Source: Haloplanus salinus (GTDB taxonomy: Archaea; Halobacteriota; Halobacteria; Halobacteriales; Haloferacaceae). Taken from it: a DNA stretch of 64,000 nucleotides. Below are positions 1 to 64,000 of the stretch, one piece after another. The DNA is taken from positions 1,116,001-1,180,000 of the forward strand of contig NZ_QPHM01000001.1 in the NCBI RefSeq assembly GCF_003336245.1, written 5' to 3'. A program made the translations under genes and the position numbers. The notes beneath the pieces were generated by a model. It did no database searches and was not told the DNA's origin. It saw only the letters and a list, made by a program, of their open reading frames with translations. Position 1 is the first letter of the stretch. Every line of letters starts with the position of its first letter.

Positions 1-360
1 CGACGTGTCGACGAGGGCTACTTCGACGTCCGCCCCGTCGAGGCCATCGAGCAACGCCGTCAGGTTCGACGGGTTGGCCGCCCCGAAGTCGTCGAGGTCG
101 TCGGAAGCCGGGAGCACCCCGAGACCGACCGGTCCGTCGCGGCGCGCCTCGACGGCCGTCGCCCGTCCCGCGAGAACGTCGTGGACGGTCGGCCCCGTAC
201 CGACGGCGACCCCGAGGGCGCCCGCGAGGTTCCCCATGCCGAGGTCGGCGTCGACGACGACCGTCCCGCGGCCGCCCGCGGCGAGGACGGCGCCGAGGTT
301 CGCCACCGTCGTGGTCTTGCCGACGCCGCCCTTGCCGCTGGCGACCGCGTACACGCGCAT
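1..360 (-). CDS. MinD/ParA-family ATPase, N-terminal part
   Basis: The reverse strand reads from the ATG at 360 off the left edge, so only about 120 N-terminal residues are present. They start MRVYAVASGKGGVGKTTT, the deviant Walker A (KGGxGKT) of the MinD/ParA/Mrp group of P-loop ATPases. A switch-type motif VVVDADLGMGN follows near residue 40. Members position cell-division, chromosome or surface machinery by ATP-dependent dimerisation at the membrane or on DNA. Haloarchaea have several MinD paralogues, and the fragment does not show which one this is. It is divergent from prf1, with about 150 bp between them. Confidence 0.85.
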   Translation of the reverse strand, partial: MRVYAVASGKGGVGKTTTVANLGAVLAAGGRGTVVVDADLGMGNLAGALGVAVGTGPTVHDVLAGRATAVEARRDGPVGLGVLPASDDLDDFGAANPSNLTALLDGLDGADVEVALVDTS

Positions 361-509
361 AGGTCGTCAGAAATCTCCGCCGGGGAGCATATAACTCTGC
401 TCCCCACGGTGGGACGCGTCGAACGCTGTCGTCGGTCTCGCGGGCCGCCGAATCGGTCACGAAGCCCCCATCAAAGGTTACTTCACCGCGGCCGGCGCTA
501 GACAGGGCA

Positions 510-1754
510 ATGAGTACCGACACGCAGGACGCCGACGACGACCGTCGGAAATACGAGTTCCGGAAGGTCATCGAGGACCTGAAGGAGTACGAGGGCTCCG
601 GCACCCAACTCGTCACTATCTACATCCCGCCGGACAAGCAGGTTTCGGACGTCGTCGCTCACGTCACGCAGGAACACTCCGAGGCGAGCAACATCAAATC
701 CAAGCAGACCCGGACGAACGTCCAGGACGCGCTGACGAGCATCAAGGACCGCCTCCGCTACTACGACACCTACCCTCCGGAGAACGGAATCGTCATCTTC
801 AGCGGCGCCGTCGACGCCGGCGGCGGCCAGACCGACATGGTGACCAAGGTACTCGAGAGCCCGCCCGACCCCATCCAGTCCTTTCGCTACCACTGCGACT
901 CCGACTTCCTGACCGAGCCGCTGGAGGAGATGCTGTCGGACAAGGGGCTGTTCGGCCTGGTCGTCCTCGACCGACGCGAGGCCAACGTCGGCTGGCTGAA
1001 AGGCAAGCGCGTCGACCCCGTCAAATCCGCCTCGTCGCTCGTCCCCGGCAAGCAGCGGAAAGGTGGCCAGTCCGCCCAGCGGTTCGCCCGCCTGCGCCTG
1101 GAGGCCATCGACAACTTCTACCAGGAAGTGGCGGAGATGGCTAACGATCTGTTCGTCCCCGAGCGCCACGACCTAGACGGCGTCCTCGTCGGCGGCCCCT
1201 CGCCCACGAAAGACGAGTTCCTCGACGGCGACTACCTCCACCACGAACTCCAAGACAAGGTGGTCGGCAAGTTCGACGTCTCCTACACCGACGAGTCCGG
1301 GCTCTACGACCTGGTCGACGCCGCACAGGACGTGCTCGCCGACCAGGAGATCATGAAGGACAAGGTGCAGATGGAGGAGTTCTTCGAGAACCTCCACGGC
1401 GGCGACCTCGCCACCTACGGCTTCGAGCAGACCCGTCGGAACCTCGTCATGGGTTCCGTCGACCGGCTGCTCATCAGCGAGGACCTCCGCAAGGACGTGG
1501 TCGTCTACGACTGCGACGGGGGCGAGGAGTTCGAGGTCGTCGACCGCCGCCACGCCACGCCCGATCACCGGTGTGAGGACGGGAGCGAGGCCGAGGTGAC
1601 GGAGCGCGAGGACGTGATCGAACACCTCATGACCATCGCGGAGCAACGCGGCACCGAGACGAAGTTCATCAGCACCGACTTCGAGAAAGGCGAACAGCTC
1701 TACGACGCCTTCGGCGGCGTCGCGGGTATCCTGCGGTACTCGACCGGCATCTAA
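510..1754 (+). CDS. prf1: Peptide chain release factor aRF1
   Basis: This is the archaeal class I release factor. It recognises all three stop codons in the ribosomal A site and triggers peptidyl-tRNA hydrolysis. The 414-residue length is normal for the family. The stop-codon-reading NIKS motif is at residues 61-64 (NIKSKQTR), and the catalytic GGQ lies in RKGGQSAQRFARLR near residue 186. The C-terminal domain that contacts aRF3/ABCE1-type partners is present to the end. The ATG at 510 follows a short leader, and the next gene begins 44 nt downstream. Nothing is missing. Confidence 0.97.
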   Translation: MSTDTQDADDDRRKYEFRKVIEDLKEYEGSGTQLVTIYIPPDKQVSDVVAHVTQEHSEASNIKSKQTRTNVQDALTSIKDRLRYYDTYPPENGIVIFSGAVDAGGGQTDMVTKVLESPPDPIQSFRYHCDSDFLTEPLEEMLSDKGLFGLVVLDRREANVGWLKGKRVDPVKSASSLVPGKQRKGGQSAQRFARLRLEAIDNFYQEVAEMANDLFVPERHDLDGVLVGGPSPTKDEFLDGDYLHHELQDKVVGKFDVSYTDESGLYDLVDAAQDVLADQEIMKDKVQMEEFFENLHGGDLATYGFEQTRRNLVMGSVDRLLISEDLRKDVVVYDCDGGEEFEVVDRRHATPDHRCEDGSEAEVTEREDVIEHLMTIAEQRGTETKFISTDFEKGEQLYDAFGGVAGILRYSTGI

Positions 1755-1798
1755 GTCGAGGCGGAGTCCTTTTGACGCGCTCGGCTCACACCTCGTCA

Positions 1799-3022
1799 AT
1801 GTCACTCCTCCGTCGTCTCCGCACGCTCCGCGGCGAGCGTCCCGGCTTCGTCGCCGTCGCCTGTCTCGCACTCGCCGCCCTCGCAACGTATCCCGCCGTC
1901 GACTGGTATCTCCGCGCGCTCGATATCGCCCCCCGGTTCGGCTTCTGGGACTTCGGCGCCTACGCCGCCGCCACCGATCGCTGGGCGGCCGGCGGGTCCT
2001 TGTACGTCCGGAACGACGACGGCGGCTACCACGGCAGCTACCTCTACCCGCCCGTCGCGCTCCTCGCGTTCGCCCCGCTCCTCCTCACGCTTCCCTTCCG
2101 GCCCGCCGTCCTCCTGTGGACCGCCGTCACGGTCGGGCTCATGTGGATCGCCCTCCAGCGACTCGCGACCGCCCTCGGTGCCGACTTCCACCCACTCGAA
2201 CGCCTCGGCGCCCTCGCGCTCGTCGTCGGTTTCCACCCCGTCCTCCTCTCGGCGAAACTCGGACAGACCGCGGCCGCGCTCGGCGCCATCCTGACGTTCG
2301 CGGCGTCGGCGTCGCTCCGCGGCCGGGACTATCTGAGCGGCGCGCTCACCGCCTGCTGTGGCGTGATCAAACTTCCCTACGCCCCCGCCGGGGCGCACCT
2401 GCTCGGTGATCGGCGGCGCTTCGCCGGCGCCGTCGCCGGCGGCGGCGCACTCCTTCTCGTTTCGTTTCTCGCCTTCGGCGTCGACGCCCACCGAACCTTC
2501 CTCGGCGTGCTCGCGTGGGGGATCGGTGAGGGGACCGCCGCCCGCTCGCCGCGCATCTGGCTCCCGCCGTACTACCGCCCGTTCTACGACGTGCCCTACT
2601 CGCTCGCCATCCGCGTCGCCGCCAGCCTCACCGTCGTCGGCGGCGTCCTCCGGGCCGACGGCGCCACCCGCGAGGTGACCGCGCTCGGCTTCGCCGCCGT
2701 CCCCCTCCTCGCGCCGCTGACCTACGCCTACTACTTCGTCGCCGCCGTCCCCGCCGCCGTCCTGCTGGTCGCCGCCGAACTCGACCGCCCGGACGGACGC
2801 CCAACCCTGCCGGTCGTCGGCCTCCTCCTGATCCAGGTGCATTCGTACGGCCTCCGGTGGGCAGGGATGACCGCCCCCGAGTGGCTTCCCGCCGTTCTTC
2901 TCCAGCCCGGCCTCTACGGCAACCTCCTGCTCGTCGGCCTCGCGGCCGCCCGCGTCGCCGCGGCCGGCGGATCGCTCTCGCCCCGTACCGTCGCCGCCGC
3001 GGTCGGCCGGCGCGACGACTAG
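1799..3022 (+). CDS. GT87/DUF2029-type polytopic membrane protein
   Basis: A roughly 407-residue, very hydrophobic protein starts MSLLRRLRTLRGERPG at the ATG at 1799. An in-frame TTG 27 nt upstream is less likely. I count about ten membrane segments. Motifs such as FWDFGAYAAATDRW and YLYPPVALLAFAPLLL near the first external loop resemble the GT87/DUF2029 family, polyprenyl-phosphate-sugar-dependent mannosyltransferases related to GT-C enzymes. The acidic DFG in the first loop is where GT-C enzymes place their catalytic Asp. The family placement is an inference and the sugar and acceptor are unknown. The 3' end overlaps the convergent downstream gene by 4 nt. Confidence 0.75.
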   Translation: MSLLRRLRTLRGERPGFVAVACLALAALATYPAVDWYLRALDIAPRFGFWDFGAYAAATDRWAAGGSLYVRNDDGGYHGSYLYPPVALLAFAPLLLTLPFRPAVLLWTAVTVGLMWIALQRLATALGADFHPLERLGALALVVGFHPVLLSAKLGQTAAALGAILTFAASASLRGRDYLSGALTACCGVIKLPYAPAGAHLLGDRRRFAGAVAGGGALLLVSFLAFGVDAHRTFLGVLAWGIGEGTAARSPRIWLPPYYRPFYDVPYSLAIRVAASLTVVGGVLRADGATREVTALGFAAVPLLAPLTYAYYFVAAVPAAVLLVAAELDRPDGRPTLPVVGLLLIQVHSYGLRWAGMTAPEWLPAVLLQPGLYGNLLLVGLAAARVAAAGGSLSPRTVAAAVGRRDD

Positions 3023-3408
3023 CGGAGCATCTCGGCCACCTGGTGCCGGCGGCGTTCGACGTCGAAGTGCGGGGTCAGGCCGTCCGCAGTCGCCAACCGG
3101 TCGAGCGTCAACAGCACGTCGGCACCCGCCCGCTCCGCGAACGAACAACAGTCGTCGATGGCGTCCCGACGGAGGGCGAGCGAGTCGAGGAGACCGAGCG
3201 CGAGCGCCACGGCCGCGCCCGCGTCACCGGTCGGGAACGCCGGGTGAATACGCTCGAAATCGGGGGTTGACGGCCCGCGTCCGGCGGCGTGTACCCGGAG
3301 ACAGGACGAACAGATCGCCGCGTGGCCGGTCGACTCGGGGGCGTGCTGCCGGAGCGGAGCGGGCACCGCGAAGGCGACGTGGTCGCCGCCACAGACGGGG
3401 CACGTCAT
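3019..3408 (-). CDS. Haloarchaeal zinc-motif protein (DUF6276-like)
   Basis: A 129-residue cytoplasmic protein starts MTCPVCGGDHVAFAVP at the ATG at 3408. Two CxxC pairs (CPVC near residue 3 and CSSC near residue 43) form a likely zinc ribbon. The rest is helical, with a conserved-looking C-terminus (HFDVERRRHQVAEMLR). The pattern matches a small haloarchaea-restricted family (DUF6276, from memory) with no known function. The open frame extends about 280 nt further upstream, but that part is arginine/serine-rich frame shadow and is excluded. Confidence 0.75.
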   Translation of the reverse strand: MTCPVCGGDHVAFAVPAPLRQHAPESTGHAAICSSCLRVHAAGRGPSTPDFERIHPAFPTGDAGAAVALALGLLDSLALRRDAIDDCCSFAERAGADVLLTLDRLATADGLTPHFDVERRRHQVAEMLR

Positions 3409-4040
3409 CCGCGGTAGCGACCGACCCCGTTCACAGGTCCGGTCGCAGTACAGCGTCCGGTCGAACGGACGGTGACGGTCGATCGGCACGCTGTCGTGGC
3501 GTCCGGAAGCGCTCGCGACCGACCCGCAGTCACCCGCGATCGTTTCCTCCGCCCGGTCGATCGGACGCTCGACCGCGGCGTGTCCTCTCGCCCGTACCGC
3601 GCCGGGTCGCGATGGCGACGCATAGCTCGTAACGACGGTTCGTATGGCACAGATAAAACCGTCGGGGGTGGACGCGGACGACCGCACCGCTCCTGATGCC
3701 CTCCCGCGGCGGGAATCCCCGTCCGTCCGGTCGTGGGGCGTGCCGACGCGGTCCCCGACCGGGAGAGCGGGCGTCGTTCATTGCCGCCCGAGATGCACAC
3801 TCGCCCGGACTCGACGACGCGACCGACGTGTGCGGATACGATCGACCGCTCGCCGGCCGCTGGCTGCATCCAACGACCGAACGCGGTGGCGGCCGCTTCG
3901 ACCCACCGCCGACGGCGGATGCGGGTCGGACATCCGAGGGGAATCGCGACTGCCGCCGCATTTCGGAACTCTCCCGACTGGCGGGCACGTGGCCGATGCG
4001 AGCGGTTATATCGATCGAGAGTTATGTGGCTAACACAGCG
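3409..4040 (+). other. 632 bp with no recognisable gene
   Basis: Several open frames cross this stretch on both strands, but all are Arg/Ser/Pro-rich and match no family I know, so I call none. The right end holds a likely promoter for the small membrane gene at 4041: an AT-rich box GTTATATC at 4004-4011, about 33 nt upstream of its ATG. The stretch is slightly less GC-rich near 4000-4500, as are the small genes that follow. Confidence 0.5.
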
Positions 4041-4217
4041 ATGAATATGCCGCAGATAATTCTCGGGTTTCACTTGCTGATCGCGGCCGTATTTGTAGTT
4101 TTTGGGGTCTCTGCTGGAACCAGTGGGAATCCAGTACAGTTGGTGATACTGTCCAGCATCGCGGCGATGATCGGACTCCTCGGTCGATCCGCGGCCAGGA
4201 TAGCGGCACGGCGATGA
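4041..4217 (+). CDS. Small membrane protein, 58 aa
   Basis: The ATG at 4041 opens MNMPQIILGFHLLIAAVFVV, followed by a second hydrophobic segment (PVQLVILSSIAAMIGLLG) and a basic tail RSAARIAARR. This makes a two-helix mini membrane protein. A box GTTATATC lies about 33 nt upstream. It is followed at 54 nt by another tiny membrane gene that overlaps an AAA ATPase, so the three may be one transcript. I recognise no family. The base composition is more AT-rich than the neighbours. Confidence 0.6.
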   Translation: MNMPQIILGFHLLIAAVFVVFGVSAGTSGNPVQLVILSSIAAMIGLLGRSAARIAARR

Positions 4218-4271
4218 TCAGTAATAAAAGCATACTCCAGTAAACAGCGACAACGGTAAGCTGAGGAAACT

Positions 4272-4475
4272 ATGAGTGGATTCAAACAACAAGATCGGCT
4301 TCCAATGGTGGCAGCGATCGCCGTCGTGATTATAGCTAACGCCGTCGGATTTACACTCGGCGTGACGATTTATATGAGCATCCTTGCTGCGCCGCTGGCT
4401 GTCGGCGCGTTCGTGGTCATGCGGTATCTCCTGTATGGGAGCGCACTCCCCGACACTCTGGTTAGCGGAAAATGA
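4272..4475 (+). CDS. Small membrane protein, 67 aa
   Basis: It starts MSGFKQQDRLPMVAAIAVVI and has two predicted transmembrane helices, ending [16 protein letters not shown]. Its stop codon overlaps the start of the downstream AAA ATPase (ATGA at 4472-4475), which argues strongly that the pair is translationally coupled. The family is not recognised. It could be a membrane partner, adaptor or substrate of the ATPase, but that is inferred from gene order only. Confidence 0.7.
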   Translation: MSGFKQQDRLPMVAAIAVVIIANAVGFTLGVTIYMSILAAPLAVGAFVVMRYLLYGSALPDTLVSGK

Positions 4476-6565
4476 CGCGGTCAGCCGTGCTAACCGTCAG
4501 GGTCGACGAGACAGCCGCCACGGTGCGTCTCCCCGTGGCCGTTCGGGGGCAGCTCGGAGTCGAAGACGGCGACACGCTCGAAATCGAACGCGGAGCGAAG
4601 CGGCGTGCCGTAACCACCGTCGAGGGTGATCGATCGCTGAACGCAGAGCAGATAGTGCTTCCGACGAACACGGCAGCGCAACTGGACGTGACGGGTGGCG
4701 AGTCGGTCACGGTCAGTTCGGCGAACGTGAGCGTTGCGGCGTCGGTCACGGTCGCACCGGTCCCGCGGCTATCGATTCGGGGTGGTGAGGCGATGATTCG
4801 CGAGACCATCGGGCGGACGACCGTCGTCGCCGGCGAAACTGTGCCGGCGTCGGTCTTCGACGGCGCACTCGAGGTGCCGATTCGCGTCGTCGAAACGACG
4901 CCCGCCGGCCCCGTGTTCGTCTCGGAGAGCACGGAGCTCCGCCTGGAGGATGGACCGGCGCCGATACAGGGCAACGACATGGTGAGTCCGCTCCCCTCGG
5001 CGGCGGTAGGCGGGTACGAATCGACCCGGAAGGCGTTACGGGAAGCGGTGGCATCGGCGCTCACGCGCGACGACTCGGACGGTGAACCCCCTATTAGTCG
5101 TGCTGGATTCGTACTGGCGGGACCACACGGGATCGGGAAGACCCACCTCCTGCGTCACGCCGCGTGGCAAGCGAACGCGACGATCGCGCGTGTCGGCCCC
5201 CAGGCGGTGCTCGGAGACGGACACGACGACGTCGCGAACACCCTCCACTCCGTCGCGACGACGGCACAGGGGAGCGGCTACGGGATTGTCAACCTCGACA
5301 AGTTCGACGTCGTCCTTTCCAACGCCGACGAGGCGACCGTTGCCGTTCTCCGTGACTGGCTAGAACGACTGCGAACGGTCAGCGGCGTCACCGCAGTCGC
5401 GGAAGTCACTGACCGGTCGGCACTTCCGGTCGACTTTCGACAGGGTGGTCTGCTCTCGAAATGTATCACGGTTCCGGAGCCGAACAGGGAAGACAGGACG
5501 GCGGTGCTCACCACGCTCGCCGAACGAAGTCGTACCGACGAAGCGATCGACCTTCGAACGATCGGCAACCGCGCACTCGGATACGTCGCTGCGGATTTAG
5601 TGGCGCTGTGGCTCACCGCGGCTGAGTCCGCCATGGCGCGCGGGGACGGTACGAGTCACCCGGTCGTGACGCAGTCGGATCTCACTGCGGCACTGGAACG
5701 GACGGATCCGAGCGGGATCGACTCCACGGACGAGTCGACGCCGGACACCACGTTCGACGACATCGGCGGATTAGCCGAAGCCAAACAGCAGTTACGCCGG
5801 GCTATCGAGTGGCCGCTTACCAGCCCTGAACTGTTCGAGGCGACGGGGATCGACCCGCCATCGGGAGTGCTGCTGTACGGACCTCCCGGAACGGGCAAGA
5901 CGATGCTCGCACGTGCCGTTGCTGCGACCAGCGACGCAAACTTCATCTCGGTCAACGGCCCGGAGATCATGAACCGCTATGTCGGAGAGAGCGAGCGAGC
6001 CGTGAGACAGATCTTCGACCGGGCCAGAGCGAACGCGCCGGCGGTCGTTTTTTTCGACGAGATCGATGCGATCGGCGCGGCGCGGACGGACGACGAAGCC
6101 TCCCGGACGACGGAACGAGTCGTTTCGCAGTTGTTGACCGAACTCGACGGACTCAGGCCCCGCAACGGCGTCACCGTCATCGGCGCAACTAACCGTCCCG
6201 CGCGACTCGACGATGCGCTGCTCCGTCCGGGACGGTTCGATCGAGTCGTCGAAGTACCGATGCCGGACGTAGACGCCCGTGAGCAGATATTCCGCGTTCA
6301 TCTCGACCCCGATGTGGCCGGTCGGCTCGACGTACGGGCACTCGCCGAACGAACCGACGGCTACACCGGCAGTGACGTTAGCGCCGTCGTACAGGAAGCG
6401 GGGCTGCTAGCCATCGAACGGGCTCTCGATGCGAGACGACCCCCCACCGACGGCCAGGCCGTCCGCATCTCGTCGGCCGATTTCGAGCGCGCGCTCGAGC
6501 GTATCAGTCCGTCGTTGTCCCCGGAGGCTCAGCAGCGGTACGCATCGCTGGAGATTCGGGACTGA
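4472..6565 (+). CDS. Divergent Cdc48/VAT-type AAA ATPase
   Basis: This 697-residue protein has the Cdc48 plan of an N-terminal double-psi barrel-like region (about residues 1-165) and two AAA modules. The second module is complete: Walker A GPPGTGKT near 469, Walker B FFDEIDAI, sensor-1 GATNRP, and the arginine-finger region LLRPGRFDR. The first is degenerate. It keeps a Walker A-like [11 protein letters not shown] near 216, but Walker B reads IVNLDKFD without the catalytic DE, and there is no clear arginine finger. Typical Cdc48 homologues have two active rings, so this is a specialised paralogue, probably an unfoldase powered by D2. It overlaps the small membrane gene upstream by 4 nt, and a convergent small membrane gene follows. 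Confidence 0.88.
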
Positions 6566-6573
6566 ACCGGACG

Positions 6574-6801
6574 CTACTGCAGCGTCCTCTTGCGATGGAG
6601 GCTCAGTACGGAGATGACGACTCCGGCGAGCGCGATCGCTTCTATCGCGAGGACGATGGCAAACGCCGGTCGGAACGACAGTCCCGCCGACTGAAACAGC
6701 GGGAGGGCGAAGAGGCCGAACACGGCTACTGCCGTCGAAGCGAACAGTGCTCCAATCGAGCGGTAGCTCAGCGATTTCGGGACGTCTTGGGTCTCATCCA
6801 T
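6574..6801 (-). CDS. Small membrane protein, 75 aa
   Basis: The ATG at 6801 starts MDETQDVPKSLSYRSIGALF. Two hydrophobic helices follow (about residues 16-36 and 45-67), with a basic tail SLHRKRTLQ. It is convergent with the AAA ATPase, with 8 nt between the stops, and lies 63 nt downstream of the bop1 stop on the same strand, so it could be read from the bop1 transcript. I recognise no family. Being next to an opsin gene does not itself show a role in phototrophy. Confidence 0.65.
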   Translation of the reverse strand: MDETQDVPKSLSYRSIGALFASTAVAVFGLFALPLFQSAGLSFRPAFAIVLAIEAIALAGVVISVLSLHRKRTLQ

Positions 6802-6864
6802 GTGCTCACACAGGTGTACTATCGGTACAGCGAAAAAAAGTACACCGCTTGAGTCGTAATCGCC

Positions 6865-7626
6865 TCAGTCCGCGGTCGTCTCGCTGGCCGACGGGGTCGG
6901 TGCGGAGTCGCCGCCGACGATGGCACGACTGCGCAGGAGGATGAACCCGAAGCCGATCTTGGCGGCCAGGTCGAGGATCATGAACAGCAGCGTCTCGCCG
7001 TACAGGCCCACGAGGCCCAGTCCTTCCGTTCCGACGAGCCACGCGACGGGGTACACTGCCCAGGCGATCAGGATGATGTTTCGCAACGTGTTGAACGTCG
7101 ACTGCGTGTCCGCATCGGCGTCCGAGGCGGCCTCGCCGACCACGACGACGAGGTAGTACAGCACGAACAGCATCGCGATGGTGCTGATCGTCCAGAAGGC
7201 GTACCGAGCAACCGGGACCTTCATCAGGGTCGCCGCCAGCCCCGTGACGATCATGAACGCGTCGATGGTGATCAGAGACGCCAGGTCGCGGTTGCTAGCG
7301 CCGGCCAGAAGGCCGATGTCGAGCAACAGTAGCGGGGTCGTGAACAGCCAGTCAGCGTACCGAGCCCAGTAGACGTCGATGACTCGGCCGTTGATCAGCT
7401 CGACCTCCGTCAGTCCGAACCCGAAGAACATCGAGAGGTACGACGCCGCCGCGATCCCCGCGATGAGGATCGTGATGACGTAGAACTCCTCTTCTTCGGG
7501 GTCCTGGACGTCCCAGCCCTTGGCCATGAAGTAGACCATGCCCAGTAGCATTCCGATCGTTCCGAGGGCCAACCAGATGCCCTCTCCTTCAACTCCCAGA
7601 CTTGCTGCCTGCAGTGGTTGTAACAT
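6865..7626 (-). CDS. bop: Bacteriorhodopsin, light-driven proton pump (copy 1)
   Basis: A seven-helix retinal protein that exports H+ in light. Using the start at 7626 (MLQPLQ, 253 aa), the key residues are Arg89, Asp92 (BR Asp85 acceptor), Asp103 (Asp96 donor), Asp122 (Asp115), Glu201 and Glu211 (proton release) and Lys223 (Schiff base). The core ARYADWLFTTPLLLLD is classic BR. Another ATG lies 12 nt upstream (7638). I prefer 7626 because the AT box at 7652-7661 then falls 26-35 nt upstream, and the activator element is about 49 nt from the ATG, the same as for the second opsin. A retained Asp96 donor argues against a sensory rhodopsin or chloride pump. Confidence 0.96.
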   Translation of the reverse strand: MLQPLQAASLGVEGEGIWLALGTIGMLLGMVYFMAKGWDVQDPEEEEFYVITILIAGIAAASYLSMFFGFGLTEVELINGRVIDVYWARYADWLFTTPLLLLDIGLLAGASNRDLASLITIDAFMIVTGLAATLMKVPVARYAFWTISTIAMLFVLYYLVVVVGEAASDADADTQSTFNTLRNIILIAWAVYPVAWLVGTEGLGLVGLYGETLLFMILDLAAKIGFGFILLRSRAIVGGDSAPTPSASETTAD

Positions 7627-7651
7627 CGACGTTAGCATGTGATTGCTGTTT

Positions 7652-7680
7652 GTATATATTTAGCGGGCCAAACTAGTTGT
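7652..7680 (-). promoter_or_regulatory. bop1 promoter with Bat-type upstream activator
   Basis: On the minus strand ACACAACTAGTTTGG (palindromic core ACTAGT at 7672-7677) precedes an AT box TAAATATATA (7652-7661). The core matches what I recall of the Halobacterium bop upstream activating sequence, which has ACTAGTT at its heart and is the target of Bat. The same core sits upstream of the second opsin at an equal distance to its ATG. Confidence 0.75.
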
Positions 7681-7801
7681 GTACCTCCGCTCTATCGCCC
7701 GCCGGGCGGGTGATTATGTACTGTTTGGCGGACATGTAGGTGGGCAATGAGAGGACTGTTGTACCAATAGATTGAACCAAAACAAACGCATAGACGATAT
7801 C

Positions 7802-8125
7802 ATGGCAGACGAAACTGAAGTAACCGAGGCGGATGAGGAGTCGGTCACCGCGGAGTCCGCGAAAACCGAAAACGAAGCCGTACTCGATATGGAAGCCCTC
7901 GACGAAACGGAGGACGTAGACGAACTTCGCGAACTCATCGAAAAGCAGCAAGCGCAGATCGAGGAGCTAAACGGCCTCCTTCTCGACCTCTCGACGCGGG
8001 TGGCCGACGGCAATTCGATGGGAGTCTGCCCGGACTGTCACGGAGCAGTTATGAAGTTCAATCCCTGGTTTCGCTCCGCAAAGATCAAATGTACGGACTG
8101 CGGCCGCGTCTTTCACGAGTACTGA
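7802..8125 (+). CDS. Acidic coiled-coil zinc-ribbon protein divergent from bop (Brz-like candidate)
   Basis: The ATG at 7802 gives 107 residues. An upstream in-frame TTG at 7772 is unlikely. Residues 1-60 are highly acidic with a short coiled coil (LRELIEKQQAQIEELNGLLL). The C-terminus is a four-cysteine zinc ribbon, CPDC then about 20 residues then CTDCGRVFHEY. It shares a roughly 175-bp intergenic region with bop1, transcribed the other way. Halobacterium has Brz, a small zinc-finger activator of bop. Position and finger suggest an analogous role here, but this is inference and the protein is longer. Confidence 0.7.
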   Translation: MADETEVTEADEESVTAESAKTENEAVLDMEALDETEDVDELRELIEKQQAQIEELNGLLLDLSTRVADGNSMGVCPDCHGAVMKFNPWFRSAKIKCTDCGRVFHEY

Positions 8126-8795
8126 TCCCTTCGGTCCGTCCGTTGTGTTTTTATACGGCGACGAGAGAGACCCTCCGCTCCTGCGACACGCACAGCGGTC
8201 CGGCTCGATTCGAATCTCACGGGGCCGGTCGTCGCGGCACGGTGAACGGATGGAGTGCCCACCACATCTGCGTATCGCCACCTGACCTTCGACGACGCTG
8301 GGAGTAACATCGCCGCGTCACTGCCCCGACATACGCATCCCTTACCGGATCGCAGCCTGGGCGGATCGGTCCGGAGGACGCTGCAACCGTCGTCGGTGTC
8401 CTCGCGTTTGACGCTCCGCCCACGCGGGCCGACCCGACAGTCGGCGAAGTCCGTTCGATGGTTCGGGCATCACCACTCCTGTGACCCCCACGTACGAACC
8501 CGCTCGCCGGTGGCTCCAAGCGCATATGCCCTACACTCGGCACGGCCGGTGAACTGCGTCACCGGCCGAGCGCTTCAACGAGGCCGGGCTTCGAGTTTCA
8601 CTCCAGCGTGTTCCACGGCGAGACGGGAGCCGAGCGGATGCGCGATGCCGACGGCCCCATGCAGCAAGACACCAAGCCGACGAGGGAGGACGACGCCGTG
8701 AAAACGGTGCAGTTCTTCACGAAACGACGAGGCGTCGAGACGTATCCACTACCGCCGAGCGAGCAGTTCCGACCGCGAAAATTACCGTGGTCGCC
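8126..8795 (+). other. 670 bp without an assignable gene
   Basis: This gap separates the zinc-ribbon gene from atpD. Candidate frames are short or Arg-rich. The stretch 8608-8770 on the plus strand reads somewhat like coding sequence (FHGETGAERMRDADGPMQQ) but has no family match I know. It may be the relic of a gene. A strong hairpin at 8544-8567 is listed separately. Confidence 0.4.
8544..8567. repeat. Perfect 9-bp hairpin
   Basis: GGCCGGTGA, a loop ACTGCG, and TCACCGGCC form a perfect stem in non-coding DNA downstream of atpD. It could be a terminator-like or RNA-stability structure or a protein-binding palindrome. No U-run follows it on either strand. Confidence 0.5.
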
Positions 8796-9491
8796 TCACC
8801 TGCCGCCGTCGGCCGCAAGCTCGATGTCGCCGGACTCCTCACTGCCGTCTTCGGCCTCCTTCTCCTCGGCTTCCTTTTTGGCCTTGATCTTCTTCAGGCG
8901 GAAGATTTCCTCGCGCTCCTGCTCCTCTAGCTTCTGCTCGATATACTCCTTGTTCTCGTGGAGGTCGGGCAGGAGCTTGAACTCCAGCGCGTTGACGCGG
9001 CGCTTGGTCGTCTCGATCTCGGTCAGCATCTTCTTCATCGCCGTCTCCACCTCGGCGGCGAGGATGATGGATTCGAGGAGCTCCTCGTAGGCGTCGGCGG
9101 CCTCGTCGATGCGGCCCGACGATCCGAGCAGGCCGTAGCCGCGCTGATCGAGGCTCTTCCTGACGCGGGAGGACTCGATCTGTGGGACGACCACGCCCAT
9201 GATGTTCTTCGACTGGGTGGTGATCTCGGGGTGTTCTTTCAGCGCAGCGGCGGCGCCGCGGACGGCAACGTCGCCTTCCATCGCCCGCGCCATGTTGATC
9301 TTGCGCTGTGCCGTCCGGTAGTTCTCGTCTAAGTCCGCGCGGATGTCCTGGGCCTGATCCAGGATGTCCATGAACTCCATGATGAGGCCGTCGCGTTTCT
9401 GTTCCAGCGTGTCGTGACCCCGCTCGGAGAGTTCGATCCGATCCTCGATCGCCATGAGGTTCTTGCGGGTGGGTTTGACGTCCTCGGCCAT
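8796..9491 (-). CDS. atpD: A-type ATP synthase subunit D (central stalk)
   Basis: This is the rotor shaft of the archaeal A1Ao ATP synthase, which links the rotating c-ring to the A3B3 head. The long helical hairpin is typical: [20 protein letters not shown] at the N-terminus and [18 protein letters not shown] near residue 165, followed by an acidic/lysine-rich C-terminal tail. The ATG at 9491 is chosen over a GTG 6 nt upstream. Its usual neighbour atpB is 4.7 kb away; bat, bop2, crtY and brp lie between them on the same strand. It may therefore need its own promoter or read-through from brp (34 nt upstream). Confidence 0.95.
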
Positions 9492-9525
9492 TGACACAGC
9501 GTTGTGGACCGAGCCGCTTATGCTT

Positions 9526-10584
9526 TTACTGTTTCCGCCCCAAGCCGGCGCCTTCGACCCGATCCATCCACGTCACGATCGCGACGTGTGGAAGAGTCAA
9601 CACGGCGATGAAGACCAGATACAGTGCGGCCAGGACGCGGGGATCGGTGTCGACGCCAGCGACGACGCCGACCGCGACGAGCGTGACGACGGAGACGGCT
9701 GTCAGCGGCGCCGCGTCCCGTCCCGTCCGGGCCAGCGCCGCGAGCGTGCCCCGCGCTCGAAACGCCGCGCGGGCGCCGTCGTCGACACCCATCAACCGGC
9801 CGACGTGTCGGAGCGAGTGCCACACGCAGAAGTAGACGCCGATGGCGACCAGGGGCGGAACGACGAGGAAGTACGCCCACAGGAGGAGCGTCTCGGCGGC
9901 GTCGAGTCGCCACGCCGCATCGTCGCGATAGCCCGCCGCGAGCGTCGCGACGGTCACACCCGCGAAGGCCGCTCCGAGCACCACGCGCGTGTCGGGAGCG
10001 ACGAGCCACACCGCACCGAGGTCCCGGCCGAACAGCGCCACCCACGCGTCGACGACGTCCCGGTATCGCTCCGGATACCGCAGGAGCGGCACGAGCATCG
10101 GAAGCCCCCCGCGGACGACCACCGTCCCCACGCGCACGCCCACGCCGCGGAGGTGAGAACTCCCCAGTGCGTCCAGCGCGTACAGGTCACCCTGTCCCCA
10201 GTGGAGCCACGTCAGCGCGACGAAAAGCACCGCGGACGCGACGGGCGCCACGATCCACAGCGCGGCGTAGACGCCGCCGATCACGAGGTACGCGAGGCCG
10301 ACGGCGGCCATCGACCGGGGCGTCGTCGGCCGGCCGGCAGCGCGGGTCGGCGCGAGGTGGTCGACGGCGCCGTGTGGGAGGCCGAAGAGGAGCAGGCTCG
10401 CCGCGAGGGGGAGGTAACGAAGCCACGGCGGGATAGGGAGGGGACCGACCGCGGTGGCGACGAGCGACCCTCCGCCGACGGCGGCGACGGCGACCCACGC
10501 GGGACGACAGCCGACCGCACGGACGAGCGCCGCGAGTTCGGCGTCGTGGCCGGGGGCGGCCGTCCCGCGTGCGGTCCGGGTCAT
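9526..10584 (-). CDS. brp: Beta-carotene 15,15'-dioxygenase, Brp/Blh family
   Basis: An integral-membrane iron enzyme that cleaves beta-carotene into two retinals, the opsin chromophore. The 352 residues contain the family's histidine motifs: [11 protein letters not shown] near 67, [10 protein letters not shown] near 125, [10 protein letters not shown] near 255 and [12 protein letters not shown] near the C-terminus. About eight membrane helices alternate with these. The start codon directly abuts the stop of the lycopene cyclase gene (10584/10585), so the two are one translational unit. It sits 34 nt upstream of atpD. Halobacterium Brp is encoded near bop and bat, so the link to opsin production is well supported. 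Confidence 0.93.
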
Positions 10585-11400
10585 CTACGGCGCGTCTGTC
10601 TCGGGGTCCACGCCGGCCGGGACGCGGGCGTCCGTCGCCTCCCGACCGTCCGTCCACCACCGGTCCAACACCCACCGGTAGAGGATCAGTCCCTGCACGA
10701 CGAAGAGGTTCGTCACGAGGAAGAAGGTGGCCTCCTCGACCGGAAGTCCGGCGACGGTGAGGCCGGTCGTGTACCGCTCCGAGAGGATCCAGATGCCGTA
10801 TTCGATGGCGATGCGGTCGGCGACGCAGAGATACGTCGTGGGGACGAGCATCCCGAACGCGACGAGCCGTCGCCGTGCCCAGAGCTGTGGCGCGCCGACC
10901 GCCCACTGGAGCGCCAGCACCGGCGCCGCCCAGGCCGTGATCGCCCCGAGGTAGAACGTGGCGTCGCTGCCGAGCATCGTCCAGCCGACGACGCCGAGGA
11001 CGACGGCAAGGCCCGTCGCGACGACCCGCAACAGAACCGGCCGCGCGACCGACGGCCACTCGGTCGGGAGGGAGAGATGCGAGAGCCAGAGCGCCGTCAA
11101 CCACGGTTGAACGAGGATGAAGAGATACTCCTCGATCGGCGCGTGCCAGAGGGTCACGAGCGTGCTTCCGTCGCCGTACCACCAGACGCCGGTAGCGATG
11201 AGGTAGTTGTCCCACGGCGTCGTGTACACCAGCGCGATGACGGTGATGATGGCGACGCCCGTCCAGTACGTCCGGCCGGTGCCGAGCGGACGGACGGCGG
11301 CGCTCATCTGCGCACGGCTCACGAACGCCGTCGCGACCATGAGCATCACGGCCGGGAGCAGGAACGCCAGGTGAAACTGCAGGTATGTAGGGCCGGTCAT
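10585..11400 (-). CDS. crtY: Lycopene beta-cyclase, fused CrtYc-CrtYd type
   Basis: A 271-residue membrane enzyme that closes the beta-ionone rings of lycopene to give beta-carotene, the substrate of Brp. It contains two copies of the heterodimeric-cyclase domain in tandem. The first has TTPWDNYLI and APIEEYLFI (about residues 60-95), the second LPVEEATFFLVTNLF near 225. The paired P-x-E-E motifs are diagnostic. About seven helices are predicted. The gene abuts brp. The 195-bp gap from bop2 holds an AT-rich box (CATATTTAG, about 11453-11464, minus strand) but no ACTAGT element, so light control may come through read-through from bop2 or by another factor. Confidence 0.93.
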   Translation of the reverse strand: MTGPTYLQFHLAFLLPAVMLMVATAFVSRAQMSAAVRPLGTGRTYWTGVAIITVIALVYTTPWDNYLIATGVWWYGDGSTLVTLWHAPIEEYLFILVQPWLTALWLSHLSLPTEWPSVARPVLLRVVATGLAVVLGVVGWTMLGSDATFYLGAITAWAAPVLALQWAVGAPQLWARRRLVAFGMLVPTTYLCVADRIAIEYGIWILSERYTTGLTVAGLPVEEATFFLVTNLFVVQGLILYRWVLDRWWTDGREATDARVPAGVDPETDAP

Positions 11401-11595
11401 AGGTGTCTTCGTATCGGGCCGCCGGGTAGTCGTACGGCTGTACGCCGGTTCCCCCTAAATATGCTCGGATCGTAGTATCACGAACGGGAACGTCGGCGTC
11501 CCGTCCGGCGTCGGTGGAACGACCCGCCTCACGGGGGCGTCGTCAGGGGGTCGCGCCGGACCGTTTCGGCGGACGCCTCCGGACGGAACTCCCTC

Positions 11596-12345
11596 TCAGT
11601 CGTCGGCCGGTTCGGCCGCGGCCGACGCCGAGCCCGCCGCGTCGAGCACCTCGCGGCTCGACAGCAGGATGATACCGAACCCGACTTTCGCGACCAGGTC
11701 CAGCACCATGAAGCCGGCCGTCTCGATGTACAGCGAGATGACGCCGAGCCCCTCGGTGCCGACGACCCACCACACGGGGTAGACCAGCCAGACGACCACG
11801 ATCAGGGTCCGGAGCGTGCTGAACGTCGACGCCGCGTCACCCGAGAGCCGGCTGGCCTTCTCGTCGAGCGAGCCGTACAGCATGTACAGCAGGACGAGCA
11901 GGAAGCCGGTCGAGACGCCCCACCAGGCCAGCCGCCGCGCGCCCTCAGTGAGCACGCCGGGGCCGGCCGAGAGCGTCGCCACAACGCCCGTACCGATCAT
12001 GAGCATGTCCAGACCGACGAGCGACGACAGCTCGTTCCGGCTCGCCCCGGCCAGCAGGCCGAGGTCGATCAACAGCAACGGCGTGGTGAAAAACCAGTCC
12101 GTGTACCGTGCCCAGTAGATCGGTAGCTCCTCGCCACCGACCGTCACCATCGTTAAACCGAAGCCAAGCGCCATCGCGAGATAGTTCACGAACGCGATGG
12201 CGGTGATGAATATGGTGACGATGTAGAACTCCTGTCGCCGTTCGTTCGTTTCGCCCCAGCCCCTGGCGATGAAGTACAGCATCCCCAGGAACATGCCGAG
12301 CGTGCCGATCCAAAGCCAAATGCCCTCGCTACCAGGTTGTGGCAT
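11596..12345 (-). CDS. bop: Bacteriorhodopsin, light-driven proton pump (copy 2)
   Basis: A second seven-helix opsin (249 aa) distinct from copy 1. It starts [17 protein letters not shown] at the ATG at 12345. Asp83 (BR Asp85), Asp94 (Asp96), Asp113 (Asp115), Glu198 and Glu208 (release) and Lys220 (Schiff base) are all present, so a proton pump is predicted. The retinal-pocket segment [16 protein letters not shown] differs from copy 1 at two sites (Thr for Ala beside the acceptor Asp, Phe for Leu), which may shift colour or kinetics. No transducer gene is adjacent, which argues against a sensory role. It lies 56 bp after bat on the same strand and has its own activator element in that gap. 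Confidence 0.94.
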
Positions 12346-12370
12346 AATGCAGGCAATATTTGACGGTCAC

Positions 12371-12402
12371 TTAGCCTAAGCGGCGTCCCCAACTAGTTCG
12401 GT
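12371..12402 (-). promoter_or_regulatory. bop2 promoter with Bat-type upstream activator
   Basis: On the minus strand CCGAACTAGTTGGGG (core ACTAGT at 12392-12397) lies at the very end of bat. A weak TATA-like CTTAGGCTAA at 12371-12380 is 26-35 nt before the ATG at 12345. The core-to-ATG distance (about 50 nt) equals that of bop1 if bop1 starts at 7626. Confidence 0.7.
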
Positions 12403-14060
12403 TATCGGTCCAGAATCGCCCCGATGAGTTTCCGCTGGGCCGCACGCAGGTGTTCGTGGAACGTCGAGCGACAGACGTCCATCGCCTCGGCGAGGTCGTC
12501 GCCGGTCGCCTCGTGTGGCCACTCGAAGAACCCGCCGGTGTACGCCCGCACTAGCGCCGCATACTGCCGATCGGTCAACTCCTCGCGTAGGCGTGAGACG
12601 AACTCCTGTCGCGTCTCTGTCCGCTCGCTGCTCTGACGGTAGCTGGCAAGCTCGCTGCTCTCGAATCGCTCCATCACCCCGTCCGCCAGCGACCGTGCCA
12701 GCGACTCACGGGCCACCTCGACGGTGAACCGTGCGATGCTGTGCTCGGCCGTCACGTCGCGGAGCTCTGCCCCGTGATCGGCGAGCAGCGTCCGGAGCTC
12801 CGTGTCCGCGACCGACAGTTCGACGAGACAGCCCTCGTCGCCCTCGAAGAGTACGGCGTGTAGCTCGATACCCGTTTCGGCGGCCGCTGCCCGCACCGAC
12901 TCGCCAGTCCCGTCCGACAGTTCGAAGAGGCTCGTCGGCCGGTCGCGGTCGGCGACGCTCCCCCGGTAAGCCAGTCGACAGTCGAGTTCCTTGGCCAGGT
13001 CGACCAGCGGGTGGCTCATCACGGTGAACTGTAGTTCCACCGTATCCTCGCCCCGCAGCGTCCGCTGGCTTTCGAGCGTGTTGATCCCCGTCGCGACTGC
13101 TCGTCCGAGCGCCGTCAGGACGACACGCTCGTGTTCGTCGAACTCGCTGTTGTTCTCGGCGTACACCCCCACGACACCGTACACCGCGTCCCCATAGTGG
13201 AGCGGGACCGCCGCCACGGGCACCGTCCCGTCGGCACACGAACGGATCGTCACGTCACGATCGGTGATCGACCGCGCGACGGCCGAACCGAGGACGCCGT
13301 CGCCGCCTTCCTCGACGGCAATCGACTCCGGGGCGGTTCCGTCGTCGCTCCCGGCCCACCCCGCGGCCGCCTGTCGGACCACCGCCTCCGACGCGGGCTC
13401 GTAGCTTCCGATCCACGCCCCCGCGTACGTCCCCGCCAAGCCGTCGACGACGCGCCGCTCGAGTTCCGACCGCGAGCGGGCCTCGGCGACCCCGCTCGTG
13501 ACCTCCGCGACGACGCCATTGAGTCGCTCCAGCAGGTGCTCCTGTGCCGCCCGCTCCCGTTCGATCCGCGCCGCGCGGCGGGCCGCCGCCCGCTCCGCTC
13601 GCTTCCGTCGCGTCACGTCCTGTTGAAAGCCGACGTAGTACGCCACGTCCCCATCCTCGTCGTGGAGCGGCGCGATGGTCACCTCGTTCCAGAACATCTC
13701 GCCGTCACGGCGGTAGTTCCGGAGTTCGACGGTCGTCGCCGCCCCGTTCTCGATGGCTGCACGCATCTCCGCGACGGGCTCCGCGCGGGTCGTCTCGCCC
13801 TGCAGGAACCGACAGTTGCGCCCGACAGCGTACTCCGGCGGATATCCAGTAATGCGCTCGAACGCAGCGTTCGCGTACACGAGCGGCATATCCGGCTCCG
13901 TCGCGTCCGCGACGGTGATCCCCACCGGCGCCTCGTCCATCGCCCGCGTCTTCAGCGCCTCGTCGACGGCGTCGGCACTGGCCGCAGTTACCATCCCATC
14001 CGTCCCGTCCATGGCAGCAACGGGACGGTCGTCGGCCGTTGAATCTGACCCCCTCGACAT
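12402..14060 (-). CDS. bat: Bat: LOV/PAS-GAF-HTH activator of opsin genes
   Basis: This 552-residue regulator has a PAS domain at about residues 36-155, a GAF domain at about 185-330 and a C-terminal bat-type HTH (LTDRQYAALVRAYTGGFFEW onward, about 490-550). The order matches Halobacterium Bat, which activates bop, brp and crtB1 through the bop UAS. The PAS domain carries the LOV signature GRNCRFLQ (photoactive Cys83) and the flavin-contact residues in NYRRDG, FWN and GFQQDVT, so blue-light sensing via FMN is likely. The gene is 110 bp downstream of atpB and 56 bp upstream of bop2. An AT-rich box (TTTTTAAAC, minus strand, near 14114-14123) may drive it. Confidence 0.94.
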   Translation of the reverse strand: MSRGSDSTADDRPVAAMDGTDGMVTAASADAVDEALKTRAMDEAPVGITVADATEPDMPLVYANAAFERITGYPPEYAVGRNCRFLQGETTRAEPVAEMRAAIENGAATTVELRNYRRDGEMFWNEVTIAPLHDEDGDVAYYVGFQQDVTRRKRAERAAARRAARIERERAAQEHLLERLNGVVAEVTSGVAEARSRSELERRVVDGLAGTYAGAWIGSYEPASEAVVRQAAAGWAGSDDGTAPESIAVEEGGDGVLGSAVARSITDRDVTIRSCADGTVPVAAVPLHYGDAVYGVVGVYAENNSEFDEHERVVLTALGRAVATGINTLESQRTLRGEDTVELQFTVMSHPLVDLAKELDCRLAYRGSVADRDRPTSLFELSDGTGESVRAAAAETGIELHAVLFEGDEGCLVELSVADTELRTLLADHGAELRDVTAEHSIARFTVEVARESLARSLADGVMERFESSELASYRQSSERTETRQEFVSRLREELTDRQYAALVRAYTGGFFEWPHEATGDDLAEAMDVCRSTFHEHLRAAQRKLIGAILDR

Positions 14061-14170
14061 AGGCTTGTAGTGGGGATACGGGGTAAAATTATTACTGATG
14101 CCCGATAACCCAGTTTAAAAACGTAACCGAGCGCACGATTTTTTGCCGCGGTGCGAAGATTCCGACGCGA

Positions 14171-15580
14171 TCAGTCCGCGGTCGCTTCCTCTTCGACCGC
14201 GTCCTCGCGGTAGTAGTCCGCGATGAACTCCTCGTCGATGCGGTTGAGCTCCTCTCTCGGGAGGTTCGAGAGGAGGTCCCAGCCGATGTCGAGGGTCTCG
14301 TCGATGTCGCGGTTCGTGTCGAAGCCCTGGTCGACGAACTCGCTCTCGAACTCGTCGGCGAAGTCGAGATACTTGTTGTCCCGGTCGCTCAGGGCCTCGC
14401 GACCGACGATGTTCACCAGGTCGCGCAGGTCCTCACCCTCCGCGTACGCGGCGTACATCTGGTCGGACACGTCGGCGTGATCCTCGCGGGTGAGCCCTTC
14501 GCCGATCCCGTCGTCCATCAGGCGCGACAGGGACGGGAGCACGTTGACCGGGGGCTGGACGCCCTGACTGTTGAGGTCGCGGTCGACGTAGATCTGCCCC
14601 TCGGTGATGTAGCCCGTCAGGTCCGGGATCGGGTGCGTGTCGTCGTCGCCGGGCATCGTCAGGATCGGAATCTGGGTGACGGAGCCGTCCCGTCCCTGGA
14701 TCCGACCGGCGCGCTCGTAGAGCTGGGCCAGGTCGGTGTACATGTAGCCGGGGTAGCCACGGCGACCCGGCACCTCCTCGCGTGCGGCGCCGATCTCGCG
14801 GAGCGCCTCGCAGTAGTTGGTCATGTCCGTCAGGATCACCAGCACGTGGTAATCCTTCTCGAACGCCAGATACTCCGCGGTCGTCAGTGCCATCCGCGGG
14901 GTGACCGTCCGCTCGACGGCGGGGTCGTCCGCGAGGTTCATGAAGACGACGGAGCGTTCCAACGCGCCGGTGCGCTCGAAGTCGTCCATGAACTCGTTGG
15001 CCTCCTCGGCCGTGATACCCATCGCGCCGAAGATGACGGCGAACTCTGAGCCGTCACCCTCTTCCTCTTCCTCGGGCACGCTCGCCTGTCGCGCAATCTG
15101 GAGCGCAAGCTCGTTGTGCGGCAGGCCGGAGCCGGAGAAGATGGGGAGCTTCTGCCCGCGGACGAGCGTGTTCATGCCGTCGATGGCGGAGACGCCGGTC
15201 TGGATGAACTCCTCGGGGTACTCGCGGGCGTAGGGGTTGATCGCCGCGCCGACGATGTCCTCGCGCTTCTCGGGTTCGATTGCCGGGCCGTCGTCGATGG
15301 GTTCGCCGGATCCCGAGAGGACGCGACCGAGGAGGTCCTCGGTCAGCTTCATCTTCAGCGTCTCGCCCTGGAAGCGGACGAACGCGTTCTTGTCGATACC
15401 CGAGGTGCCTTCGAACACCTGGATGGCGACGAGGCCGTCCTCGGATTCGAGCACCTGCCCCCGGCGGATCTCGCCGTCGGCGGTCTCGATTTCCACCATC
15501 TCGTCGTAGCCGATGGGTTTGTCGACCTCGGCGAACACCAGCGGGCCGCTGATCTCGGTGATCGTCTTGTACTCTTTCAT
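14171..15580 (-). CDS. atpB: A-type ATP synthase subunit B
   Basis: The non-catalytic subunit of the A3B3 hexamer, 469 residues, normal length. It starts [16 protein letters not shown] with the N-terminal beta-barrel. The place of the Walker A reads [10 protein letters not shown], as expected for the B subunit, which binds but does not hydrolyse nucleotide. The C-terminus is the usual helical domain ending in an acidic tail. One nucleotide separates it from atpA. In the order I know from other haloarchaea atpD follows directly. Here the opsin module follows instead. Confidence 0.97.
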
Positions 15581-15581
15581 C

Positions 15582-17351
15582 TCAGTACAGCTCCCGAATC
15601 TGCTCGGTGATTTCGTCTTTCAGTTCGTCCATGTACGCCTCGTAGTCCTCCTGGACGCCGATGCGGTTGATGCGCGGCAGGGCGTCGACGGCCGTGATCT
15701 CCTCGACGGGGACGCCGGCTTCGAGCGCGTCGAACGCCTCGTCGTTGAACGTCTTGATCGTCGTGAGGATGAGGTACGTCTTGTCGGGTTCGCAGTAGGT
15801 GTCGACGTCGTGGAACGCGTTCTGCTGGAGCCACGCCTCGCGGATGTACCGTGCGACTTCGAGGGTGAGCTGCTGGTCCTCCGGCAGCGCGTCCTTGCCG
15901 ACGAGCTGGACGATTTCCTGCAGTTCGCCCTCCTCGTCGAGGGTGTCGACCGCCCACTGTCGAACCTCCGGGAAGTCCTCCGCGACGTTGTCCACGAACC
16001 ACGGGTCGAGCTGATCCCGGTAGAGGGAGTAGGACTCGTTCCAGTTGATCGAGGGGAAGTGCCGGCGCTCGGCCAGGTCGGCGTCGAGCGCCCAGAAACA
16101 TTTGACGATGCGGAGCGTGTTCTGGGTCACCGGCTCGGAGAAGTCGCCGCCGGGCGGCGACACGGCCCCGACGACCGAAATCGAGCCTTCGGTGTCGTTG
16201 ATGTTCTCGAAGTAGCCCGCACGCTCGTAGAACTGGGAGAGCCGCGCCGCGAGGTAGGCCGGGTAGCCCTCCTCGCCGGGCATCTCCTCCAGGCGCGAGG
16301 AAATCTCGCGCATGGCCTCGGCCCACCGCGAGGTGGAGTCGGCCATCAGCGCCACGTCGTACCCCATGTCGCGGTAGTACTCCGCGATGGTGATGCCGGT
16401 GTAGACGCAGGATTCACGCGCCGCAACGGGCATGTTCGACGTGTTGGCGATGAGCGTCGTCCGGGCCATCAGCGGGTTCCCGGTCTGCGGGTCGGGCAGT
16501 TCCGGGAAGTCCTCGATGACCTCCGTCATCTCGTTGCCGCGCTCGCCACAGCCGATGTAGACGACGATGTCCGCGTCGGACCACTTCGCCAACTGCTGTT
16601 GGGTGACGGTCTTCCCCGAGCCGAAGGGACCCGGAATCGCCGCCGTGCCGCCCTTGGCGATGGGGAACAGGCCGTCCTGCACCCGCTGGCCGGTCAGGAG
16701 CGGCTCCGTGGGCGTCTGCTTCTCGCCGGCGGGGCGTGCCTCGCGGACCGGCCACTCCTGGCGCATCCGGATCTCCTCGCCGTTGTCGAGTTCGGCCACC
16801 GTCTCGTCGACGGTGAACTCGCCGTCTTCGACGGAGACGACTTCCGCCGTCTCGCCCTCGTCGAGGGCGTCCGGCGGAACGAGCACCTTGTGCTCGATGG
16901 TCACCGTCTCGGGGACGGTGCCGATGATGTCGCCGCGGCCCACCTCGTCGCCCTCCTCTGCCTCCGGGGTGAACTCCCACTCCTTTTCGAGGTCGATGCC
17001 CGGTGCGTCGACCCCACGGTCGAGGAACGCGCTGTTCATCTTGCTCTCGAGCACGTCGAGCGGGCGCTGGACGCCGTCGTAGATGGTGTCCAGCAGTCCC
17101 GGCCCGAGGTCGACGGTCAGCGGGTTGCCCGTGTTCTCGACGGGTTCGCCCGGACCGACGCCCGAGGTCTCTTCGTACACTTGGATGGTCGTCACGTCGC
17201 CCTCGATCTCGATGACTTCGCCCATCAGCCCTTCGTCGCCCACGTAGACGACGTCGTTCATTCGGGCGTCGAGGTCGACGGCGGTCACGACCGGACCACT
17301 CACGCTGTCGATGATGCCGTCCTCTCGGACGGTCGTGTCTGCCTGACTCAT
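15582..17351 (-). CDS. atpA: A-type ATP synthase subunit A (catalytic)
   Basis: The catalytic subunit, 589 residues. It has the N-terminal barrel, the bulge domain specific to A/V-type subunits, Walker [14 protein letters not shown] near residue 236, and Walker [15 protein letters not shown] near 330. No intein is inserted at the P-loop, although inteins occur there in some archaea. It makes ATP from ADP and phosphate, driven by the proton-powered rotor. The start at 17351 is 1 nt after the atpF stop, so the genes are tightly coupled. Confidence 0.98.
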
Positions 17352-17352
17352 G

Positions 17353-17676
17353 TTAGTCTTCCTCCATCAGGTCGATACCGATGGCTCGTTTGATCTGCTC
17401 GCGCAGGCCGCCGCTGCCGGCGCCGCCGCCGAGGGTGACCAGCACCGGTTCGATGCTGCCCTCCACGGCCTCCCGGGCCTGCCGGGAGAGATGCGCCATG
17501 TCCTCGTCGTGCATCACGACGATGCCGACGTCGTCGTCGTCGAGCGTCCGCATGACGGCGTCGTCGAGCGCCTCGTCTTTCTCCTCGTCCGGTACGTTCT
17601 CGAACTTGCGTACGCCAGCGAGTCGGAAGCCCGTCGTGAAGTCGGGGCTCCCGATGACGGCGATTTCCTGGCTCAT
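17353..17676 (-). CDS. atpF: A-type ATP synthase subunit F
   Basis: A small 107-residue stalk subunit with a Rossmann-like fold. It starts [20 protein letters not shown], the conserved glycine-rich first strand of the family, and contains [14 protein letters not shown]. It binds the central stalk with subunit D and modulates coupling. It overlaps atpC by 4 nt upstream and is 1 nt from atpA downstream. Confidence 0.95.
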
Positions 17677-18722
17677 AGGATCACCAGTTCCTCCTCGATC
17701 TCCTCCTTGGACAGGCCGGCCTCGCGGCCGCGGGCGATGGCGCGGATGTTGTCCACCTCGCGCTCCTTCGCGAGGATGTAGGAGATGACCGGCGCCACCG
17801 ACAACGGGTGGACGAAGCCGAGCCGGTCCGAGTATTCGAGCAGCGCCGCGTCGAGCGCGCGCTCCAGCGAGATGAGGCTATCCACCCGCTCGAACTCCGC
17901 CAGCGCGTCGTCGAGGTCGTCGCCGTACGTACTCTCGCGGATCGTCGCGACGAGTTCGTCCACGTTCGACGCCAGCGCGTTCAGCTGCCCGGCGGTGAAG
18001 AGCCGACCGCCCTCGATGAAGTACTCCGAGGGGTCGACGTCGGCGCCGCTCCGGGCCAGACGGAGCGCGTTCCGGGCGTTCCGGAAGTCGATCTCCGCCT
18101 GCAGGAACTCGCGGTACGTCTCGGTCGCCTCGCCGACGACCAGGCCCGACAGGAGCTGGTCGTAGAACACGCGGTCGATCGCGTTCTCGAGCGGGACGAG
18201 CACGCCGCTCTCCTCGTAGTCGTCGAACGCCACACGGAGCGGGTCCGCGAAGGTCGTCCGGTCGAGCAGATCGATGGCCTCCTCGATGGAACCCGCGTCG
18301 AGCAGCCGGTCGAGCAGCCGGTCGTCAAGTTCGCCCGCACGGATGAGGTCCGTCTCCACGCTCTCCCGGTCCGCGCCGGAGTAGATCCCGCGCAGGACCG
18401 TCTTCACGTTCCACGCGTCGAACTTCCGGAGATACCGGGCGATCAGGTCGTAGAGGCGGCCGTCCGCCCACGCCAACAGGTCGTTGAAGTGTTTCGCCAG
18501 GTTCCGGTTCAAGCCGTACTCGATGAGGTCGACGCCCGAGTGGCGTGCGCCGAGCGCGTTGATCTCGCGCTCGTACTCCGACTCCTCCATGAAGCGAGCG
18601 ATTTCGGCCGGCCCCATGCGGACGAGCTTCCGGTAGTCGTCGTCGCTGAAGAGCGCCGACCGGCGTGACCGGACGCGGGCAGTGACGTACTCGGGGTTCG
18701 AACTGCCGGGGCTCGCGCTCAT
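17673..18722 (-). CDS. atpC: A-type ATP synthase subunit C
   Basis: This 349-residue funnel-shaped subunit (V-ATPase d homologue) connects the central stalk to the membrane c-ring. It is fully helical with the three-lobed repeat pattern, for example EYVTARVRSRRSALFSDDDY at the start and HPLSVAPVISYILAKEREVD near the end, where Glu-rich helices contact the ring. It overlaps atpE and atpF by 4 nt each, a sign of translational coupling. Confidence 0.95.
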   Translation of the reverse strand: MSASPGSSNPEYVTARVRSRRSALFSDDDYRKLVRMGPAEIARFMEESEYEREINALGARHSGVDLIEYGLNRNLAKHFNDLLAWADGRLYDLIARYLRKFDAWNVKTVLRGIYSGADRESVETDLIRAGELDDRLLDRLLDAGSIEEAIDLLDRTTFADPLRVAFDDYEESGVLVPLENAIDRVFYDQLLSGLVVGEATETYREFLQAEIDFRNARNALRLARSGADVDPSEYFIEGGRLFTAGQLNALASNVDELVATIRESTYGDDLDDALAEFERVDSLISLERALDAALLEYSDRLGFVHPLSVAPVISYILAKEREVDNIRAIARGREAGLSKEEIEEELVIL

Positions 18723-19300
18723 CGCTCGAACAGTCGGTTACTCAGTTCCTTCAAGTTGTCCTCCCAGACCGTCTCGATGATGGAGTCGAAGGTGTTGTTC
18801 ACGCGGACCCGCGACTCCTCGCTCTCGACGACGACGCCGCCGAGGCAGTCGTGTTCGCCGGCGACGCTGAAGCCCTCGTACCCCTCGAGCAGGTCTTCGA
18901 GCAGTTCCTGATCGTCCGCGCGACCGTAGACGGAGACCGACTCGGTCCCCTCGAACTCCTCGGCGGCCGCGTCGAGGAGCGTCTCGGTCAGCGACCGACG
19001 GCGCTCGCCGTCGATGTCGGCGATGGCGGCCTCGACCGCCTCGCGGACCTCCGCCAGCGCGTCGCGTCGGGCCTCCAGTCGGGCCTGCTTGGCCTCGAGT
19101 TTCGCGCTGGAGACCGTCTGTTCGCGCCGCTGTTCGATCTCGCGGTCGACCTCGGCCTCGCGCTCCTCGCGGATCTCTTCCGCGTCGGCCTCGGCGTCGG
19201 CGATGATCTCTTCGGCGCGCTCGTCGGCTTCCTCGCGGATCTCCTCCGCACGCGCGCGGGCCTCGTCCCGAATGTCCTCGGCGACTGTTTCTAAACTCAT
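18719..19300 (-). CDS. atpE: A-type ATP synthase subunit E (peripheral stalk)
   Basis: 193 residues. The N-terminal half is an unbroken acidic/basic coiled coil (RAEEIREEADERAEEIIADA and beyond, about residues 10-105). The C-terminal half is a globular head ending in DNLKELSNRLFER, which docks to subunit B. With AtpH it forms the peripheral stator. It overlaps atpC by 4 nt and follows atpK by 19 nt. Confidence 0.95.
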   Translation of the reverse strand: MSLETVAEDIRDEARARAEEIREEADERAEEIIADAEADAEEIREEREAEVDREIEQRREQTVSSAKLEAKQARLEARRDALAEVREAVEAAIADIDGERRRSLTETLLDAAAEEFEGTESVSVYGRADDQELLEDLLEGYEGFSVAGEHDCLGGVVVESEESRVRVNNTFDSIIETVWEDNLKELSNRLFER

Positions 19301-19319
19301 GATGAGGGAAAAGGGGTGT

Positions 19320-19580
19320 TCAGACCAGGAACACGACGACCAGCGCGAGGATCACGAGTGTCTCCGGCAGGACGGTGAGAATCAGGCTCTGGACGAAAAG
19401 GTCCTGATCCTCCGCGACGGCGCCGACGGCGGCCGCGCCGATGCCACGCTCGGCGTACCCTGCGCCGAAAGCGGCCAGCCCGACGGCCAGCGCCGCGGCG
19501 GCCGGAGCCGTGATGGCCGGTGCGGCTGCCCCTTCTGCCTGCAGTACGACGGATGCCAGCTGCGTTGCGAGTTCGTACAT
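19320..19580 (-). CDS. atpK: A-type ATP synthase c-ring subunit K
   Basis: An 86-residue two-helix proteolipid that forms the proton-translocating ring. Helix 1 is rich in Ala/Gly (AAALAVGLAAFGAGYAERG). Helix 2 carries the proton-binding glutamate in LTVLPETLVILALV (about residue 73). Only one hairpin is present, so each monomer carries one site. A 188-bp gap after atpI contains an AT box (CTTTATGAC, minus strand, about 19644-19654), which could give this high-copy subunit extra transcription. Confidence 0.95.
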   Translation of the reverse strand: MYELATQLASVVLQAEGAAAPAITAPAAAALAVGLAAFGAGYAERGIGAAAVGAVAEDQDLFVQSLILTVLPETLVILALVVVFLV

Positions 19581-19768
19581 TGTGTGTAGTGGTGTGGAGT
19601 CCGATTAGTCGTCTCCGAACATCCCGTAGTTGCCCCGACGACCGTCATAAAGCTTCCCAAACCGATCCGTGAAAACTGCCGAATACGGGAGCGAAACCGG
19701 CTTCTACTGGGTCGTCGTCCGGTACGACGTGACACGGAAGAGCGGGTCGCGGCAACCCCCCGTTCCGC

Positions 19769-22009
19769 TCAGTCCTCGGTCGTGTACCGTCGCTCGTAGC
19801 CGAACGGCTCGTACTCCCGACCGCCGCCGCCGTAGAACTTCCCGAAGAACTCCACGTACTCGAGACGCACCGCCTGCAGGCCGGCGCTCGTCACGCCGAG
19901 CGCGAGGACGAGCGCGTGGCCGAGCACGAGGACGAGAAGGCCGACGATCAGCATGGCCGGTCCGGAGTGGACCAGCCCGCCGAACATGATCTCCGTCACT
20001 TCGTGGCCGTGGGACATCGTCCCCACCTCCGGCATGTGGCCGAGGCCGAAGTGGAACGCCGCCTCGGACCCTTCGCCGGTGACGTACACGCCGAAAAACA
20101 GCAGGTTGACCGTGAAGGCCATCCCCGCCTTCGCCAGCAGCACCGCGGCGATCCGGGTGTACGACAGCGCGTTCACCAGCACGTTCAGGAACTCGATGGC
20201 TTCGACCGGTTCGCCCACGACGAGCAGGACCAGCCCCAGGAAGAACGCCCCGAGGCCGAGGAACCCGACGAGTTGCGGGAAGCCGTTGAACCCGAGCGCG
20301 TAGGTGGCTTCGACCGCCGCGACGCCCTCCGGCGCGACGCCCGACCCGTCGAAGATGGTGAACATGAAGTCGGGTGTGGCGCTGATGACGTCGGGCGAGA
20401 GGATGGCGATCCAGAGCCCGTTCAGCATCAGGATCCACGACCCGCTCTCGAAGAGCGCGTGTTTCGCGTCGTGCAGTTCGAGGTTCTCGACGAAGTCGAA
20501 GACGTAGCCCACGTTGAGGTGGAGGATGCCCACCAGGATGCTCACGACCAACCACGTCAGGGCGTAGGACTGCCCCGCAGGCGAGAGCCCCTTCTCCATC
20601 GGCGGATGCGAGAGACCGAGCGCACCCTCCCAGAAGTACGTCGCGATCACGTGCAGACCGAAGAGTTCGCCGTAGAGGATGCCAAAGAGCATCGTAAAGA
20701 GGCCGGCGAAGATGGTGACGCCGCCCATACTCTTGAACGCCTCACCCTCGAAGTTCGAGTAGAGGTAGTACCCGATCAGGGTGTACAGCGCCCCGTAGCC
20801 GAGGTCACCGATCATGAACCCGAAGAAGGCCGGGAACGTCAGGAAGAGCACGACCGTGGGGTCGAACTCGTCGTACTTCGGCCGGCTGACGGCCTGCGTC
20901 AGGATCTCGAACGGCCTGACGACGCCGGGGTTGTTCGGGATGACCGGCGGCGAGTCGTCGCGCATGACGACCGAACCGCCGCCGTCGGCGCGGACCTCGT
21001 CCCCGCCGTCGGCGGCCGCCGTGCCCCCGGCGCTGCCGGCGACGACTTCCTCGTGGACCTCGCTGCCGTCGGAGGCGAAAGCCGCACGCTCCAGTTCCTC
21101 GACCTCGGCGTGATCGCCGACGGCGTCGGTGATCGTCGCCGCGAAGTCGGTGTACTCGGCGGTCGGAATCCACCCTTCGGCGACGAACGCGTTGTCGGTC
21201 GTCGCGAAGGAGAGCGGCGCTTCGCGTTTCTGTACGTCGATCGAAAGCTTCTCTTCGGCGGCCAGCAGGAAGCCGGCCGCGTCGAGTTTCACCTCGTTCA
21301 GTTCGTTCTCGACGGAGCGAAGTTTGGTTTCGAGCTGCTGTTGTCGGTGTTCGAGCTCCGCGACGTACTCCTCGGGCGCCCCCTCGGCGTCGGGGACCTC
21401 GATGGCCGTGAAGTCGATGCCGACCAGCGCGTCGGTGAGCACGTCTTCGTCCGCGCTCTCGGCCGGGCGGACGAACGCCGCGACGATGCCATCCTCGGCG
21501 AACAGCTCGACGGCGTCGATGCCGCCGGCGTCGACGATGGCGCGTTCGACGGCCTCGCGTTCGCCCTCGCCGACGATCACGTCGAGCGTCTCGTAACCCG
21601 AGAGCAGGTCGAGGTCGATACCGAGCGTCGCGAACGGCTCGACGGCCGCGATCCGCTCCTCCACCTGGCCGAGCTCCGTCCGAATCTCGTCGCGTCGGTC
21701 CTCGAGCTCGTTGACTCGCTCCCGAATCTCGCCGAGTTCCTCCTCGAGCGCCTCGTCGGTGACGATACGCGTCGGGCCGGCGTCCTCGGCGTCGACGTCG
21801 AGGATGCTCTCGATGGAGCGAACCGTCACCAGCTTCTCGGAGGCCGCCTCGGCGCCGTCTGTCGGGTTGCCCGGTTCGAACCCCTCCCAGGACCCGTCGT
21901 AGTCGGTGACGTGAAGCAGGTTACAGTCGTGGACCGCCTCGACGACGTCGTCCATGACCCCCTGCGATCCCGTCACCGAGACCTTGCTCATTTGCTCAGG
22001 TCTGAGCAT
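19769..22009 (-). CDS. atpI: A-type ATP synthase subunit I (a)
   Basis: 746 residues. An N-terminal cytoplasmic coiled-coil arm (about 1-350) is followed by eight membrane helices that carry the two proton half-channels against the c-ring. The segments FLTFPAFFGFMIGDLGYGAL near residue 395 and LNVLVNALSYTRIAAVLLA near 620 are typical; the Arg in SYTRIAA is the conserved channel residue. An acidic Gly/Ala-rich insert (AGSAGGTAAADGGDEVRADG, about 325-345) lies just before the membrane part, as in other haloarchaeal homologues. It overlaps atpH by 14 nt. Confidence 0.97.
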   Translation of the reverse strand: MLRPEQMSKVSVTGSQGVMDDVVEAVHDCNLLHVTDYDGSWEGFEPGNPTDGAEAASEKLVTVRSIESILDVDAEDAGPTRIVTDEALEEELGEIRERVNELEDRRDEIRTELGQVEERIAAVEPFATLGIDLDLLSGYETLDVIVGEGEREAVERAIVDAGGIDAVELFAEDGIVAAFVRPAESADEDVLTDALVGIDFTAIEVPDAEGAPEEYVAELEHRQQQLETKLRSVENELNEVKLDAAGFLLAAEEKLSIDVQKREAPLSFATTDNAFVAEGWIPTAEYTDFAATITDAVGDHAEVEELERAAFASDGSEVHEEVVAGSAGGTAAADGGDEVRADGGGSVVMRDDSPPVIPNNPGVVRPFEILTQAVSRPKYDEFDPTVVLFLTFPAFFGFMIGDLGYGALYTLIGYYLYSNFEGEAFKSMGGVTIFAGLFTMLFGILYGELFGLHVIATYFWEGALGLSHPPMEKGLSPAGQSYALTWLVVSILVGILHLNVGYVFDFVENLELHDAKHALFESGSWILMLNGLWIAILSPDVISATPDFMFTIFDGSGVAPEGVAAVEATYALGFNGFPQLVGFLGLGAFFLGLVLLVVGEPVEAIEFLNVLVNALSYTRIAAVLLAKAGMAFTVNLLFFGVYVTGEGSEAAFHFGLGHMPEVGTMSHGHEVTEIMFGGLVHSGPAMLIVGLLVLVLGHALVLALGVTSAGLQAVRLEYVEFFGKFYGGGGREYEPFGYERRYTTED

Positions 22010-22328
22010 GCACCGCCTCCTCGAACTGTGTGATGGCGTACTCGACCGCCTCGTCCATCTGCGATTCGGCCTGGGCGATGAGTTCCTCGCGAGCCGCCTG
22101 CCCCTCTTCGCGGATCTCCGTCGCTTCGGCCTCGATCTCCGATTCGGCTTCGTCGAGGCGGCGCTCGGCTGCCTCCTCGGCCTCTTCCTCGGCCTCGGCG
22201 CGAATCTCGTCTGCGCGCTCGCGCGCCTCCGCGATCCGATCGTCGCGGTCCTGTGACGCCTCCGCGACGATCTCCTCGGCCTCCTCCTCGGCCGCCTTGA
22301 TCCGTTCGAGAACCTCTGGTCTCGGCAT
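21996..22328 (-). CDS. atpH: A-type ATP synthase subunit H (peripheral stalk)
   Basis: A 110-residue coiled coil that pairs with subunit E in the stator. It starts MPRPEVLERIKAAEEEAEEI and stays helical and highly charged throughout. The open frame extends upstream another 177 nt, but that part overlaps the preceding gene and is Arg-rich, so the ATG at 22328 is used. It heads the ATP synthase operon. Confidence 0.93.
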   Translation of the reverse strand: MPRPEVLERIKAAEEEAEEIVAEASQDRDDRIAEARERADEIRAEAEEEAEEAAERRLDEAESEIEAEATEIREEGQAAREELIAQAESQMDEAVEYAITQFEEAVHAQT

Positions 22329-22349
22329 ACTACTGATCGTTGGGAACTT

Positions 22350-22361
22350 GCGCAATCGGCG
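22350..22361 (-). promoter_or_regulatory. Candidate promoter of the atp operon
   Basis: On the minus strand ACCTTATACGCC lies 22-33 nt before the atpH ATG, the expected place of a TATA box for a leaderless or near-leaderless haloarchaeal transcript. No ACTAGT element is nearby, so this end of the operon shows no sign of Bat control. Confidence 0.5.
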
Positions 22362-22405
22362 TATAAGGTGTTTGCGGAACGGTGCTACCGGGATCGAGGC
22401 CGGCC

Positions 22406-22636
22406 TCACTCCGTCAGCGGGAGGACGACCCCGAACACGAGCGGCGAGAGCAGAAAGAGGGCGACGCCGAGCACTTCGGCGTCGAACAGGAGCGTCGCCT
22501 CCCACGCCGGGAGTCGGCGTCCGAGGGCGTGGGCGCCGAGTTCGCCCGCCGCGCCGACCGCGAACAGACAGAGACCGAGTATCGTCCCGCGTTTCGCCAG
22601 CGTCGGGTAGTCGAGGTCGCCGTAGCGTCCAGTCAT
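22406..22636 (-). CDS. Haloarchaeal small membrane protein upstream of atpH
   Basis: 76 residues from the ATG at 22636: MTGRYGDLDYPTLAKRGTIL, then two membrane helices (about 15-35 and 50-72). It sits 77 nt upstream of atpH on the same strand. I recall a conserved hypothetical of this type at the head of the haloarchaeal atp cluster. It might assist c-ring or stator assembly, which is a guess from position. Longer frames upstream of this ATG look non-coding. Confidence 0.75.
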   Translation of the reverse strand: MTGRYGDLDYPTLAKRGTILGLCLFAVGAAGELGAHALGRRLPAWEATLLFDAEVLGVALFLLSPLVFGVVLPLTE

Positions 22637-22724
22637 ATCGGCTTCCGATCGGCCGACTCGATCAAAGAGCCTTTCGCTTCGGCGAACCGAAAGAGCCACA
22701 ACGGGCACCCACCCGTCCGTAGGT

Positions 22725-22976
22725 ATGAACACGACACTGCTCGAACTGCTCCCCCAACTGCTCGAACTCTTGGCGTTCGGACTCGGAAGCGTCGGGCTCT
22801 CGGTGTTCGGCCTCTACGTCGAACGGTTCGCCATCGCCACCGTCGAGAGCGGGCAGATCACACTCGGCGTGTGGATGGCGTTCGTGGGCGCGATGGCGTT
22901 CTACTTCGCCTACCTGATGAGCACCGACAAGTTCCGGCCGAAACTGGCGGCGGTGCGACGGCAACTGGCGGACTGA
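22725..22976 (+). CDS. Small membrane protein, 83 aa
   Basis: The ATG at 22725 gives MNTTLLELLPQLLELLAFGL, then two or three hydrophobic stretches and a basic C-terminus (DKFRPKLAAVRRQLAD). It is divergent from the membrane gene before atpH, with 88 bp between them. The family is not recognised. The regular hydrophobic/charged pattern and a start about 30 nt after an AT-poor region make it a probable but unproven gene. Confidence 0.65.
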   Translation: MNTTLLELLPQLLELLAFGLGSVGLSVFGLYVERFAIATVESGQITLGVWMAFVGAMAFYFAYLMSTDKFRPKLAAVRRQLAD

Positions 22977-23023
22977 CTGCGGGTAGCGTCTCCTTGCGTC
23001 GCGTCCCAACAACCGGATCGAAC

Positions 23024-23143
23024 CCTACACCAGCGGCGTCCGTTCCACCACGGTCCCAGTCCCACCTTTTACTCGCTCGCTTCCCTCACTCGCAAAAGCT
23101 GGACCAAAACCTACACCAGCGGTGTCCGTTCCACCACGGTGCC
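23024..23143. repeat. Direct repeat: duplicated 3' end of the radical SAM gene
   Basis: A 33-bp sequence at 23024-23056 (CTACACCAGCGGCGTCCGTT and on) recurs at 23111-23143 with two mismatches. The second copy is the true 3' end of the radical SAM gene, encoding TVVERTPLV and the stop. The first copy lies 87 bp beyond the stop, so the gene terminus was duplicated downstream. Confidence 0.85.
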
Positions 23144-24106
23144 GTCGACCGTCGGATACTGCTCGACGATTTCGCCCTCGCCCACGTCGCCCTCGTCGAC
23201 CATCTCCTCTAGGAGCCACCACGCGAGTTCGACGTGGTCGGATTTGACCGTGTAGAACTCCTCGGGGACGCCGAGTTCCTGCAGACGCTGTTCGGTTACC
23301 CACGTCTTGCCGTAGACGAGGGTGCCGTCGTCGGTCACCTCGTCGAACTCCCGACGGATCTTTCGGGCCATCCGCTTCAAGCGGCGGCGGTGCTGGGCGG
23401 CGTCTTTGAACACCGAGGTACAGAAGTAGACGCGGTCGTGGTCGCCCATCACTGAAAGGATCTCCTCTTTCGGCGACTCCACCGCGCTCATGTGACCCTC
23501 GCGGAGGTCGTACCCCTTCTCCTGCATCCGACGGTAGTTGCCGTCGGACATCTCGAACTCGTTGACGTTGCAGAACTCCGCCGCCCCTTCGTCCAAGAAG
23601 TCGAGGAACTCGGGTTCGGCACGGATCCCGGGAATCTCGAACGCGGGCGTCAGCCCCTCTTCGCGGGCGACGTACAGGATCTCTTCCCACTCGGTGCCGT
23701 GGAGGTCACCCCACAGGTCCAGCGGCGGGTGGAAGCGAATCTCGTCCAGCCCCGCTTCGGAGAGGCGGCGCATGTTCTCCCGGCCGCCCGTGATCCCCGT
23801 GTAGAGGTGGGTGTGGTGGTCCTCGCCGAACTCCTCTTTCAGCAGGGAGAGGTAGTGACAGGTCCGGTCGAGGGCCTCCTGGGGTTCGCCGCCCGTGATG
23901 GAGGTGCCGAGGGCGTCCATCCGATGGGCCTCGGTCAACACGTCCTCGTCGCTCTCGACTTCCCGCTCGTTGGCGTAGACGGTGTCGACGTTCTTTCGAT
24001 TCTCCCCGAGCGGGCAGTAGAAGCAGTCGCGCTGGTCGCAGTAGCCGTAGACGAACAGCACCATCTTTCCGCCCTTGGCGCACTGTTCACAGCCCTTCGA
24101 GATCAT
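23111..24106 (-). CDS. Radical SAM protein of unknown reaction
   Basis: 331 residues with the cluster-binding motif in YCDQRDCFYCPLGE near residue 22, spaced as Cx4CxxC rather than the classic Cx3CxxC. A SAM-binding GGEP motif (TSITGGEPQEALDR) is near 72. The upstream CEQCAKGGKMVLF adds a CxxC at residues 6-9. The barrel continues to about 230, and the C-terminal third has a mixed alpha/beta tail. Family members reduce SAM to a 5'-deoxyadenosyl radical. The substrate cannot be read from sequence. The start at 24106 is an ATG. The terminal codons are duplicated just downstream. Confidence 0.88.
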   Translation of the reverse strand: MISKGCEQCAKGGKMVLFVYGYCDQRDCFYCPLGENRKNVDTVYANEREVESDEDVLTEAHRMDALGTSITGGEPQEALDRTCHYLSLLKEEFGEDHHTHLYTGITGGRENMRRLSEAGLDEIRFHPPLDLWGDLHGTEWEEILYVAREEGLTPAFEIPGIRAEPEFLDFLDEGAAEFCNVNEFEMSDGNYRRMQEKGYDLREGHMSAVESPKEEILSVMGDHDRVYFCTSVFKDAAQHRRRLKRMARKIRREFDEVTDDGTLVYGKTWVTEQRLQELGVPEEFYTVKSDHVELAWWLLEEMVDEGDVGEGEIVEQYPTVDGTVVERTPLV

Positions 24107-24196
24107 TCGTTATAGGCAGGTCGACCCCGAGAAGGGAAAAGCCGTCGGTACGGATCGAACCGACCGTTTAGGGTCGTCGCTCGCATACCGGGGCGT

Positions 24197-24778
24197 ATGC
24201 CGTACGATCCCGACTCAACGGCGCTCGTCGTCGTCGACATGCAGAACGGGTTCTGTCACCCCGACGGGAGCCTCTACGCCCCAGCGAGCGAAGCCGCAAT
24301 CGACGACGTGGCGGCGCTCGTCCGCCGCGCCCACGACGCCGGCGCCCGCGTCGTCTACACCCGCGACGTCCATCCCCCCGAACAGTTCGACGACGCCCAC
24401 TACTACGACGAGTTCGAGCGCTGGGGGGAGCACGTCCTCGAAGGCTCGTGGGAGGCGGAACTCGTCGACGAACTCGACGTGGCGCCGGCCGACCACGTCG
24501 TCGAGAAACACACCTACGACGCGTTCCACGAGACGGACCTCGACGGCTGGCTCTCGGCGCGCGGCATCGACGACCTGCTCATCTGTGGCACCCTCGCCAA
24601 CGTCTGCGTCCTCCACACCGCCGGCAGTGCGGGCCTTCGCGACTACCGCCCCGTCCTCGTCGAGGACGCCATCGGCTACATCGACGAAGCCGACCACGAG
24701 TACGCCCTCGACCACGCCGACTGGCTGTTCGGCGAGACGACGACCCGCGACGCCGTCGGCTTCCGACCGACCTGCTAG
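24197..24778 (+). CDS. Isochorismatase-family cysteine hydrolase (nicotinamidase-like)
   Basis: 193 residues with the catalytic triad of the isochorismatase/nicotinamidase superfamily: Asp in VVVDMQNGF (about 14), Lys in VEKHTYDAF (about 101) and Cys in GTLANVCVLHTA (about 137). A cis-peptide motif (LANV) precedes the Cys. HPPEQFDD near 56 offers the histidines used for zinc by nicotinamidases. Conversion of nicotinamide to nicotinate in NAD salvage is the likeliest reaction, though other amidases share this fold. It is followed 44 nt later by nikR. Confidence 0.85.
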   Translation: MPYDPDSTALVVVDMQNGFCHPDGSLYAPASEAAIDDVAALVRRAHDAGARVVYTRDVHPPEQFDDAHYYDEFERWGEHVLEGSWEAELVDELDVAPADHVVEKHTYDAFHETDLDGWLSARGIDDLLICGTLANVCVLHTAGSAGLRDYRPVLVEDAIGYIDEADHEYALDHADWLFGETTTRDAVGFRPTC

Positions 24779-24787
24779 CCGGTTTAG

Positions 24788-24802
24788 GAATTATTAATAT
24801 TC
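24788..24802 (+). promoter_or_regulatory. TATA-like palindromic element before nikR
   Basis: GAATTATTAATATTC lies 21-35 nt before the nikR ATG. It works as a TATA box by position, and its outer arms (GAAT and ATTC) are inverted, so it could also be an autoregulatory operator. No classic NikR operator is visible. Confidence 0.45.
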
Positions 24803-24822
24803 GAACGGCCATGGGTTAATAC

Positions 24823-25251
24823 ATGACCGTCGTCAGCATCTCGATGCCCGAGGAGTTGGTGGAGCGAATCGACGCGTTCGCCGACGAACACGGCTACACC
24901 GGCCGGAGCGAAGTCGTCCGCGAGGCGTCGCGGAACCTGCTCGGCGAGTTCGAGGACAAGCGACTGGCGGACCGCGACCTCATGGCCGTCGTCACGGTCA
25001 TCTTCGACTACGAGACGACGAGCGTCGAGGAGCGGATGATGGGCCTCCGCCACGACTACGAGGGCCTCGTCGTCGCCAACTTCCACAGCCACGTCGGCTC
25101 CCACTACTGCATGGAACTGTTCGTCCTCGAAGGGCAGTTGGAGACCATCTCGACGTTCGTCGGCAAGATCCGGGCGACGAAAGACACCCTCAGTGTCGAC
25201 TACTCGGTGATGCCCGTCGACGAGTTCGGGCCGTTCGCGTCGCCCGAATAG
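24823..25251 (+). CDS. nikR: Nickel-responsive regulator NikR
   Basis: 142 residues. An N-terminal ribbon-helix-helix ([20 protein letters not shown], about 1-45) binds DNA. The C-terminal ACT-like domain carries the nickel site in [18 protein letters not shown]: the HxH, His and Cys spacing matches the square-planar ligands of NikR. It represses nickel uptake when nickel is plentiful. No nickel transporter is adjacent, so its targets are elsewhere or it controls the neighbouring hydrolase. It follows a palindromic AT box. Confidence 0.93.
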
Positions 25252-25254
25252 GGG

Positions 25255-25534
25255 CGTCCCGGTCGCTTGCTCCACCACGAGCGCCTTCGCGCCAAGCGAG
25301 TGACGCGGAGCGCGGGCGTAGCGGTGGACACCCGTCCCCTCGAACGCGTGTTCGAACCGCACGCCGGGGTCCGTCTCCACCGCGCTCCCGATGTCGGCGT
25401 CCTCGGGGGCGGTCCGGTGAGGACCGTCAGTCCACGCGCGGCGAACGGTCGTGCCGGTCGGCACGCGGGCCGCCGGCGGCGAGAGGATGAACTCGCTCCG
25501 GCCTTCGGCGGAGCCGACGGTGAGGAGTGACGAG
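25255..25534 (-). pseudogene. Halocyanin (blue copper) domain, decayed
   Basis: The minus strand reads in one frame from just after a TAG (about 25535): EFILSPPAARVPTGTTVRRA, WTDGPHRTAPEDADIGSAVE, FEHAFEGTGVHRYARAPRHS, LGAKALVVE. This follows the halocyanin/plastocyanin pattern (GTTV-W-WT, GxxFEHTFExxGxYxYxCxPH, GMKGxVVV). The N-terminus with its signal and lipobox is missing, and no stop ends it before nikR. The copper Cys is Arg, the Met ligand is Ala, and the His is displaced. The first His (GPH) remains. I infer a truncated, non-functional relic between convergent nikR and divergent alaX. Confidence 0.7.
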
Positions 25535-25617
25535 GACTACCCCCGCCGGCCGGTCGTCGTGGAGTCGCCGGAGCCACCCCCGGACGGTTTTTGTGTCCCG
25601 CTCGCCATCCACCCCGC

Positions 25618-26328
25618 ATGACCGAACTCCGCTACCTCCCCGACGACGACGACGTGACCGAGTTCGAGGCGACGGTCGTCGAGACGACCGCCGACTACGT
25701 GATCCTCGACGGCACCCACTTCTACCCCGGCGGCGGCGGGCAACCGGCCGACCGCGGGGCGCTCTCGTGGCCCGGCGGCGAGGCCGCCGTCGTCGACGCC
25801 CGAAAGAACCACGGCGACGTGCGACACTACGTCGACGATGTGAGGGGGGAACTCCCCGGGGTCGGGACGACCGTCGCCGGCCGGATCGACGCCGAGCGCC
25901 GCGACCGCCTCACCCGCCTCCACACCGCCCAGCACGTCGTCTCCCGTGTCGTTCTCGACGAGTACGGGGCGGCGACGGTCGGGAACGGCCTCTCGACGGA
26001 CGGCGGCTGGGTCGAGTTCGAGGGGGCCGATGTCGACGTGGCCGAAATCGAGCGACTGACGAACGCCGCCGTCGACCGCGACCTCGCCGTCCACAAGGCC
26101 GAACGTCCCCGTGCCGTCGTCGAAGACGCGGTGCCCGAGGGACGGGCACAGCTCGATCTGATCCCCGACCACGTCGATCCGATGCGCGTCGTCGACGTCG
26201 AAGGCTTCGACGTCTGCCCCTGTGGCGGCACGCACGTCGACGCCCTCGGCGACATCGGGACCGTCCGGATCACGGGGGCGTCGGCCGAGGACGGCGTCAC
26301 GCGGGTCGCGTTCGACGTGACGCCGTAA
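25618..26328 (+). CDS. alaX: Alanyl-tRNA editing protein AlaX
   Basis: A 236-residue trans-editing enzyme related to the AlaRS editing domain. It deacylates Ser- or Gly-charged tRNA-Ala. The zinc ligands are visible: HxxxH in LHTAQHVVS (about residues 103-107), and Cys and His in CPCGGTHVD near 205-209. The N-terminal beta-barrel with FYPGGGGQPAD is also conserved. The length fits the medium AlaX-M type. The ATG at 25618 is chosen; the upstream 27 nt in frame belong to the promoter region. Confidence 0.93.
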   Translation: MTELRYLPDDDDVTEFEATVVETTADYVILDGTHFYPGGGGQPADRGALSWPGGEAAVVDARKNHGDVRHYVDDVRGELPGVGTTVAGRIDAERRDRLTRLHTAQHVVSRVVLDEYGAATVGNGLSTDGGWVEFEGADVDVAEIERLTNAAVDRDLAVHKAERPRAVVEDAVPEGRAQLDLIPDHVDPMRVVDVEGFDVCPCGGTHVDALGDIGTVRITGASAEDGVTRVAFDVTP

Positions 26329-26450
26329 CGTTCGCCAGCGGACGGTTCGGCGAACGTCGCGCCCCCGTAGTCGCTCGTGCGTCGGGTGCGTACCACCCGA
26401 TAGACGCCGAGTCACGCGTCGCCGGTGGCGACGCGCCGGCGACGACTACC

Positions 26451-26888
26451 ATGGGAGCGGACAGCGACGAAGGGTACGAAGCGGTGTATCGCACGGCGAT
26501 GCCGTCGGTGGCGTCGGTCCACGTCTCGCATCCCGACACGGAGGGCGGCGCCGGCGCCGGACCGGGGGTCGTCTACGACGCGGACGGCCACCTCGTCACG
26601 AACCAACACGTCGTCGGAGGGGCGAGTGAGGTGGACCTCCGGTTCGCCGAGGGCGACTGGCGGGTCGGCCGCGTCGGCGGCGGCGACGTCGTCGTGGGGG
26701 TAGAGGGGACGCGCATCGACTCCCACGAGGCGCTGGTCCGCTATCTCGTCACCGAGGAGCCGGGCGGGACGGTCGACCTGCGGGTCGTCCGCGGCGGCCG
26801 CGAGACGAGCGAGCACGTCCGGTTGGAGGCGCGGCCGGATCCCGGCGACGGAGCGGACGGCCGCCGGCGGCGGCTCCGGGGGCGCTGA
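26451..26888 (+). pseudogene. HtrA/DegP serine protease with catalytic core deleted
   Basis: The 145-residue product begins like a haloarchaeal HtrA: PSVASVHVSH, GPGVVYDADGHLVTNQHVVG (catalytic His) and EVDLRFAEGDWRVGRV. It then jumps straight to the end of the PDZ domain, GGGDVVVGVEGTRIDSHEAL and RYLVTEEPGGTVDLRVVRGG. The segment that should hold the catalytic Asp, the GNSGGP serine and most of the PDZ domain is absent, an in-frame loss of roughly 180-200 residues compared with the family. The signal peptide is also missing. It cannot be an active protease. A retained peptide-binding stub is possible but unlikely. Confidence 0.8.
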
Positions 26889-26933
26889 CTCGAAAGCGAC
26901 GCATCCAAACGCCCCGCCACGCTACGGACCCCA

Positions 26934-28220
26934 ATGGACGTTCGGTTTCTCGGCGGCGCTCGCGAGGTCGGTCGGAGCGCCATCCTCGTCAACGGCCGCC
27001 TCCTCCTCGATTACGGCACGCTGACCGGCAATCCGCCGCAGTTTCCGGTGGCGGCGCCCGACCCCGAGGCGGTCGTCGTCAGCCACGGCCACCTCGACCA
27101 CGTCGGGTCGGTTCCCACCCTGCTCTCGGGTGACCGCCGCCCACCGATCCACTGGACGCCGCCGACGCGCGAACTGGCGCTGACGCTCGCCCGCGACACG
27201 CTCAAACTCCACGGCGGCACGTACGACTGCCCGTTCACCGAGGAGGAAGTGCGCCGCGTCACGCAAGTATCCGAAACGCACGGCTACCGCGAGCCGTTCG
27301 AAGCCGCGGGTCACGAGATCACCTTCTACAACGCCGGCCACATCCCCGGGAGCGCGCACGTCCTCGTCGACGACGGCGAGACGCGCCTGTTGTATACGGG
27401 CGATTTCCACCTCGACGACGCCGCCACGGACGGCCACCCCGGCGGGCAGCGGCTCGTCGCGGGGACGACCGCCCGTCCCGACGCCGACGTCGTCGTCTGC
27501 GAGAGCACGTACTCCGACGTGGAACACGGGGATCGGGCGGCGCTGGAGGAGCGCTTCGCGGAGAGCGTGCGGACGACGCTGTGGGAGGGCGGCACCGTCG
27601 TCGTCCCGGCCTTCGCCATCGGCCGCACCCAGGAGCTGCTCCTCGTCTGCGAGGCGTACGACATTCCGTGTTACGTCGACGGGATGGGGAAGGAAGTCAC
27701 CGAGATGTTACGGCGGCATCCCGAGTTCGTTCGCGACGCCGACGCGCTCGGCCGCGCGAAGTCACACGCTCGTTTCGTCACCGGGCGTGACGGCCAGCGC
27801 CGGCGGATCGCCGACCAGAACGTCGCCATCGTCACGACCAGCGGGATGCTCTCCGGCGGCCCGGCGATGACGTACATCCCCGAGATTCGGGACCGCCCAG
27901 TGAACAAGATCACGCTCACCGGCTACCAAGTGGCGGGGACCCCCGGTCGCGACCTGTTGGACACCGGCAGCGCCGAACTCGACGGGCGGGTGATGCCCGT
28001 CGCGGCACAGGTCGAATCCTACGACTTCTCCGCGCACGCCGACGGCGACGGCCTCCGAACGTTTCTGGAATCGTACCGCGACGCGACGGTACTCGTGAAC
28101 CACGGCGACCGGTGTGTGGCCTTCGCCGACGACCTGACCGACGACGGCTATCGGGCCGCCGCGCCGACGGTCGGCGAGACGGTGTCGGTCACGCCCGCGA
28201 CGCTGGAGCGGGAACCCTGA
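26934..28220 (+). CDS. Beta-CASP metallo-beta-lactamase nuclease
   Basis: 428 residues with the MBL signature SHGHLDHVGSVP (about 50-61), further metal ligands in HIPGSAHVLV and YTGDFHLDD, and the beta-CASP and C-terminal motifs of RNA/DNA-processing MBLs: PAFAIGRTQELLL, TTSGMLSGGP and DFSAHADGDGL. The relatives are CPSF73-like and RNase J-like nucleases that cleave RNA at two zinc ions. This is the short form without KH domains, unlike archaeal aCPSF1, so it is closer to aCPSF2 or another short beta-CASP enzyme. It acts in the cytoplasm. The ATG at 26934 follows the HtrA relic by 45 nt. Confidence 0.9.
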   Translation: MDVRFLGGAREVGRSAILVNGRLLLDYGTLTGNPPQFPVAAPDPEAVVVSHGHLDHVGSVPTLLSGDRRPPIHWTPPTRELALTLARDTLKLHGGTYDCPFTEEEVRRVTQVSETHGYREPFEAAGHEITFYNAGHIPGSAHVLVDDGETRLLYTGDFHLDDAATDGHPGGQRLVAGTTARPDADVVVCESTYSDVEHGDRAALEERFAESVRTTLWEGGTVVVPAFAIGRTQELLLVCEAYDIPCYVDGMGKEVTEMLRRHPEFVRDADALGRAKSHARFVTGRDGQRRRIADQNVAIVTTSGMLSGGPAMTYIPEIRDRPVNKITLTGYQVAGTPGRDLLDTGSAELDGRVMPVAAQVESYDFSAHADGDGLRTFLESYRDATVLVNHGDRCVAFADDLTDDGYRAAAPTVGETVSVTPATLEREP

Positions 28221-28236
28221 TCCGTTCGGGGCGGCG

Positions 28237-29037
28237 TCACTCCGCCGTGTCGACGACTTCGTAACTGATCGTTCCCTCGCGGAGGCGGTCCAGATGCGTC
28301 GAGAGTTCGTCCGCGACGGCGATGAGGAGCACGTCGAGTCCCCGGACCGCCGCCTCGTTTACCGCCTCCGGCGTGCCGAAGCGCACGTCCGGATCGAGGC
28401 CGGCCGCCTGTGCGGCCACCAGCGCTTCGGTCCCCGCCGTCGCCACCAAGTCACAGTCGTCGGCGTGGGCGAGGAGCGTCTCGCTCGCCACGCCGACGCT
28501 CCCCCCGTCCTGCACCCGCGGGATCGAGACGGCGGTCACCCGTCCTAGGTCGTAGTCGAGGACGCCCTCGAAGTCGGTGACGCCCACGTCCCGTCCCGCC
28601 TCGGCGGCCGTGACCGCAACCGCGGTTGTGCTCCCGGCGGTACCGGGAGTCGCCCGGAGGACGCCGTCGCGCATCGACAGCGAGATGGCATCGCCCTCGG
28701 CGATGTCGGCGGCCGCGATGGCCGTCTCTATCTCTACCTGTCCGATCACGTCCTCCGAGACGTGGGTCACGAACTCCCGGAGTTCGTCCGTCCGGCCGAT
28801 GAGCCAGTCCACACCCTCCTTGGTCACCTCGTAGCGCCCCCGGCCGGGGCTCCGGACGTACCCTTCCCCGATGAGTCCCTGCAGGTAGTCACTCACCGCC
28901 TGTGCCGTGATGCCGATGTCGTCGGCGATCTCCCGCTGGCTGACCGCCGGTTGGCGCTCCGCGATACCGACCAGAATCTGGTACCGGGTCGCCGAGCGCT
29001 TGCTCCGGAGGACGCCCTCCTCGGCGTGCTCTGTCAT
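28237..29037 (-). CDS. Winged-helix transcriptional regulator, haloarchaeal type
   Basis: 266 residues from the ATG at 29037 (MTEHAEEGVLRSKRSATRYQ). An N-terminal wHTH (RQPAVSQREIADDIGITAQA, then VSDYLQGLIGEGYVRSPGRG) occupies about residues 15-75. The C-terminal domain (about 100-260) is an alpha/beta fold of unknown ligand, with DLVATAGTEALVAAQAAGLD near 210. It resembles a conserved archaeal regulator family with no well-defined function. An inverted repeat 28-45 nt upstream of the ATG may be its operator. It is convergent with the beta-CASP gene. Confidence 0.85.
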   Translation of the reverse strand: MTEHAEEGVLRSKRSATRYQILVGIAERQPAVSQREIADDIGITAQAVSDYLQGLIGEGYVRSPGRGRYEVTKEGVDWLIGRTDELREFVTHVSEDVIGQVEIETAIAAADIAEGDAISLSMRDGVLRATPGTAGSTTAVAVTAAEAGRDVGVTDFEGVLDYDLGRVTAVSIPRVQDGGSVGVASETLLAHADDCDLVATAGTEALVAAQAAGLDPDVRFGTPEAVNEAAVRGLDVLLIAVADELSTHLDRLREGTISYEVVDTAE

Positions 29038-29064
29038 TACTTCTCCTCCGTAAGCTGACCTCAA

Positions 29065-29082
29065 GTAGTTTTGCCATACTAC
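29065..29082. promoter_or_regulatory. Inverted repeat upstream of the wHTH gene
   Basis: GTAGT and ACTAC arms flank an 8-nt spacer (29065-29082), 28-45 nt before the regulator ATG at 29037. The position suits autoregulation by a dimeric wHTH protein. Arms this short could arise by chance. Confidence 0.35.
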
Positions 29083-29511
29083 GGGTCCAATTGTCGTTTT
29101 TCGGCCCCCAATACAAAAAAGAGTGTATCGAGTAAACTTAGGTTTATTTTCGATTCACGAGGGTTGTGCCGCCGGACTGGCAGGTACCCCGCGGCAGCGC
29201 CCCAACCCCCGACCGTCCGCCACTGCACGCCACCGGTGGGCACGACGCTTCGGGGACGGTTCGACCGCCACGTCAGGGGCCGGGAGACCCGCGAACTCGA
29301 ACCGGACCACCCGGGGTGGAAGCGAAGACGCGACGGACCGTCGAGACGCGCTCGTCCGACCGCCTCGTCCGCGGTCACCGAGTCGAGTAGGCACCGGGGG
29401 CCGCACGCTCTACGGCCGGCGGCGACGAACGGGGGTCGCCGGGGCGTGCGTGGGTCGGCGTCGCGCGGGCGGGCCGGCGTACGTACGGATCGTGGCGACA
29501 CACGCCGGCGG
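29083..29511. other. About 430 bp without a gene
   Basis: The left end (29090-29155) is AT-rich with boxes such as AATACAAAAAAG and TTTATTTTCG, so it may hold the promoter of a minus-strand transcript or simply spacer. The rest is GC-rich with only Arg-rich frames in all six readings. I see no homology to a family. Confidence 0.4.
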
Positions 29512-29799
29512 CTACTCCTCGTAGCGCCGCACCCCGAACTGTGCGTAGGCGTCGCCGTAGGCCACTGCGAGCGCCCCGACCCACCAGTTCCAGCGCTCCG
29601 AGACCGAGGATCCATCGGGCGCGTCGTCGAGTTCCCGTACGACCGTCTCGACGGTGAGTTCCGACCCCCTGTCGGCTGCGAGGCGGCCGCTGTCGGCCAG
29701 GTCGCCGGCCGCCCGGACCACGGCGCGGCGTTCCCCATCGCCGCCGTCGAAGGCGCGTTCGAGCGCACGGTCGAGTCGTTCGCGGTCGATTCCACTCAC
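29512..29799 (-). CDS. Haloarchaeal conserved hypothetical, 95 aa
   Basis: A GTG start at 29799 gives MSGIDRERLDRALERAFDGG. The protein is soluble, acidic and mainly helical and ends with ALAVAYGDAYAQFGVRRYEE. Its start is 1 nt after the stop of the lipoprotein metalloprotease, so the two are co-transcribed. The amino-acid composition is typical of real haloarchaeal genes. No function is known to me. Confidence 0.75.
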   Translation of the reverse strand: MSGIDRERLDRALERAFDGGDGERRAVVRAAGDLADSGRLAADRGSELTVETVVRELDDAPDGSSVSERWNWWVGALAVAYGDAYAQFGVRRYEE

Positions 29800-29800
29800 G

Positions 29801-30853
29801 CTACCGCCACCACGCGCTCCGTCGCTCCCGTCCGCTCGCGTCGCGGAACGGCGGTGGCTTCTCCGCGTCGGCTTCCGCCCCGAAGGCGTGGGCCAGCCAG
29901 TAGCCGACGTGCCAGCCCACCGCCTCGGTGTCGAGACCGACGAGCGTGATTTCGACCCGCGTGTATCTCTCGATGGCGCCGTCGCCGTCCGGATCGGTGC
30001 CGTAGGTGCCGATACACGACCCGCTCGACGCTCGGCAGGCGTCCGTCGCCCCGAACCGAACGAGTAGCTCCGCGTCCGCGTCCGTCCGCTCGAAGGTCAG
30101 GTTCGTCGGCATCCCCGGTGGGCCGTCCTCGTAGTACATCAGCGCGTGGTCGACCTGTGATCGCGCGCCCGCGGGGTCCGAGGCGTTCGCCGCCTCGACA
30201 CGCACCGTGAACTCCGCGTCCGCCCACGGGAACGCCCGCTCCGTCGCGTTCGGTCGCGGTTCGGTGTAGAGCACCGACCGCGCCCGCATCACGTCCTGCG
30301 GCGGGTCGTCGTGGGTCAACCCCAGCGTGTGCCCGAGTTCGTGTTCGATCACGAGGGTCGTCGACTCGTCGGACAGCCCGGTTTTTACCCACGCCGTCTC
30401 CGGGCGGTCGATCTGTCGGGGGTCGGTGAGCAGCGGCGCACACCCCACGGCGTCGGCCACGTCGCCACAGTCGGGCACGCGGTCCGCGAACGCGACGACC
30501 AGGTCGGGATTCTCGGCGTCCGGTCGCACCTCGTACTCGACCGGGAAGCCGAGATACCGCTCGTCTTTCGCCTCCCAGAACGCCGTCGCCTCGCGGACGA
30601 GGGCGGCGACGTCGCGGTCACGCGACCCCCCGTTCCGGACGGCGACGACGACCGGTTCGCCCCCCCAGGGGTTCGCGTCCGGCGTCGCGGTCGGGGGACG
30701 GTCGGTCGGCGTCGCGGCCGTCGGCGTCGTCCCGTCTGTCGCCTCCGGGGCGTCGGCCGGCACCGCCGTCGGCGTTCCGGCCGCGGGATCGAACGGCGTC
30801 GTACAGCCCGCGAGAACCAGGAGGCAGGCGAGAGCGAGCGTGCGGGTCGCCAT
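29801..30853 (-). CDS. Secreted lipoprotein zinc metalloprotease (matrixin-like)
   Basis: 350 residues from the ATG at 30853. The signal peptide ends in the lipobox LVLAGC with Cys17, so the protein is lipid-anchored on the outer face of the membrane. A Pro/Thr-rich linker (about 25-60) precedes the catalytic domain. The zinc motif HELGHTLGLTH near residue 170 is the metzincin/matrixin pattern HExxHxxGxxH, and a Met in DVMRARS about 10 residues later may be the Met-turn. Cysteines later in the protein could form a disulfide. The substrate is unknown. An upstream 51-nt in-frame extension is not used because it lacks a signal peptide. Confidence 0.85.
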   Translation of the reverse strand: MATRTLALACLLVLAGCTTPFDPAAGTPTAVPADAPEATDGTTPTAATPTDRPPTATPDANPWGGEPVVVAVRNGGSRDRDVAALVREATAFWEAKDERYLGFPVEYEVRPDAENPDLVVAFADRVPDCGDVADAVGCAPLLTDPRQIDRPETAWVKTGLSDESTTLVIEHELGHTLGLTHDDPPQDVMRARSVLYTEPRPNATERAFPWADAEFTVRVEAANASDPAGARSQVDHALMYYEDGPPGMPTNLTFERTDADAELLVRFGATDACRASSGSCIGTYGTDPDGDGAIERYTRVEITLVGLDTEAVGWHVGYWLAHAFGAEADAEKPPPFRDASGRERRSAWWR

Positions 30854-30911
30854 GGAATCACTGGGTGGCGTGCGGTGAAAAACCGTTTCCCTCGGCGCCG
30901 GCACCGGGACG

Positions 30912-33638
30912 CTATCGCCGCCGCGCCGTCGCCGTCGCGGCCGCGGTCAGGAGTGCGACGAGTGCGACCACCAGTCCGAAGCCTGCCCCGCCCCCCGCGG
31001 TCGGTTCGGGAGTCGCCGTCGACGTCGTCCGGTCTGTCGGCGCGGACGTCGACGACGGGGTGGCGACCGGCGTCGGCGACGGGGTCGTGGCCGGCGTCGC
31101 CGCCGGCGCCGCACCGGTCGTCCGCGCCGCCGGCTGGTTCGGCGCGATCACCGCGACCGTCGAGGAGCCGGGTGTTTCAGCCGCGACGACGACCGTCTCG
31201 TCGTCGGTCGCGACGACGTCGCTGTCGAGCCGATCGAGCGCGTTCCCGCCGTCGAACCGGACGACGCGCAGTGCCGACGGCTCGACGCCCGCGTTCTCGA
31301 CCGCCGCCCGGGGGACCGTGATCTCGACGGTCACCGGCCGACCGGCTGCCTCGTCGGGCACCGACACGTCGACGGCCGCGACGGTCCGCCCGTCCGGATC
31401 GGGGGCCGCGGGCGGAAACCCGCCCACCGCCTCGACGGCGACGGTACCGGTCGTCGGCCGGTCGAACGCGACGGTTACCTGCCGTGCGGTCCCGTCGTAC
31501 AGCCGCTGGGTCACCGAGCGCTCGGCGGTGAGGATGGACTCACCGATGCCGGCGCTTCCCCCGCTACTCCCGGACGTGTCGCCGGCGGTCTCCGTGACCG
31601 GATCGCCGACCGCGAAGACGGAGAACCCGGGGGTCTCGAAGGTCAGCCGCACACTGCTTCCGGTCACGCTCCGTACCTGCGTCGCGAGCGGCTGATAGCC
31701 GCTGCCGCCGCCCGCGTACCGCCACACCCGCGTGTCGTCCGGATCGTCGATCCGACTGCGGTCGACGACGAGTTCGACCGTCGCGTTCGCGCCGCCCGTC
31801 GGCTCCGGCGCGGTGATGTCGACGTACGACGCCACGCGGTTCACCGCGACGTCGCCGGCGTCCGTCGCCGCCGGCACGCTCGACGGCTTCGACGGCAGGT
31901 CGCTGACCGTCGCCGTGCCGCTCCGACTCGCCGCGTAATCGACGCTCGCGTCGACGACCGCCGTGCCGTTCACGTCAAGCGTCCCCGTCGAAGTGCCGTC
32001 GACGACGGTTCCGCCCTCACCGTTCGCCGGACCGCCGAGGACGACGACCGGTCCGAAGCCGGTGAGGTTGGCCGTGACGGTGTTGGCCGCCGAATCGGGC
32101 GTGCTCGTGGCCGCCGCGTACGACCCGGACGCGGAGTCGTATCGGGCGATTTCGAAACTCGATTCGTTCAGTCCCAGCGCATCCGTGTCCGCGTACTGGA
32201 CGGTCAGGTCGGCGTAGGCTCCGGTGTCCAGCCGACTGAGGTTCCCGAGGGTCCGGACGGTCTCGGATTCGCCCGCCGGCGATGGCGGCGACGTGAGGTT
32301 CCCTTCTACGGACGTGTTCTTCAGTTCGGCCGTCCCGAACGTCGTCGTCCCGACGGTGACGTTCGTGCCGTTCAGCGTGCCCACGGGCGGCGCGACACCC
32401 GACGTGCTCGGCCGCGCGAGTAGTTCCGCGTCCGTGTTGTTCTCGGTCACGGTGTCGACGACGCGGGTGCCGGACCGGGGCGCGAGGCTGATTCCGACGT
32501 CGGTGTTGTTCCGCGCCGTCACGCCGGTAACGGTGAGGTTCTCCCCGGCCGCCGGGATAGCGTACACCCCCTGCCGGTTGTCCGTCACCGTCACGTGCCG
32601 GAGCGTCGCGTTCGTCGCGTTGCCATACGCGCCGCGGGCGATATTCGAGACGTTGACCCCCGCACGAGCGTTACCCTCGGCGACGACGTTCCGGAGCGTG
32701 GCGTCCTCGCCGCCGAGTCTCACCCCCGATCCGCCGTTGTTTGCGACCGTACTGTCGACGAGGGTCGCATCCTGCTTGAGTTCGGCACCGACGTCGCCGT
32801 TGTCGCTCGCCGTGAGGTTCGTGTACGTGAGGTTCCGCTGGTTGAAGTTGGTCTCGATGCCGTTGTTATCGTTGTTCGTCACGACGGCATCGGTCACCGT
32901 CGTATTGCTCGAACTGTAGAACTTCAGTCCGTCCCCGTTCCGCTTCGCGGTGACGTTCCGGAACGTCGATCCGGGGCCACCACTCACTTCCAGGCCGTTC
33001 TGACGGTTGTCGACCGCGGTGACGTTGACCGCCGTCGTCGTGCCCAGAGACCGGAGTCCCTCCTCGCCGTTGTCGGCGAGCCGAACGTCGCGGATCGTCA
33101 GGTCGTTCTCGTAGTTGTAGATGCCTTTTCCCCCGGTGTCGCCGCCCGTGTGGTTGGCGATTACGAGGTTCCGGACCGTGACGTTCGAGACCCGGACCTC
33201 CATGCCGCTGGCGCCGAGGGCGGAGCTGTTTTCGAGACGACTGTCCCCGCCCTCGATGGTGACGCCCGACTGCTGGTCGGCGGTGACGTTGCCCTCGAAC
33301 CGCCCGCCGCCGAGGACGACGGTATCGTTCTCGCTCGTCGCGTTGTCGAGTGCGAACTGAATTGCCGCCGCGCTGTCGGTGTAGGAGACGTTCACGTCCG
33401 ACCGGTTCCCGGCGTAGGAGGCGTTGATCGTCCCCGCCGTTTCGTCGACCCGGTAGGTCGCGTTGACGGAGCCGTCGCCGTCGGTCAGCGAGACGGCCAA
33501 GTCTCCGGGATCGGCGGTCGGGGACGGATTGCCGCCGGAACTGGCGGCGACGGTCCCGCCGAACACCCCGAGGCCGCTCGTGACGAGCAGGGTGGCCATC
33601 GCTACCGCCGTCAGGCGTGTCAGCGTCTTACCGGTCAT
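30912..33638 (-). CDS. Large parallel beta-helix surface protein with CTERM-type anchor
   Basis: 908 residues. A Sec signal peptide ends near GGTVAAS (residue 32). About residues 90-400 form a right-handed parallel beta-helix with repeated NxTV and NNG-type turns and many N-glycosylation sequons (NGTNVT, NNTDV, NVTV). A PGF-pre-PGF-like region (FETPGFSVFAVGDP) is near 690. A Thr/Pro-rich stalk (TPSPTPVATPSSTS) leads to a hydrophobic tail FGLVVALVALLTAAATA and a basic end ARRR. The tail is of the PGF-CTERM/archaeosortase type, but the tripeptide reads AGF where PGF is usual. It probably binds or modifies polysaccharide at the cell surface. No enzyme residues are assignable. Confidence 0.87.
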   Translation of the reverse strand: MTGKTLTRLTAVAMATLLVTSGLGVFGGTVAASSGGNPSPTADPGDLAVSLTDGDGSVNATYRVDETAGTINASYAGNRSDVNVSYTDSAAAIQFALDNATSENDTVVLGGGRFEGNVTADQQSGVTIEGGDSRLENSSALGASGMEVRVSNVTVRNLVIANHTGGDTGGKGIYNYENDLTIRDVRLADNGEEGLRSLGTTTAVNVTAVDNRQNGLEVSGGPGSTFRNVTAKRNGDGLKFYSSSNTTVTDAVVTNNDNNGIETNFNQRNLTYTNLTASDNGDVGAELKQDATLVDSTVANNGGSGVRLGGEDATLRNVVAEGNARAGVNVSNIARGAYGNATNATLRHVTVTDNRQGVYAIPAAGENLTVTGVTARNNTDVGISLAPRSGTRVVDTVTENNTDAELLARPSTSGVAPPVGTLNGTNVTVGTTTFGTAELKNTSVEGNLTSPPSPAGESETVRTLGNLSRLDTGAYADLTVQYADTDALGLNESSFEIARYDSASGSYAAATSTPDSAANTVTANLTGFGPVVVLGGPANGEGGTVVDGTSTGTLDVNGTAVVDASVDYAASRSGTATVSDLPSKPSSVPAATDAGDVAVNRVASYVDITAPEPTGGANATVELVVDRSRIDDPDDTRVWRYAGGGSGYQPLATQVRSVTGSSVRLTFETPGFSVFAVGDPVTETAGDTSGSSGGSAGIGESILTAERSVTQRLYDGTARQVTVAFDRPTTGTVAVEAVGGFPPAAPDPDGRTVAAVDVSVPDEAAGRPVTVEITVPRAAVENAGVEPSALRVVRFDGGNALDRLDSDVVATDDETVVVAAETPGSSTVAVIAPNQPAARTTGAAPAATPATTPSPTPVATPSSTSAPTDRTTSTATPEPTAGGGAGFGLVVALVALLTAAATATARRR

Positions 33639-33800
33639 CGAGCCGCGATCCCGTCCGGCAATAATGTTAGATGAATATTACTACTGAACGGCTTACCGTC
33701 TGTCGATCGCGTCCCCGACATGTCCGCTACGTGTTAGTCCGATTGTAAAAAGGTGGTGCCGAGACGGCGGACCGAGCGCCGGCACCCGGCTTCGAGCCGC

Positions 33801-36356
33801 TCACTCCTCCGGTTCGACGTTCGCCAGCCGCATCGCGTTGCCCGTCACCGCGAGGCTCATGCCCATGTCGCCGATGACGACGGCGTGGACGACGCTCACG
33901 AGGCCAAGTGGCGCGCCCGCCGCGAGGACGGCCTTCACGCCCAACGACGACCAGACGTTCGTCTCGATGACGCGGTTGGCCCGGCGCGCGAGGACGACGA
34001 GGTACGGAAGCCGAGTCAGGTCGTCACCCATCAGCGCCACGTCCGCCGTCTCGATGGCGGTGTCGGTGCCCGCAGCGCCCATGGCGACGCCCACCGTCGC
34101 CGCCGCGAGCGCGGGGGCGTCGTTGACGCCGTCGCCCACCATCGCCACGCCGCCGGCGGTACGGTTCCACGCGAAGCGGGCGTCCTCTCTCGCCGCCACG
34201 TCGGCGGCCAACTCCCGAACCACGTCGACTTTGTCCTCGGGCAGGAGGTCGGCGTACACGTCGTCGGCGTCGATGCCGACCTGCGCCGCGATGGCGCGGG
34301 CCGTCCGCTCGTTGTCGCCGGTCAGCATGACGACGCGGTCGATGCCCGCCTCGCGCAGGCGGGCGACGGATCGCTCGGCCTCGGGACGTACCGTATCAGC
34401 TACGGCGATCACGCCCTCGAGTTCGTCCTCGGTGCCGACGAGGACCGCCGTCTTACCCTCGGCCTGTAGGCCGGGCAACACGTCGTTGACGAGGTCGAGG
34501 TAGGTGCCGTGATCGCAGGTCGCGGGATCGAGGTCGCCCGCGGCCACGCCGCCGTCGGTCTCGACGTGCGTGTGTTCGAGGTCGAAACCGAGGTCCGCGA
34601 ACAGCGCCGGTTTGCCCGCGTAGTGGGTGACGCCGTCGAGGTCGGCGCGGACGCCCTCGCCCGTGATCGATCGGAAGTCCGTTACGTCGCGGTCGGCAAC
34701 GTCTCGTTCGTCCGCGTAGTCGACGATAGCGCCCGCGACGGGGTGTTCGCTCCGGCGCTCCAGCGCCGCCGCACACCGAAGCACGTCGTCCTCGCTCGCC
34801 CCGTTCAGCGCCACCACGTCGGTGACGCCGAGTTCGCCCGCCGTGAGCGTCCCCGTCTTGTCGAGGGCGACGGCGTCCACCTCGCCCATCGCCTCCAGAC
34901 GGTCGCCACCCTTGATCAGGACGCCATTGCGTGCCGCGCTGGTGATCCCCGAGACGACGCTCACGGGGGTACTGATGACGAACGCACAGGGACAGGCGAC
35001 CACCAAGAGCGTCAGCCCGCGCGTGAACCACGTCTCGACCGGGGCACCGAGGAGAAGCGGCGGCGCGGCGGCCGTCGCCACCGCCAGCGCCACCACCGCC
35101 GGCGTGTAGTAGTTCGCGAAGCGGTCGATGAACCGCTCGCGCTCGGACTTGTCGCGCTCCGCCTCCTCGACGAGGTCGATCACCTTCGACAGCGTCGACT
35201 CGCCGGCCGGCGCCGTCGTCTCCACCTCCAGATACCCCTCTTCGACGATGCTCCCCGCGTACACGTCGTCACCCTCGCCCGCGTCGACGGGGACGCTCTC
35301 GCCCGTGATCGGCGACTCGTCCACCGCGCTCGTCCCCTCGCGGACGACGCCGTCGACGGGGACGCGTTCGCCCGGCCGCACCACGACCACGTCGCCGACG
35401 GCCACGTCCTCGACGGCGACGGTCACCTCGTCGCCGTCGCGGCGGACCGTGGCGGTATCGGGCGAGAGGTCCATCAGCTCCGACATCGAAGTGCGGGCGC
35501 GGTCCATCGAGTAGCGTTCGAGGAGTTCGGAGATGGAAAAGAGGACGGCGAGCGTCGCCGCCTCGAAGGGCATGTCGACGGCGACGGCGCCCACGACCCC
35601 GGCGCTCATCAGGAAGTCGATGTCGAGGCTCCGATTTCGCGCCGAGTACCACCCGTTGCGCAGGATGGCCTGCCCCGCCACGGCCGCGGCGAGGACGTAC
35701 AGCGCCCAGTCGAGCGTGACCGTCCGGCCCAGTAGGTCGACCAGCGCCGGGTTCGGGACGCCCAGATACTCGACGACGATACCCGCGAGGAGGAGGCCGG
35801 CGCCGACCCCCGTCTTGGCCGCGCGTCGGCTCCGCCAGATGGAGTCCGTCCCCCGGTCGCCCTCGACCACCTCGTAGCCGGCGTTCTCGATGCCGGCCAC
35901 CACGTCGCCGCGGGTCGCCCGCGCGGGGTCGTACGTCACCGCCACCCGGCCAGAGGCCGGCCGGGCGTCGTAATCGACGACGCCCTCGATCCGCGACAAC
36001 GCCGACTCGACCGTCCCAGCACACGACGGGCAGTCCATCGACGGCACCGCGAGCGTCTCGGTCTCCGTGTCGGCCACGTCGTAGCCCGCCGCCTCGACCC
36101 GTTCGCGGATCGCCGCGTCGCTCGTCGCGTCGGGGTCGTAGCCGACGACGAGCGTCCCGGTCGCGGGCCGCGGATCGACCGACGTGACCCCCGCGAGCGA
36201 GCGGACGCTCCGCTCGACCTTGCCCGCACACGACGCACAGTCCATCGACGGCACCGAGGCGCGGACCGACGCGCCGTCGATGGCGGTCACCCCGTCGGTG
36301 TCCGGCGGCGCGTGGTCGTGTCCGGCGTCCTCGCCGTGTCCGCTCCCACCGTTCAT
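33801..36356 (-). CDS. Zn/Cd-type heavy-metal P-type ATPase
   Basis: 851 residues. A His-rich start (GHGEDAGHDHAP) is followed by two HMA metal-binding domains (SMDCASC near 37 and SMDCPSC near 105). Then come membrane helices, the CPC channel motif in VACPCAFVISTPV (about 453), the phosphorylation site DKTGT (about 498) and the hinge GDGVNDAP. The downstream TDTAIETADVALM is characteristic of P1B-2 (Zn/Cd/Pb) pumps rather than CopA. It exports toxic divalent metal. An AT box ATTAATATAC (minus strand, about 36381-36390) lies 25-35 nt before the ATG, so the transcript is probably leaderless. The exact metal is an inference. Confidence 0.9.
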   Translation of the reverse strand: MNGGSGHGEDAGHDHAPPDTDGVTAIDGASVRASVPSMDCASCAGKVERSVRSLAGVTSVDPRPATGTLVVGYDPDATSDAAIRERVEAAGYDVADTETETLAVPSMDCPSCAGTVESALSRIEGVVDYDARPASGRVAVTYDPARATRGDVVAGIENAGYEVVEGDRGTDSIWRSRRAAKTGVGAGLLLAGIVVEYLGVPNPALVDLLGRTVTLDWALYVLAAAVAGQAILRNGWYSARNRSLDIDFLMSAGVVGAVAVDMPFEAATLAVLFSISELLERYSMDRARTSMSELMDLSPDTATVRRDGDEVTVAVEDVAVGDVVVVRPGERVPVDGVVREGTSAVDESPITGESVPVDAGEGDDVYAGSIVEEGYLEVETTAPAGESTLSKVIDLVEEAERDKSERERFIDRFANYYTPAVVALAVATAAAPPLLLGAPVETWFTRGLTLLVVACPCAFVISTPVSVVSGITSAARNGVLIKGGDRLEAMGEVDAVALDKTGTLTAGELGVTDVVALNGASEDDVLRCAAALERRSEHPVAGAIVDYADERDVADRDVTDFRSITGEGVRADLDGVTHYAGKPALFADLGFDLEHTHVETDGGVAAGDLDPATCDHGTYLDLVNDVLPGLQAEGKTAVLVGTEDELEGVIAVADTVRPEAERSVARLREAGIDRVVMLTGDNERTARAIAAQVGIDADDVYADLLPEDKVDVVRELAADVAAREDARFAWNRTAGGVAMVGDGVNDAPALAAATVGVAMGAAGTDTAIETADVALMGDDLTRLPYLVVLARRANRVIETNVWSSLGVKAVLAAGAPLGLVSVVHAVVIGDMGMSLAVTGNAMRLANVEPEE

Positions 36357-36552
36357 CGGTCGAGCCTAGTCGGCGGCCGTATATTAATCCCGCTACCATC
36401 TACGCGGGGCTTCTACCCCAACGATTCATAACTAAAACCAATTTTGTTAACAACGTGCGCCGTGGGCGCCCCGATTCGATCCGGGTGGCGCGTCCGCCGA
36501 CGGGACGCTCGGTTTCGACGTGCTTTTTATCGGCGACCGTCTGAATCCGGGC

Positions 36553-36933
36553 ATGGCAGACTTCAAGGTCGTCGTTTCGGACCCCGAGACGGGTCGGACG
36601 GTACAGGTCGAGGTCGACGGACAGGACGCGAACCGGTTCCTCGGGCGCGAACTCGGGGACGAGGTCGACGGCGGCGCCGTGGGCCTCGACGGGGCGACGC
36701 TCGAACTGACCGGTGGCTCCGACAACGCCGGGCGCCCCCTGCGGTCGGACGTGGCCGGCCCCGCGCTGAAGGAACTCCTCCTCGAAGGCGGCGTCGGCTT
36801 CGAGCCCTCCCGGGACGGCGAGCGAAAGCGCGTGACCGTCCGCGGCCGGGAGGTGAGCGACGACGTCGCTCAGATCAACGCGACGGTCGTCGACGGTAGT
36901 GCCGACCTCGACGCGCTGACCGGCGACGAGTAA
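36553..36933 (+). CDS. rps6e: 30S ribosomal protein S6e
   Basis: 126 residues, starting [20 protein letters not shown]. The small archaeal form lacks the C-terminal phosphorylated tail of eukaryotic S6. [14 protein letters not shown] corresponds to the conserved GG-D-GxP motif. It belongs to the body of the small ribosomal subunit. A box CTTTTTATCG at 36523-36532 lies 21-30 nt upstream of the ATG, typical of a strong leaderless promoter. Two nucleotides separate it from the next gene, which is probably in the same operon. Confidence 0.95.
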
Positions 36934-36935
36934 CC

Positions 36936-37367
36936 GTGTCCGACCGCGTCGCCAGCGACGGGGATGCGGTGACCACGTATCGCGCCCGACTCGCCCGAAG
37001 CGGCGGCACTCGCCGGCCCTGCCTGCGCCTCCCCGACGAGGTAGCCGTCGACGCCGGCGACCTGATCCGTCTGGTCCTCGACGACACCGAATATCACGCG
37101 CGCGTCGAGGCCGACGCCCGAGGCACCTTGATTCGCGGCGCCGCCGACAACCGCCGCCTCGCACGGGCCGACGGCGAGGGCGCGAACCGCCTCGTCGAGT
37201 GGGTCCGTAGCACCGACCGCGAGACGGGACAGAGCGTCGACCTCGACGAGGTGACGCCGGGCTATCTCTACGGCGTGCGCGTCCCCGGGAGGCGGACGGT
37301 GTACGCCGTCACCCGCCAGCCCGACTCCTCGCTCTCCTCGATCGCCGAAAGGCTGGACGACCGCTAA
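36936..37367 (+). CDS. Haloarchaeal conserved protein (DUF7112-like)
   Basis: A GTG start at 36936, 2 nt after rps6e. 143 residues with the conserved block TTYRARLARSGGTRRPCLRL, a barrel-like middle, and LDEVTPGYLYGVRVPGRRTV near 110. I recall it as a haloarchaea-specific family (DUF7112) often next to rps6e. The small beta-rich fold and positive patches suggest nucleic-acid contact, but that is speculative. It overlaps the convergent membrane gene by 4 nt. Confidence 0.82.
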   Translation: MSDRVASDGDAVTTYRARLARSGGTRRPCLRLPDEVAVDAGDLIRLVLDDTEYHARVEADARGTLIRGAADNRRLARADGEGANRLVEWVRSTDRETGQSVDLDEVTPGYLYGVRVPGRRTVYAVTRQPDSSLSSIAERLDDR

Positions 37368-37669
37368 AGCTGGATGACGACTCCGGCGAGCAACAGCGCG
37401 CTCCCGAACCACAGCAGGGCCAGCACCCACGTCGGCTGGGCGCCGATGTCCACGCTCACGCCGAGCGGAGCCGCGTCCGGTCGCACGAGGCCGGCGGCCG
37501 CCGCGACGACGACGAGCAGGCTCATCACCACCGCCACGACGGGGAGCAGATCTATCGACGACCGCAGGGAGAGGGCGTTGCTCGAGAGTAACGCGAGGCC
37601 GAACAGGAGATACGTCAGCCGGGTGAAACGCGTTCGATCCACGGCCTCAACCACGGGGACCGAGGCCAA
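37364..37669 (-). CDS. Membrane protein, 101 aa
   Basis: Three predicted helices (about residues 16-35, 42-62 and 77-98), ending WFGSALLLAGVVIQL. It starts MASVPVVEAVDRTRFTRLTY, a cytoplasmic N-terminus. It is convergent with the DUF7112-like gene, with a 4-nt overlap of stop codons, and divergent from DUF5807. No family function is known to me. Confidence 0.7.
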   Translation of the reverse strand: MASVPVVEAVDRTRFTRLTYLLFGLALLSSNALSLRSSIDLLPVVAVVMSLLVVVAAAAGLVRPDAAPLGVSVDIGAQPTWVLALLWFGSALLLAGVVIQL

Positions 37670-37730
37670 AACCCCGTCGCCGTCGCGTCCGAAACGACCG
37701 TTCTTTACCGCTCGACCGCCATCGTCCGGT

Positions 37731-38153
37731 ATGACCGACTCCGACCTCGACGCGTTCCTCGCGGGCGACCGCCTCGACCACGTCGTCCTCTATCTCACCG
37801 ACGACGCCCTCGGCGACGGGGGGACCGTCGCGGACTACGGCACGCCGGTCGACGGCGGCGTCGTCCTCGTGGTCCCCGGCGAGAAGGGCCGCCGGCTGTT
37901 CTCGGCCGGCACCGGCATGGACGCCATGGAGTTCGCGAAGCGGGCGATGGGCACGGAAGGCGACATCGACCGTGACCTGACCGGGGGTACTTGCCCCGAC
38001 TGTGGCGAGGGCGCGACCTACGTCCTCGCGTTCGCGGAGGCACGGAACGAGGAGGTCGGCGGCATCTACGCGGAGGGCGACGTGATCCACGCCTACGCCG
38101 CCTGTCCCGACGGCACCGCCTTCTCCGATCGGTGGGTCGTAGATGAGGCGTAG
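37731..38153 (+). CDS. DUF5807 family protein
   Basis: 140 residues from the ATG at 37731 (MTDSDLDAFLAGDRLDHVVL). The block GMDAMEFAKRAMGTEGDIDR, then LTGGTCPDCGEGATYVLAFA, and a later CPDGTAF identify this haloarchaea-only family. CPDC and the later Cys may bind zinc. Function is unknown. The stop abuts the convergent DHH gene (38153/38154). The in-frame extension upstream overlaps the divergent membrane gene and is rejected. Confidence 0.85.
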   Translation: MTDSDLDAFLAGDRLDHVVLYLTDDALGDGGTVADYGTPVDGGVVLVVPGEKGRRLFSAGTGMDAMEFAKRAMGTEGDIDRDLTGGTCPDCGEGATYVLAFAEARNEEVGGIYAEGDVIHAYAACPDGTAFSDRWVVDEA

Positions 38154-39353
38154 TTACCCACCCGTCTCGCCGTCGGCCGCGTCCGTCGCGGCCTCGGCGA
38201 CCCGCTCGAACGCCGCCAAGATCACTCGCTTGGTCGCCTGTCCCTCCGTCGTCCAGTGGTGGGCGTAGTCCAGCATGTCGTCGTAGATGTCGGGCTTGCA
38301 GCCCGCGGCGCGGGGGTGTCCGCCGCCGTTCACCAGGCCCGCCACCTCGTGGGCGCGCTCGAACCCCTCGCTGCCCCGGATGCTGGCGCTCCCGGCGGGT
38401 TTGACGATCACCGCGGCGTCGGCGCCCCGCTCCCGGAGCGCCTCGGCCACCTCGTTCTGTGAACACCGGCCGTAGGTGACGCCGACGGTCCACGGCCCTA
38501 CGGATTCCAGTTCCGCGCGGTCGACGGCCGCCTCGATCAGTCGCTCCTTCTCGACGCGCCGGTGGTCGAGGAAGTCACGGACCGGCGCCGGCAGTTCGGG
38601 GCCGTACCGCCCGACGACGGTCACGTACTCCTCGGCGCTCGCCCAGTGGCTGTAGTCGGCCAGGTCGTCGCTGCGGGGGTCCGTCTTGATCCAGAGGTCG
38701 TGATCCCGCGTGACCGCCGCGAGGTCGGCGAGATGGTCCGGGAAGTCGTAGTCGAGGGAGCGAAGCGCCACGTCGGCGGTGCACTCCTCGTCGCTCTCGC
38801 CGACGACGAGGTCGACGCCCGCCTCACGGACCGCCGTAGCGACGTCGTCGTCCCACTGGTGGTGGTCGAACCACCGCACCGTCCCGGCGCGGTCGGCCAC
38901 CGCCGCCACCACCTCGATCACCGAGTCGTCGTCCGGACAGAGGTCACAGACGAAGACGTCGACGCCGGGGTCGGCGTACTCCGCGACGCGTTCGAGGGCG
39001 TCGTCGAGGGAGTGCGGGCTGGCGGTGACGAGACCGACCGGGGAGGCCTCGCGGTCCGCGTCGTCCCCATCGTCGTCGGCCGTCAGGTCCGGGTCGGCAC
39101 GCGCCGCCAGCGACGCCTCGAACGGCGCCACGTCGAGGGCGGCGTCGTAGCGTTCGCGGAGCAAGGCGACACAGCCGAGGCCGTCGGCGTCGCCGTCGGC
39201 CACGACCACCGCCTCGGCACCCGCGATGGTGTCGCGGGCGCGGCGGTCGGCGTACTCCTCGTCGAGCGAGTCGGGGTAGAAGAAGCCAGCACCGGGGAGC
39301 CGCGACTTCCGCGAGAGCGAGAGCGCGTCCGAATCGATCAGGTCGTCGTCCAT
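38154..39353 (-). CDS. DHH/DHHA1 phosphoesterase (RecJ-like)
   Basis: 399 residues. The DHH domain has VVVADGDADGLGCVALL (metal-binding Asp pair, about 50), VFVCDLCPDDDSV (about 132) and the name motif WFDHHQWDD (about 160). The DHHA1 domain ends with the substrate-binding VNGGGHPRAAG near 350. The family hydrolyses single-stranded nucleic acid, nanoRNA or cyclic dinucleotides with Mn2+. This short two-domain form, without OB folds, is closer to archaeal RecJ-like or NrnA enzymes. An acidic insert (DLTADDDGDDADRE, about 90-105) looks like a haloadaptive loop. Confidence 0.88.
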   Translation of the reverse strand: MDDDLIDSDALSLSRKSRLPGAGFFYPDSLDEEYADRRARDTIAGAEAVVVADGDADGLGCVALLRERYDAALDVAPFEASLAARADPDLTADDDGDDADREASPVGLVTASPHSLDDALERVAEYADPGVDVFVCDLCPDDDSVIEVVAAVADRAGTVRWFDHHQWDDDVATAVREAGVDLVVGESDEECTADVALRSLDYDFPDHLADLAAVTRDHDLWIKTDPRSDDLADYSHWASAEEYVTVVGRYGPELPAPVRDFLDHRRVEKERLIEAAVDRAELESVGPWTVGVTYGRCSQNEVAEALRERGADAAVIVKPAGSASIRGSEGFERAHEVAGLVNGGGHPRAAGCKPDIYDDMLDYAHHWTTEGQATKRVILAAFERVAEAATDAADGETGG

Positions 39354-39402
39354 ACCGGCCGGATGCGGGGCGTGGGGAAGTATTCCGCGGTCCGAGGGCG
39401 TC

Positions 39403-39867
39403 TCAGGCCGCGGCGCCCTCGCCCCGGCCGCGTTCGCTCTCGTCGAGTTGGCGCACGGTCAACACGGGCACGGGACAGGTGCGGACGACTCGTTCGGCGA
39501 CGCTCCCGATGAGGAAGCGGTTCTCGCCGTGACGTCCGCGGGTCCCCATCGCCACCACGTCGGCGTCGTGTTCGACCGCGTACTCGCGGATCACCGTCGC
39601 CGGTCGCCCCTCGCGGACCGCGGTCGTCACCGGGCGGTCGGCCGCGGCGACCACCTCCCGGAGCGCCTCCTCCCCGGAATCGTCGAGGGCGGCGCGCATC
39701 TCCTCGCGCACCCGTTCGGGCGAGGATTCGACCTCGCCCTCGTCGACGACGTAGAGCGCGTGGACCGTCGCGTCGAACCGCTCGGCGAAGTCGAGGGCGA
39801 CGCGGACGGCCCGGCGGACGCTCTCGGAGCCGTCGGTAGCGATGACGATGTGGTCGAACGTGGGCAT
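39403..39867 (-). CDS. Universal stress protein (ATP-binding type)
   Basis: 154 residues, MPTFDHIVIATDGSESVRRA. The C-terminal nucleotide-binding motif GTRGRHGENRFLIGSVAERV (about 113-132) has the G-2x-G-9x-G(S/T) pattern of ATP-binding UspA proteins. A short acidic tail follows. An ATG one codon upstream is also possible. It is divergent from another Usp gene, with about 80 bp shared between their starts. Confidence 0.9.
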   Translation of the reverse strand: MPTFDHIVIATDGSESVRRAVRVALDFAERFDATVHALYVVDEGEVESSPERVREEMRAALDDSGEEALREVVAAADRPVTTAVREGRPATVIREYAVEHDADVVAMGTRGRHGENRFLIGSVAERVVRTCPVPVLTVRQLDESERGRGEGAAA

Positions 39868-39948
39868 CATACCTCGGCGTTCGGCCGGTCGGTCCATAAA
39901 ACGCCCCGATGGGGAGCGTTTTTGCCCGTGGCCCGCGCACGCAACGGC

Positions 39949-40401
39949 ATGACCGTTCCGCTCTCGCCCTCGCTCGTGCTCGTGCCCGTCGACGGGAGCG
40001 AAGAGTCGCTCTCGGCCGTCGCGTACGCGACGGCCATCGCCGCCGAGTACGACGCCACGGTCCACGCGCTCTACGTCGTCAGCGAGGACGTGGCCCGCGC
40101 CATCGACGCCGGCGCCGTCGACGACGCGTCGCTCGCGGCCGACACCGAGTCCTTTCTCGAGGCCGTCGTCGACGTCGTCGACGGCGCGGACGTGCCGCTC
40201 TCGACGTCGATGGCCTACGGCTTCTCGACCCGTCAGCTCTCGCGGCATCCGGGTAGCGTCGTCCTCGACACCGCGGAGGAACTCGGCGCCGACTTCGTGG
40301 TCGTCCCGCGTGAGCCCGTCTCCGGCGACCCCGACGAGGTGCTCGCGAAGGCCGCCGAGTACGTCCTCCTCTACGCGAGCCAGCCGGTTCTATCCGTCTA
40401 G
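39949..40401 (+). CDS. Universal stress protein (no clear ATP motif)
   Basis: 150 residues, MTVPLSPSLVLVPVDGSEES. The Usp fold is clear in VLVPVDGSEESLSAVAYATA and AEELGADFVVVPREPVSGDP. The G-2x-G-9x-G nucleotide loop is replaced by PREPVSGDPDEVLAKAAEYV, so it may not bind ATP. It lies next to two other Usp genes. Its 3' end overlaps the convergent acetyltransferase by 12 nt. Confidence 0.87.
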   Translation: MTVPLSPSLVLVPVDGSEESLSAVAYATAIAAEYDATVHALYVVSEDVARAIDAGAVDDASLAADTESFLEAVVDVVDGADVPLSTSMAYGFSTRQLSRHPGSVVLDTAEELGADFVVVPREPVSGDPDEVLAKAAEYVLLYASQPVLSV

Positions 40402-40929
40402 GCGGATCGCCATCTCGTGTTCGAAGCTCTCGGTGTCGCTGGCGACGAAGCCGACCTTCTCGTACAGCGAGATGGCCGGGTCGTTCCAGCGCTCGACGGT
40501 GAGCCAGACGCGCTCGACCCCCGCCGCGCGCCCGGCACCGAGGAGCGTCTCGATGACGTGCGTGCCGATGCCCGCGCCCTGGTACTCCTGGAGGACGAAG
40601 ATGGCGAGTTCGGCGGTCGCCGCCGGCTCGTCGGGGACGAGCGTCGCGTGCCCGACGACGGCGTCGCCGTAGTTCGCGACGACGTTCACCGTCTCCGGGC
40701 CGGTGATCGCGTCCAGCCAGTCGGCGATGCGCTCCTCGCCCGTCGGTGGGATGCCCTGTGCCCGGTCCGCGGGGTCGAACGCCTCGTACATCGCCATCAG
40801 TGCGTCGTGGTCCCGCGCCTCGTCGTAGCGTCGCACCGTGATCGCTCGCGCCTCGCGGTCGTCGAACGTCGCCGGTGGCTCGGGGAACGGCCCGGCCGGC
40901 TCGTCGGGGTAGGCGTCGTCGTCGCTCAT
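40390..40929 (-). CDS. GNAT-family N-acetyltransferase
   Basis: 179 residues. After an acidic Pro-rich N-terminus, the GNAT core begins at ITVRRYDEARDHDALMAMYE. The acetyl-CoA loop is LQEYQGAGIGTHVIETLLGA (Q/RxxGxG/A, about 117-136), and motif B is WNDPAISLYEKVGF near 150. The substrate is unknown. It overlaps the upstream Usp gene by 4 nt on the same strand, so the two are co-translated. Confidence 0.87.
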   Translation of the reverse strand: MSDDDAYPDEPAGPFPEPPATFDDREARAITVRRYDEARDHDALMAMYEAFDPADRAQGIPPTGEERIADWLDAITGPETVNVVANYGDAVVGHATLVPDEPAATAELAIFVLQEYQGAGIGTHVIETLLGAGRAAGVERVWLTVERWNDPAISLYEKVGFVASDTESFEHEMAIRLDG

Positions 40930-41294
40930 CGGACGAGCGTCACCGAAACGTGGGAGTTCAGCAGAACGAACTCGGCGATACCGCCCAGTTTGATCTTGCC
41001 CATCGGGCTGGTCTCGCCGCCGCCCAGGACGATCCGATCGAACCCCTCGCGTTCGGCCAGATCGACCAGCTGGCTTCCGGGGTCGCCGTCCAGATGCCGT
41101 ACCGGTGCCGCCATGTCCGCCTCGTCAAGGACGGTCTGCGTCCGCTCCTCGATGGTCGCGGGATCGACCTCGGTCGCCGGGTTTCGGAGGATCGCGACCG
41201 TCAGGTCGTCGCCCGTCTCGGCGACGCGCTCGACCGTACGCTCCAGGGCGCGGGTCGAGTCGTCGCTCCCGCCGATGCCCAGCAGTAACTTCAT
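40926..41294 (-). CDS. Short universal stress protein
   Basis: 122 residues from the ATG at 41294: MKLLLGIGGSDDSTRALERT. The fold ends with RIVLGGGETSPMGKIKLGGI and AEFVLLNSHVSVTLVR, a shortened nucleotide loop. It is the third Usp gene within 2 kb. Its stop region overlaps the acetyltransferase start. Open sequence upstream of this ATG is antisense to DUF5806 and is not coding. Confidence 0.87.
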   Translation of the reverse strand: MKLLLGIGGSDDSTRALERTVERVAETGDDLTVAILRNPATEVDPATIEERTQTVLDEADMAAPVRHLDGDPGSQLVDLAEREGFDRIVLGGGETSPMGKIKLGGIAEFVLLNSHVSVTLVR

Positions 41295-41399
41295 GCCCGA
41301 CACCTCGTGAGCGCGAGTGAAAAAGGTACGCGACACGTCGTCCGACGACCGGCAGACACCGACGGAACCCTTTTGAACCGGCGAGCGGAACCCCGGCGT

Positions 41400-41990
41400 A
41401 TGAGCGACGACTCGCAGGCCGACGGGGACGGCGACGACCCCGCGGCCGCGGCCACGGCCACATCGGCGTCGGACGCCGGAGCGCCGGCCGACGCCGGCGA
41501 CCTGCCGCCCGACGTACGCAAGTACGAACGCTTCAAGAAGATGGACGGCGCGCAGTACGACCGCGTCAACGACTTCCTCCGCGATCGAACGTACGTCACC
41601 GCTCGCGAGTGGGCCATCGCTCGTCTCTGTGTCGACTTCCGCACCGAGACCGGCGTCGAGATGACGAAGATCGGCGAGAACTTGCCCGAACTCGTCCCCT
41701 TCATGACCGACACCTACTCGCCGCAGGCGGTCAACCAGGCGCGGGCTTCCTTCGAGGAGAAGGTCCAGAAGGCCGGGGCGACCTTCCTCTACGGCGCCAT
41801 GTCCGGCTTCTTCACCGCGGAAGAGCTGGACGAGATGATGTACGAGGTGACCGAAGTGGCGAAGTTCCTGCTGGAGGTGGAGGGCGTCGACCTCTCGGTC
41901 GCCGAGGAACTCGACGCCGAGGACCGCGTCTCCGAGGTCATGCGCGAGGTGCGCGAGTCGAGCGAGGCGCTCCGTGACGACCTCGATTAA
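41400..41990 (+). CDS. DUF5806 family protein
   Basis: 196 residues. The N-terminal 35 are an Ala/Asp-rich disordered stretch. The conserved helical domain starts at VRKYERFKKMDGAQYDRVND and includes TYVTAREWAIARLCVDFRTE and LPELVPFMTDTYSPQAVNQA. This is the haloarchaeal DUF5806 family. Its function is unknown, and it is cytoplasmic and all-helical. The gene overlaps the convergent dihydroorotase gene by 4 nt. Confidence 0.88.
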   Translation: MSDDSQADGDGDDPAAAATATSASDAGAPADAGDLPPDVRKYERFKKMDGAQYDRVNDFLRDRTYVTAREWAIARLCVDFRTETGVEMTKIGENLPELVPFMTDTYSPQAVNQARASFEEKVQKAGATFLYGAMSGFFTAEELDEMMYEVTEVAKFLLEVEGVDLSVAEELDAEDRVSEVMREVRESSEALRDDLD

Positions 41991-43285
41991 CCCCTGACGT
42001 TCACGCCGTCGGCCGATCCGAAGGTTCCCATTACGCCGTCGTAGACGCGGGTCCCGCGTACCAACGTCCACTCGGGGAAGACGCCCGGCCGCCCCTCGAA
42101 CGGCGTCCACCCACATTTCGAGTGGAGCCGTCCCCCCCTGATCGGTCGTGCCCGATCGAGATCGTACAGCGCCAGGTCGGCGTCCATCCCCGCCGCCACC
42201 CGCCCCTTCCGGTCGAGGTCGAACGTCTCGGCCGGCGTCGCCGCCGTCAGGTCCCGGACGCGCTCGGCCGTCAGGGGACCGTCGAGCGTCTCCGCGAGGA
42301 GCAAGGGCACCATCGTCTCGACGCCGGGCACGCCGCTAGGGGCGTCGAGGAGCGTCGTCTCTTTCTCCGCGCGCGTGTGCGGGGCGTGGTCCGTAGCGAT
42401 CAGGTCGGCCCGGCCGCGGACGACCCGGTCGTAGAGGGCCGCACGGCGCTTCTCGCTCCGGAGCGGCGGGTTCATCCGCCCGAACGTGCCCAGATCACCT
42501 AGGTCGTCCCGAGAGAGCAGGCAGTGGTGTGGCGTCACCTCGCAGGTCACGGCGTCGGGGGCGTCGGCGACGATGTCGACCGCCTCGGGCGTGCTGGTGT
42601 GGGCGACGTGGAGGCGCGCGCCGGCGTCGACGCCGATTTCGACGGCGCGTTCGACGGCCGCGATTTCGGCGGCGGCGGCGCGATAGGCGCTCCACGCGTC
42701 GGCGTCCGCGCCCCGGCCCGTCCCCTCGCCCGCCCGGTCCCGAGCGCCCGGATCGAACAGCGTCGCGTCCTCCGCGTGGACGGTGACGGGGACGCCCGCC
42801 TCGCTCGCGCGGTGGACCGCGTCCTCGAACAGGTCGCCGTCGATGCCCATCTCGCCCGTCGAATCCGCGAGGAAGACTTCCCCGAGGGCGAAGACCGGGC
42901 GGTCGAGCAGCGTTTCGGGGTCCCAGTCGGGCGTGACGCCGCCGTTGATGCCGTAGTCGACCAGCGCGTCGTCGGCACAGAGCTCCTTCTGGTCGTACGC
43001 GGCCCCCGTCGTCGTCGGCGGATCGGTGTTGGGCTGGTCGACGACGGTCGTGACCCCGCCCGCGGCGGCGCTCCGGGAGCCGGTGCGCCAAGTCTCCTTG
43101 TGCGGGGCACCGGGCTCCCGGAAGTGGACGTGGGCGTCGACGGCGCCGGGAAGCAGGAGTCGTTCGTCGGCGTCGACGACTTCGCCCTCCGCCGTCAGAT
43201 CGGTGCCGACGGCGTCGATGCGCTCCCCGTCGATCCGAACGTCGCGCACGCGGCCGTCGGCCAGCGTCGCGTTCCGTACGAGCAT
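41987..43285 (-). CDS. pyrC: Dihydroorotase
   Basis: 432 residues. This amidohydrolase closes N-carbamoyl-aspartate to dihydroorotate in pyrimidine synthesis. Metal ligands are visible: HxH in DAHVHFREPG (about 52-54), His in VTVHAEDA and VAHTSTPEA, and the catalytic Asp in LIATDHAPHTRAEK near 300. The usual carboxylated Lys region (VFALGEVFLADSTG) has no Lys at the expected spot, as in type I enzymes where Asp or Glu can stand in. It also resembles allantoinase, but HFREPG and DHAPH support PyrC. Confidence 0.92.
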   Translation of the reverse strand: MLVRNATLADGRVRDVRIDGERIDAVGTDLTAEGEVVDADERLLLPGAVDAHVHFREPGAPHKETWRTGSRSAAAGGVTTVVDQPNTDPPTTTGAAYDQKELCADDALVDYGINGGVTPDWDPETLLDRPVFALGEVFLADSTGEMGIDGDLFEDAVHRASEAGVPVTVHAEDATLFDPGARDRAGEGTGRGADADAWSAYRAAAAEIAAVERAVEIGVDAGARLHVAHTSTPEAVDIVADAPDAVTCEVTPHHCLLSRDDLGDLGTFGRMNPPLRSEKRRAALYDRVVRGRADLIATDHAPHTRAEKETTLLDAPSGVPGVETMVPLLLAETLDGPLTAERVRDLTAATPAETFDLDRKGRVAAGMDADLALYDLDRARPIRGGRLHSKCGWTPFEGRPGVFPEWTLVRGTRVYDGVMGTFGSADGVNVRG

Positions 43286-43309
43286 ACCGACACGTGTTCC
43301 CGCGGCGTC

Positions 43310-43999
43310 CTAAGTGTGCCCGTTCCCGATCCGGCGGACGGTCGTCGGGTCGTCGCCGACGAGTGCCCGCTCGACCGCCTCGATCACCGGATCGGGAGCA
43401 CTCGGGCCGCCCGCCGCCGCGACGCTCCCGACGCTCGTCGGGTCGAACGGCTGCCCGAGGGCGTCGTACACCGCGTCGAGGACGGCCGCGAACGCCGCTC
43501 GGTCGTCGACCACGACGCAACCGGCGACGAGGGCGGCGTCGGTCCGGACTCGCTGGGCGACCCCCACGACCTTGCCGCCACACTGGAGCGAGTGGCTGCC
43601 CGGACAGAACGCGTCGGGGGGTTCGCCGGGGACGGCGTCGACGCCGAGGCTCGCGAGCGCCCGCCGCAAGCGCTCGACCGTCGCGTCGTATCGCTCGTCG
43701 AGGCCGGCCCGCGGGTCCGTGACGGGGAGGGCGCCCGCGAACGCGACGGTCGAGCCGGTGTAGGCGACGGCCCGGCCGCCGACCGACCGTTCGACCGGTT
43801 CGAACCCGCGTTCGCGGGCGGCCGCGACGGCACGGTCGTAGCCCGGTTCGGCCGCCTCGCGCCGCCCGAACGCCACCTGGCGGTGCGGCGCCCACACGCG
43901 GACCGCCGGCTCCCCCGTCCGGCCCGTGCGGTCGAGCAGCGTCCGGGTTCGCTCCCGATCCGCCGAAATCGTCGTCGCTCGACCCCTGATGACGCGCAT
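43310..43999 (-). CDS. Lipoate-protein ligase A-like protein
   Basis: 229 residues from the ATG at 43999 (MRVIRGRATTISADRERTRT). The biotin/lipoate ligase fold is marked by VERSVGGRAVAYTGSTVAFA (lipoyl-binding RxxGG, about 72-91) and LQCGGKVVGVAQRVR with the catalytic Lys (about 150). It is shorter than bacterial LplA and would need a separate C-terminal partner for ligase activity. It could also be an octanoyltransferase (LipM-like); I see no clear nucleophilic Cys beyond FCPGSHSLQCG, which contains two. No gene for a lipoylated complex is adjacent. Confidence 0.8.
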   Translation of the reverse strand: MRVIRGRATTISADRERTRTLLDRTGRTGEPAVRVWAPHRQVAFGRREAAEPGYDRAVAAARERGFEPVERSVGGRAVAYTGSTVAFAGALPVTDPRAGLDERYDATVERLRRALASLGVDAVPGEPPDAFCPGSHSLQCGGKVVGVAQRVRTDAALVAGCVVVDDRAAFAAVLDAVYDALGQPFDPTSVGSVAAAGGPSAPDPVIEAVERALVGDDPTTVRRIGNGHT

Positions 44000-44154
44000 G
44001 ACTCGCTGCAGGTGCCGAACGGGCAAAACCGTGTGGCTCGCGCGGCTCGCTCCGACGTGGCGCCGACCCGGGAGCGGTCGCTCCCCGGCGACGCGGACGG
44101 GCCGCCCGACGACCCACCGGTACTGACTTACAACGACCCGCCTCAGGAGGGAGT

Positions 44155-44976
44155 ATGGTCACGGTTCCGGCGTCGACGCTCGCGAACTATCGGCGCTTCT
44201 CGCTCTACAACTCGCCGTACGCCGCCCACGACCGCGGCTGTGCTATCGACCTGTACCCCGCGGACAACCGGGGCCGGGGACTCTCGCCCGTCGCGGGCGA
44301 AGTCGTCGACACCCGCACCGTCCGCGTCCCCGACCGACCGTACGCCGTCGCCGAGGACCACCTCGTCCTGATCGACACGGGCGAGTCCGTCGCTCGGGTG
44401 CTCCACGTCGACCCCGCGGTGTCGCCCGGCGACCGGATCGGCGTCGGCGACTCGCTCGGCGAGATGGTTCGCTCCGGCTTCTTCGGGCCGTGGGTCGACA
44501 ACCACGTCCACCTCGGCTTCCGCGAGCCGGACGCGAACCCCTACCGCGCCGCGGGGTCGCTCCCCGTCGACGTCGACGTGGCCGTCCGCCCCCTCGACTG
44601 GGACGGGACCGGCGTCGTCCGCGAGGCCGGCGAGACGTACGTCGTCCTCGACGAACCGCGGCATCCGAACCCGGGGACGTGGGCCGGGCTGACCGCCGGG
44701 CCGGGGCTCGTCCTCGACGGTGGCTGTCCCCACTACGACGGCGGCGGCGTCCTGCCCGGCGCCGACGGCCCCGTCTCGCTCGCGGGGTCACGCATCGGCG
44801 TCGCCGACGGACGCGACGTGACGTGGGACGACGTGACGCTGTGCGCGAACGGGGAACCGATCCGGGGACTGTCGCTTTTCGTCGCCCGCGACGCCGCCTT
44901 CGGGGCGAAGCTCGTCTGCCCGGGCCACGGGTTCGCCGTCGGCGACCGGCTCACGGTGGCGGTCGATCGGTCGTGA
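44155..44976 (+). CDS. M23-like (lysostaphin-fold) protein
   Basis: 273 residues, no signal peptide. The sequences RGCAIDLYPADNRGRGLSPV (about 24-43), then VAEDHLVLIDTGES and VDNHVHLGFREPDANPYRAA (about 117-136), match the order H/G..D then HxH of M23/LytM-type peptidases. The C-terminal part (about 150-273) is beta-rich and unidentified. Because archaea lack murein and the protein has no export signal, peptidase activity on peptidoglycan is unlikely. The fold could serve another hydrolytic or binding role. It is a stand-alone gene. Confidence 0.68.
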   Translation: MVTVPASTLANYRRFSLYNSPYAAHDRGCAIDLYPADNRGRGLSPVAGEVVDTRTVRVPDRPYAVAEDHLVLIDTGESVARVLHVDPAVSPGDRIGVGDSLGEMVRSGFFGPWVDNHVHLGFREPDANPYRAAGSLPVDVDVAVRPLDWDGTGVVREAGETYVVLDEPRHPNPGTWAGLTAGPGLVLDGGCPHYDGGGVLPGADGPVSLAGSRIGVADGRDVTWDDVTLCANGEPIRGLSLFVARDAAFGAKLVCPGHGFAVGDRLTVAVDRS

Positions 44977-45067
44977 TCACGGCGCGCTCCCGGCCGTCGA
45001 GCCAGTTCAGTGGGAACCGCACACGCCCACCGGGGGCTTTTGACTCCCCTACTCCAACGGTGGGGCG

Positions 45068-45739
45068 ATGAGCGACGACCCCGAGGTACCGGAGCGCCCC
45101 GCCGACCGCGAATCCCCGGTCGGCGAACCGGTCGTCCGCGCCGATCCGGCGGTGACGGGCGAGCGGGCGACCGACGCCGTCGGCTTCGACCCCGACGACC
45201 CCGGAAGCGTCCAGCGTGCCGCCGACACCGTGCGCTCCTTCGCGGAGAACACCGTCGGCTCCGAGGACCACGTCTACATGCTTCGGGGTGCGGCGGCGTG
45301 TGCCGCGCTGGTGCGTGGCGTCGGCTCCTACAAGGCGGCCGCGGAGCGCGCCGGCGGCGACGTCTCCGTCGCCTTCATCCGCAAGTGGGCGCGGGTACAC
45401 GACCTGCCACGGGCTATCCGCCGGCACGTCGCACGCGGGACCATCGCCCCCACCGCCGCCAAACACATCGCGCGCGTCGCGGGCGACGACCGGTACGCGC
45501 TGGCGTGGGCGACGCTCGAACACGGCCTCACAGTCCGCGAGATTCGTCGCCTCGCAAGCGAGGTGGGCAACGGCACGGACGTCGAGAGCGCGCTGTCGGA
45601 GCGTGGCCTCACGTTCGGCCGCATGGGGGTGACCCTGCCGTCGGATCAGTACGTCGAACTCCGGCGTCGGGCGTCGGTCGAGAACCGCGACCCCGACGGG
45701 CTGGTCGCGGACGCGCTCGACGAGTTTCTGGAGCTGTGA
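45068..45739 (+). CDS. Haloarchaeal HTH-containing protein (DUF7119-like)
   Basis: 223 residues. A disordered N-terminus (about 1-55) is followed by a helical segment with HTH character: AAERAGGDVSVAFIRKWARV, then AIRRHVARGTIAPTAAKHIA, recalling ParB/KorB or SAM-like helices. A C-terminal ribbon-helix-helix-like stretch follows (VTLPSDQYVELRRRASVENR DPDGLVADALDEFLEL). It probably binds DNA. I recall the family as haloarchaea-only with unknown targets. Stand-alone transcription is likely. Confidence 0.78.
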   Translation: MSDDPEVPERPADRESPVGEPVVRADPAVTGERATDAVGFDPDDPGSVQRAADTVRSFAENTVGSEDHVYMLRGAAACAALVRGVGSYKAAAERAGGDVSVAFIRKWARVHDLPRAIRRHVARGTIAPTAAKHIARVAGDDRYALAWATLEHGLTVREIRRLASEVGNGTDVESALSERGLTFGRMGVTLPSDQYVELRRRASVENRDPDGLVADALDEFLEL

Positions 45740-45881
45740 TACGGTGTCTCGTAACTGGTTGCTGGTAGTTCGGCGAGACGGTCCGGCGAACCACCGGTAC
45801 TGACTCACGATACGCCGTACGAGGGTCGGTTCCGTCGGCCACGCCTCCGACGCTATCGGGACGGCACGACACCGACTCGAT

Positions 45882-46305
45882 GTGAGTGAGGCCAACTCGG
45901 CGAAGCGGCCGGTCTGCAGGCGGTCGTTCGCCGTGGTGTGCCCGTTCGCCAGCCGTTCGGCGACGACGAGCGATACGATTTCGTCGTCGGGGGTAGCGAC
46001 GTCTGTCACAGAATTCAGGTCAAAAACGGGACGCATCGAAAACGGCCGAATCCAGTTCGCGACGGGGAGTTCGGCAACACTCACCGGAGCGGTCGAGAAG
46101 GAGGGATACGACGGTCGAATCGACGCCTTCGCGGTCTATTCACCGTCTCTCGATGAAACGTACGTGGGTCCAACTTCGGAGGCACCGAGTGCGAGTGTGG
46201 GCCTCCGAATCGACGAGTCCGAGAGGCGGTCGCCAAACGTCAACTGGGCAGCGGAGTTCGGGATCGATTGCTGGCTCTCGTCGATCGAATATCGCTCCAT
46301 CGTAA
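45882..46305 (+). pseudogene. PD-(D/E)XK endonuclease, frameshifted
   Basis: Pieces of one protein appear in two frames. Frame A gives VSEANSAKR at 45882. Frame B gives AVVRRGVPVRQPFGDDERYD, then FVVGGSDVCHRIQVKNG, to about 46030. Frame A resumes with RIENGRIQFATGSSATLTGA, then DGRIDAFAVYSPSLDETY and LRIDESERRSPNVNWAAEF. This matches haloarchaeal PD-(D/E)XK nucleases of the group I intron endonuclease type, with the active-site D and QVK still visible. At least two frameshifts (about 45910 and 46030) break it. It ends next to an intron-bearing tRNA gene, a usual home of mobile elements. Confidence 0.72.
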
Positions 46306-46338
46306 GCGTTTATACAGCTGCTCTCATGCATCAGTATA

Positions 46339-46449
46339 GGGCCGGTAGCTCAGTCAGGCAGAGCGTCTGGCTTTTAACGTGGTCGCCCGGTCGAACGGGC
46401 GGGTGCGGAAGTGACCAGACGGTCGGGGGTTCAATTCCCTCCCGGCCCG
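46339..46449 (+). tRNA. tRNA-Lys(UUU) with a 37-nt intron
   Basis: The acceptor stem GGGCCGG pairs with CCGGCCC, followed by discriminator G at 46449; no CCA is encoded. The D-arm is GCTC/GAGC, the anticodon stem TCTGG/CCAGA, the loop CTTTTA|A with anticodon TTT at 46373-46375, and the T-arm GGGGG-TTCAATT-CCCTC. Between anticodon position 37 (46376) and position 38 (46414) lie 37 extra nt (46377-46413), the canonical place for an archaeal intron removed by the splicing endonuclease. The intron forms its own stem around CGCCCGG and CGGGCGG. The mature length is 74 nt. Confidence 0.9.
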
Positions 46450-46530
46450 TTTTCCCGCGAACGTCAGTGAGCAGTGAACACGCCCGGAGGTGTCGAACGA
46501 GGGAGGTCGCGCGCAGCGACGCAAGCACGT

Positions 46531-46560
46531 CCGACCGGAGTTCGACTCTCTCCCGGCCCG
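46531..46560 (+). repeat. tRNA 3'-end relic (possible att scar)
   Basis: CCGACCGGAGTTCGACTCTC followed by TCCCGGCCCG repeats the 3' end of the tRNA-Lys gene (T-arm and acceptor strand) with a few changes; the last 12 nt CTCCCGGCCCGT are identical. It ends 111 nt after the tRNA end. No matching 5' half is present. It is probably a degenerate attachment site or the remains of a duplicated tRNA gene. Confidence 0.6.
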
Positions 46561-46564
46561 TTCC

Positions 46565-46774
46565 CTACCCTACCACCACCAACCGCGCCTCCGTCTCGCG
46601 CTCACCGTCGGCGTCGTCGTCGACGTCGAGCGCGCAGTCCCGAACCCGTCGCGGTGGTCGAGACACCAGCCGTTCGAGCGTCGCGCGGGGTGGCCGTCGT
46701 GGTCGGGGGCGGCGTGGCACGGTCACCGAACACCGCTCCGCAGCCCTCAGTAGTCGGTGCGTATCGCCGGCCAC
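46565..46774 (-). CDS. Doubtful 69-aa ORF after dut
   Basis: A GTG start at 46774 gives MAGDTHRLLRAAERCSVTVP, an Arg/Pro-rich middle, and an acidic end RDCALDVDDDADGERETEAR. It begins 7 nt after the dut stop on the same strand. The acidic C-terminus looks coding and the Arg-rich middle does not. No family is recognised. It is listed so the gap is not left blank. Confidence 0.3.
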   Translation of the reverse strand: MAGDTHRLLRAAERCSVTVPRRPRPRRPPRATLERLVSRPPRRVRDCALDVDDDADGERETEARLVVVG

Positions 46775-46781
46775 TCGAGTA

Positions 46782-47255
46782 TCAACCGTCTATTCGCTCG
46801 CCCTGATAGCTGCCGTCGTAGGTGCCGTCGTGGGCCGCCTCGGCGAAGACGAGTTGGGCGATCCGGGCGCCGGGTTCGATCTCCACGTCGTGGTGGACGA
46901 CGAGCAAGCCCTCGCCGCGACCCTCGTAGCCGGCGTCCCAGACGGCCGTGTGGAGCATACAGCCGTTGCGCATGAGCGACGAACGGGGGTAGACGAAGCC
47001 GACGTGGCCCTCGGGAATCCGGATCGTCTCCCCGTACTCGGCGACGTAGCCCCCGGCGGGAAGGACGTAGGCGTCGGCGTCGGCGTCGGGAGCGAGCGCC
47101 GCCCGGTCGCCGATCCGCTTGCCGTCGCGGCCGATGCGTCCACGCTCCCGCGTCTCGAAGATGGCGTCGACGGTCAGGTCGACGCCGTTGGGCTGAATCT
47201 GTTCGGGCGCGACGGGCGTGACGTGGTCGGCGACGAACGAGCCGGCACGGAACAT
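46782..47255 (-). CDS. dut: dUTP diphosphatase / dCTP deaminase-family protein
   Basis: 157 residues from the ATG at 47255 (MFRAGSFVADHVTPVAPEQI). The trimeric dUTPase/Dcd fold shows QPNGVDLTVD (about 20), PRSSLMRNGCMLHTAVWDAG YEGRGEG (about 92-117) and PGARIAQLVFAEA (about 128). It lowers dUTP, preventing uracil in DNA. In haloarchaea the family is usually annotated as dUTPase, but the Dcd deaminase shares these motifs and a bifunctional role is possible. The frame open upstream of the ATG overlaps the aconitase promoter and is excluded. Confidence 0.85.
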   Translation of the reverse strand: MFRAGSFVADHVTPVAPEQIQPNGVDLTVDAIFETRERGRIGRDGKRIGDRAALAPDADADAYVLPAGGYVAEYGETIRIPEGHVGFVYPRSSLMRNGCMLHTAVWDAGYEGRGEGLLVVHHDVEIEPGARIAQLVFAEAAHDGTYDGSYQGERIDG

Positions 47256-47403
47256 ACCCGGGGGTGGCCGAGCGGGGACAAAACCGTGGCGGTCGTTCGG
47301 CGCCCGTCGAATCGGAGAACGTTCGTCGGTGAAATCGCCGCGGGAGGAGTTACCGCGCTTCAACGCGGGTTTTATATCCATCGGCGGTCGATGGCCGGAC
47401 GTT

Positions 47404-49380
47404 ATGGGACAGACGCTTACCGAAAAGATTCTCGACGACCACCTCGTCGAGGGGGATCTGGAGCCCGGCGAGGAGATCGGAATCGAGATCGATCAAGTAC
47501 TGACACAGGATACGACCGGGACGATGGTCTGGCTGCAGTTCGAGGCGCTCGAACTCGACGAAGTGCAGACGGAACTCGCCGCGCAGTACTGTGACCACCA
47601 GACGTACCAGTTCGACTTCAAAAACACCGACGACCACCGCTTCCTGCGCTCCGCCGCGGGCACGTACGGCGCGTACTTCTCCCGTCCGGGCAACGGCATC
47701 TGCCACAACGTCCACAAGGAGAACTTCGCGGCGCCCGGGAAGACGATGCTCGGCTCCGACTCGCACACGCCGACGCCCGGCGGGCTGGGCGAACTCGCCA
47801 TCGGTGCGGGCGGCCTCGACGTCGCCGTCGCCATGGGTGGCGGCCCGTACTTCGTCGAGATGCCCGAAGTCGTGAACGTCCGGCTCGAAGGCGAACTCCC
47901 CGACTGGGCCTCCGCGAAGGACCTCATCCTCGAGATGCTGCGGCGCCTCTCGGTCAAGGGCGGCGTCGGCAAGGTGTTCGAGTACACCGGTCCCGGCGTC
48001 GAGAGCCTCTCCGTGCCGGAGCGGACGACGATCACGAACATGGGAACGGAACTCGGCGCGACCACCTCCATCTTCCCGACCGACGACCGCACGAAAAACT
48101 ACCTCGAACGGCAGGGTCGTGGCGACGAGTACGTCGAACTCTCGGCCGACGAGGACGCGGAGTACGCCGACGAAATCGTCGTCGACCTCTCGGCCCTCGA
48201 ACCGCTTATCTCCACGCCGTCGATGCCGGACAACGTCGTTCCGGTGCGTGAAGTTGCCGGCGAGGACGTCGAACAGGTCATCGTCGGTTCCTGTACCAAC
48301 GGCGGGTACGCGGACATCCTCCCCGCGGCGAAGATGGTCGAGGGGCGTGAGATCCAGAAGGACCTCGAGATGATCGTCGCTCCGGGTTCGAAACAGGCCG
48401 GCGAACTCCTCGCCCGCGAGGGCTGGACGGCCGAGATGATGGCCGCCGGCGTCAACGTCTCCGAATCGACGTGTGGCCCCTGTATCGGCATCGGCCACGT
48501 CCCCGCTTCCGACTCCGTCTCCCTCCGGACGTTCAACCGGAACTTCGAGGGGCGGTCGGGTATCGAGAACGACTCGGTCTACCTCTGCTCGCCGCAGGTG
48601 GCCGCCGCCGCGGCGATCAAAGGCGAAATCGTCGACCCGCGGGACCTGGCCGAGGAACTCGGCGACCTGGAGTCGCCGGGCGTCGAACTCCCCGACCAGT
48701 ACGACGGGTCGAAGGCCGACATCATCAGGCCGGACGAGGCCGTCGACGACGACCTGATCAAGGGGCCGAACATCGGCGACGTGCCGCTGAAGGACCCGCT
48801 CGGGGCCGACATCGGCGGAGAGACCCTCCTGAAGATGGAGGACAACATCACCACCGACCACATCATCCCGGCCACCTCGGACATCCTCAAGTTCCGCTCG
48901 AACATCGAGCGGCTCTCCGAGTTCACGCTCTCCCGCGTCGACGAGACGTTCGCGGAGCGCGCGAAGGCCTCGGATCACGGCGTCCTCGTTGCCGGCGAGA
49001 ACTACGGCCAGGGCTCCTCCCGCGAACACGCGGCGATGTGTCCGATGTATCTCGGCGTCGAGGCCGTCCTCGCGCAGTCCTTCGCCCGCATCCACAAGGC
49101 GAACCTGTTCAACTTCGGGCTCCTGCCGCTGACCATCGATGGGGAGACGTACGACCGGATCGAACAGGGCGATCACGTGGAAGTCGTCGACGACGTGGCC
49201 GCCGCGGTGGCGGGTGGCGCGGAGGAGTTCACGATCCGCGTCGACGACGACTGGGAGGCCACCGCGCAGTTCGACGCCTCCGAGCGCGAGCGCGAAATCC
49301 TCGCGGCCGGCGGCAAACTCACCCTCACGAAACAGCAGTACGAAGGGGACGCCGGCGGCGCGACGCCCGCCGACGACTGA
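47404..49380 (+). CDS. acnA: Aconitate hydratase (copy 1)
   Basis: 658 residues, MGQTLTEKILDDHLVEGDLE. It interconverts citrate and isocitrate in the TCA cycle. The 4Fe-4S cysteines are in GSCTNGGYADILP (about 300) and STCGPCIGIGHV (about 360). The swivel-domain motif GENYGQGSSREHAAMCPMYL, with the catalytic Ser-Arg, lies near 535. The length fits the short aconitase/IPM-isomerase-like class common in archaea. A close paralogue lies at 58514-60481. Of the two, this one keeps the canonical CGPC. A long antisense open frame over the gene is a GC-driven shadow. Confidence 0.94.
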   Translation: MGQTLTEKILDDHLVEGDLEPGEEIGIEIDQVLTQDTTGTMVWLQFEALELDEVQTELAAQYCDHQTYQFDFKNTDDHRFLRSAAGTYGAYFSRPGNGICHNVHKENFAAPGKTMLGSDSHTPTPGGLGELAIGAGGLDVAVAMGGGPYFVEMPEVVNVRLEGELPDWASAKDLILEMLRRLSVKGGVGKVFEYTGPGVESLSVPERTTITNMGTELGATTSIFPTDDRTKNYLERQGRGDEYVELSADEDAEYADEIVVDLSALEPLISTPSMPDNVVPVREVAGEDVEQVIVGSCTNGGYADILPAAKMVEGREIQKDLEMIVAPGSKQAGELLAREGWTAEMMAAGVNVSESTCGPCIGIGHVPASDSVSLRTFNRNFEGRSGIENDSVYLCSPQVAAAAAIKGEIVDPRDLAEELGDLESPGVELPDQYDGSKADIIRPDEAVDDDLIKGPNIGDVPLKDPLGADIGGETLLKMEDNITTDHIIPATSDILKFRSNIERLSEFTLSRVDETFAERAKASDHGVLVAGENYGQGSSREHAAMCPMYLGVEAVLAQSFARIHKANLFNFGLLPLTIDGETYDRIEQGDHVEVVDDVAAAVAGGAEEFTIRVDDDWEATAQFDASEREREILAAGGKLTLTKQQYEGDAGGATPADD

Positions 49381-49427
49381 ACCCGTCGGCCCCACCGCAC
49401 CCGGAGAGCCGCCACCGCGGACCGTCT

Positions 49428-50033
49428 TCAGTCCGCAGTCGACCGATCGTTCGCTTCCGTCCCGACGTAGCCCGCGACCGTCGGGTAGAGCAGGACGAGC
49501 GGGATCGCACCGAGCACGACGCCGTGCGTGACCGTGTTGCCGCCGACGCTGACGGCGGCTGCCGTCACCCCGGCGTCGGCGTCGATCGCGAGGAACGCCA
49601 CCCCTTCGGCGAAGGCTTGGGCGAACGCGCCGAGGACGGCGGCCACCACCTGTGCGCGCCCGTCGGACGGGTCCCCGGCGACCCGGTGGAGGTACCACCC
49701 GAACACCGTGAAGCCGACGACGTAGCCGATGAATCCGATCGGATCGTCCAGTTCGTACCCCTCGAAGACGTCGAGGACGCCCTCGCCGACCGCCGCACCG
49801 AGTCCAGCCGAGAGCGTGGGGAATCCGAACCGACAGACCGCGACGAGGAGATAGACCAGGAAGAACGGCTTCAGGTCCACGTCCGTGGCGACCTCCCCCG
49901 GCGCCTCCGTGAGCAGCAGTCCGGCTATGAACAACAGGCAACTCACGACGCCGATACCGATCATCCGGAGTGGGCTTCCCCCCCGACTGGGGGCGTCGAT
50001 TCCGTCCGCCTCGGTCGGCGAGTCCTCGAGCAT
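49428..50033 (-). CDS. Multi-span membrane protein, 201 aa
   Basis: From the ATG at 50033: MLEDSPTEADGIDAPSRGGS, then five or six helices, among them FPTLSAGLGAAVGEGVLDVF and VAAVLGAFAQAFAEGVAFLA. The size and small-residue-rich helices with conserved Glu recall S-components of ECF transporters or related energising membrane proteins, but I cannot assign a substrate. It is convergent with aconitase copy 1, with 47 nt between the stops, and divergent from the histidine kinase. Confidence 0.72.
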   Translation of the reverse strand: MLEDSPTEADGIDAPSRGGSPLRMIGIGVVSCLLFIAGLLLTEAPGEVATDVDLKPFFLVYLLVAVCRFGFPTLSAGLGAAVGEGVLDVFEGYELDDPIGFIGYVVGFTVFGWYLHRVAGDPSDGRAQVVAAVLGAFAQAFAEGVAFLAIDADAGVTAAAVSVGGNTVTHGVVLGAIPLVLLYPTVAGYVGTEANDRSTAD

Positions 50034-50145
50034 CGATCGACCCTTGTCGGACCACGGTAAATTACTCGGGTGCCGATTATCAGCAGAGAAACCACCACGG
50101 GAGCAGTATATAGCACTCATACGAGCGTTCATTATCGTGTATCGT

Positions 50146-51321
50146 ATGCGTCTCGACACGATGAGCGTCGCCGCCAAGTGGCTCCGGCGTGATCCGGGGC
50201 GTGTCGGCATGTGGGTGCTGTGGACGGTGTTCACGAGCGCCTACGTCGTCTTCTTTTACCTGTACAACGACGCCCGGGAGATAGCGGACGCGGAGCTCGA
50301 CGGCTACCTCGAGGTGATTCTGCTCGGGATACCGCTGATGATCACGTTCGCCGCGACCGTCTGGATGTCCGAGTCGGACGTGGATCGGTCGCTTCACTAC
50401 CGGGTCGTGGTGTGGACCGTCGGCATCTCGGTGTTGTTTCTGGTGGCGGTGATGACGGCGCTGTTCGTCCTCGACCCGCAGTACGACCGCGGCGAGCACC
50501 TGCTCATGCTGTTGATGTCGGCGGGGTTCGGGGCGTCGATGGGCGCGGTGACCGGCATCGTCGAGGCGCGGTCGGTTCACTACGGGCGGGCCCGAGAGCG
50601 CGCTCGGGTCGAGGCCCGTCGCCGTCGGCGCGAACAACGGCGACTCGAGTATCTGAACCAGTATCTGCGCCACGAGGTGTTGAACGAAGTGAACAAGATC
50701 AACGGGTACGCGGACCTGGTGGCGACCCGTCTGGACGACGACACCGCCCGCGAGTGGGTCGAGGTCATCGAACGGTCGAGCGCCGACGTTGGCACGTTCA
50801 TCGCGTCGATCCGGTCGATCATGAACGGCGACACCGAGAGCCTCCACGTCCGCCCGACCGACGTGACCGCCGTCGCCGAGGCGACGGCCGATCGGGTGCG
50901 GACGACCGGCGACGGCACGGACGTCGTCGTCGACGCGCCCGGTCCGGTGTACGCCGCGGCCGGCGACCTGCTCGACCGGGTGTTTGTCAACCTCGTCGAG
51001 AACGCCGTCGAGCACTGCGCCGATCCGAGCGTCCGGATCACCGTCCGGACGGAGGGGGAAGCGGTCACCGTCGGCGTCCGCGACGACGGCCCGGGCATCC
51101 CCGACGACGCGCGGGGGACGCTGTTCGACCCGCCGGAGGCCGGTGACCACGGCTACGGTCTCTTTCTGAGTCGGCATCTCGTCGAACTGTACGGTGGCCG
51201 TCTCGAACTCGACGGGACCGGACCCGACGGCACGACGTTCTCGATGCGACTCGACGCGGCGGAGGCGCCCGACGGCCCGAATCCGGAGACCGCAGAGGGA
51301 CGGATGCCCGCGGCGACGTGA
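50146..51321 (+). CDS. Membrane sensor histidine kinase
   Basis: 391 residues. Four predicted helices (about residues 20-135) without a known sensor fold lead into a coiled-coil linker (ARERARVEARRRRREQRRLE). The dimerisation box is YLRHEVLNEVNKINGYADL, with the phospho-His near 175. The ATPase domain has FVNLVENAVEHCADP (N box), RDDGPGIPDD (G1) and GDHGYGLFLSRHLVELYGG (G2). No receiver or response regulator is adjacent, as is common in haloarchaea. An internal ATG at 50161 is an alternative start. Confidence 0.88.
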   Translation: MRLDTMSVAAKWLRRDPGRVGMWVLWTVFTSAYVVFFYLYNDAREIADAELDGYLEVILLGIPLMITFAATVWMSESDVDRSLHYRVVVWTVGISVLFLVAVMTALFVLDPQYDRGEHLLMLLMSAGFGASMGAVTGIVEARSVHYGRARERARVEARRRRREQRRLEYLNQYLRHEVLNEVNKINGYADLVATRLDDDTAREWVEVIERSSADVGTFIASIRSIMNGDTESLHVRPTDVTAVAEATADRVRTTGDGTDVVVDAPGPVYAAAGDLLDRVFVNLVENAVEHCADPSVRITVRTEGEAVTVGVRDDGPGIPDDARGTLFDPPEAGDHGYGLFLSRHLVELYGGRLELDGTGPDGTTFSMRLDAAEAPDGPNPETAEGRMPAAT

Positions 51322-51361
51322 TGCCCGAGGGCTTTTGCTCCCGTCGTCCATATCCGGGCGT

Positions 51362-51850
51362 GTGGCCACTCCCCCCGAATCCGCCGACGTGACGATTCGC
51401 GGCGTCGAGAAGTCGGATCTGGGTGCGATCGTCCGGATCGAACGGAAGTCGTTCGGTCAGCCGTGGCCGTACTCCGCGTTCGAACGCTTCCTCGACGAGC
51501 CTGGCTTCCTGGTCGCCACGCGCGACGACGGCGTGGTCGGCTACGTCGTCGGCGACGTGACGCCCAACTTCGGCCGCGACATCGGACACGTGAAGGACCT
51601 CGCCGTCGCCGACGCGGCCCGGCGGCGCGGCATCGGTCGTTCGCTGCTCGTCCAGTCGCTCACCGTCCTCGCCGTCGAGGGCGCGGCGGTGGTGAAACTG
51701 GAGGTGCGCGAGAGCAACGACCCCGCGCGGACGCTGTACCGCGACGTCGGGTTCGAGGTGGCCAGACGCGTCCCGCGATACTACCGCGACGGCGAGGACG
51801 CCCTCGTGATGCTGCTCGACGTAGCGGAGTGGTCGGAAGCCGAACCCTAA
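51362..51850 (+). CDS. rimI: Ribosomal S18 alanine acetyltransferase-like GNAT (RimI/NAT)
   Basis: 162 residues from a GTG at 51362. The GNAT fold has VKDLAVADAARRRGIGRSLL (CoA loop, about 78-97) and KLEVRESNDPARTLYRDVGF (motif B). GFEVARRVPRYYRDGEDALV is the RimI/Ard1-type C-terminal motif with the YY pair. It probably acetylates protein N-termini co-translationally. It is 40 nt after the kinase gene. Confidence 0.87.
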   Translation: MATPPESADVTIRGVEKSDLGAIVRIERKSFGQPWPYSAFERFLDEPGFLVATRDDGVVGYVVGDVTPNFGRDIGHVKDLAVADAARRRGIGRSLLVQSLTVLAVEGAAVVKLEVRESNDPARTLYRDVGFEVARRVPRYYRDGEDALVMLLDVAEWSEAEP

Positions 51851-51877
51851 TTACCGTTCGGGACCCGTCGTCCTGAC

Positions 51878-52258
51878 ATGGGACACGCCTGCCCGGTCTG
51901 TGAAACGCCCCAGCGCGACGCGGAGCATCTCGCGAACCACCTCGCCTTCACCGCCATGCTCCACGGCGACGCCCACGAGGCGTGGCTGGACGAACACGCA
52001 CCGGGGTGGATCGAGGACGGCGCCGCCGAACTCGCGCCGGTCGTCGTCGAGTACGCCGACGAGGCGGAGTACGACGAGGTGTTCGAGGACACGGTGCCCG
52101 AGGGTGACGGCCACGGGCACGCACACGAGCAGGGACACGCCCCGACGGGCGCCGCGTTCGACGCCGGTGACGCCGACGGCGACACTCAGCGCGTCCTCGC
52201 GGAGGCCCGCGAGATGACGCGGGCGATGCTGGAAGACGACGACGATACCAAGTCCTAA
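51878..52258 (+). CDS. DUF5810 family protein
   Basis: 126 residues, MGHACPVCETPQRDAEHLAN. An N-terminal CPVC with downstream His (AEHLANHLAF) suggests a C2H2-like zinc site. The middle ends in an acidic helix, and GHGHAHEQGHAP is a His-rich loop. It is a haloarchaea-only family of unknown function. It sits 27 nt after rimI and 25 nt before DUF5809. The families recur together in halophiles, as I recall. Confidence 0.86.
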   Translation: MGHACPVCETPQRDAEHLANHLAFTAMLHGDAHEAWLDEHAPGWIEDGAAELAPVVVEYADEAEYDEVFEDTVPEGDGHGHAHEQGHAPTGAAFDAGDADGDTQRVLAEAREMTRAMLEDDDDTKS

Positions 52259-52283
52259 GCCGCCGCCGGTGGGACGAGAAGGT

Positions 52284-52697
52284 ATGGAGACCGAAGGCGT
52301 GTTCGCCCCCGAGACGCTCGCGGACGCCCGCGAAGCCTACGAGTCGGTCGGCCCGGCGGCACAGACGGTCGTCCGCGAGACGGCGACGGCGATGGACTTC
52401 GACGGCGAGGAGTACCGGGAGCGCGTGACGAGCGACGTGGTGGAGACGGCGCGGGACGCCATGTTCGCCTCGCTGCTCGTCGTCCACGTCGGGGACTGGG
52501 CGGCGTTCGAGGACTGGCGCGCCGACGCCGCGGTCGACGTGACCCTGCTCGGCAGCGAGGACGTGGACGGCGTCGTCCGGCACGTCGCGCCCTTCGCCGA
52601 CGCGGCGGTAGCCGCCACCTACCAAGACGAGCGCGACGCGGCGGTCGCGACGTGTCGCCGGGCGGCGTTCGGGCGGCTCTACCGCGACGCGCTGTAG
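52284..52697 (+). CDS. DUF5809 family protein
   Basis: 137 residues from the ATG at 52284 (METEGVFAPETLADAREAYE). The conserved core is GPAAQTVVRETATAMDFDGE and TARDAMFASLLVVHVGDWAA. It is an acidic, helical, cytoplasmic protein of unknown function, adjacent to DUF5810. An ATG 15 nt upstream (MGREG) is less likely because family members begin near METxG. Confidence 0.86.
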   Translation: METEGVFAPETLADAREAYESVGPAAQTVVRETATAMDFDGEEYRERVTSDVVETARDAMFASLLVVHVGDWAAFEDWRADAAVDVTLLGSEDVDGVVRHVAPFADAAVAATYQDERDAAVATCRRAAFGRLYRDAL

Positions 52698-52735
52698 GGC
52701 GAAAGGCGTTTGCCCGCCCCGCGCCAACGGTCGCC

Positions 52736-53119
52736 GTGCGACCGATCACCCGCCGTGCAATCGTCGGCTTCGCCCTCGTCTGTCTCGCCCTCCTCGCGCT
52801 CGGCGCCCTCCCGTCCTCTCTGGGCGCCGGCGAGCCGTACTACCTGACGGCGACGCCCACCGACGTCGGGGGGGAAGCGGTGAACGTCACCGGCCTCTCC
52901 GAACGTCGCTACCCCTACCTCACGAGCGCCATCGAGTCGTCGTCGGGGCGCTCCGATCCCTACCGCCGCGGCGGATTCGGCCTGAAGGAATCGTTCGCCC
53001 ACTCCCCGTTCGACGAGCGGGACGGCCTAGTGGCCCGGAACCCCGAGGCCCGGCGGGACGGTGGCGTCCTCGTCGAGGACGGCGACGACCGGTATCTGGT
53101 GGCGGTGAGCCGCGCATGA
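52736..53119 (+). CDS. Exported or membrane-anchored hypothetical, 127 aa
   Basis: A GTG start at 52736 gives MRPITRRAIVGFALVCLALL, an N-terminal membrane anchor or signal. A small extracytoplasmic domain follows (about 35-127), with YYLTATPTDVGGEAVNVTGL and ending DGDDRYLVAVSRA. It overlaps the Nudix gene by 4 nt, so the two are co-translated. Such small proteins upstream of a Nudix hydrolase appear in other haloarchaea. No function is known to me. Confidence 0.78.
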   Translation: MRPITRRAIVGFALVCLALLALGALPSSLGAGEPYYLTATPTDVGGEAVNVTGLSERRYPYLTSAIESSSGRSDPYRRGGFGLKESFAHSPFDERDGLVARNPEARRDGGVLVEDGDDRYLVAVSRA

Positions 53120-53682
53120 CCGACGGTCCTGCCGACCACGACTGGCCGGTCGTCGAGTCGGTGACGGAGTACGAAACCGGTTGGTACACCGGCGGCTACG
53201 ATCTGGTCGAACAGCCCGACGGCTCGACGAAGCGCTACTACTGGGCGGAGCTTCCGCCGGCGGCGGTGGTGGTGGCCGTCGTCGACGACCGGCTTCTCTT
53301 CGTCGAGCAGTTCCGGCCCACGATCAGGGAGACACAACTCGAACTTCCCGCGGGCATCGTCGAGGACGGCGAGTCGTTCACGACGGCCGCGGCGCGGGAG
53401 CTGCAGGAGGAGACGGGGTTCGCCCCGGATTCGACGGCGCTGCTCGACGACTTCTGGACCTGTACCGGCGTTCTGCGGCACCGCCGCGGCATCGTCTTCG
53501 CCGAGGGACTGACCCCCGCCGCCCGCGATCTCGACGGCAACGAGTTCCTCACCGTTCGAACCGTCCCCGTCGCGGACGCCCTCGACGTGGCGCGTGCCCC
53601 GCCGACCAACGACGCCACCATCGAGGGCGTGTTGCTCGCACACGAGGACGGCCTGTTGGAAACACGAACGCCACGCGACTGA
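53116..53682 (+). CDS. Nudix hydrolase (ADP-ribose pyrophosphatase-like)
   Basis: 188 residues. The Nudix box GIVEDGESFTTAAARELQEE TG (about 92-114) is complete, with the metal-binding REx2EE. Upstream FVEQFRPTIRETQLELPAG is typical of ADP-ribose and sugar-nucleotide pyrophosphatases of the NudF/ADPRase class. It hydrolyses NDP-X with Mg2+. It overlaps the membrane-anchored gene upstream by 4 nt. Confidence 0.9.
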   Translation: MTDGPADHDWPVVESVTEYETGWYTGGYDLVEQPDGSTKRYYWAELPPAAVVVAVVDDRLLFVEQFRPTIRETQLELPAGIVEDGESFTTAAARELQEETGFAPDSTALLDDFWTCTGVLRHRRGIVFAEGLTPAARDLDGNEFLTVRTVPVADALDVARAPPTNDATIEGVLLAHEDGLLETRTPRD

Positions 53683-53802
53683 CAGCTTTGGTGACCCCGG
53701 CGTCTACGGGCGGGTGTATCCGGCCCGAACCCCCGCGACCGATCACGGCGGCTCGCGTCCACCGCCCGCGAGACGGGGGTCGCGATCACGACCCCAGCGA
53801 TC

Positions 53803-54503
53803 GTGACGCTGTACATCCTCACCGTCGTCATCGATTTCGTCTCCGGCGCGCTCGATCCGTTCATCGCCCTCCTGCGGTGGGTCGCGATCATCGGGCAGTT
53901 CGAGCGCGTCCGCTTCGCCAGCCTCCTGATCGAGGTCGGGGTGTACCCGTACGTCGTCGACTTCTTCACCGAACTCGTCGCGCTGATCGTGCCCTTTCTG
54001 ATCGTCGCGACCGTCGGGACGCTCGGGCGCAACCGTTACGGCGAGTGCCCCATCGACGTCTTCGGCTTCGCCGTCACGTCGACCCCGGGCGTCGGGACGG
54101 TCTACAAGGGCTTCCGACGGATGGGCGACGTGATGCTCGACGAGGGCGGCGGGAACGTTCGGGACAGCAAACTCGTCCGGTGTTTCGAGGAGGACGTCTA
54201 CGTGTCGGGGTTCGTGACGAGCGAGTCGCGGGAACCCATCGAAACCTCGACCGGGCACGACGACATGGTGTCGATGTTCCTCCCGGTGGCGCCGAACCCG
54301 GTCACCGGCGGCCTCCTCACCTACGTCCCCGAGAGCGACGTGTACGACATCGACATGACCGTCGAGGAGGGGTCCGGAGCATCCGCACCGGCGGCGTCGC
54401 CACGGGGCGTGGTGTCGGGGACTCGACACAGCTCACGATGGACGACCGCAAGCGCGTCACCGACCCCGACTGGCGCGGGTCGATCCGGGTCGGCGAGGAG
54501 TGA
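53803..54503 (+). pseudogene. DUF502 membrane protein, frameshifted near the 3' end
   Basis: The family pattern is clear: two helices (VTLYILTVVIDFVSGALDPF and VALIVPFLIVATVGTLGRNR), then PGVGTVYKGFRRMGDVMLDE, FLPVAPNPVTGGLLTYVPES and VYDIDMTVEEG. After that the frame is lost in a G-run (about 54366-54372). One extra G would continue in the next frame as VRSIRTGGVATGRGVGDSTQ to a stop at 54503, matching the family C-terminus. Without it the ORF runs as Ser/Pro-rich junk to 54531. The 5' end is also odd: homologous sequence extends upstream of the GTG at 53803 but has no start codon before a TGA at 53692. Confidence 0.72.
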
Positions 54504-54518
54504 TCGCTCGTTGACATC

Positions 54519-54958
<440 letters not shown>

Positions 54959-55103
54959 ACGTAACGAAAATCTCGATTTCGCCAACCAGACAACCTAAGT
55001 CGAGATAGGATCGATAAGCCGGTGATGGGTCCCGAGGCCCCCGCTCAGACCAGTCGAACCGATCCTGTCGGCCGGCGATCAGCCCGCGCACGGTGGCGTC
55101 GCC

Positions 55104-56618
55104 ATGACTGATCGGCCGCCCGTCGCCCTCGTCGTGGCCGTCGTCGTAGCGGCAAGCGCGGTTCCACTCGGCGCCGGCGTCGCGTCGGCGGAGAGCCAGG
55201 TCGTCGTCCAGTCGGTCGTCGTCGACCCGTCGACGCCCCGCGTCGGCGAGGACGTGACCGTCACCGCGACGCTCCGGAACTTCGAGGGCAGCAGCGACGC
55301 GGCGCGGATCAACCAGGTGTCGCTTCGCGCCGGAACCCGAACCCTCGCGACCGCCAAGGACTTGGGGACGCTCGGTCCCGGCGGCACGGTCGAACTCCCG
55401 CTCACCACGAACTTCGAGACGCCGGGGCGGAAGGACCTCACCCTCCACGTCTACGGACAGGGCATCGGCGGCGGGATCTTCAACATCCGGTATCCGGTGT
55501 CGGCGTCGGTCAACGAACGCGACAGCGACGTCCAACTCTCCCTGGAGACGCCGAGCGACCCCTCGACGGAGGGACGGGTGAACGTCACCGTCGCCAACGG
55601 CGCCCCGACCGACATCTCCAACCTCCAACTCACGCTCTCGGGACCGAACGCCACCGTCGACGACGCCAGCCGCGTGAACGCGTCGCTGGGGAGCGGCCGC
55701 GAGCGTCGCATCGAGTTCGACGTGGCCTTCACCGGTCCCGGTCCTCGACCGCTCACGGCGACGCTATCCTATCGCGACGCCGACGGCGACCGGCAGACGG
55801 TCGCCGAGTCGCGGGTGTTCGACGTCGACCCGCCCGAGGTGGACGCCGACCTCGACGCGGAGGTGGTCCGGGAGAACGGCTCCGCGCGTATCGACGCCAC
55901 GCTCACCAACTTCGGGAACGTCCCCCTGGAGTCGGTCCGCCTCCGCGCCGACGCGGACGGCGAGACGGTCGCGCGAAAACTCGTCGCGGACGTGGGGACG
56001 GAGTCGGCCCGCGATCTCTCGATCGGCGAGTCGAACCTGCCGGCCGGGGACGTGGCCTTGGTCGCGAGCTACGAGGCCGCCGGCGAGCGCTACGAGACGA
56101 CGACGAGCGTCGACTTCGCGCCGACGACCGACGGCAACATCTCGCTGACTGGGATCGAAGTGATCCCGACCGGCGGGGCGATCAGGCTCGCCGGCAGCGC
56201 CTCGAACACCGGCGAGACGGCCGTGACCGGCGCCGTCGTGAGCGTCGTCGGCACCGAGCGCGTGACGCCGGTGTCGCCGGCGAAAAACTACTTCGTCGGC
56301 AACGTCCCCGCGGGCGAGTTCACGTCGTTCGAGTTGACGGCGCGACTGGCGGGTAACCGGACCGACACGGTGCCGATCCGGATCAGCTACATCGCCGATG
56401 GCAAGGGGTACAGCCGGGTAGTCGACGTGACGATCGCCGCCGGCGCCGGCGCCGGGGCGTCGCGGGGTGGATCGGAGTCCGACGGCCCGTCGGGCGGGGG
56501 TGGGTTCCTCGGCCTCGGCCGCATCGACGTGGTCGGCATCCTCCTCCGTCTCGCCCTGGTCGTCGCCGCGGGCGCCGGCGCGGTCTACTGGTGGCAGCGC
56601 CGCCGTTCCGACGAGTGA
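55104..56618 (+). CDS. CARDB-type extracellular protein with C-terminal anchor
   Basis: 504 residues. A signal peptide ends near GVASAES (about 27). Four or so CARDB/COG1361-type Ig-like beta domains repeat (for example VTVTATLRNFEGSSDAARIN, RINATL-type strands, RIDATLTNFGNVPLESVRLR, and RLAGSASNTGETAVTGAVVS). A Gly/Ser linker and one membrane helix (VGILLRLALVVAAGAGAVYW) end in QRRRSDE. It is coupled to the ABC ATPase (TGATG at 56616-56620). This three-gene set resembles MacB-like exporters whose partner protein works outside the membrane. Confidence 0.87.
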   Translation: MTDRPPVALVVAVVVAASAVPLGAGVASAESQVVVQSVVVDPSTPRVGEDVTVTATLRNFEGSSDAARINQVSLRAGTRTLATAKDLGTLGPGGTVELPLTTNFETPGRKDLTLHVYGQGIGGGIFNIRYPVSASVNERDSDVQLSLETPSDPSTEGRVNVTVANGAPTDISNLQLTLSGPNATVDDASRVNASLGSGRERRIEFDVAFTGPGPRPLTATLSYRDADGDRQTVAESRVFDVDPPEVDADLDAEVVRENGSARIDATLTNFGNVPLESVRLRADADGETVARKLVADVGTESARDLSIGESNLPAGDVALVASYEAAGERYETTTSVDFAPTTDGNISLTGIEVIPTGGAIRLAGSASNTGETAVTGAVVSVVGTERVTPVSPAKNYFVGNVPAGEFTSFELTARLAGNRTDTVPIRISYIADGKGYSRVVDVTIAAGAGAGASRGGSESDGPSGGGGFLGLGRIDVVGILLRLALVVAAGAGAVYWWQRRRSDE

Positions 56619-57331
56619 TGACGGGGCGCGATTCCGCCGCCGCGGCCGACGACGAACCGGGGGCCGTCGGCGACCCGGTGGCCGAACTCGACGACGTGAC
56701 CAAGGAGTACCGGAGCGGCGGCGAGACCATCGCCGCCCTCGCGGACGTCGACTTCGCGGTCGAACCGGGCGAGATGGTCGCCGTCATCGGTCCCAGCGGC
56801 TCCGGAAAGAGTACGCTGCTGAACGTGCTCGGTCTCCTCGACGTTCCCACCGCGGGGACGGTGCGGCTCGACGGCGACGACGTGACCGACTACGACGACG
56901 AGGCGCGGACGATGGCCCGCCGCCGGACCATCGGCTTCGTCTTCCAGTCGTTCCACCTCGTCCCCATGCTGACCGCCGTCGAGAACGTCCTCGTGCCGAC
57001 GATGTTCGTCGAGGGGGACCAGCGGGCGCGGGCGCGGGCGCTGCTGGAACGGATGGGACTCGGCGACCGACTCGACCACCGTCCCGATCAGCTCTCGGGC
57101 GGCCAGCGTCAGCGCGTCGCCATCGCCAGGGCGCTGGTGAACGAGCCGCGGCTCCTGCTCGCGGACGAGCCGACCGGTAACCTCGACCGCGACACCGGAC
57201 GCCGGATTCTGAACGAGTTCGAGCGCATCAGTACGGAGGCGGAGGTGGGCGTGGTCGCGGTCACCCACGACGAACTGGTGACGGAGTTCACCGACCGGAC
57301 GGTCGAACTCGTCGACGGGGTGATCCAGTAG
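56618..57331 (+). CDS. ABC transporter ATP-binding protein (LolD/MacB-type)
   Basis: 237 residues. Walker A GPSGSGKST (about 57), Q-loop VFQSFHLVPM, signature LSGGQRQRVAIARAL (about 154), Walker B LLLADEPTGNLD and H-loop VAVTHD are complete. The subfamily moves or extracts lipoproteins and peptides with an FtsX-like permease. The ATG overlaps the stop of the CARDB gene and its own stop overlaps the permease start (TAGTG at 57329-57333). Confidence 0.94.
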   Translation: MTGRDSAAAADDEPGAVGDPVAELDDVTKEYRSGGETIAALADVDFAVEPGEMVAVIGPSGSGKSTLLNVLGLLDVPTAGTVRLDGDDVTDYDDEARTMARRRTIGFVFQSFHLVPMLTAVENVLVPTMFVEGDQRARARALLERMGLGDRLDHRPDQLSGGQRQRVAIARALVNEPRLLLADEPTGNLDRDTGRRILNEFERISTEAEVGVVAVTHDELVTEFTDRTVELVDGVIQ

Positions 57332-58452
57332 TGGACCCCCTCGACTTCCCGGCGCTCCGGATGGCGTGGCTCAACCTCCAGCGCAACCGGCTCCGAACCG
57401 GGCTGGCGACGCTCGGCATCGTCATCGGCGTCGTCGCCATCGCGGCCATCGGCATCACGGGGACGGCGCTCCAGTACGGCGCCACGCAGGAACTCGGCGG
57501 GCTCTCGAACACCGTGACGGTGTTCCCGGGCGAGGAGAACGAGGACGGCGTCGTCACCGACGGGCAGGTGGACTCGATAGAGCGGGTGGCGACCGGCGCC
57601 GTGGTCGTCCCGCGGCGCACGGAGACGCTGACGGTGGCCTCCCGGTCCGAGCGCCGGCAGGTGACCGTGCAGGCGATGTCCCGACCCGCGGCGCTCTACG
57701 ACGCCGCGGAAGGGACCGTCCCGTCGCCGATGCGGAGCGGCGCCCTGATCAACGCCGAACTGGCCGCGGAGCTCGGGGTGGAACTCGGACAGACCGTCTC
57801 CATCGGGGGCCGCTCGTATCGGATCATGGCCATCCTCGACGAACCGGGCGGCTTCGGACAGGGCGTCTCGGTCGTCGTCCCCCTCGACGACGTCGGCGGG
57901 GACGGCTACGATCAGGTGACCGTCGTCGCCGAGGACGGCGAGGACGCCCAGCGCCTGGCCGCGGAGATTCCGGCGGAACTGAACCAGCGCGAGGAGGTGG
58001 TGGGGACGTTCACCCCCGCCGACATCCAGGAGACCGTCAGCGGCTTCTTCGCCACGCTGAACGCCGCGCTCCTCGGCGTCGGCTCCATCTCGCTGGTCGT
58101 CGCCGGCGTCAGCATCCTGAACGTCATGCTGATGAGCGTCGTCGAGCGCCGTGCCGAGATCGGCGTCTTTCGGGCCGTGGGCATCCGGCGCCGGGAGGTG
58201 ATGCGGATGATCGTCGCCGAGGCCGCGCTCCTCGGCGTCGTCGGCGGCGCCGTCGGCGTCGTCCTCTCGGTGCTGATCGGCTACACCGTCAACGGGCAGC
58301 TCAACGGCCAGCCGGGGCTGGTCTTCCAGCCGCGTAACCTAGAGTTCCTCGCGCTCGGCTTCGGCTTCGCGGTGGTCGCGAGCACGATCAGCGGCCTCTA
58401 TCCCGCCTGGAAGGCGTCGACCGCGAACCCGGTCGAGGTGCTGCGGGGCTGA
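57331..58452 (+). CDS. ABC transporter permease (MacB/FtsX family)
   Basis: 373 residues from a GTG at 57331. One N-terminal helix (TGLATLGIVIGVVAIAAIGI), an extracytoplasmic MacB periplasmic-type core (about 45-240), and three C-terminal helices, including LLGVGSISLVVAGVSILNVM and the coupling helix EIGVFRAVGIRRREVMRMIV. It ends YPAWKASTANPVEVLRG, the standard family tail. Together with the ATPase it works as a mechanotransmitter rather than a classical channel. The CARDB protein is the likely external partner. Confidence 0.93.
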   Translation: MDPLDFPALRMAWLNLQRNRLRTGLATLGIVIGVVAIAAIGITGTALQYGATQELGGLSNTVTVFPGEENEDGVVTDGQVDSIERVATGAVVVPRRTETLTVASRSERRQVTVQAMSRPAALYDAAEGTVPSPMRSGALINAELAAELGVELGQTVSIGGRSYRIMAILDEPGGFGQGVSVVVPLDDVGGDGYDQVTVVAEDGEDAQRLAAEIPAELNQREEVVGTFTPADIQETVSGFFATLNAALLGVGSISLVVAGVSILNVMLMSVVERRAEIGVFRAVGIRRREVMRMIVAEAALLGVVGGAVGVVLSVLIGYTVNGQLNGQPGLVFQPRNLEFLALGFGFAVVASTISGLYPAWKASTANPVEVLRG

Positions 58453-58513
58453 GCCCGCCCTGCGACGGCGTGGGAAACCGTTATGTGAACCCACTGCGCA
58501 AGCCCCGGTAGTT

Positions 58514-60481
58514 ATGGGACGGACGCTCACGGAAAAGATTCTGGAGGATCACCTCGTCGACGGCGAGGTCGAGACGGGCGAGGAGGTCGGCATCGCCGTC
58601 GATCAGACCATCGCCCACGACCTGACGGGGACGATGGCGTGGCTCCAGTTCGAGGCGCTCGGCCTCGACGAAGTACAGGTCGAGGTGGCCGGCCAGCACT
58701 GCGACCACCAGACCTACCAGCCGGACTTCAAAGTCTCGGACGACCACCGTTTCCTCCGCTCGGCGGCTGGCACCTACGGCGCCTACTTCGCCCGACCGGG
58801 CACCGGCATCCTCCACCAGGTCCACAAGGAGAACTTCACGGCGCCGGGCAAGACGCTCATCGGTGCGGACTCCCACACCCCGACGGCCGGCGGCCTCGGC
58901 TGTCTCGGCATCGGCACCGGCGGCCTCGACGTGGCGACGGCGATGGGCGGCGCACCCTACTATCTCGACGTGCCCGAGATCGTCAACGTCCGGCTCGAAG
59001 GCGAACTCCCGGAGTGGTCGACGGCGAAGGACGTGATTCTCGAACTCCTCCGCCGATACTCGGTCAAGTTCGGCGTCGGCAAGGTGTTCGAGTACACCGG
59101 TCCCGGCGTCGAGACGCTCTCCGCCCACGAGCGGACCGTCATCACGAACATGGGGACGGAACTCGGCGCGACCACCTCCATCTTCCCCTCCGACGAGCGG
59201 ACGGAGGAGTTCTTCGAGCGACTCGGCCGCTCGGAGGATTTCGCCGAGGTGAGCCCCGATCCCGACGCGGAGTACGACGACGACGTCGTCGTCGACCTTT
59301 CGGCCGTCGAACCGTTGATCGCGTGTCCGTCGATGCCCGACAACGTGGTGCCGGTCCGCGAAGTCGCCGGCACCCAGACGGACCAGGTGCTCGTCGGCTC
59401 CTGTACGAACGGCGCCTACGAGGACATCCTCCCCGTGGCGAAGCTGCTCCGCGACCGCGAAGTGGCGACGCGGACGGAGACCATCGTGGCCCCCGGCTCC
59501 AAGCAGGCCGCCGAGATGGCCGCTCGGAACGGCCTCACCGCGGAACTGATGGCCGCCGGCGTCAACATCTCCGAGGCGACGTGTGGCGCCTGCATCGGCG
59601 CCGGCCACGTCCCCGCCAGTGATTCCGTGAGCGTCCGCACCTTCAACCGCAACTTCGAGGGCCGCTCCGGGATGGAAGAGGACGCGGTCTACCTCTGCTC
59701 GCCCGAGGTGGCGGCGGCGACGGCGCTGACCGGCGAGATCACCGATCCGCGTGACCTGGCCGCCGAAGTCGACGACTTGGAGGCGCCCGGCTTCGAGTAC
59801 CCCGAGCGCTACATCGGCGCCAGCGAGTCCGACATCATCATGCCCGACCAAGCCGTCGACGACGGCCTGGTCAAGGGGCCGAACATCGACGAAGTGCCGC
59901 TGAAGGCGCCGCTCGGCAGTGAGCTGTCGGGACCGGCGCTCCTGAAGATGCCGGACAACATCACGACCGACCACATCATCCCGGCGACCCAGGAGGTGTC
60001 GGTCTACCGCTCGAACGTGCCCAAGCTCTCCGAGTTCACGCTCAAGCGGGTCGACGAAACGTTCGCGGGGCGGGCCGCCGAGGCCGACGGCGGGTTCCTC
60101 GTCGCCGGCGAGAACTACGGCCAGGGCTCCTCCCGGGAACACGCCGCGCTCTGTCCGATGTATCTCGGAATCCACGGCGTCCTCGCGCGGTCCTTCGCCC
60201 GCATCCACAAGTCCAACCTGATCAACTTCGGGCTCCTGCCGCTGACCATCGACCGGGAGACGTACGAGCGGATCGAGCAGGGCGACCGTGTCGAACTCGT
60301 CGACGACGCCGTCGAGACCGTCGAGAGCGGGCAGGAGACGTTCACGGTTCGCGTCGACGGCGACTGGGAGGCCGAGGCACACCTCGACGCCAACGAGCGC
60401 GAGCGCGAACTGCTCGCGGCCGGTGGCAAACTCCCACACACGCGCCGGGAGTTCGCCGACGGCGTCGACGAAGAAGCGTAG
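58514..60481 (+). CDS. Aconitate hydratase paralogue (copy 2)
   Basis: 655 residues, MGRTLTEKILEDHLVDGEVE. It aligns with copy 1 without large gaps. Over the first 150 residues about 70% match by eye. The cluster cysteines are kept, but the site reads ATCGACIGAGHV where copy 1 has STCGPCIGIGHV, and other substrate-loop positions differ (for example GAYEDILPVAKLL). It may be a second aconitase for another condition, or act on a related acid such as methylcitrate/methylaconitate. That is inference. It lies 62 nt after the ABC permease and upstream of a purine permease. Confidence 0.88.
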   Translation: MGRTLTEKILEDHLVDGEVETGEEVGIAVDQTIAHDLTGTMAWLQFEALGLDEVQVEVAGQHCDHQTYQPDFKVSDDHRFLRSAAGTYGAYFARPGTGILHQVHKENFTAPGKTLIGADSHTPTAGGLGCLGIGTGGLDVATAMGGAPYYLDVPEIVNVRLEGELPEWSTAKDVILELLRRYSVKFGVGKVFEYTGPGVETLSAHERTVITNMGTELGATTSIFPSDERTEEFFERLGRSEDFAEVSPDPDAEYDDDVVVDLSAVEPLIACPSMPDNVVPVREVAGTQTDQVLVGSCTNGAYEDILPVAKLLRDREVATRTETIVAPGSKQAAEMAARNGLTAELMAAGVNISEATCGACIGAGHVPASDSVSVRTFNRNFEGRSGMEEDAVYLCSPEVAAATALTGEITDPRDLAAEVDDLEAPGFEYPERYIGASESDIIMPDQAVDDGLVKGPNIDEVPLKAPLGSELSGPALLKMPDNITTDHIIPATQEVSVYRSNVPKLSEFTLKRVDETFAGRAAEADGGFLVAGENYGQGSSREHAALCPMYLGIHGVLARSFARIHKSNLINFGLLPLTIDRETYERIEQGDRVELVDDAVETVESGQETFTVRVDGDWEAEAHLDANERERELLAAGGKLPHTRREFADGVDEEA

Positions 60482-60578
60482 GCGGGGATCGGGAGCCCTC
60501 GCCGGCTCGGGACGTTCGAAGGCGGCCGCCGAGTCGCATGCCAACCGTTAAGTACCGGATTACTGATGTCGAGCGTAT

Positions 60579-61979
60579 ATGGCGCTGCGTGACTCGCTGG
60601 CGAACTACTTTGACTTCGAGGAGCACGGAACGACGCTCCGGACGGAGGTACTCGCGGGACTCACGACGTTTCTGACGATGTCGTACATCGTCGTCGTGAA
60701 TCCGAGCATCCTCGTCGGGATTCCGGGTGAGAAACCAGGTATCGTCGTCGCGGGCTACGGGCCCGGCGAGGTACAGTCGATGCTCGCCGTCGTCACCATC
60801 GTCGCGGCGGCGACGGCGACGCTGATCATGGCGCTGTACGCCAACCGGCCGTTCGGTCAGGCGCCCGGACTCGGCCTGAACGCCTTCTTCGCGTTCACCG
60901 TCGTCGGGGCGCTCGGCATCCCCTGGCAGACGGCGCTCGCCGCCGTCGTCGTCGAGGGGATCGTCTTCATCGCCCTCACCGCCGTCGGGGCCCGCGAGTA
61001 CATCATCCGGGCGTTTCCGGAACCCGTCAAATTCGCCGTCGGCACCGGTATCGGCCTCTTTCTCGCCATCATCGGGCTGCAGGCGATGGGTATCGTCGTC
61101 GACGACCCGGCGACGCTGGTCCAGCTCGGCCCCGTCGCGACCGACCCGGTCGCCATCGTCTCCGTCGTCGGCCTCCTGTTTACCTTCGCGCTCTACGCCC
61201 GCGGGATTCGCGGCTCGATCATCCTCGGCATCGCCGTGACGACGGCGCTCGGCTGGGTCGTCGCCAACGCGGGCCTCGTGGGCGGTGACGCGGCCGGTCG
61301 TCTCGTCGCCGGCGGCGCCAGCGCCACCTACGACATCACGCCCCTCGCGGGTGCCTTCGTCGTCGGCCTCGCCGACATCGAGGCGTTCACGTTCGCTCTG
61401 GTCGTGTTCACGTTCTTTTTCGTCGACTTCTTCGACACCGCAGGGACGCTCACCGGCGTCGCCCAGATCGCGGGCTTTCTCGACGAGAAGGGGAACCTCC
61501 CGGACATCGACAAGCCGCTGATGGCCGACGCCGTCGGTACGACGGTCGGCGGGATGCTCGGCACCTCCACCGTCACGACCTACATCGAGTCCGCGTCGGG
61601 CGTCGAGGAGGGCGGCCGGACGGGGATGACCGCCCTCGTCGTCGCCCTGCTCTTTCTCGCGTCGCTGGCGGTCGTCCCCCTCGCCGCCGCCATCCCCCTC
61701 TACGCCTCCCACATCGCCCTCGTCGTCATCGGCGTCGTCATGCTCGGCAACGTCGTCGACATCGCGTGGGACGATCTCTCCTACGCGATTCCGGCGGGGA
61801 TGACCATCCTCGTGATGCCCCTGACCTACTCCATCGCGACGGGCATCGCGGCCGGCATCGTCACCTACCCCATCGTGAAGGCTGCGCGCGGCGAGTGGCG
61901 CGACGTGCGCCCCGGCCACTGGGTACTCGCGGGCGCGTTCGTGATGTACTACGTCGTGCGGACGAACACGCTGGCGTAA
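60579..61979 (+). CDS. NCS2-family purine/nucleobase permease (AzgA-like)
   Basis: 466 residues with about 12-14 helices. It starts ANYFDFEEHGTTLRTEVLAG and LTTFLTMSYIVVVNPSIL, diagnostic of AzgA/GhxP-type hypoxanthine-adenine-guanine permeases. Further motifs are APGLGLNAFFAFTVV (TM3), VVFTFFFVDFFDTAGTLTGV and the GTSTVTTYIESASGVEEGGR loop near 330. It takes up purine bases with protons. AT-rich promoter-like sequence lies just upstream (TTAAGTACCGG, about 60547). Confidence 0.92.
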   Translation: MALRDSLANYFDFEEHGTTLRTEVLAGLTTFLTMSYIVVVNPSILVGIPGEKPGIVVAGYGPGEVQSMLAVVTIVAAATATLIMALYANRPFGQAPGLGLNAFFAFTVVGALGIPWQTALAAVVVEGIVFIALTAVGAREYIIRAFPEPVKFAVGTGIGLFLAIIGLQAMGIVVDDPATLVQLGPVATDPVAIVSVVGLLFTFALYARGIRGSIILGIAVTTALGWVVANAGLVGGDAAGRLVAGGASATYDITPLAGAFVVGLADIEAFTFALVVFTFFFVDFFDTAGTLTGVAQIAGFLDEKGNLPDIDKPLMADAVGTTVGGMLGTSTVTTYIESASGVEEGGRTGMTALVVALLFLASLAVVPLAAAIPLYASHIALVVIGVVMLGNVVDIAWDDLSYAIPAGMTILVMPLTYSIATGIAAGIVTYPIVKAARGEWRDVRPGHWVLAGAFVMYYVVRTNTLA

Positions 61980-62050
61980 GTCCGTCGGCCTCGCGTCCAC
62001 GGCGCACACGGCCGTCGGCCTCAAGTTCGCGGAGCCTGTAGAGGGACTCG

Positions 62051-62299
62051 ATGTCGAACTTGGAACTCTACGAACTCTCCGGGTGTCCCTACTGCGCGAA
62101 GGTAAAGACCAAACTCGACGAACTCGGGCTGGAGTACGTCTCCCACGAAGTGCCGCGCTCGCACTCCGAGCGGACGGAGGTGGAGGACGTGAGCGGGCAG
62201 ACGGGCGTCCCCGTCCTGGTCGACCCGGATCACGACGTCGAAGGGATGCCCGAGAGCGACGACATCGTCGCGTATCTGGACGAGACGTACGGCGCCTAG
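62051..62299 (+). CDS. Glutaredoxin-like thiol protein
   Basis: 82 residues, MSNLELYELSGCPYCAKVKT, with the CPYC active site at residues 12-15, the cis-Pro motif QTGVPVLVDPD near 50, and PESDDIVAYLDETYGA at the end. Haloarchaea lack glutathione and use gamma-glutamylcysteine, so it probably exchanges disulfides with that thiol or with thioredoxin reductase. The start at 62051 is the only ATG that fits. Confidence 0.9.
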   Translation: MSNLELYELSGCPYCAKVKTKLDELGLEYVSHEVPRSHSERTEVEDVSGQTGVPVLVDPDHDVEGMPESDDIVAYLDETYGA

Positions 62300-62336
62300 G
62301 ACGGCACTGATTAGAGTAGCGCAATTGGATTGTGAA

Positions 62337-62640
62337 CACCTCGAAAGCCCCCGGCGTCTCGGCTCCCAGGACTCGCTGCGCTCCTCACTCCGTTGCGGTG
62401 CTTACTTCGTCCGGGCACGCCGGGACGCCGGCCCCTTTCAGTCCCGCCCGCATCGGCTGGCCGACCGGCCGCCGGGCGGGACTGAAAGGGGCGACTCGCT
62501 GGAGGAAGGCGGGCGACGTAAGCACGCGAGCGAAGCGAGCGCGCGCAGCGAGGTTCGCGCACGGCTCCGCCGTGCGCGTGTCCGAGGCGGCTTTGCCGCC
62601 TCGCTACCCCCGACTCCAGCGAGGCGGGGCTTTCGAGGTG
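62337..62640. repeat. 0.3-kb palindrome-rich element with terminal inverted repeats
   Basis: CACCTCGAAAGCCCC at 62337-62351 is the exact reverse complement of 62626-62640. Inside, a 20-bp perfect inverted repeat (GCCCCTTTCAGTCCCGCCCG at 62431-62450, its complement at 62473-62492) frames a 22-nt loop. Smaller hairpins follow (GCGCACGG/CCGTGCGC and GAGGCGG/CCGCCTC). There is no coding frame of note. It may be a MITE-like element or a structured non-coding RNA. Its right end overlaps the frameshift tail of the cupin gene. Confidence 0.75.
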
Positions 62641-63083
62641 GTTACAGTTTCACAGGTGTATCTCAACACTATTCCTAGGACTCCTCGACGACGTACGACC
62701 CGAAGTCGTCGCCTCCCGACCGGCGGCGCGCCGACGGCCAGCCGGACGTGGGTCTCGTCGGAGTGATTGACCAGACTGCGGACCGTCTCCGGGGCGACGC
62801 GGGCGACGCCGCCGGCGGGCACGTCGTGGACCTCGCCGGCGAGCGATAGCTGGCCGCCGTCCATCGAGACGAACACCTCCTCCTGTCCCTCGTGGAAGTG
62901 GGGCGTCGTCACCTCGCCCGGCTCGACGACGACCTGATTCACCCGGAGTTCGGTCGCCCCGAGCGGCTCCGTCAGCTTCCGGACCGCCGTCTCACACGTG
63001 TCGAACTGGTCGGCCGGTACGTCGGCGGGGTGGACGATACTGTAGCCGTCCGTCGTGGGCGAGGCGTCGCTGCGGGCGCGCAA
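62604..63083 (-). CDS. Cupin-domain protein with frameshifted C-terminus
   Basis: A cupin of about 135 residues. Motif 1 PHFHEGQEEVFVSMDGG (about 63-79) and the second strand set GGVARVAPETVRSLVNHSDE supply metal ligands His, His and Glu. It starts at a TTG (63083); no ATG is available before the upstream gene. At the 3' end the frame slips: after GAPPVG one missing base would give GDDFGSYVVEES and a stop at 62675-62677, matching relatives. As written the frame runs 71 nt further into the palindromic element, adding about 24 foreign residues. It may be a true mutation or a sequencing error. Confidence 0.8.
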   Translation of the reverse strand: MRARSDASPTTDGYSIVHPADVPADQFDTCETAVRKLTEPLGATELRVNQVVVEPGEVTTPHFHEGQEEVFVSMDGGQLSLAGEVHDVPAGGVARVAPETVRSLVNHSDETHVRLAVGAPPVGRRRLRVVRRRGVLGIVLRYTCETVTTSKAPPRWSRG

Positions 63084-63096
63084 AATCCTTTGCCGG

Positions 63097-64000
63097 TTAA
63101 CTCTTCGCCGGCGCCCGTGCGCGCTCGAGGATCAGGTCGCGCAGGTCGTCGGCGTCACGGAGCGCCGCGAGTTCCTCCTGGCTCACGAGCGCCGTCCCCT
63201 CGATGGCGTCCCGCTTCTCGCGTTCCTCGGTGACGTACACGGATCGGGTGCGGGTCACCTCGCCGAGCGAGGACATGATCCGGGCGCGTTTCTCCGCGCT
63301 CCGGGTGAAGGCCGAGTGGCCGGTGAGCAGGTTCGCTATCTCGTGGTCGCCGTCCTCGCTGACGGCGGTGAAGGGCGCGCGGTTCGTCGGGTGGACGGTG
63401 AAGCCGACGCGGGCGAGGACCGCGAGGACGTGATCCGCCTCGGGGTCGAGGGCGGGGTCCTGCGGCGTCGGTTCCGCCTCGCGAACCGCCTCGGCGCCGT
63501 CGAGAACGTTCACGGGGTCGCTGAAGGGCTGGTCGAACAGCTCTTCGAGCTTGATCGCCACCTCGATGCTGGCGTTCATGCCGTCCTCGTACTTCGAGAC
63601 GGTGCGCCGCGAGACGCCGAGTTCGGTCGCCAGCCGGCCGAGGCTCCAGCCGCGCTCCTCGCGTTCGTCCGCGAGCAGGTCGCCGTCGATGTTGACGTAG
63701 AGGCCACCGGGCGCCGCGTAGATGAGCGGCGGGACGCTCTCGACGAACAGGTCGAAAGCGGTGTCGGGGTTGATCGCAGGCACACCGTGGCGGAAGTAGA
63801 CCACCTCGGGTTTCAGATCCTCGTCGCGGGTCCGCAGGCCGATGACCAGCGGCGTCGCAGAGAGGTAGGAGCCGAGGCGACGCATCTCGGTCCCGGTTTC
63901 GGCGCCGAGGCTGTCGACGTTGGCGAGAATCTTTACCAACAGCAGGTCGTCGCCGCGCCGCGCCGCCAAGTCGAAGCTCTTGGGGCGGATCGAACACCGG
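63097..64000 (-). CDS. Archaeal HTH transcriptional regulator (COG1395-like), 5' end missing
   Basis: The frame runs off the right edge: [20 protein letters not shown] lies upstream of any visible start, and about 300 residues are present. The N-terminal part is a nuclease-like fold ([20 protein letters not shown]). A lambda-repressor-type HTH follows ([28 protein letters not shown], about 110-140 in this fragment). The C-terminal domain (about 190-290) ends [15 protein letters not shown]. This is the conserved archaeal COG1395 regulator family of unknown target. It is upstream of the cupin gene with 13 nt between them. Confidence 0.9.

Follow-up and report, generated by a model that had tools for sequence, protein, structure and literature searches.

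A Bat paralogue with a Cys-bearing LOV signature encoded beside an opsin in the ATP synthase operon of Haloplanus salinus

A stretch of 64,000 nucleotides of the Haloplanus salinus genome (contig NZ_QPHM01000001.1, hereafter the window) was analysed, in which an entire rhodopsin and retinal-synthesis cassette (bat, opsin, crtY, brp) was found inside the A-type ATP synthase operon, flanked by atpB and atpD (8796-17351). The gene order on the minus strand was atpA, atpB, bat, opsin 1, crtY, brp and atpD. In particular, bat (12402..14060) was preceded by atpB, encoding subunit B of the A-type ATP synthase (14171..15580), and directly followed by opsin 1, of the bacteriorhodopsin family (11596..12345); further downstream were a crtY-like lycopene cyclase gene of the retinal pathway (10585..11400), a brp/blh-like beta-carotene 15,15'-dioxygenase gene for retinal synthesis (9526..10584) and, past the cassette, atpD, encoding subunit D (8796..9497), all on the minus strand. 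Moreover, a second opsin of the bacteriorhodopsin family (opsin 2, 6865..7638, minus strand) formed a pair, spanning 6865-8125, with a divergent gene for a 117-aa Zn-ribbon protein (7772-8125, plus strand); homologues of both genes were likewise divergent near the classical bop clusters of L094, L096, L100, L102 and L108. An Asp85/Asp96-type proton-pump motif was recognized by inspection in both opsins of the window. The cassette was not taken as a new discovery, since the arrangement bat/bop/crtY/blh between atpB and atpD has already been reported in other haloarchaea by Verma 2020 (PMC7755889).

The bat gene starts with ATG and encodes a protein of 552 aa, in which the Pfam domains PAS_9, GAF_2, BAT and HTH_10 were all over the cut-off and appeared in the Bat-family order PAS-GAF-BAT-HTH_10; the linkage of the gene to opsin and retinal genes with a bop-type UAS is likewise that of the Bat family. 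The layout comprised LOV (aa ~36-150), a linker helix (150-193), GAF (196-326), BAT (339-488) and HTH_10 (495-546), and an N-terminal receiver domain was looked for in this protein and not found. Within the LOV domain (13604..13955, minus strand, aa 36-152), the motifs GRNCRFLQ at aa 80, bearing Cys83, NYRRDG at 115, FWN at 123 and GFQQDVT at 144 lay in the translation exactly where the initial annotation of this DNA had placed them. Counting from Cys83, which is the adduct-type Cys of a GXNCRFLQ motif, the six classical FMN contacts were R84 (+1), Q87 (+4), R100 (+17), N115 (+32), N125 (+42) and Q146 (+63), a spacing equal to that of phototropin LOV domains, whose counterparts in phy3-LOV2 are C966, R967, Q970, R983, N998, N1008 and Q1029. 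R100, the second phosphate-binding Arg, had been absent from the residues listed initially. Furthermore, the leading PDB matches found by phmmer were LOV proteins, namely 6hmj (E-value 1.5e-34), 9vf7 (9.6e-32), phototropin 8qi8 (1.4e-29) and YtvA 2pr5 (7.5e-29). In the AlphaFold model (mean pLDDT 81.5, with the first LOV strand poorly resolved), the LOV domain could be superposed on phot LOV1 of Chlamydomonas (1.7 Å over 105 columns, 51% identity), and a helix of 44 residues (150-193) joined LOV to GAF, as expected for a signalling helix. The claim of a full LOV photoreceptor signature was thus borne out by Cys83 and its six contacts at LOV spacing, together with structure matches led by LOV proteins and a LOV-like fold; a chance PAS motif was ruled out by those matches, the contact residues and the model superposition.

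The UAS of bop reportedly follows the pattern ACCNNACTAGTTNG (work of Baliga and DasSarma). An exact match (ACCGAACTAGTTGG, 12389..12402, minus strand) was found at −57 to −44 from the opsin 1 ATG, starting on the final base of the bat stop codon, and it was the only exact match to ACCNNACTAGTTNG in the 3.5-Mb genome. A UAS-like site with one mismatch (ACACAACTAGTTTG, 7669..7682, minus strand) was located upstream of opsin 2, and neither atpB nor atpD of the window was preceded by a match. Control of the neighbouring pumps, also proposed in the initial annotation, is therefore supported by the promoters of both opsins. A genome-wide UAS regulon was considered and rejected, since the loose pattern (≤1 mismatch) occurred 16 times in this genome vs. 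30 for the reversed control, and only sites positioned at promoters were consequently used. Exact sites numbered 0 to 1 in each of five Haloferax-type genomes.

Of 20 opsins lying directly downstream of a Cys-type bat, 18 carried a UAS with up to three mismatches, located by script between −52 and −62, and the number rose to 19 when L045 was included by hand, where AACTAGTT stood at the right place and the opsin start had been mis-set by a broken reading frame. This opsin (G095:C16:483363-484037), next to an intact Cys-bearing Bat, carries an in-frame TGA, owing perhaps to gene disruption or to an error in sequencing. In contrast, the UAS appeared in none of the 11 ATP-operon opsins lying directly after atpB without bat between them (11 genomes, two genera), a difference with a Fisher P-value of 9e-7, which shared ancestry makes look stronger than it is. 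Eight of the 11 retained the UAS flanks (ACC...TTTTGGGTA) at −57 and had lost the core; the ACTAG core was lost in L193-L200, belonging to genus g24, as if the regulation had gone with bat. Such core-less sites would fit, if these genomes are Haloarcula, the constitutive expression cited for the Haloarcula marismortui opsin at the ATP-operon position (PMC7755889). For the opsin of Halobacterium salinarum DSM 3754, no match with up to two mismatches was found in the ~80 bases between the contig start and the ATG. Moreover, the UAS abutted or overlapped the 3′ end of bat in the window (12389-12404) and in L042, L047, L050, L051, L053, L060, L061, L066-L068, L090, L097, L106, L107 and L144, and the TAG stop codon of bat doubled as the TAG of the ACTAGT core in about 16 genomes. 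This shared TAG also occurred in the opsin-less Haloferax-type loci L050 and L051, whose bat stop codon, ahead of atpD, still lies within ACTAGT, and in the Pro-type L106 and L107 described below, an observation suggestive of a single, ancient DNA specificity common to them.

The Bat proteins were then compared across a sample of 145 genomes of the class, with 80 loci read in detail and named genomes added. According to gene coordinates, a Bat is encoded between atpB and atpD in at least 16 of these genomes. The LOV Cys was present in all 15 of those checked, which also kept R100 except in L044 and L053, and no opsin was found in the gap in 5 of the 16 genomes. Four Haloferax-type loci (L050-L052 and L136) held a Cys-LOV Bat between atpB and atpD without an opsin; in Haloferax marinum (L136), for example, the order was atpB, bat with the Cys, and atpD. 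HVO_0318 is a possible orthologue in Haloferax volcanii, and a literature search on this locus tag returned no papers. Furthermore, many Cys-bearing Bats of other families sat far from any opsin. The Bat of H. salinarum DSM 3754 (L124) reads GANHRFLQ, with His at the site of the LOV Cys, and the Bats of Halorubrum bop clusters (g2) read GRNPRFLQ, with Pro. A second full-length Bat of the H. salinus genome (L002/L062, C1:855085-856629), located by another opsin, brp and a Zn-ribbon gene, also has His. Elsewhere in this genome (L003, L004, L007 and L012), three more proteins with a full GRNCRFLQ LOV domain and one LOV-like frame broken by two TGA codons were observed. Among the full-length sequences, in which some genomes appear twice, R100 was kept in 0 of 14 His types and 0 of 10 Pro types, the single Ala and Leu types both kept it, and the full contact set was kept in 58 of 73 Cys types. 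The Cys, R84, Q87, N115, N125 and Q146 were conserved across distant families.

An unrooted tree of the Bat proteins was built without the LOV columns. The window protein fell in a starred clade of 12 proteins, all with the Cys, and the state of this residue required three changes, with two main Cys-less lineages. One of them was the His clade, containing the H. salinarum Bat and the second Bat of this genome and neighboured by a Cys-bearing Halorhabdus-type group, and the other was the Pro clade, which includes Halorubrum. Orthology of the window protein with the H. salinarum Bat was not supported, as L124 groups with L062 in a separate clade. Since LOV domains in general carry the Cys, its loss is the simpler reading of the tree. 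The presence of the Cys in all 15 ATP-operon Bats checked and throughout the clade of 12, with the surrounding protein at 56-64% identity, argues that this residue is under selection. The joint loss of the Cys and R100, with no more than two or three independent changes, falls short of statistical significance and is taken as a pattern; it agrees with the flavin range of the Cys-less Halorubrum BAT-LOV*, which reconstitutes with FAD, FMN or riboflavin (PMC4682037). Bat is usually discussed as a redox or oxygen sensor, and the suggestion that it would instead be a LOV protein, as made initially, stands for the signature of the window Bat and fails for the classical Bat, which is a different paralogue. 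With His in both the H. salinarum Bat and the second Bat here, the window finding does not turn the classical Bat into a LOV photoreceptor, and the generalization that all Bats are LOV photoreceptors was rejected on the His and Pro forms.

The residues, predicted fold, gene order and UAS observed, with their conservation, are best accommodated by the reading that the window Bat is a blue-light-sensing paralogue with a canonical LOV domain that activates the adjacent rhodopsin through the UAS, which we consider probable on the sequence evidence. The LOV domain would most likely bind FMN, and blue light would produce the adduct between Cys83 and C4a of the flavin. The resulting change would travel along the extended helix (aa 150-193), pass the GAF/BAT region and reach HTH_10, which in this paralogue would bind the AACTAGTT UAS and presumably activate, rather than repress, the opsin promoter just 3′ of bat. 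Opsin 2 is probably activated as well, by means of its near-identical UAS, and an additional signal may enter through the GAF domain. The other Bat encoded in this genome, with His and placed by another bop, would act as a redox-type sensor, so that H. salinus seems to possess a pair of Bat regulators of different photochemistry, predicted to sense light differently; the His-type Bat might also bind the same UAS.

Two alternatives were deemed less likely than this reading. It is unlikely that the domain binds flavin and signals mainly by its redox state, as a redox or oxygen sensor in which the Cys only tunes the response and light is secondary. Such behaviour would resemble the Cys-less Halorubrum BAT-LOV*, which shifts conformation upon flavin reduction (PMC4682037), and the oxygen inducibility mediated by the classical Bat (PMC2253796, PMC3184054); however, the Bats of that literature are devoid of the Cys and, almost without exception, of R100, whereas the lineage of the window keeps both (R100 barring L044 and L053), and so strict a retention of the Cys is hard to explain without adduct chemistry. 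Rather improbable is also a main target under blue light in the ATP synthase operon or in other genes, with the opsin cassette merely inserted beside bat. The Cys-bearing Bats of Haloferax-type genomes without an operon opsin, the bat without bop in strain pws11, whose role was called unclear (PMC7755889), and the many Cys-bearing Bats far from any opsin are in line with such a target, and opsin control cannot be the sole possible role, given that the gene persists in Haloferax-type genomes whose operon has no opsin. Nevertheless, the UAS sits at the opsin promoter, is lacking both at ATP-operon opsins that have no bat beside them and upstream of atpB and atpD in the window, and is scarce in its exact form in the five Haloferax-type genomes.

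Much the least probable is a degenerate LOV domain with a merely structural role, showing the full signature and no photocycle, for instance through quenching of the flavin excited state. Aromatic residues near the flavin do quench it in archaeal LOV domains (PMC4682037, PMC12202551), but ALovD-1 photocycles despite such residues (PMC12202551), and the Cys and five contacts are conserved across distant families. Returning to the blue-light-sensing Bat, an extended reading is evenly balanced in our judgement: haloarchaea would run a Cys-LOV Bat, often in the ATP synthase operon, coupling blue light to rhodopsin, together with a redox-type Bat devoid of the Cys at the classical bop locus, the latter having arisen as LOV ancestors repeatedly lost the Cys along with the second phosphate Arg.

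Whether Bat senses light directly is a question decades old, and the Bat molecules studied so far lack the LOV Cys. Opsin-linked Bats with an intact LOV make it testable by one point mutation, and members of Haloferax, a standard host for archaeal genetics, carry the Cys-Bat gene with no opsin in the operon. Moreover, the UAS, found or missing in step with bat, provides a natural comparison of rhodopsins in the same position with vs. without an adjacent light regulator. In the literature searched, covering few subscription journals, no mention was found of ATP-operon Bats as those with an intact LOV, of one genome with both kinds of Bat or of a UAS going with the adjacent bat.

Regarding the known systems, direct light sensing by Bat has been suggested and not definitively established (PMC4682037), and light induction of bop in H. 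salinarum requires Bat, Brz and Brb (PMC3184054). Canonical LOV, GAF and HTH domains, including a Bat-like arrangement, were catalogued in archaeal LOV-HTH proteins by Losi and colleagues 2014 (PMC4844311), who already state that the H. salinarum Bat lacks the LOV Cys and, in the sections available, make no link to ATP-operon opsins or the UAS. A photocycle has been demonstrated, at salt concentrations reaching 3 M, for ALovD-1, a canonical haloarchaeal LOV from a Halonotius-like source (PMC12202551), a text in which a search for Bat, bop, HTH and opsin gave no mention. The loci of Verma 2020 show the gene arrangement of the window, including bat without bop; the sections available hold nothing on LOV residues, the split between Cys-bearing and Cys-less forms or the UAS, and regard the insertion as random (PMC7755889). 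The Halorubrum hochstenium BAT-LOV* (Yee 2015, PMC4682037) is, like the window domain, a LOV-like domain of the Bat family, and it binds flavin, but it has Pro for the Cys, poor photoreduction, a receiver domain and a redox response. Finally, the H. salinarum Bat shares with the window Bat the PAS-GAF-BAT-HTH_10 order, the opsin linkage and the UAS-type promoter, whereas in place of the LOV Cys and of R100 it has His and Trp, respectively, along with a weak receiver match at the N-terminus, as opposed to Cys, Arg and no receiver in the window Bat.
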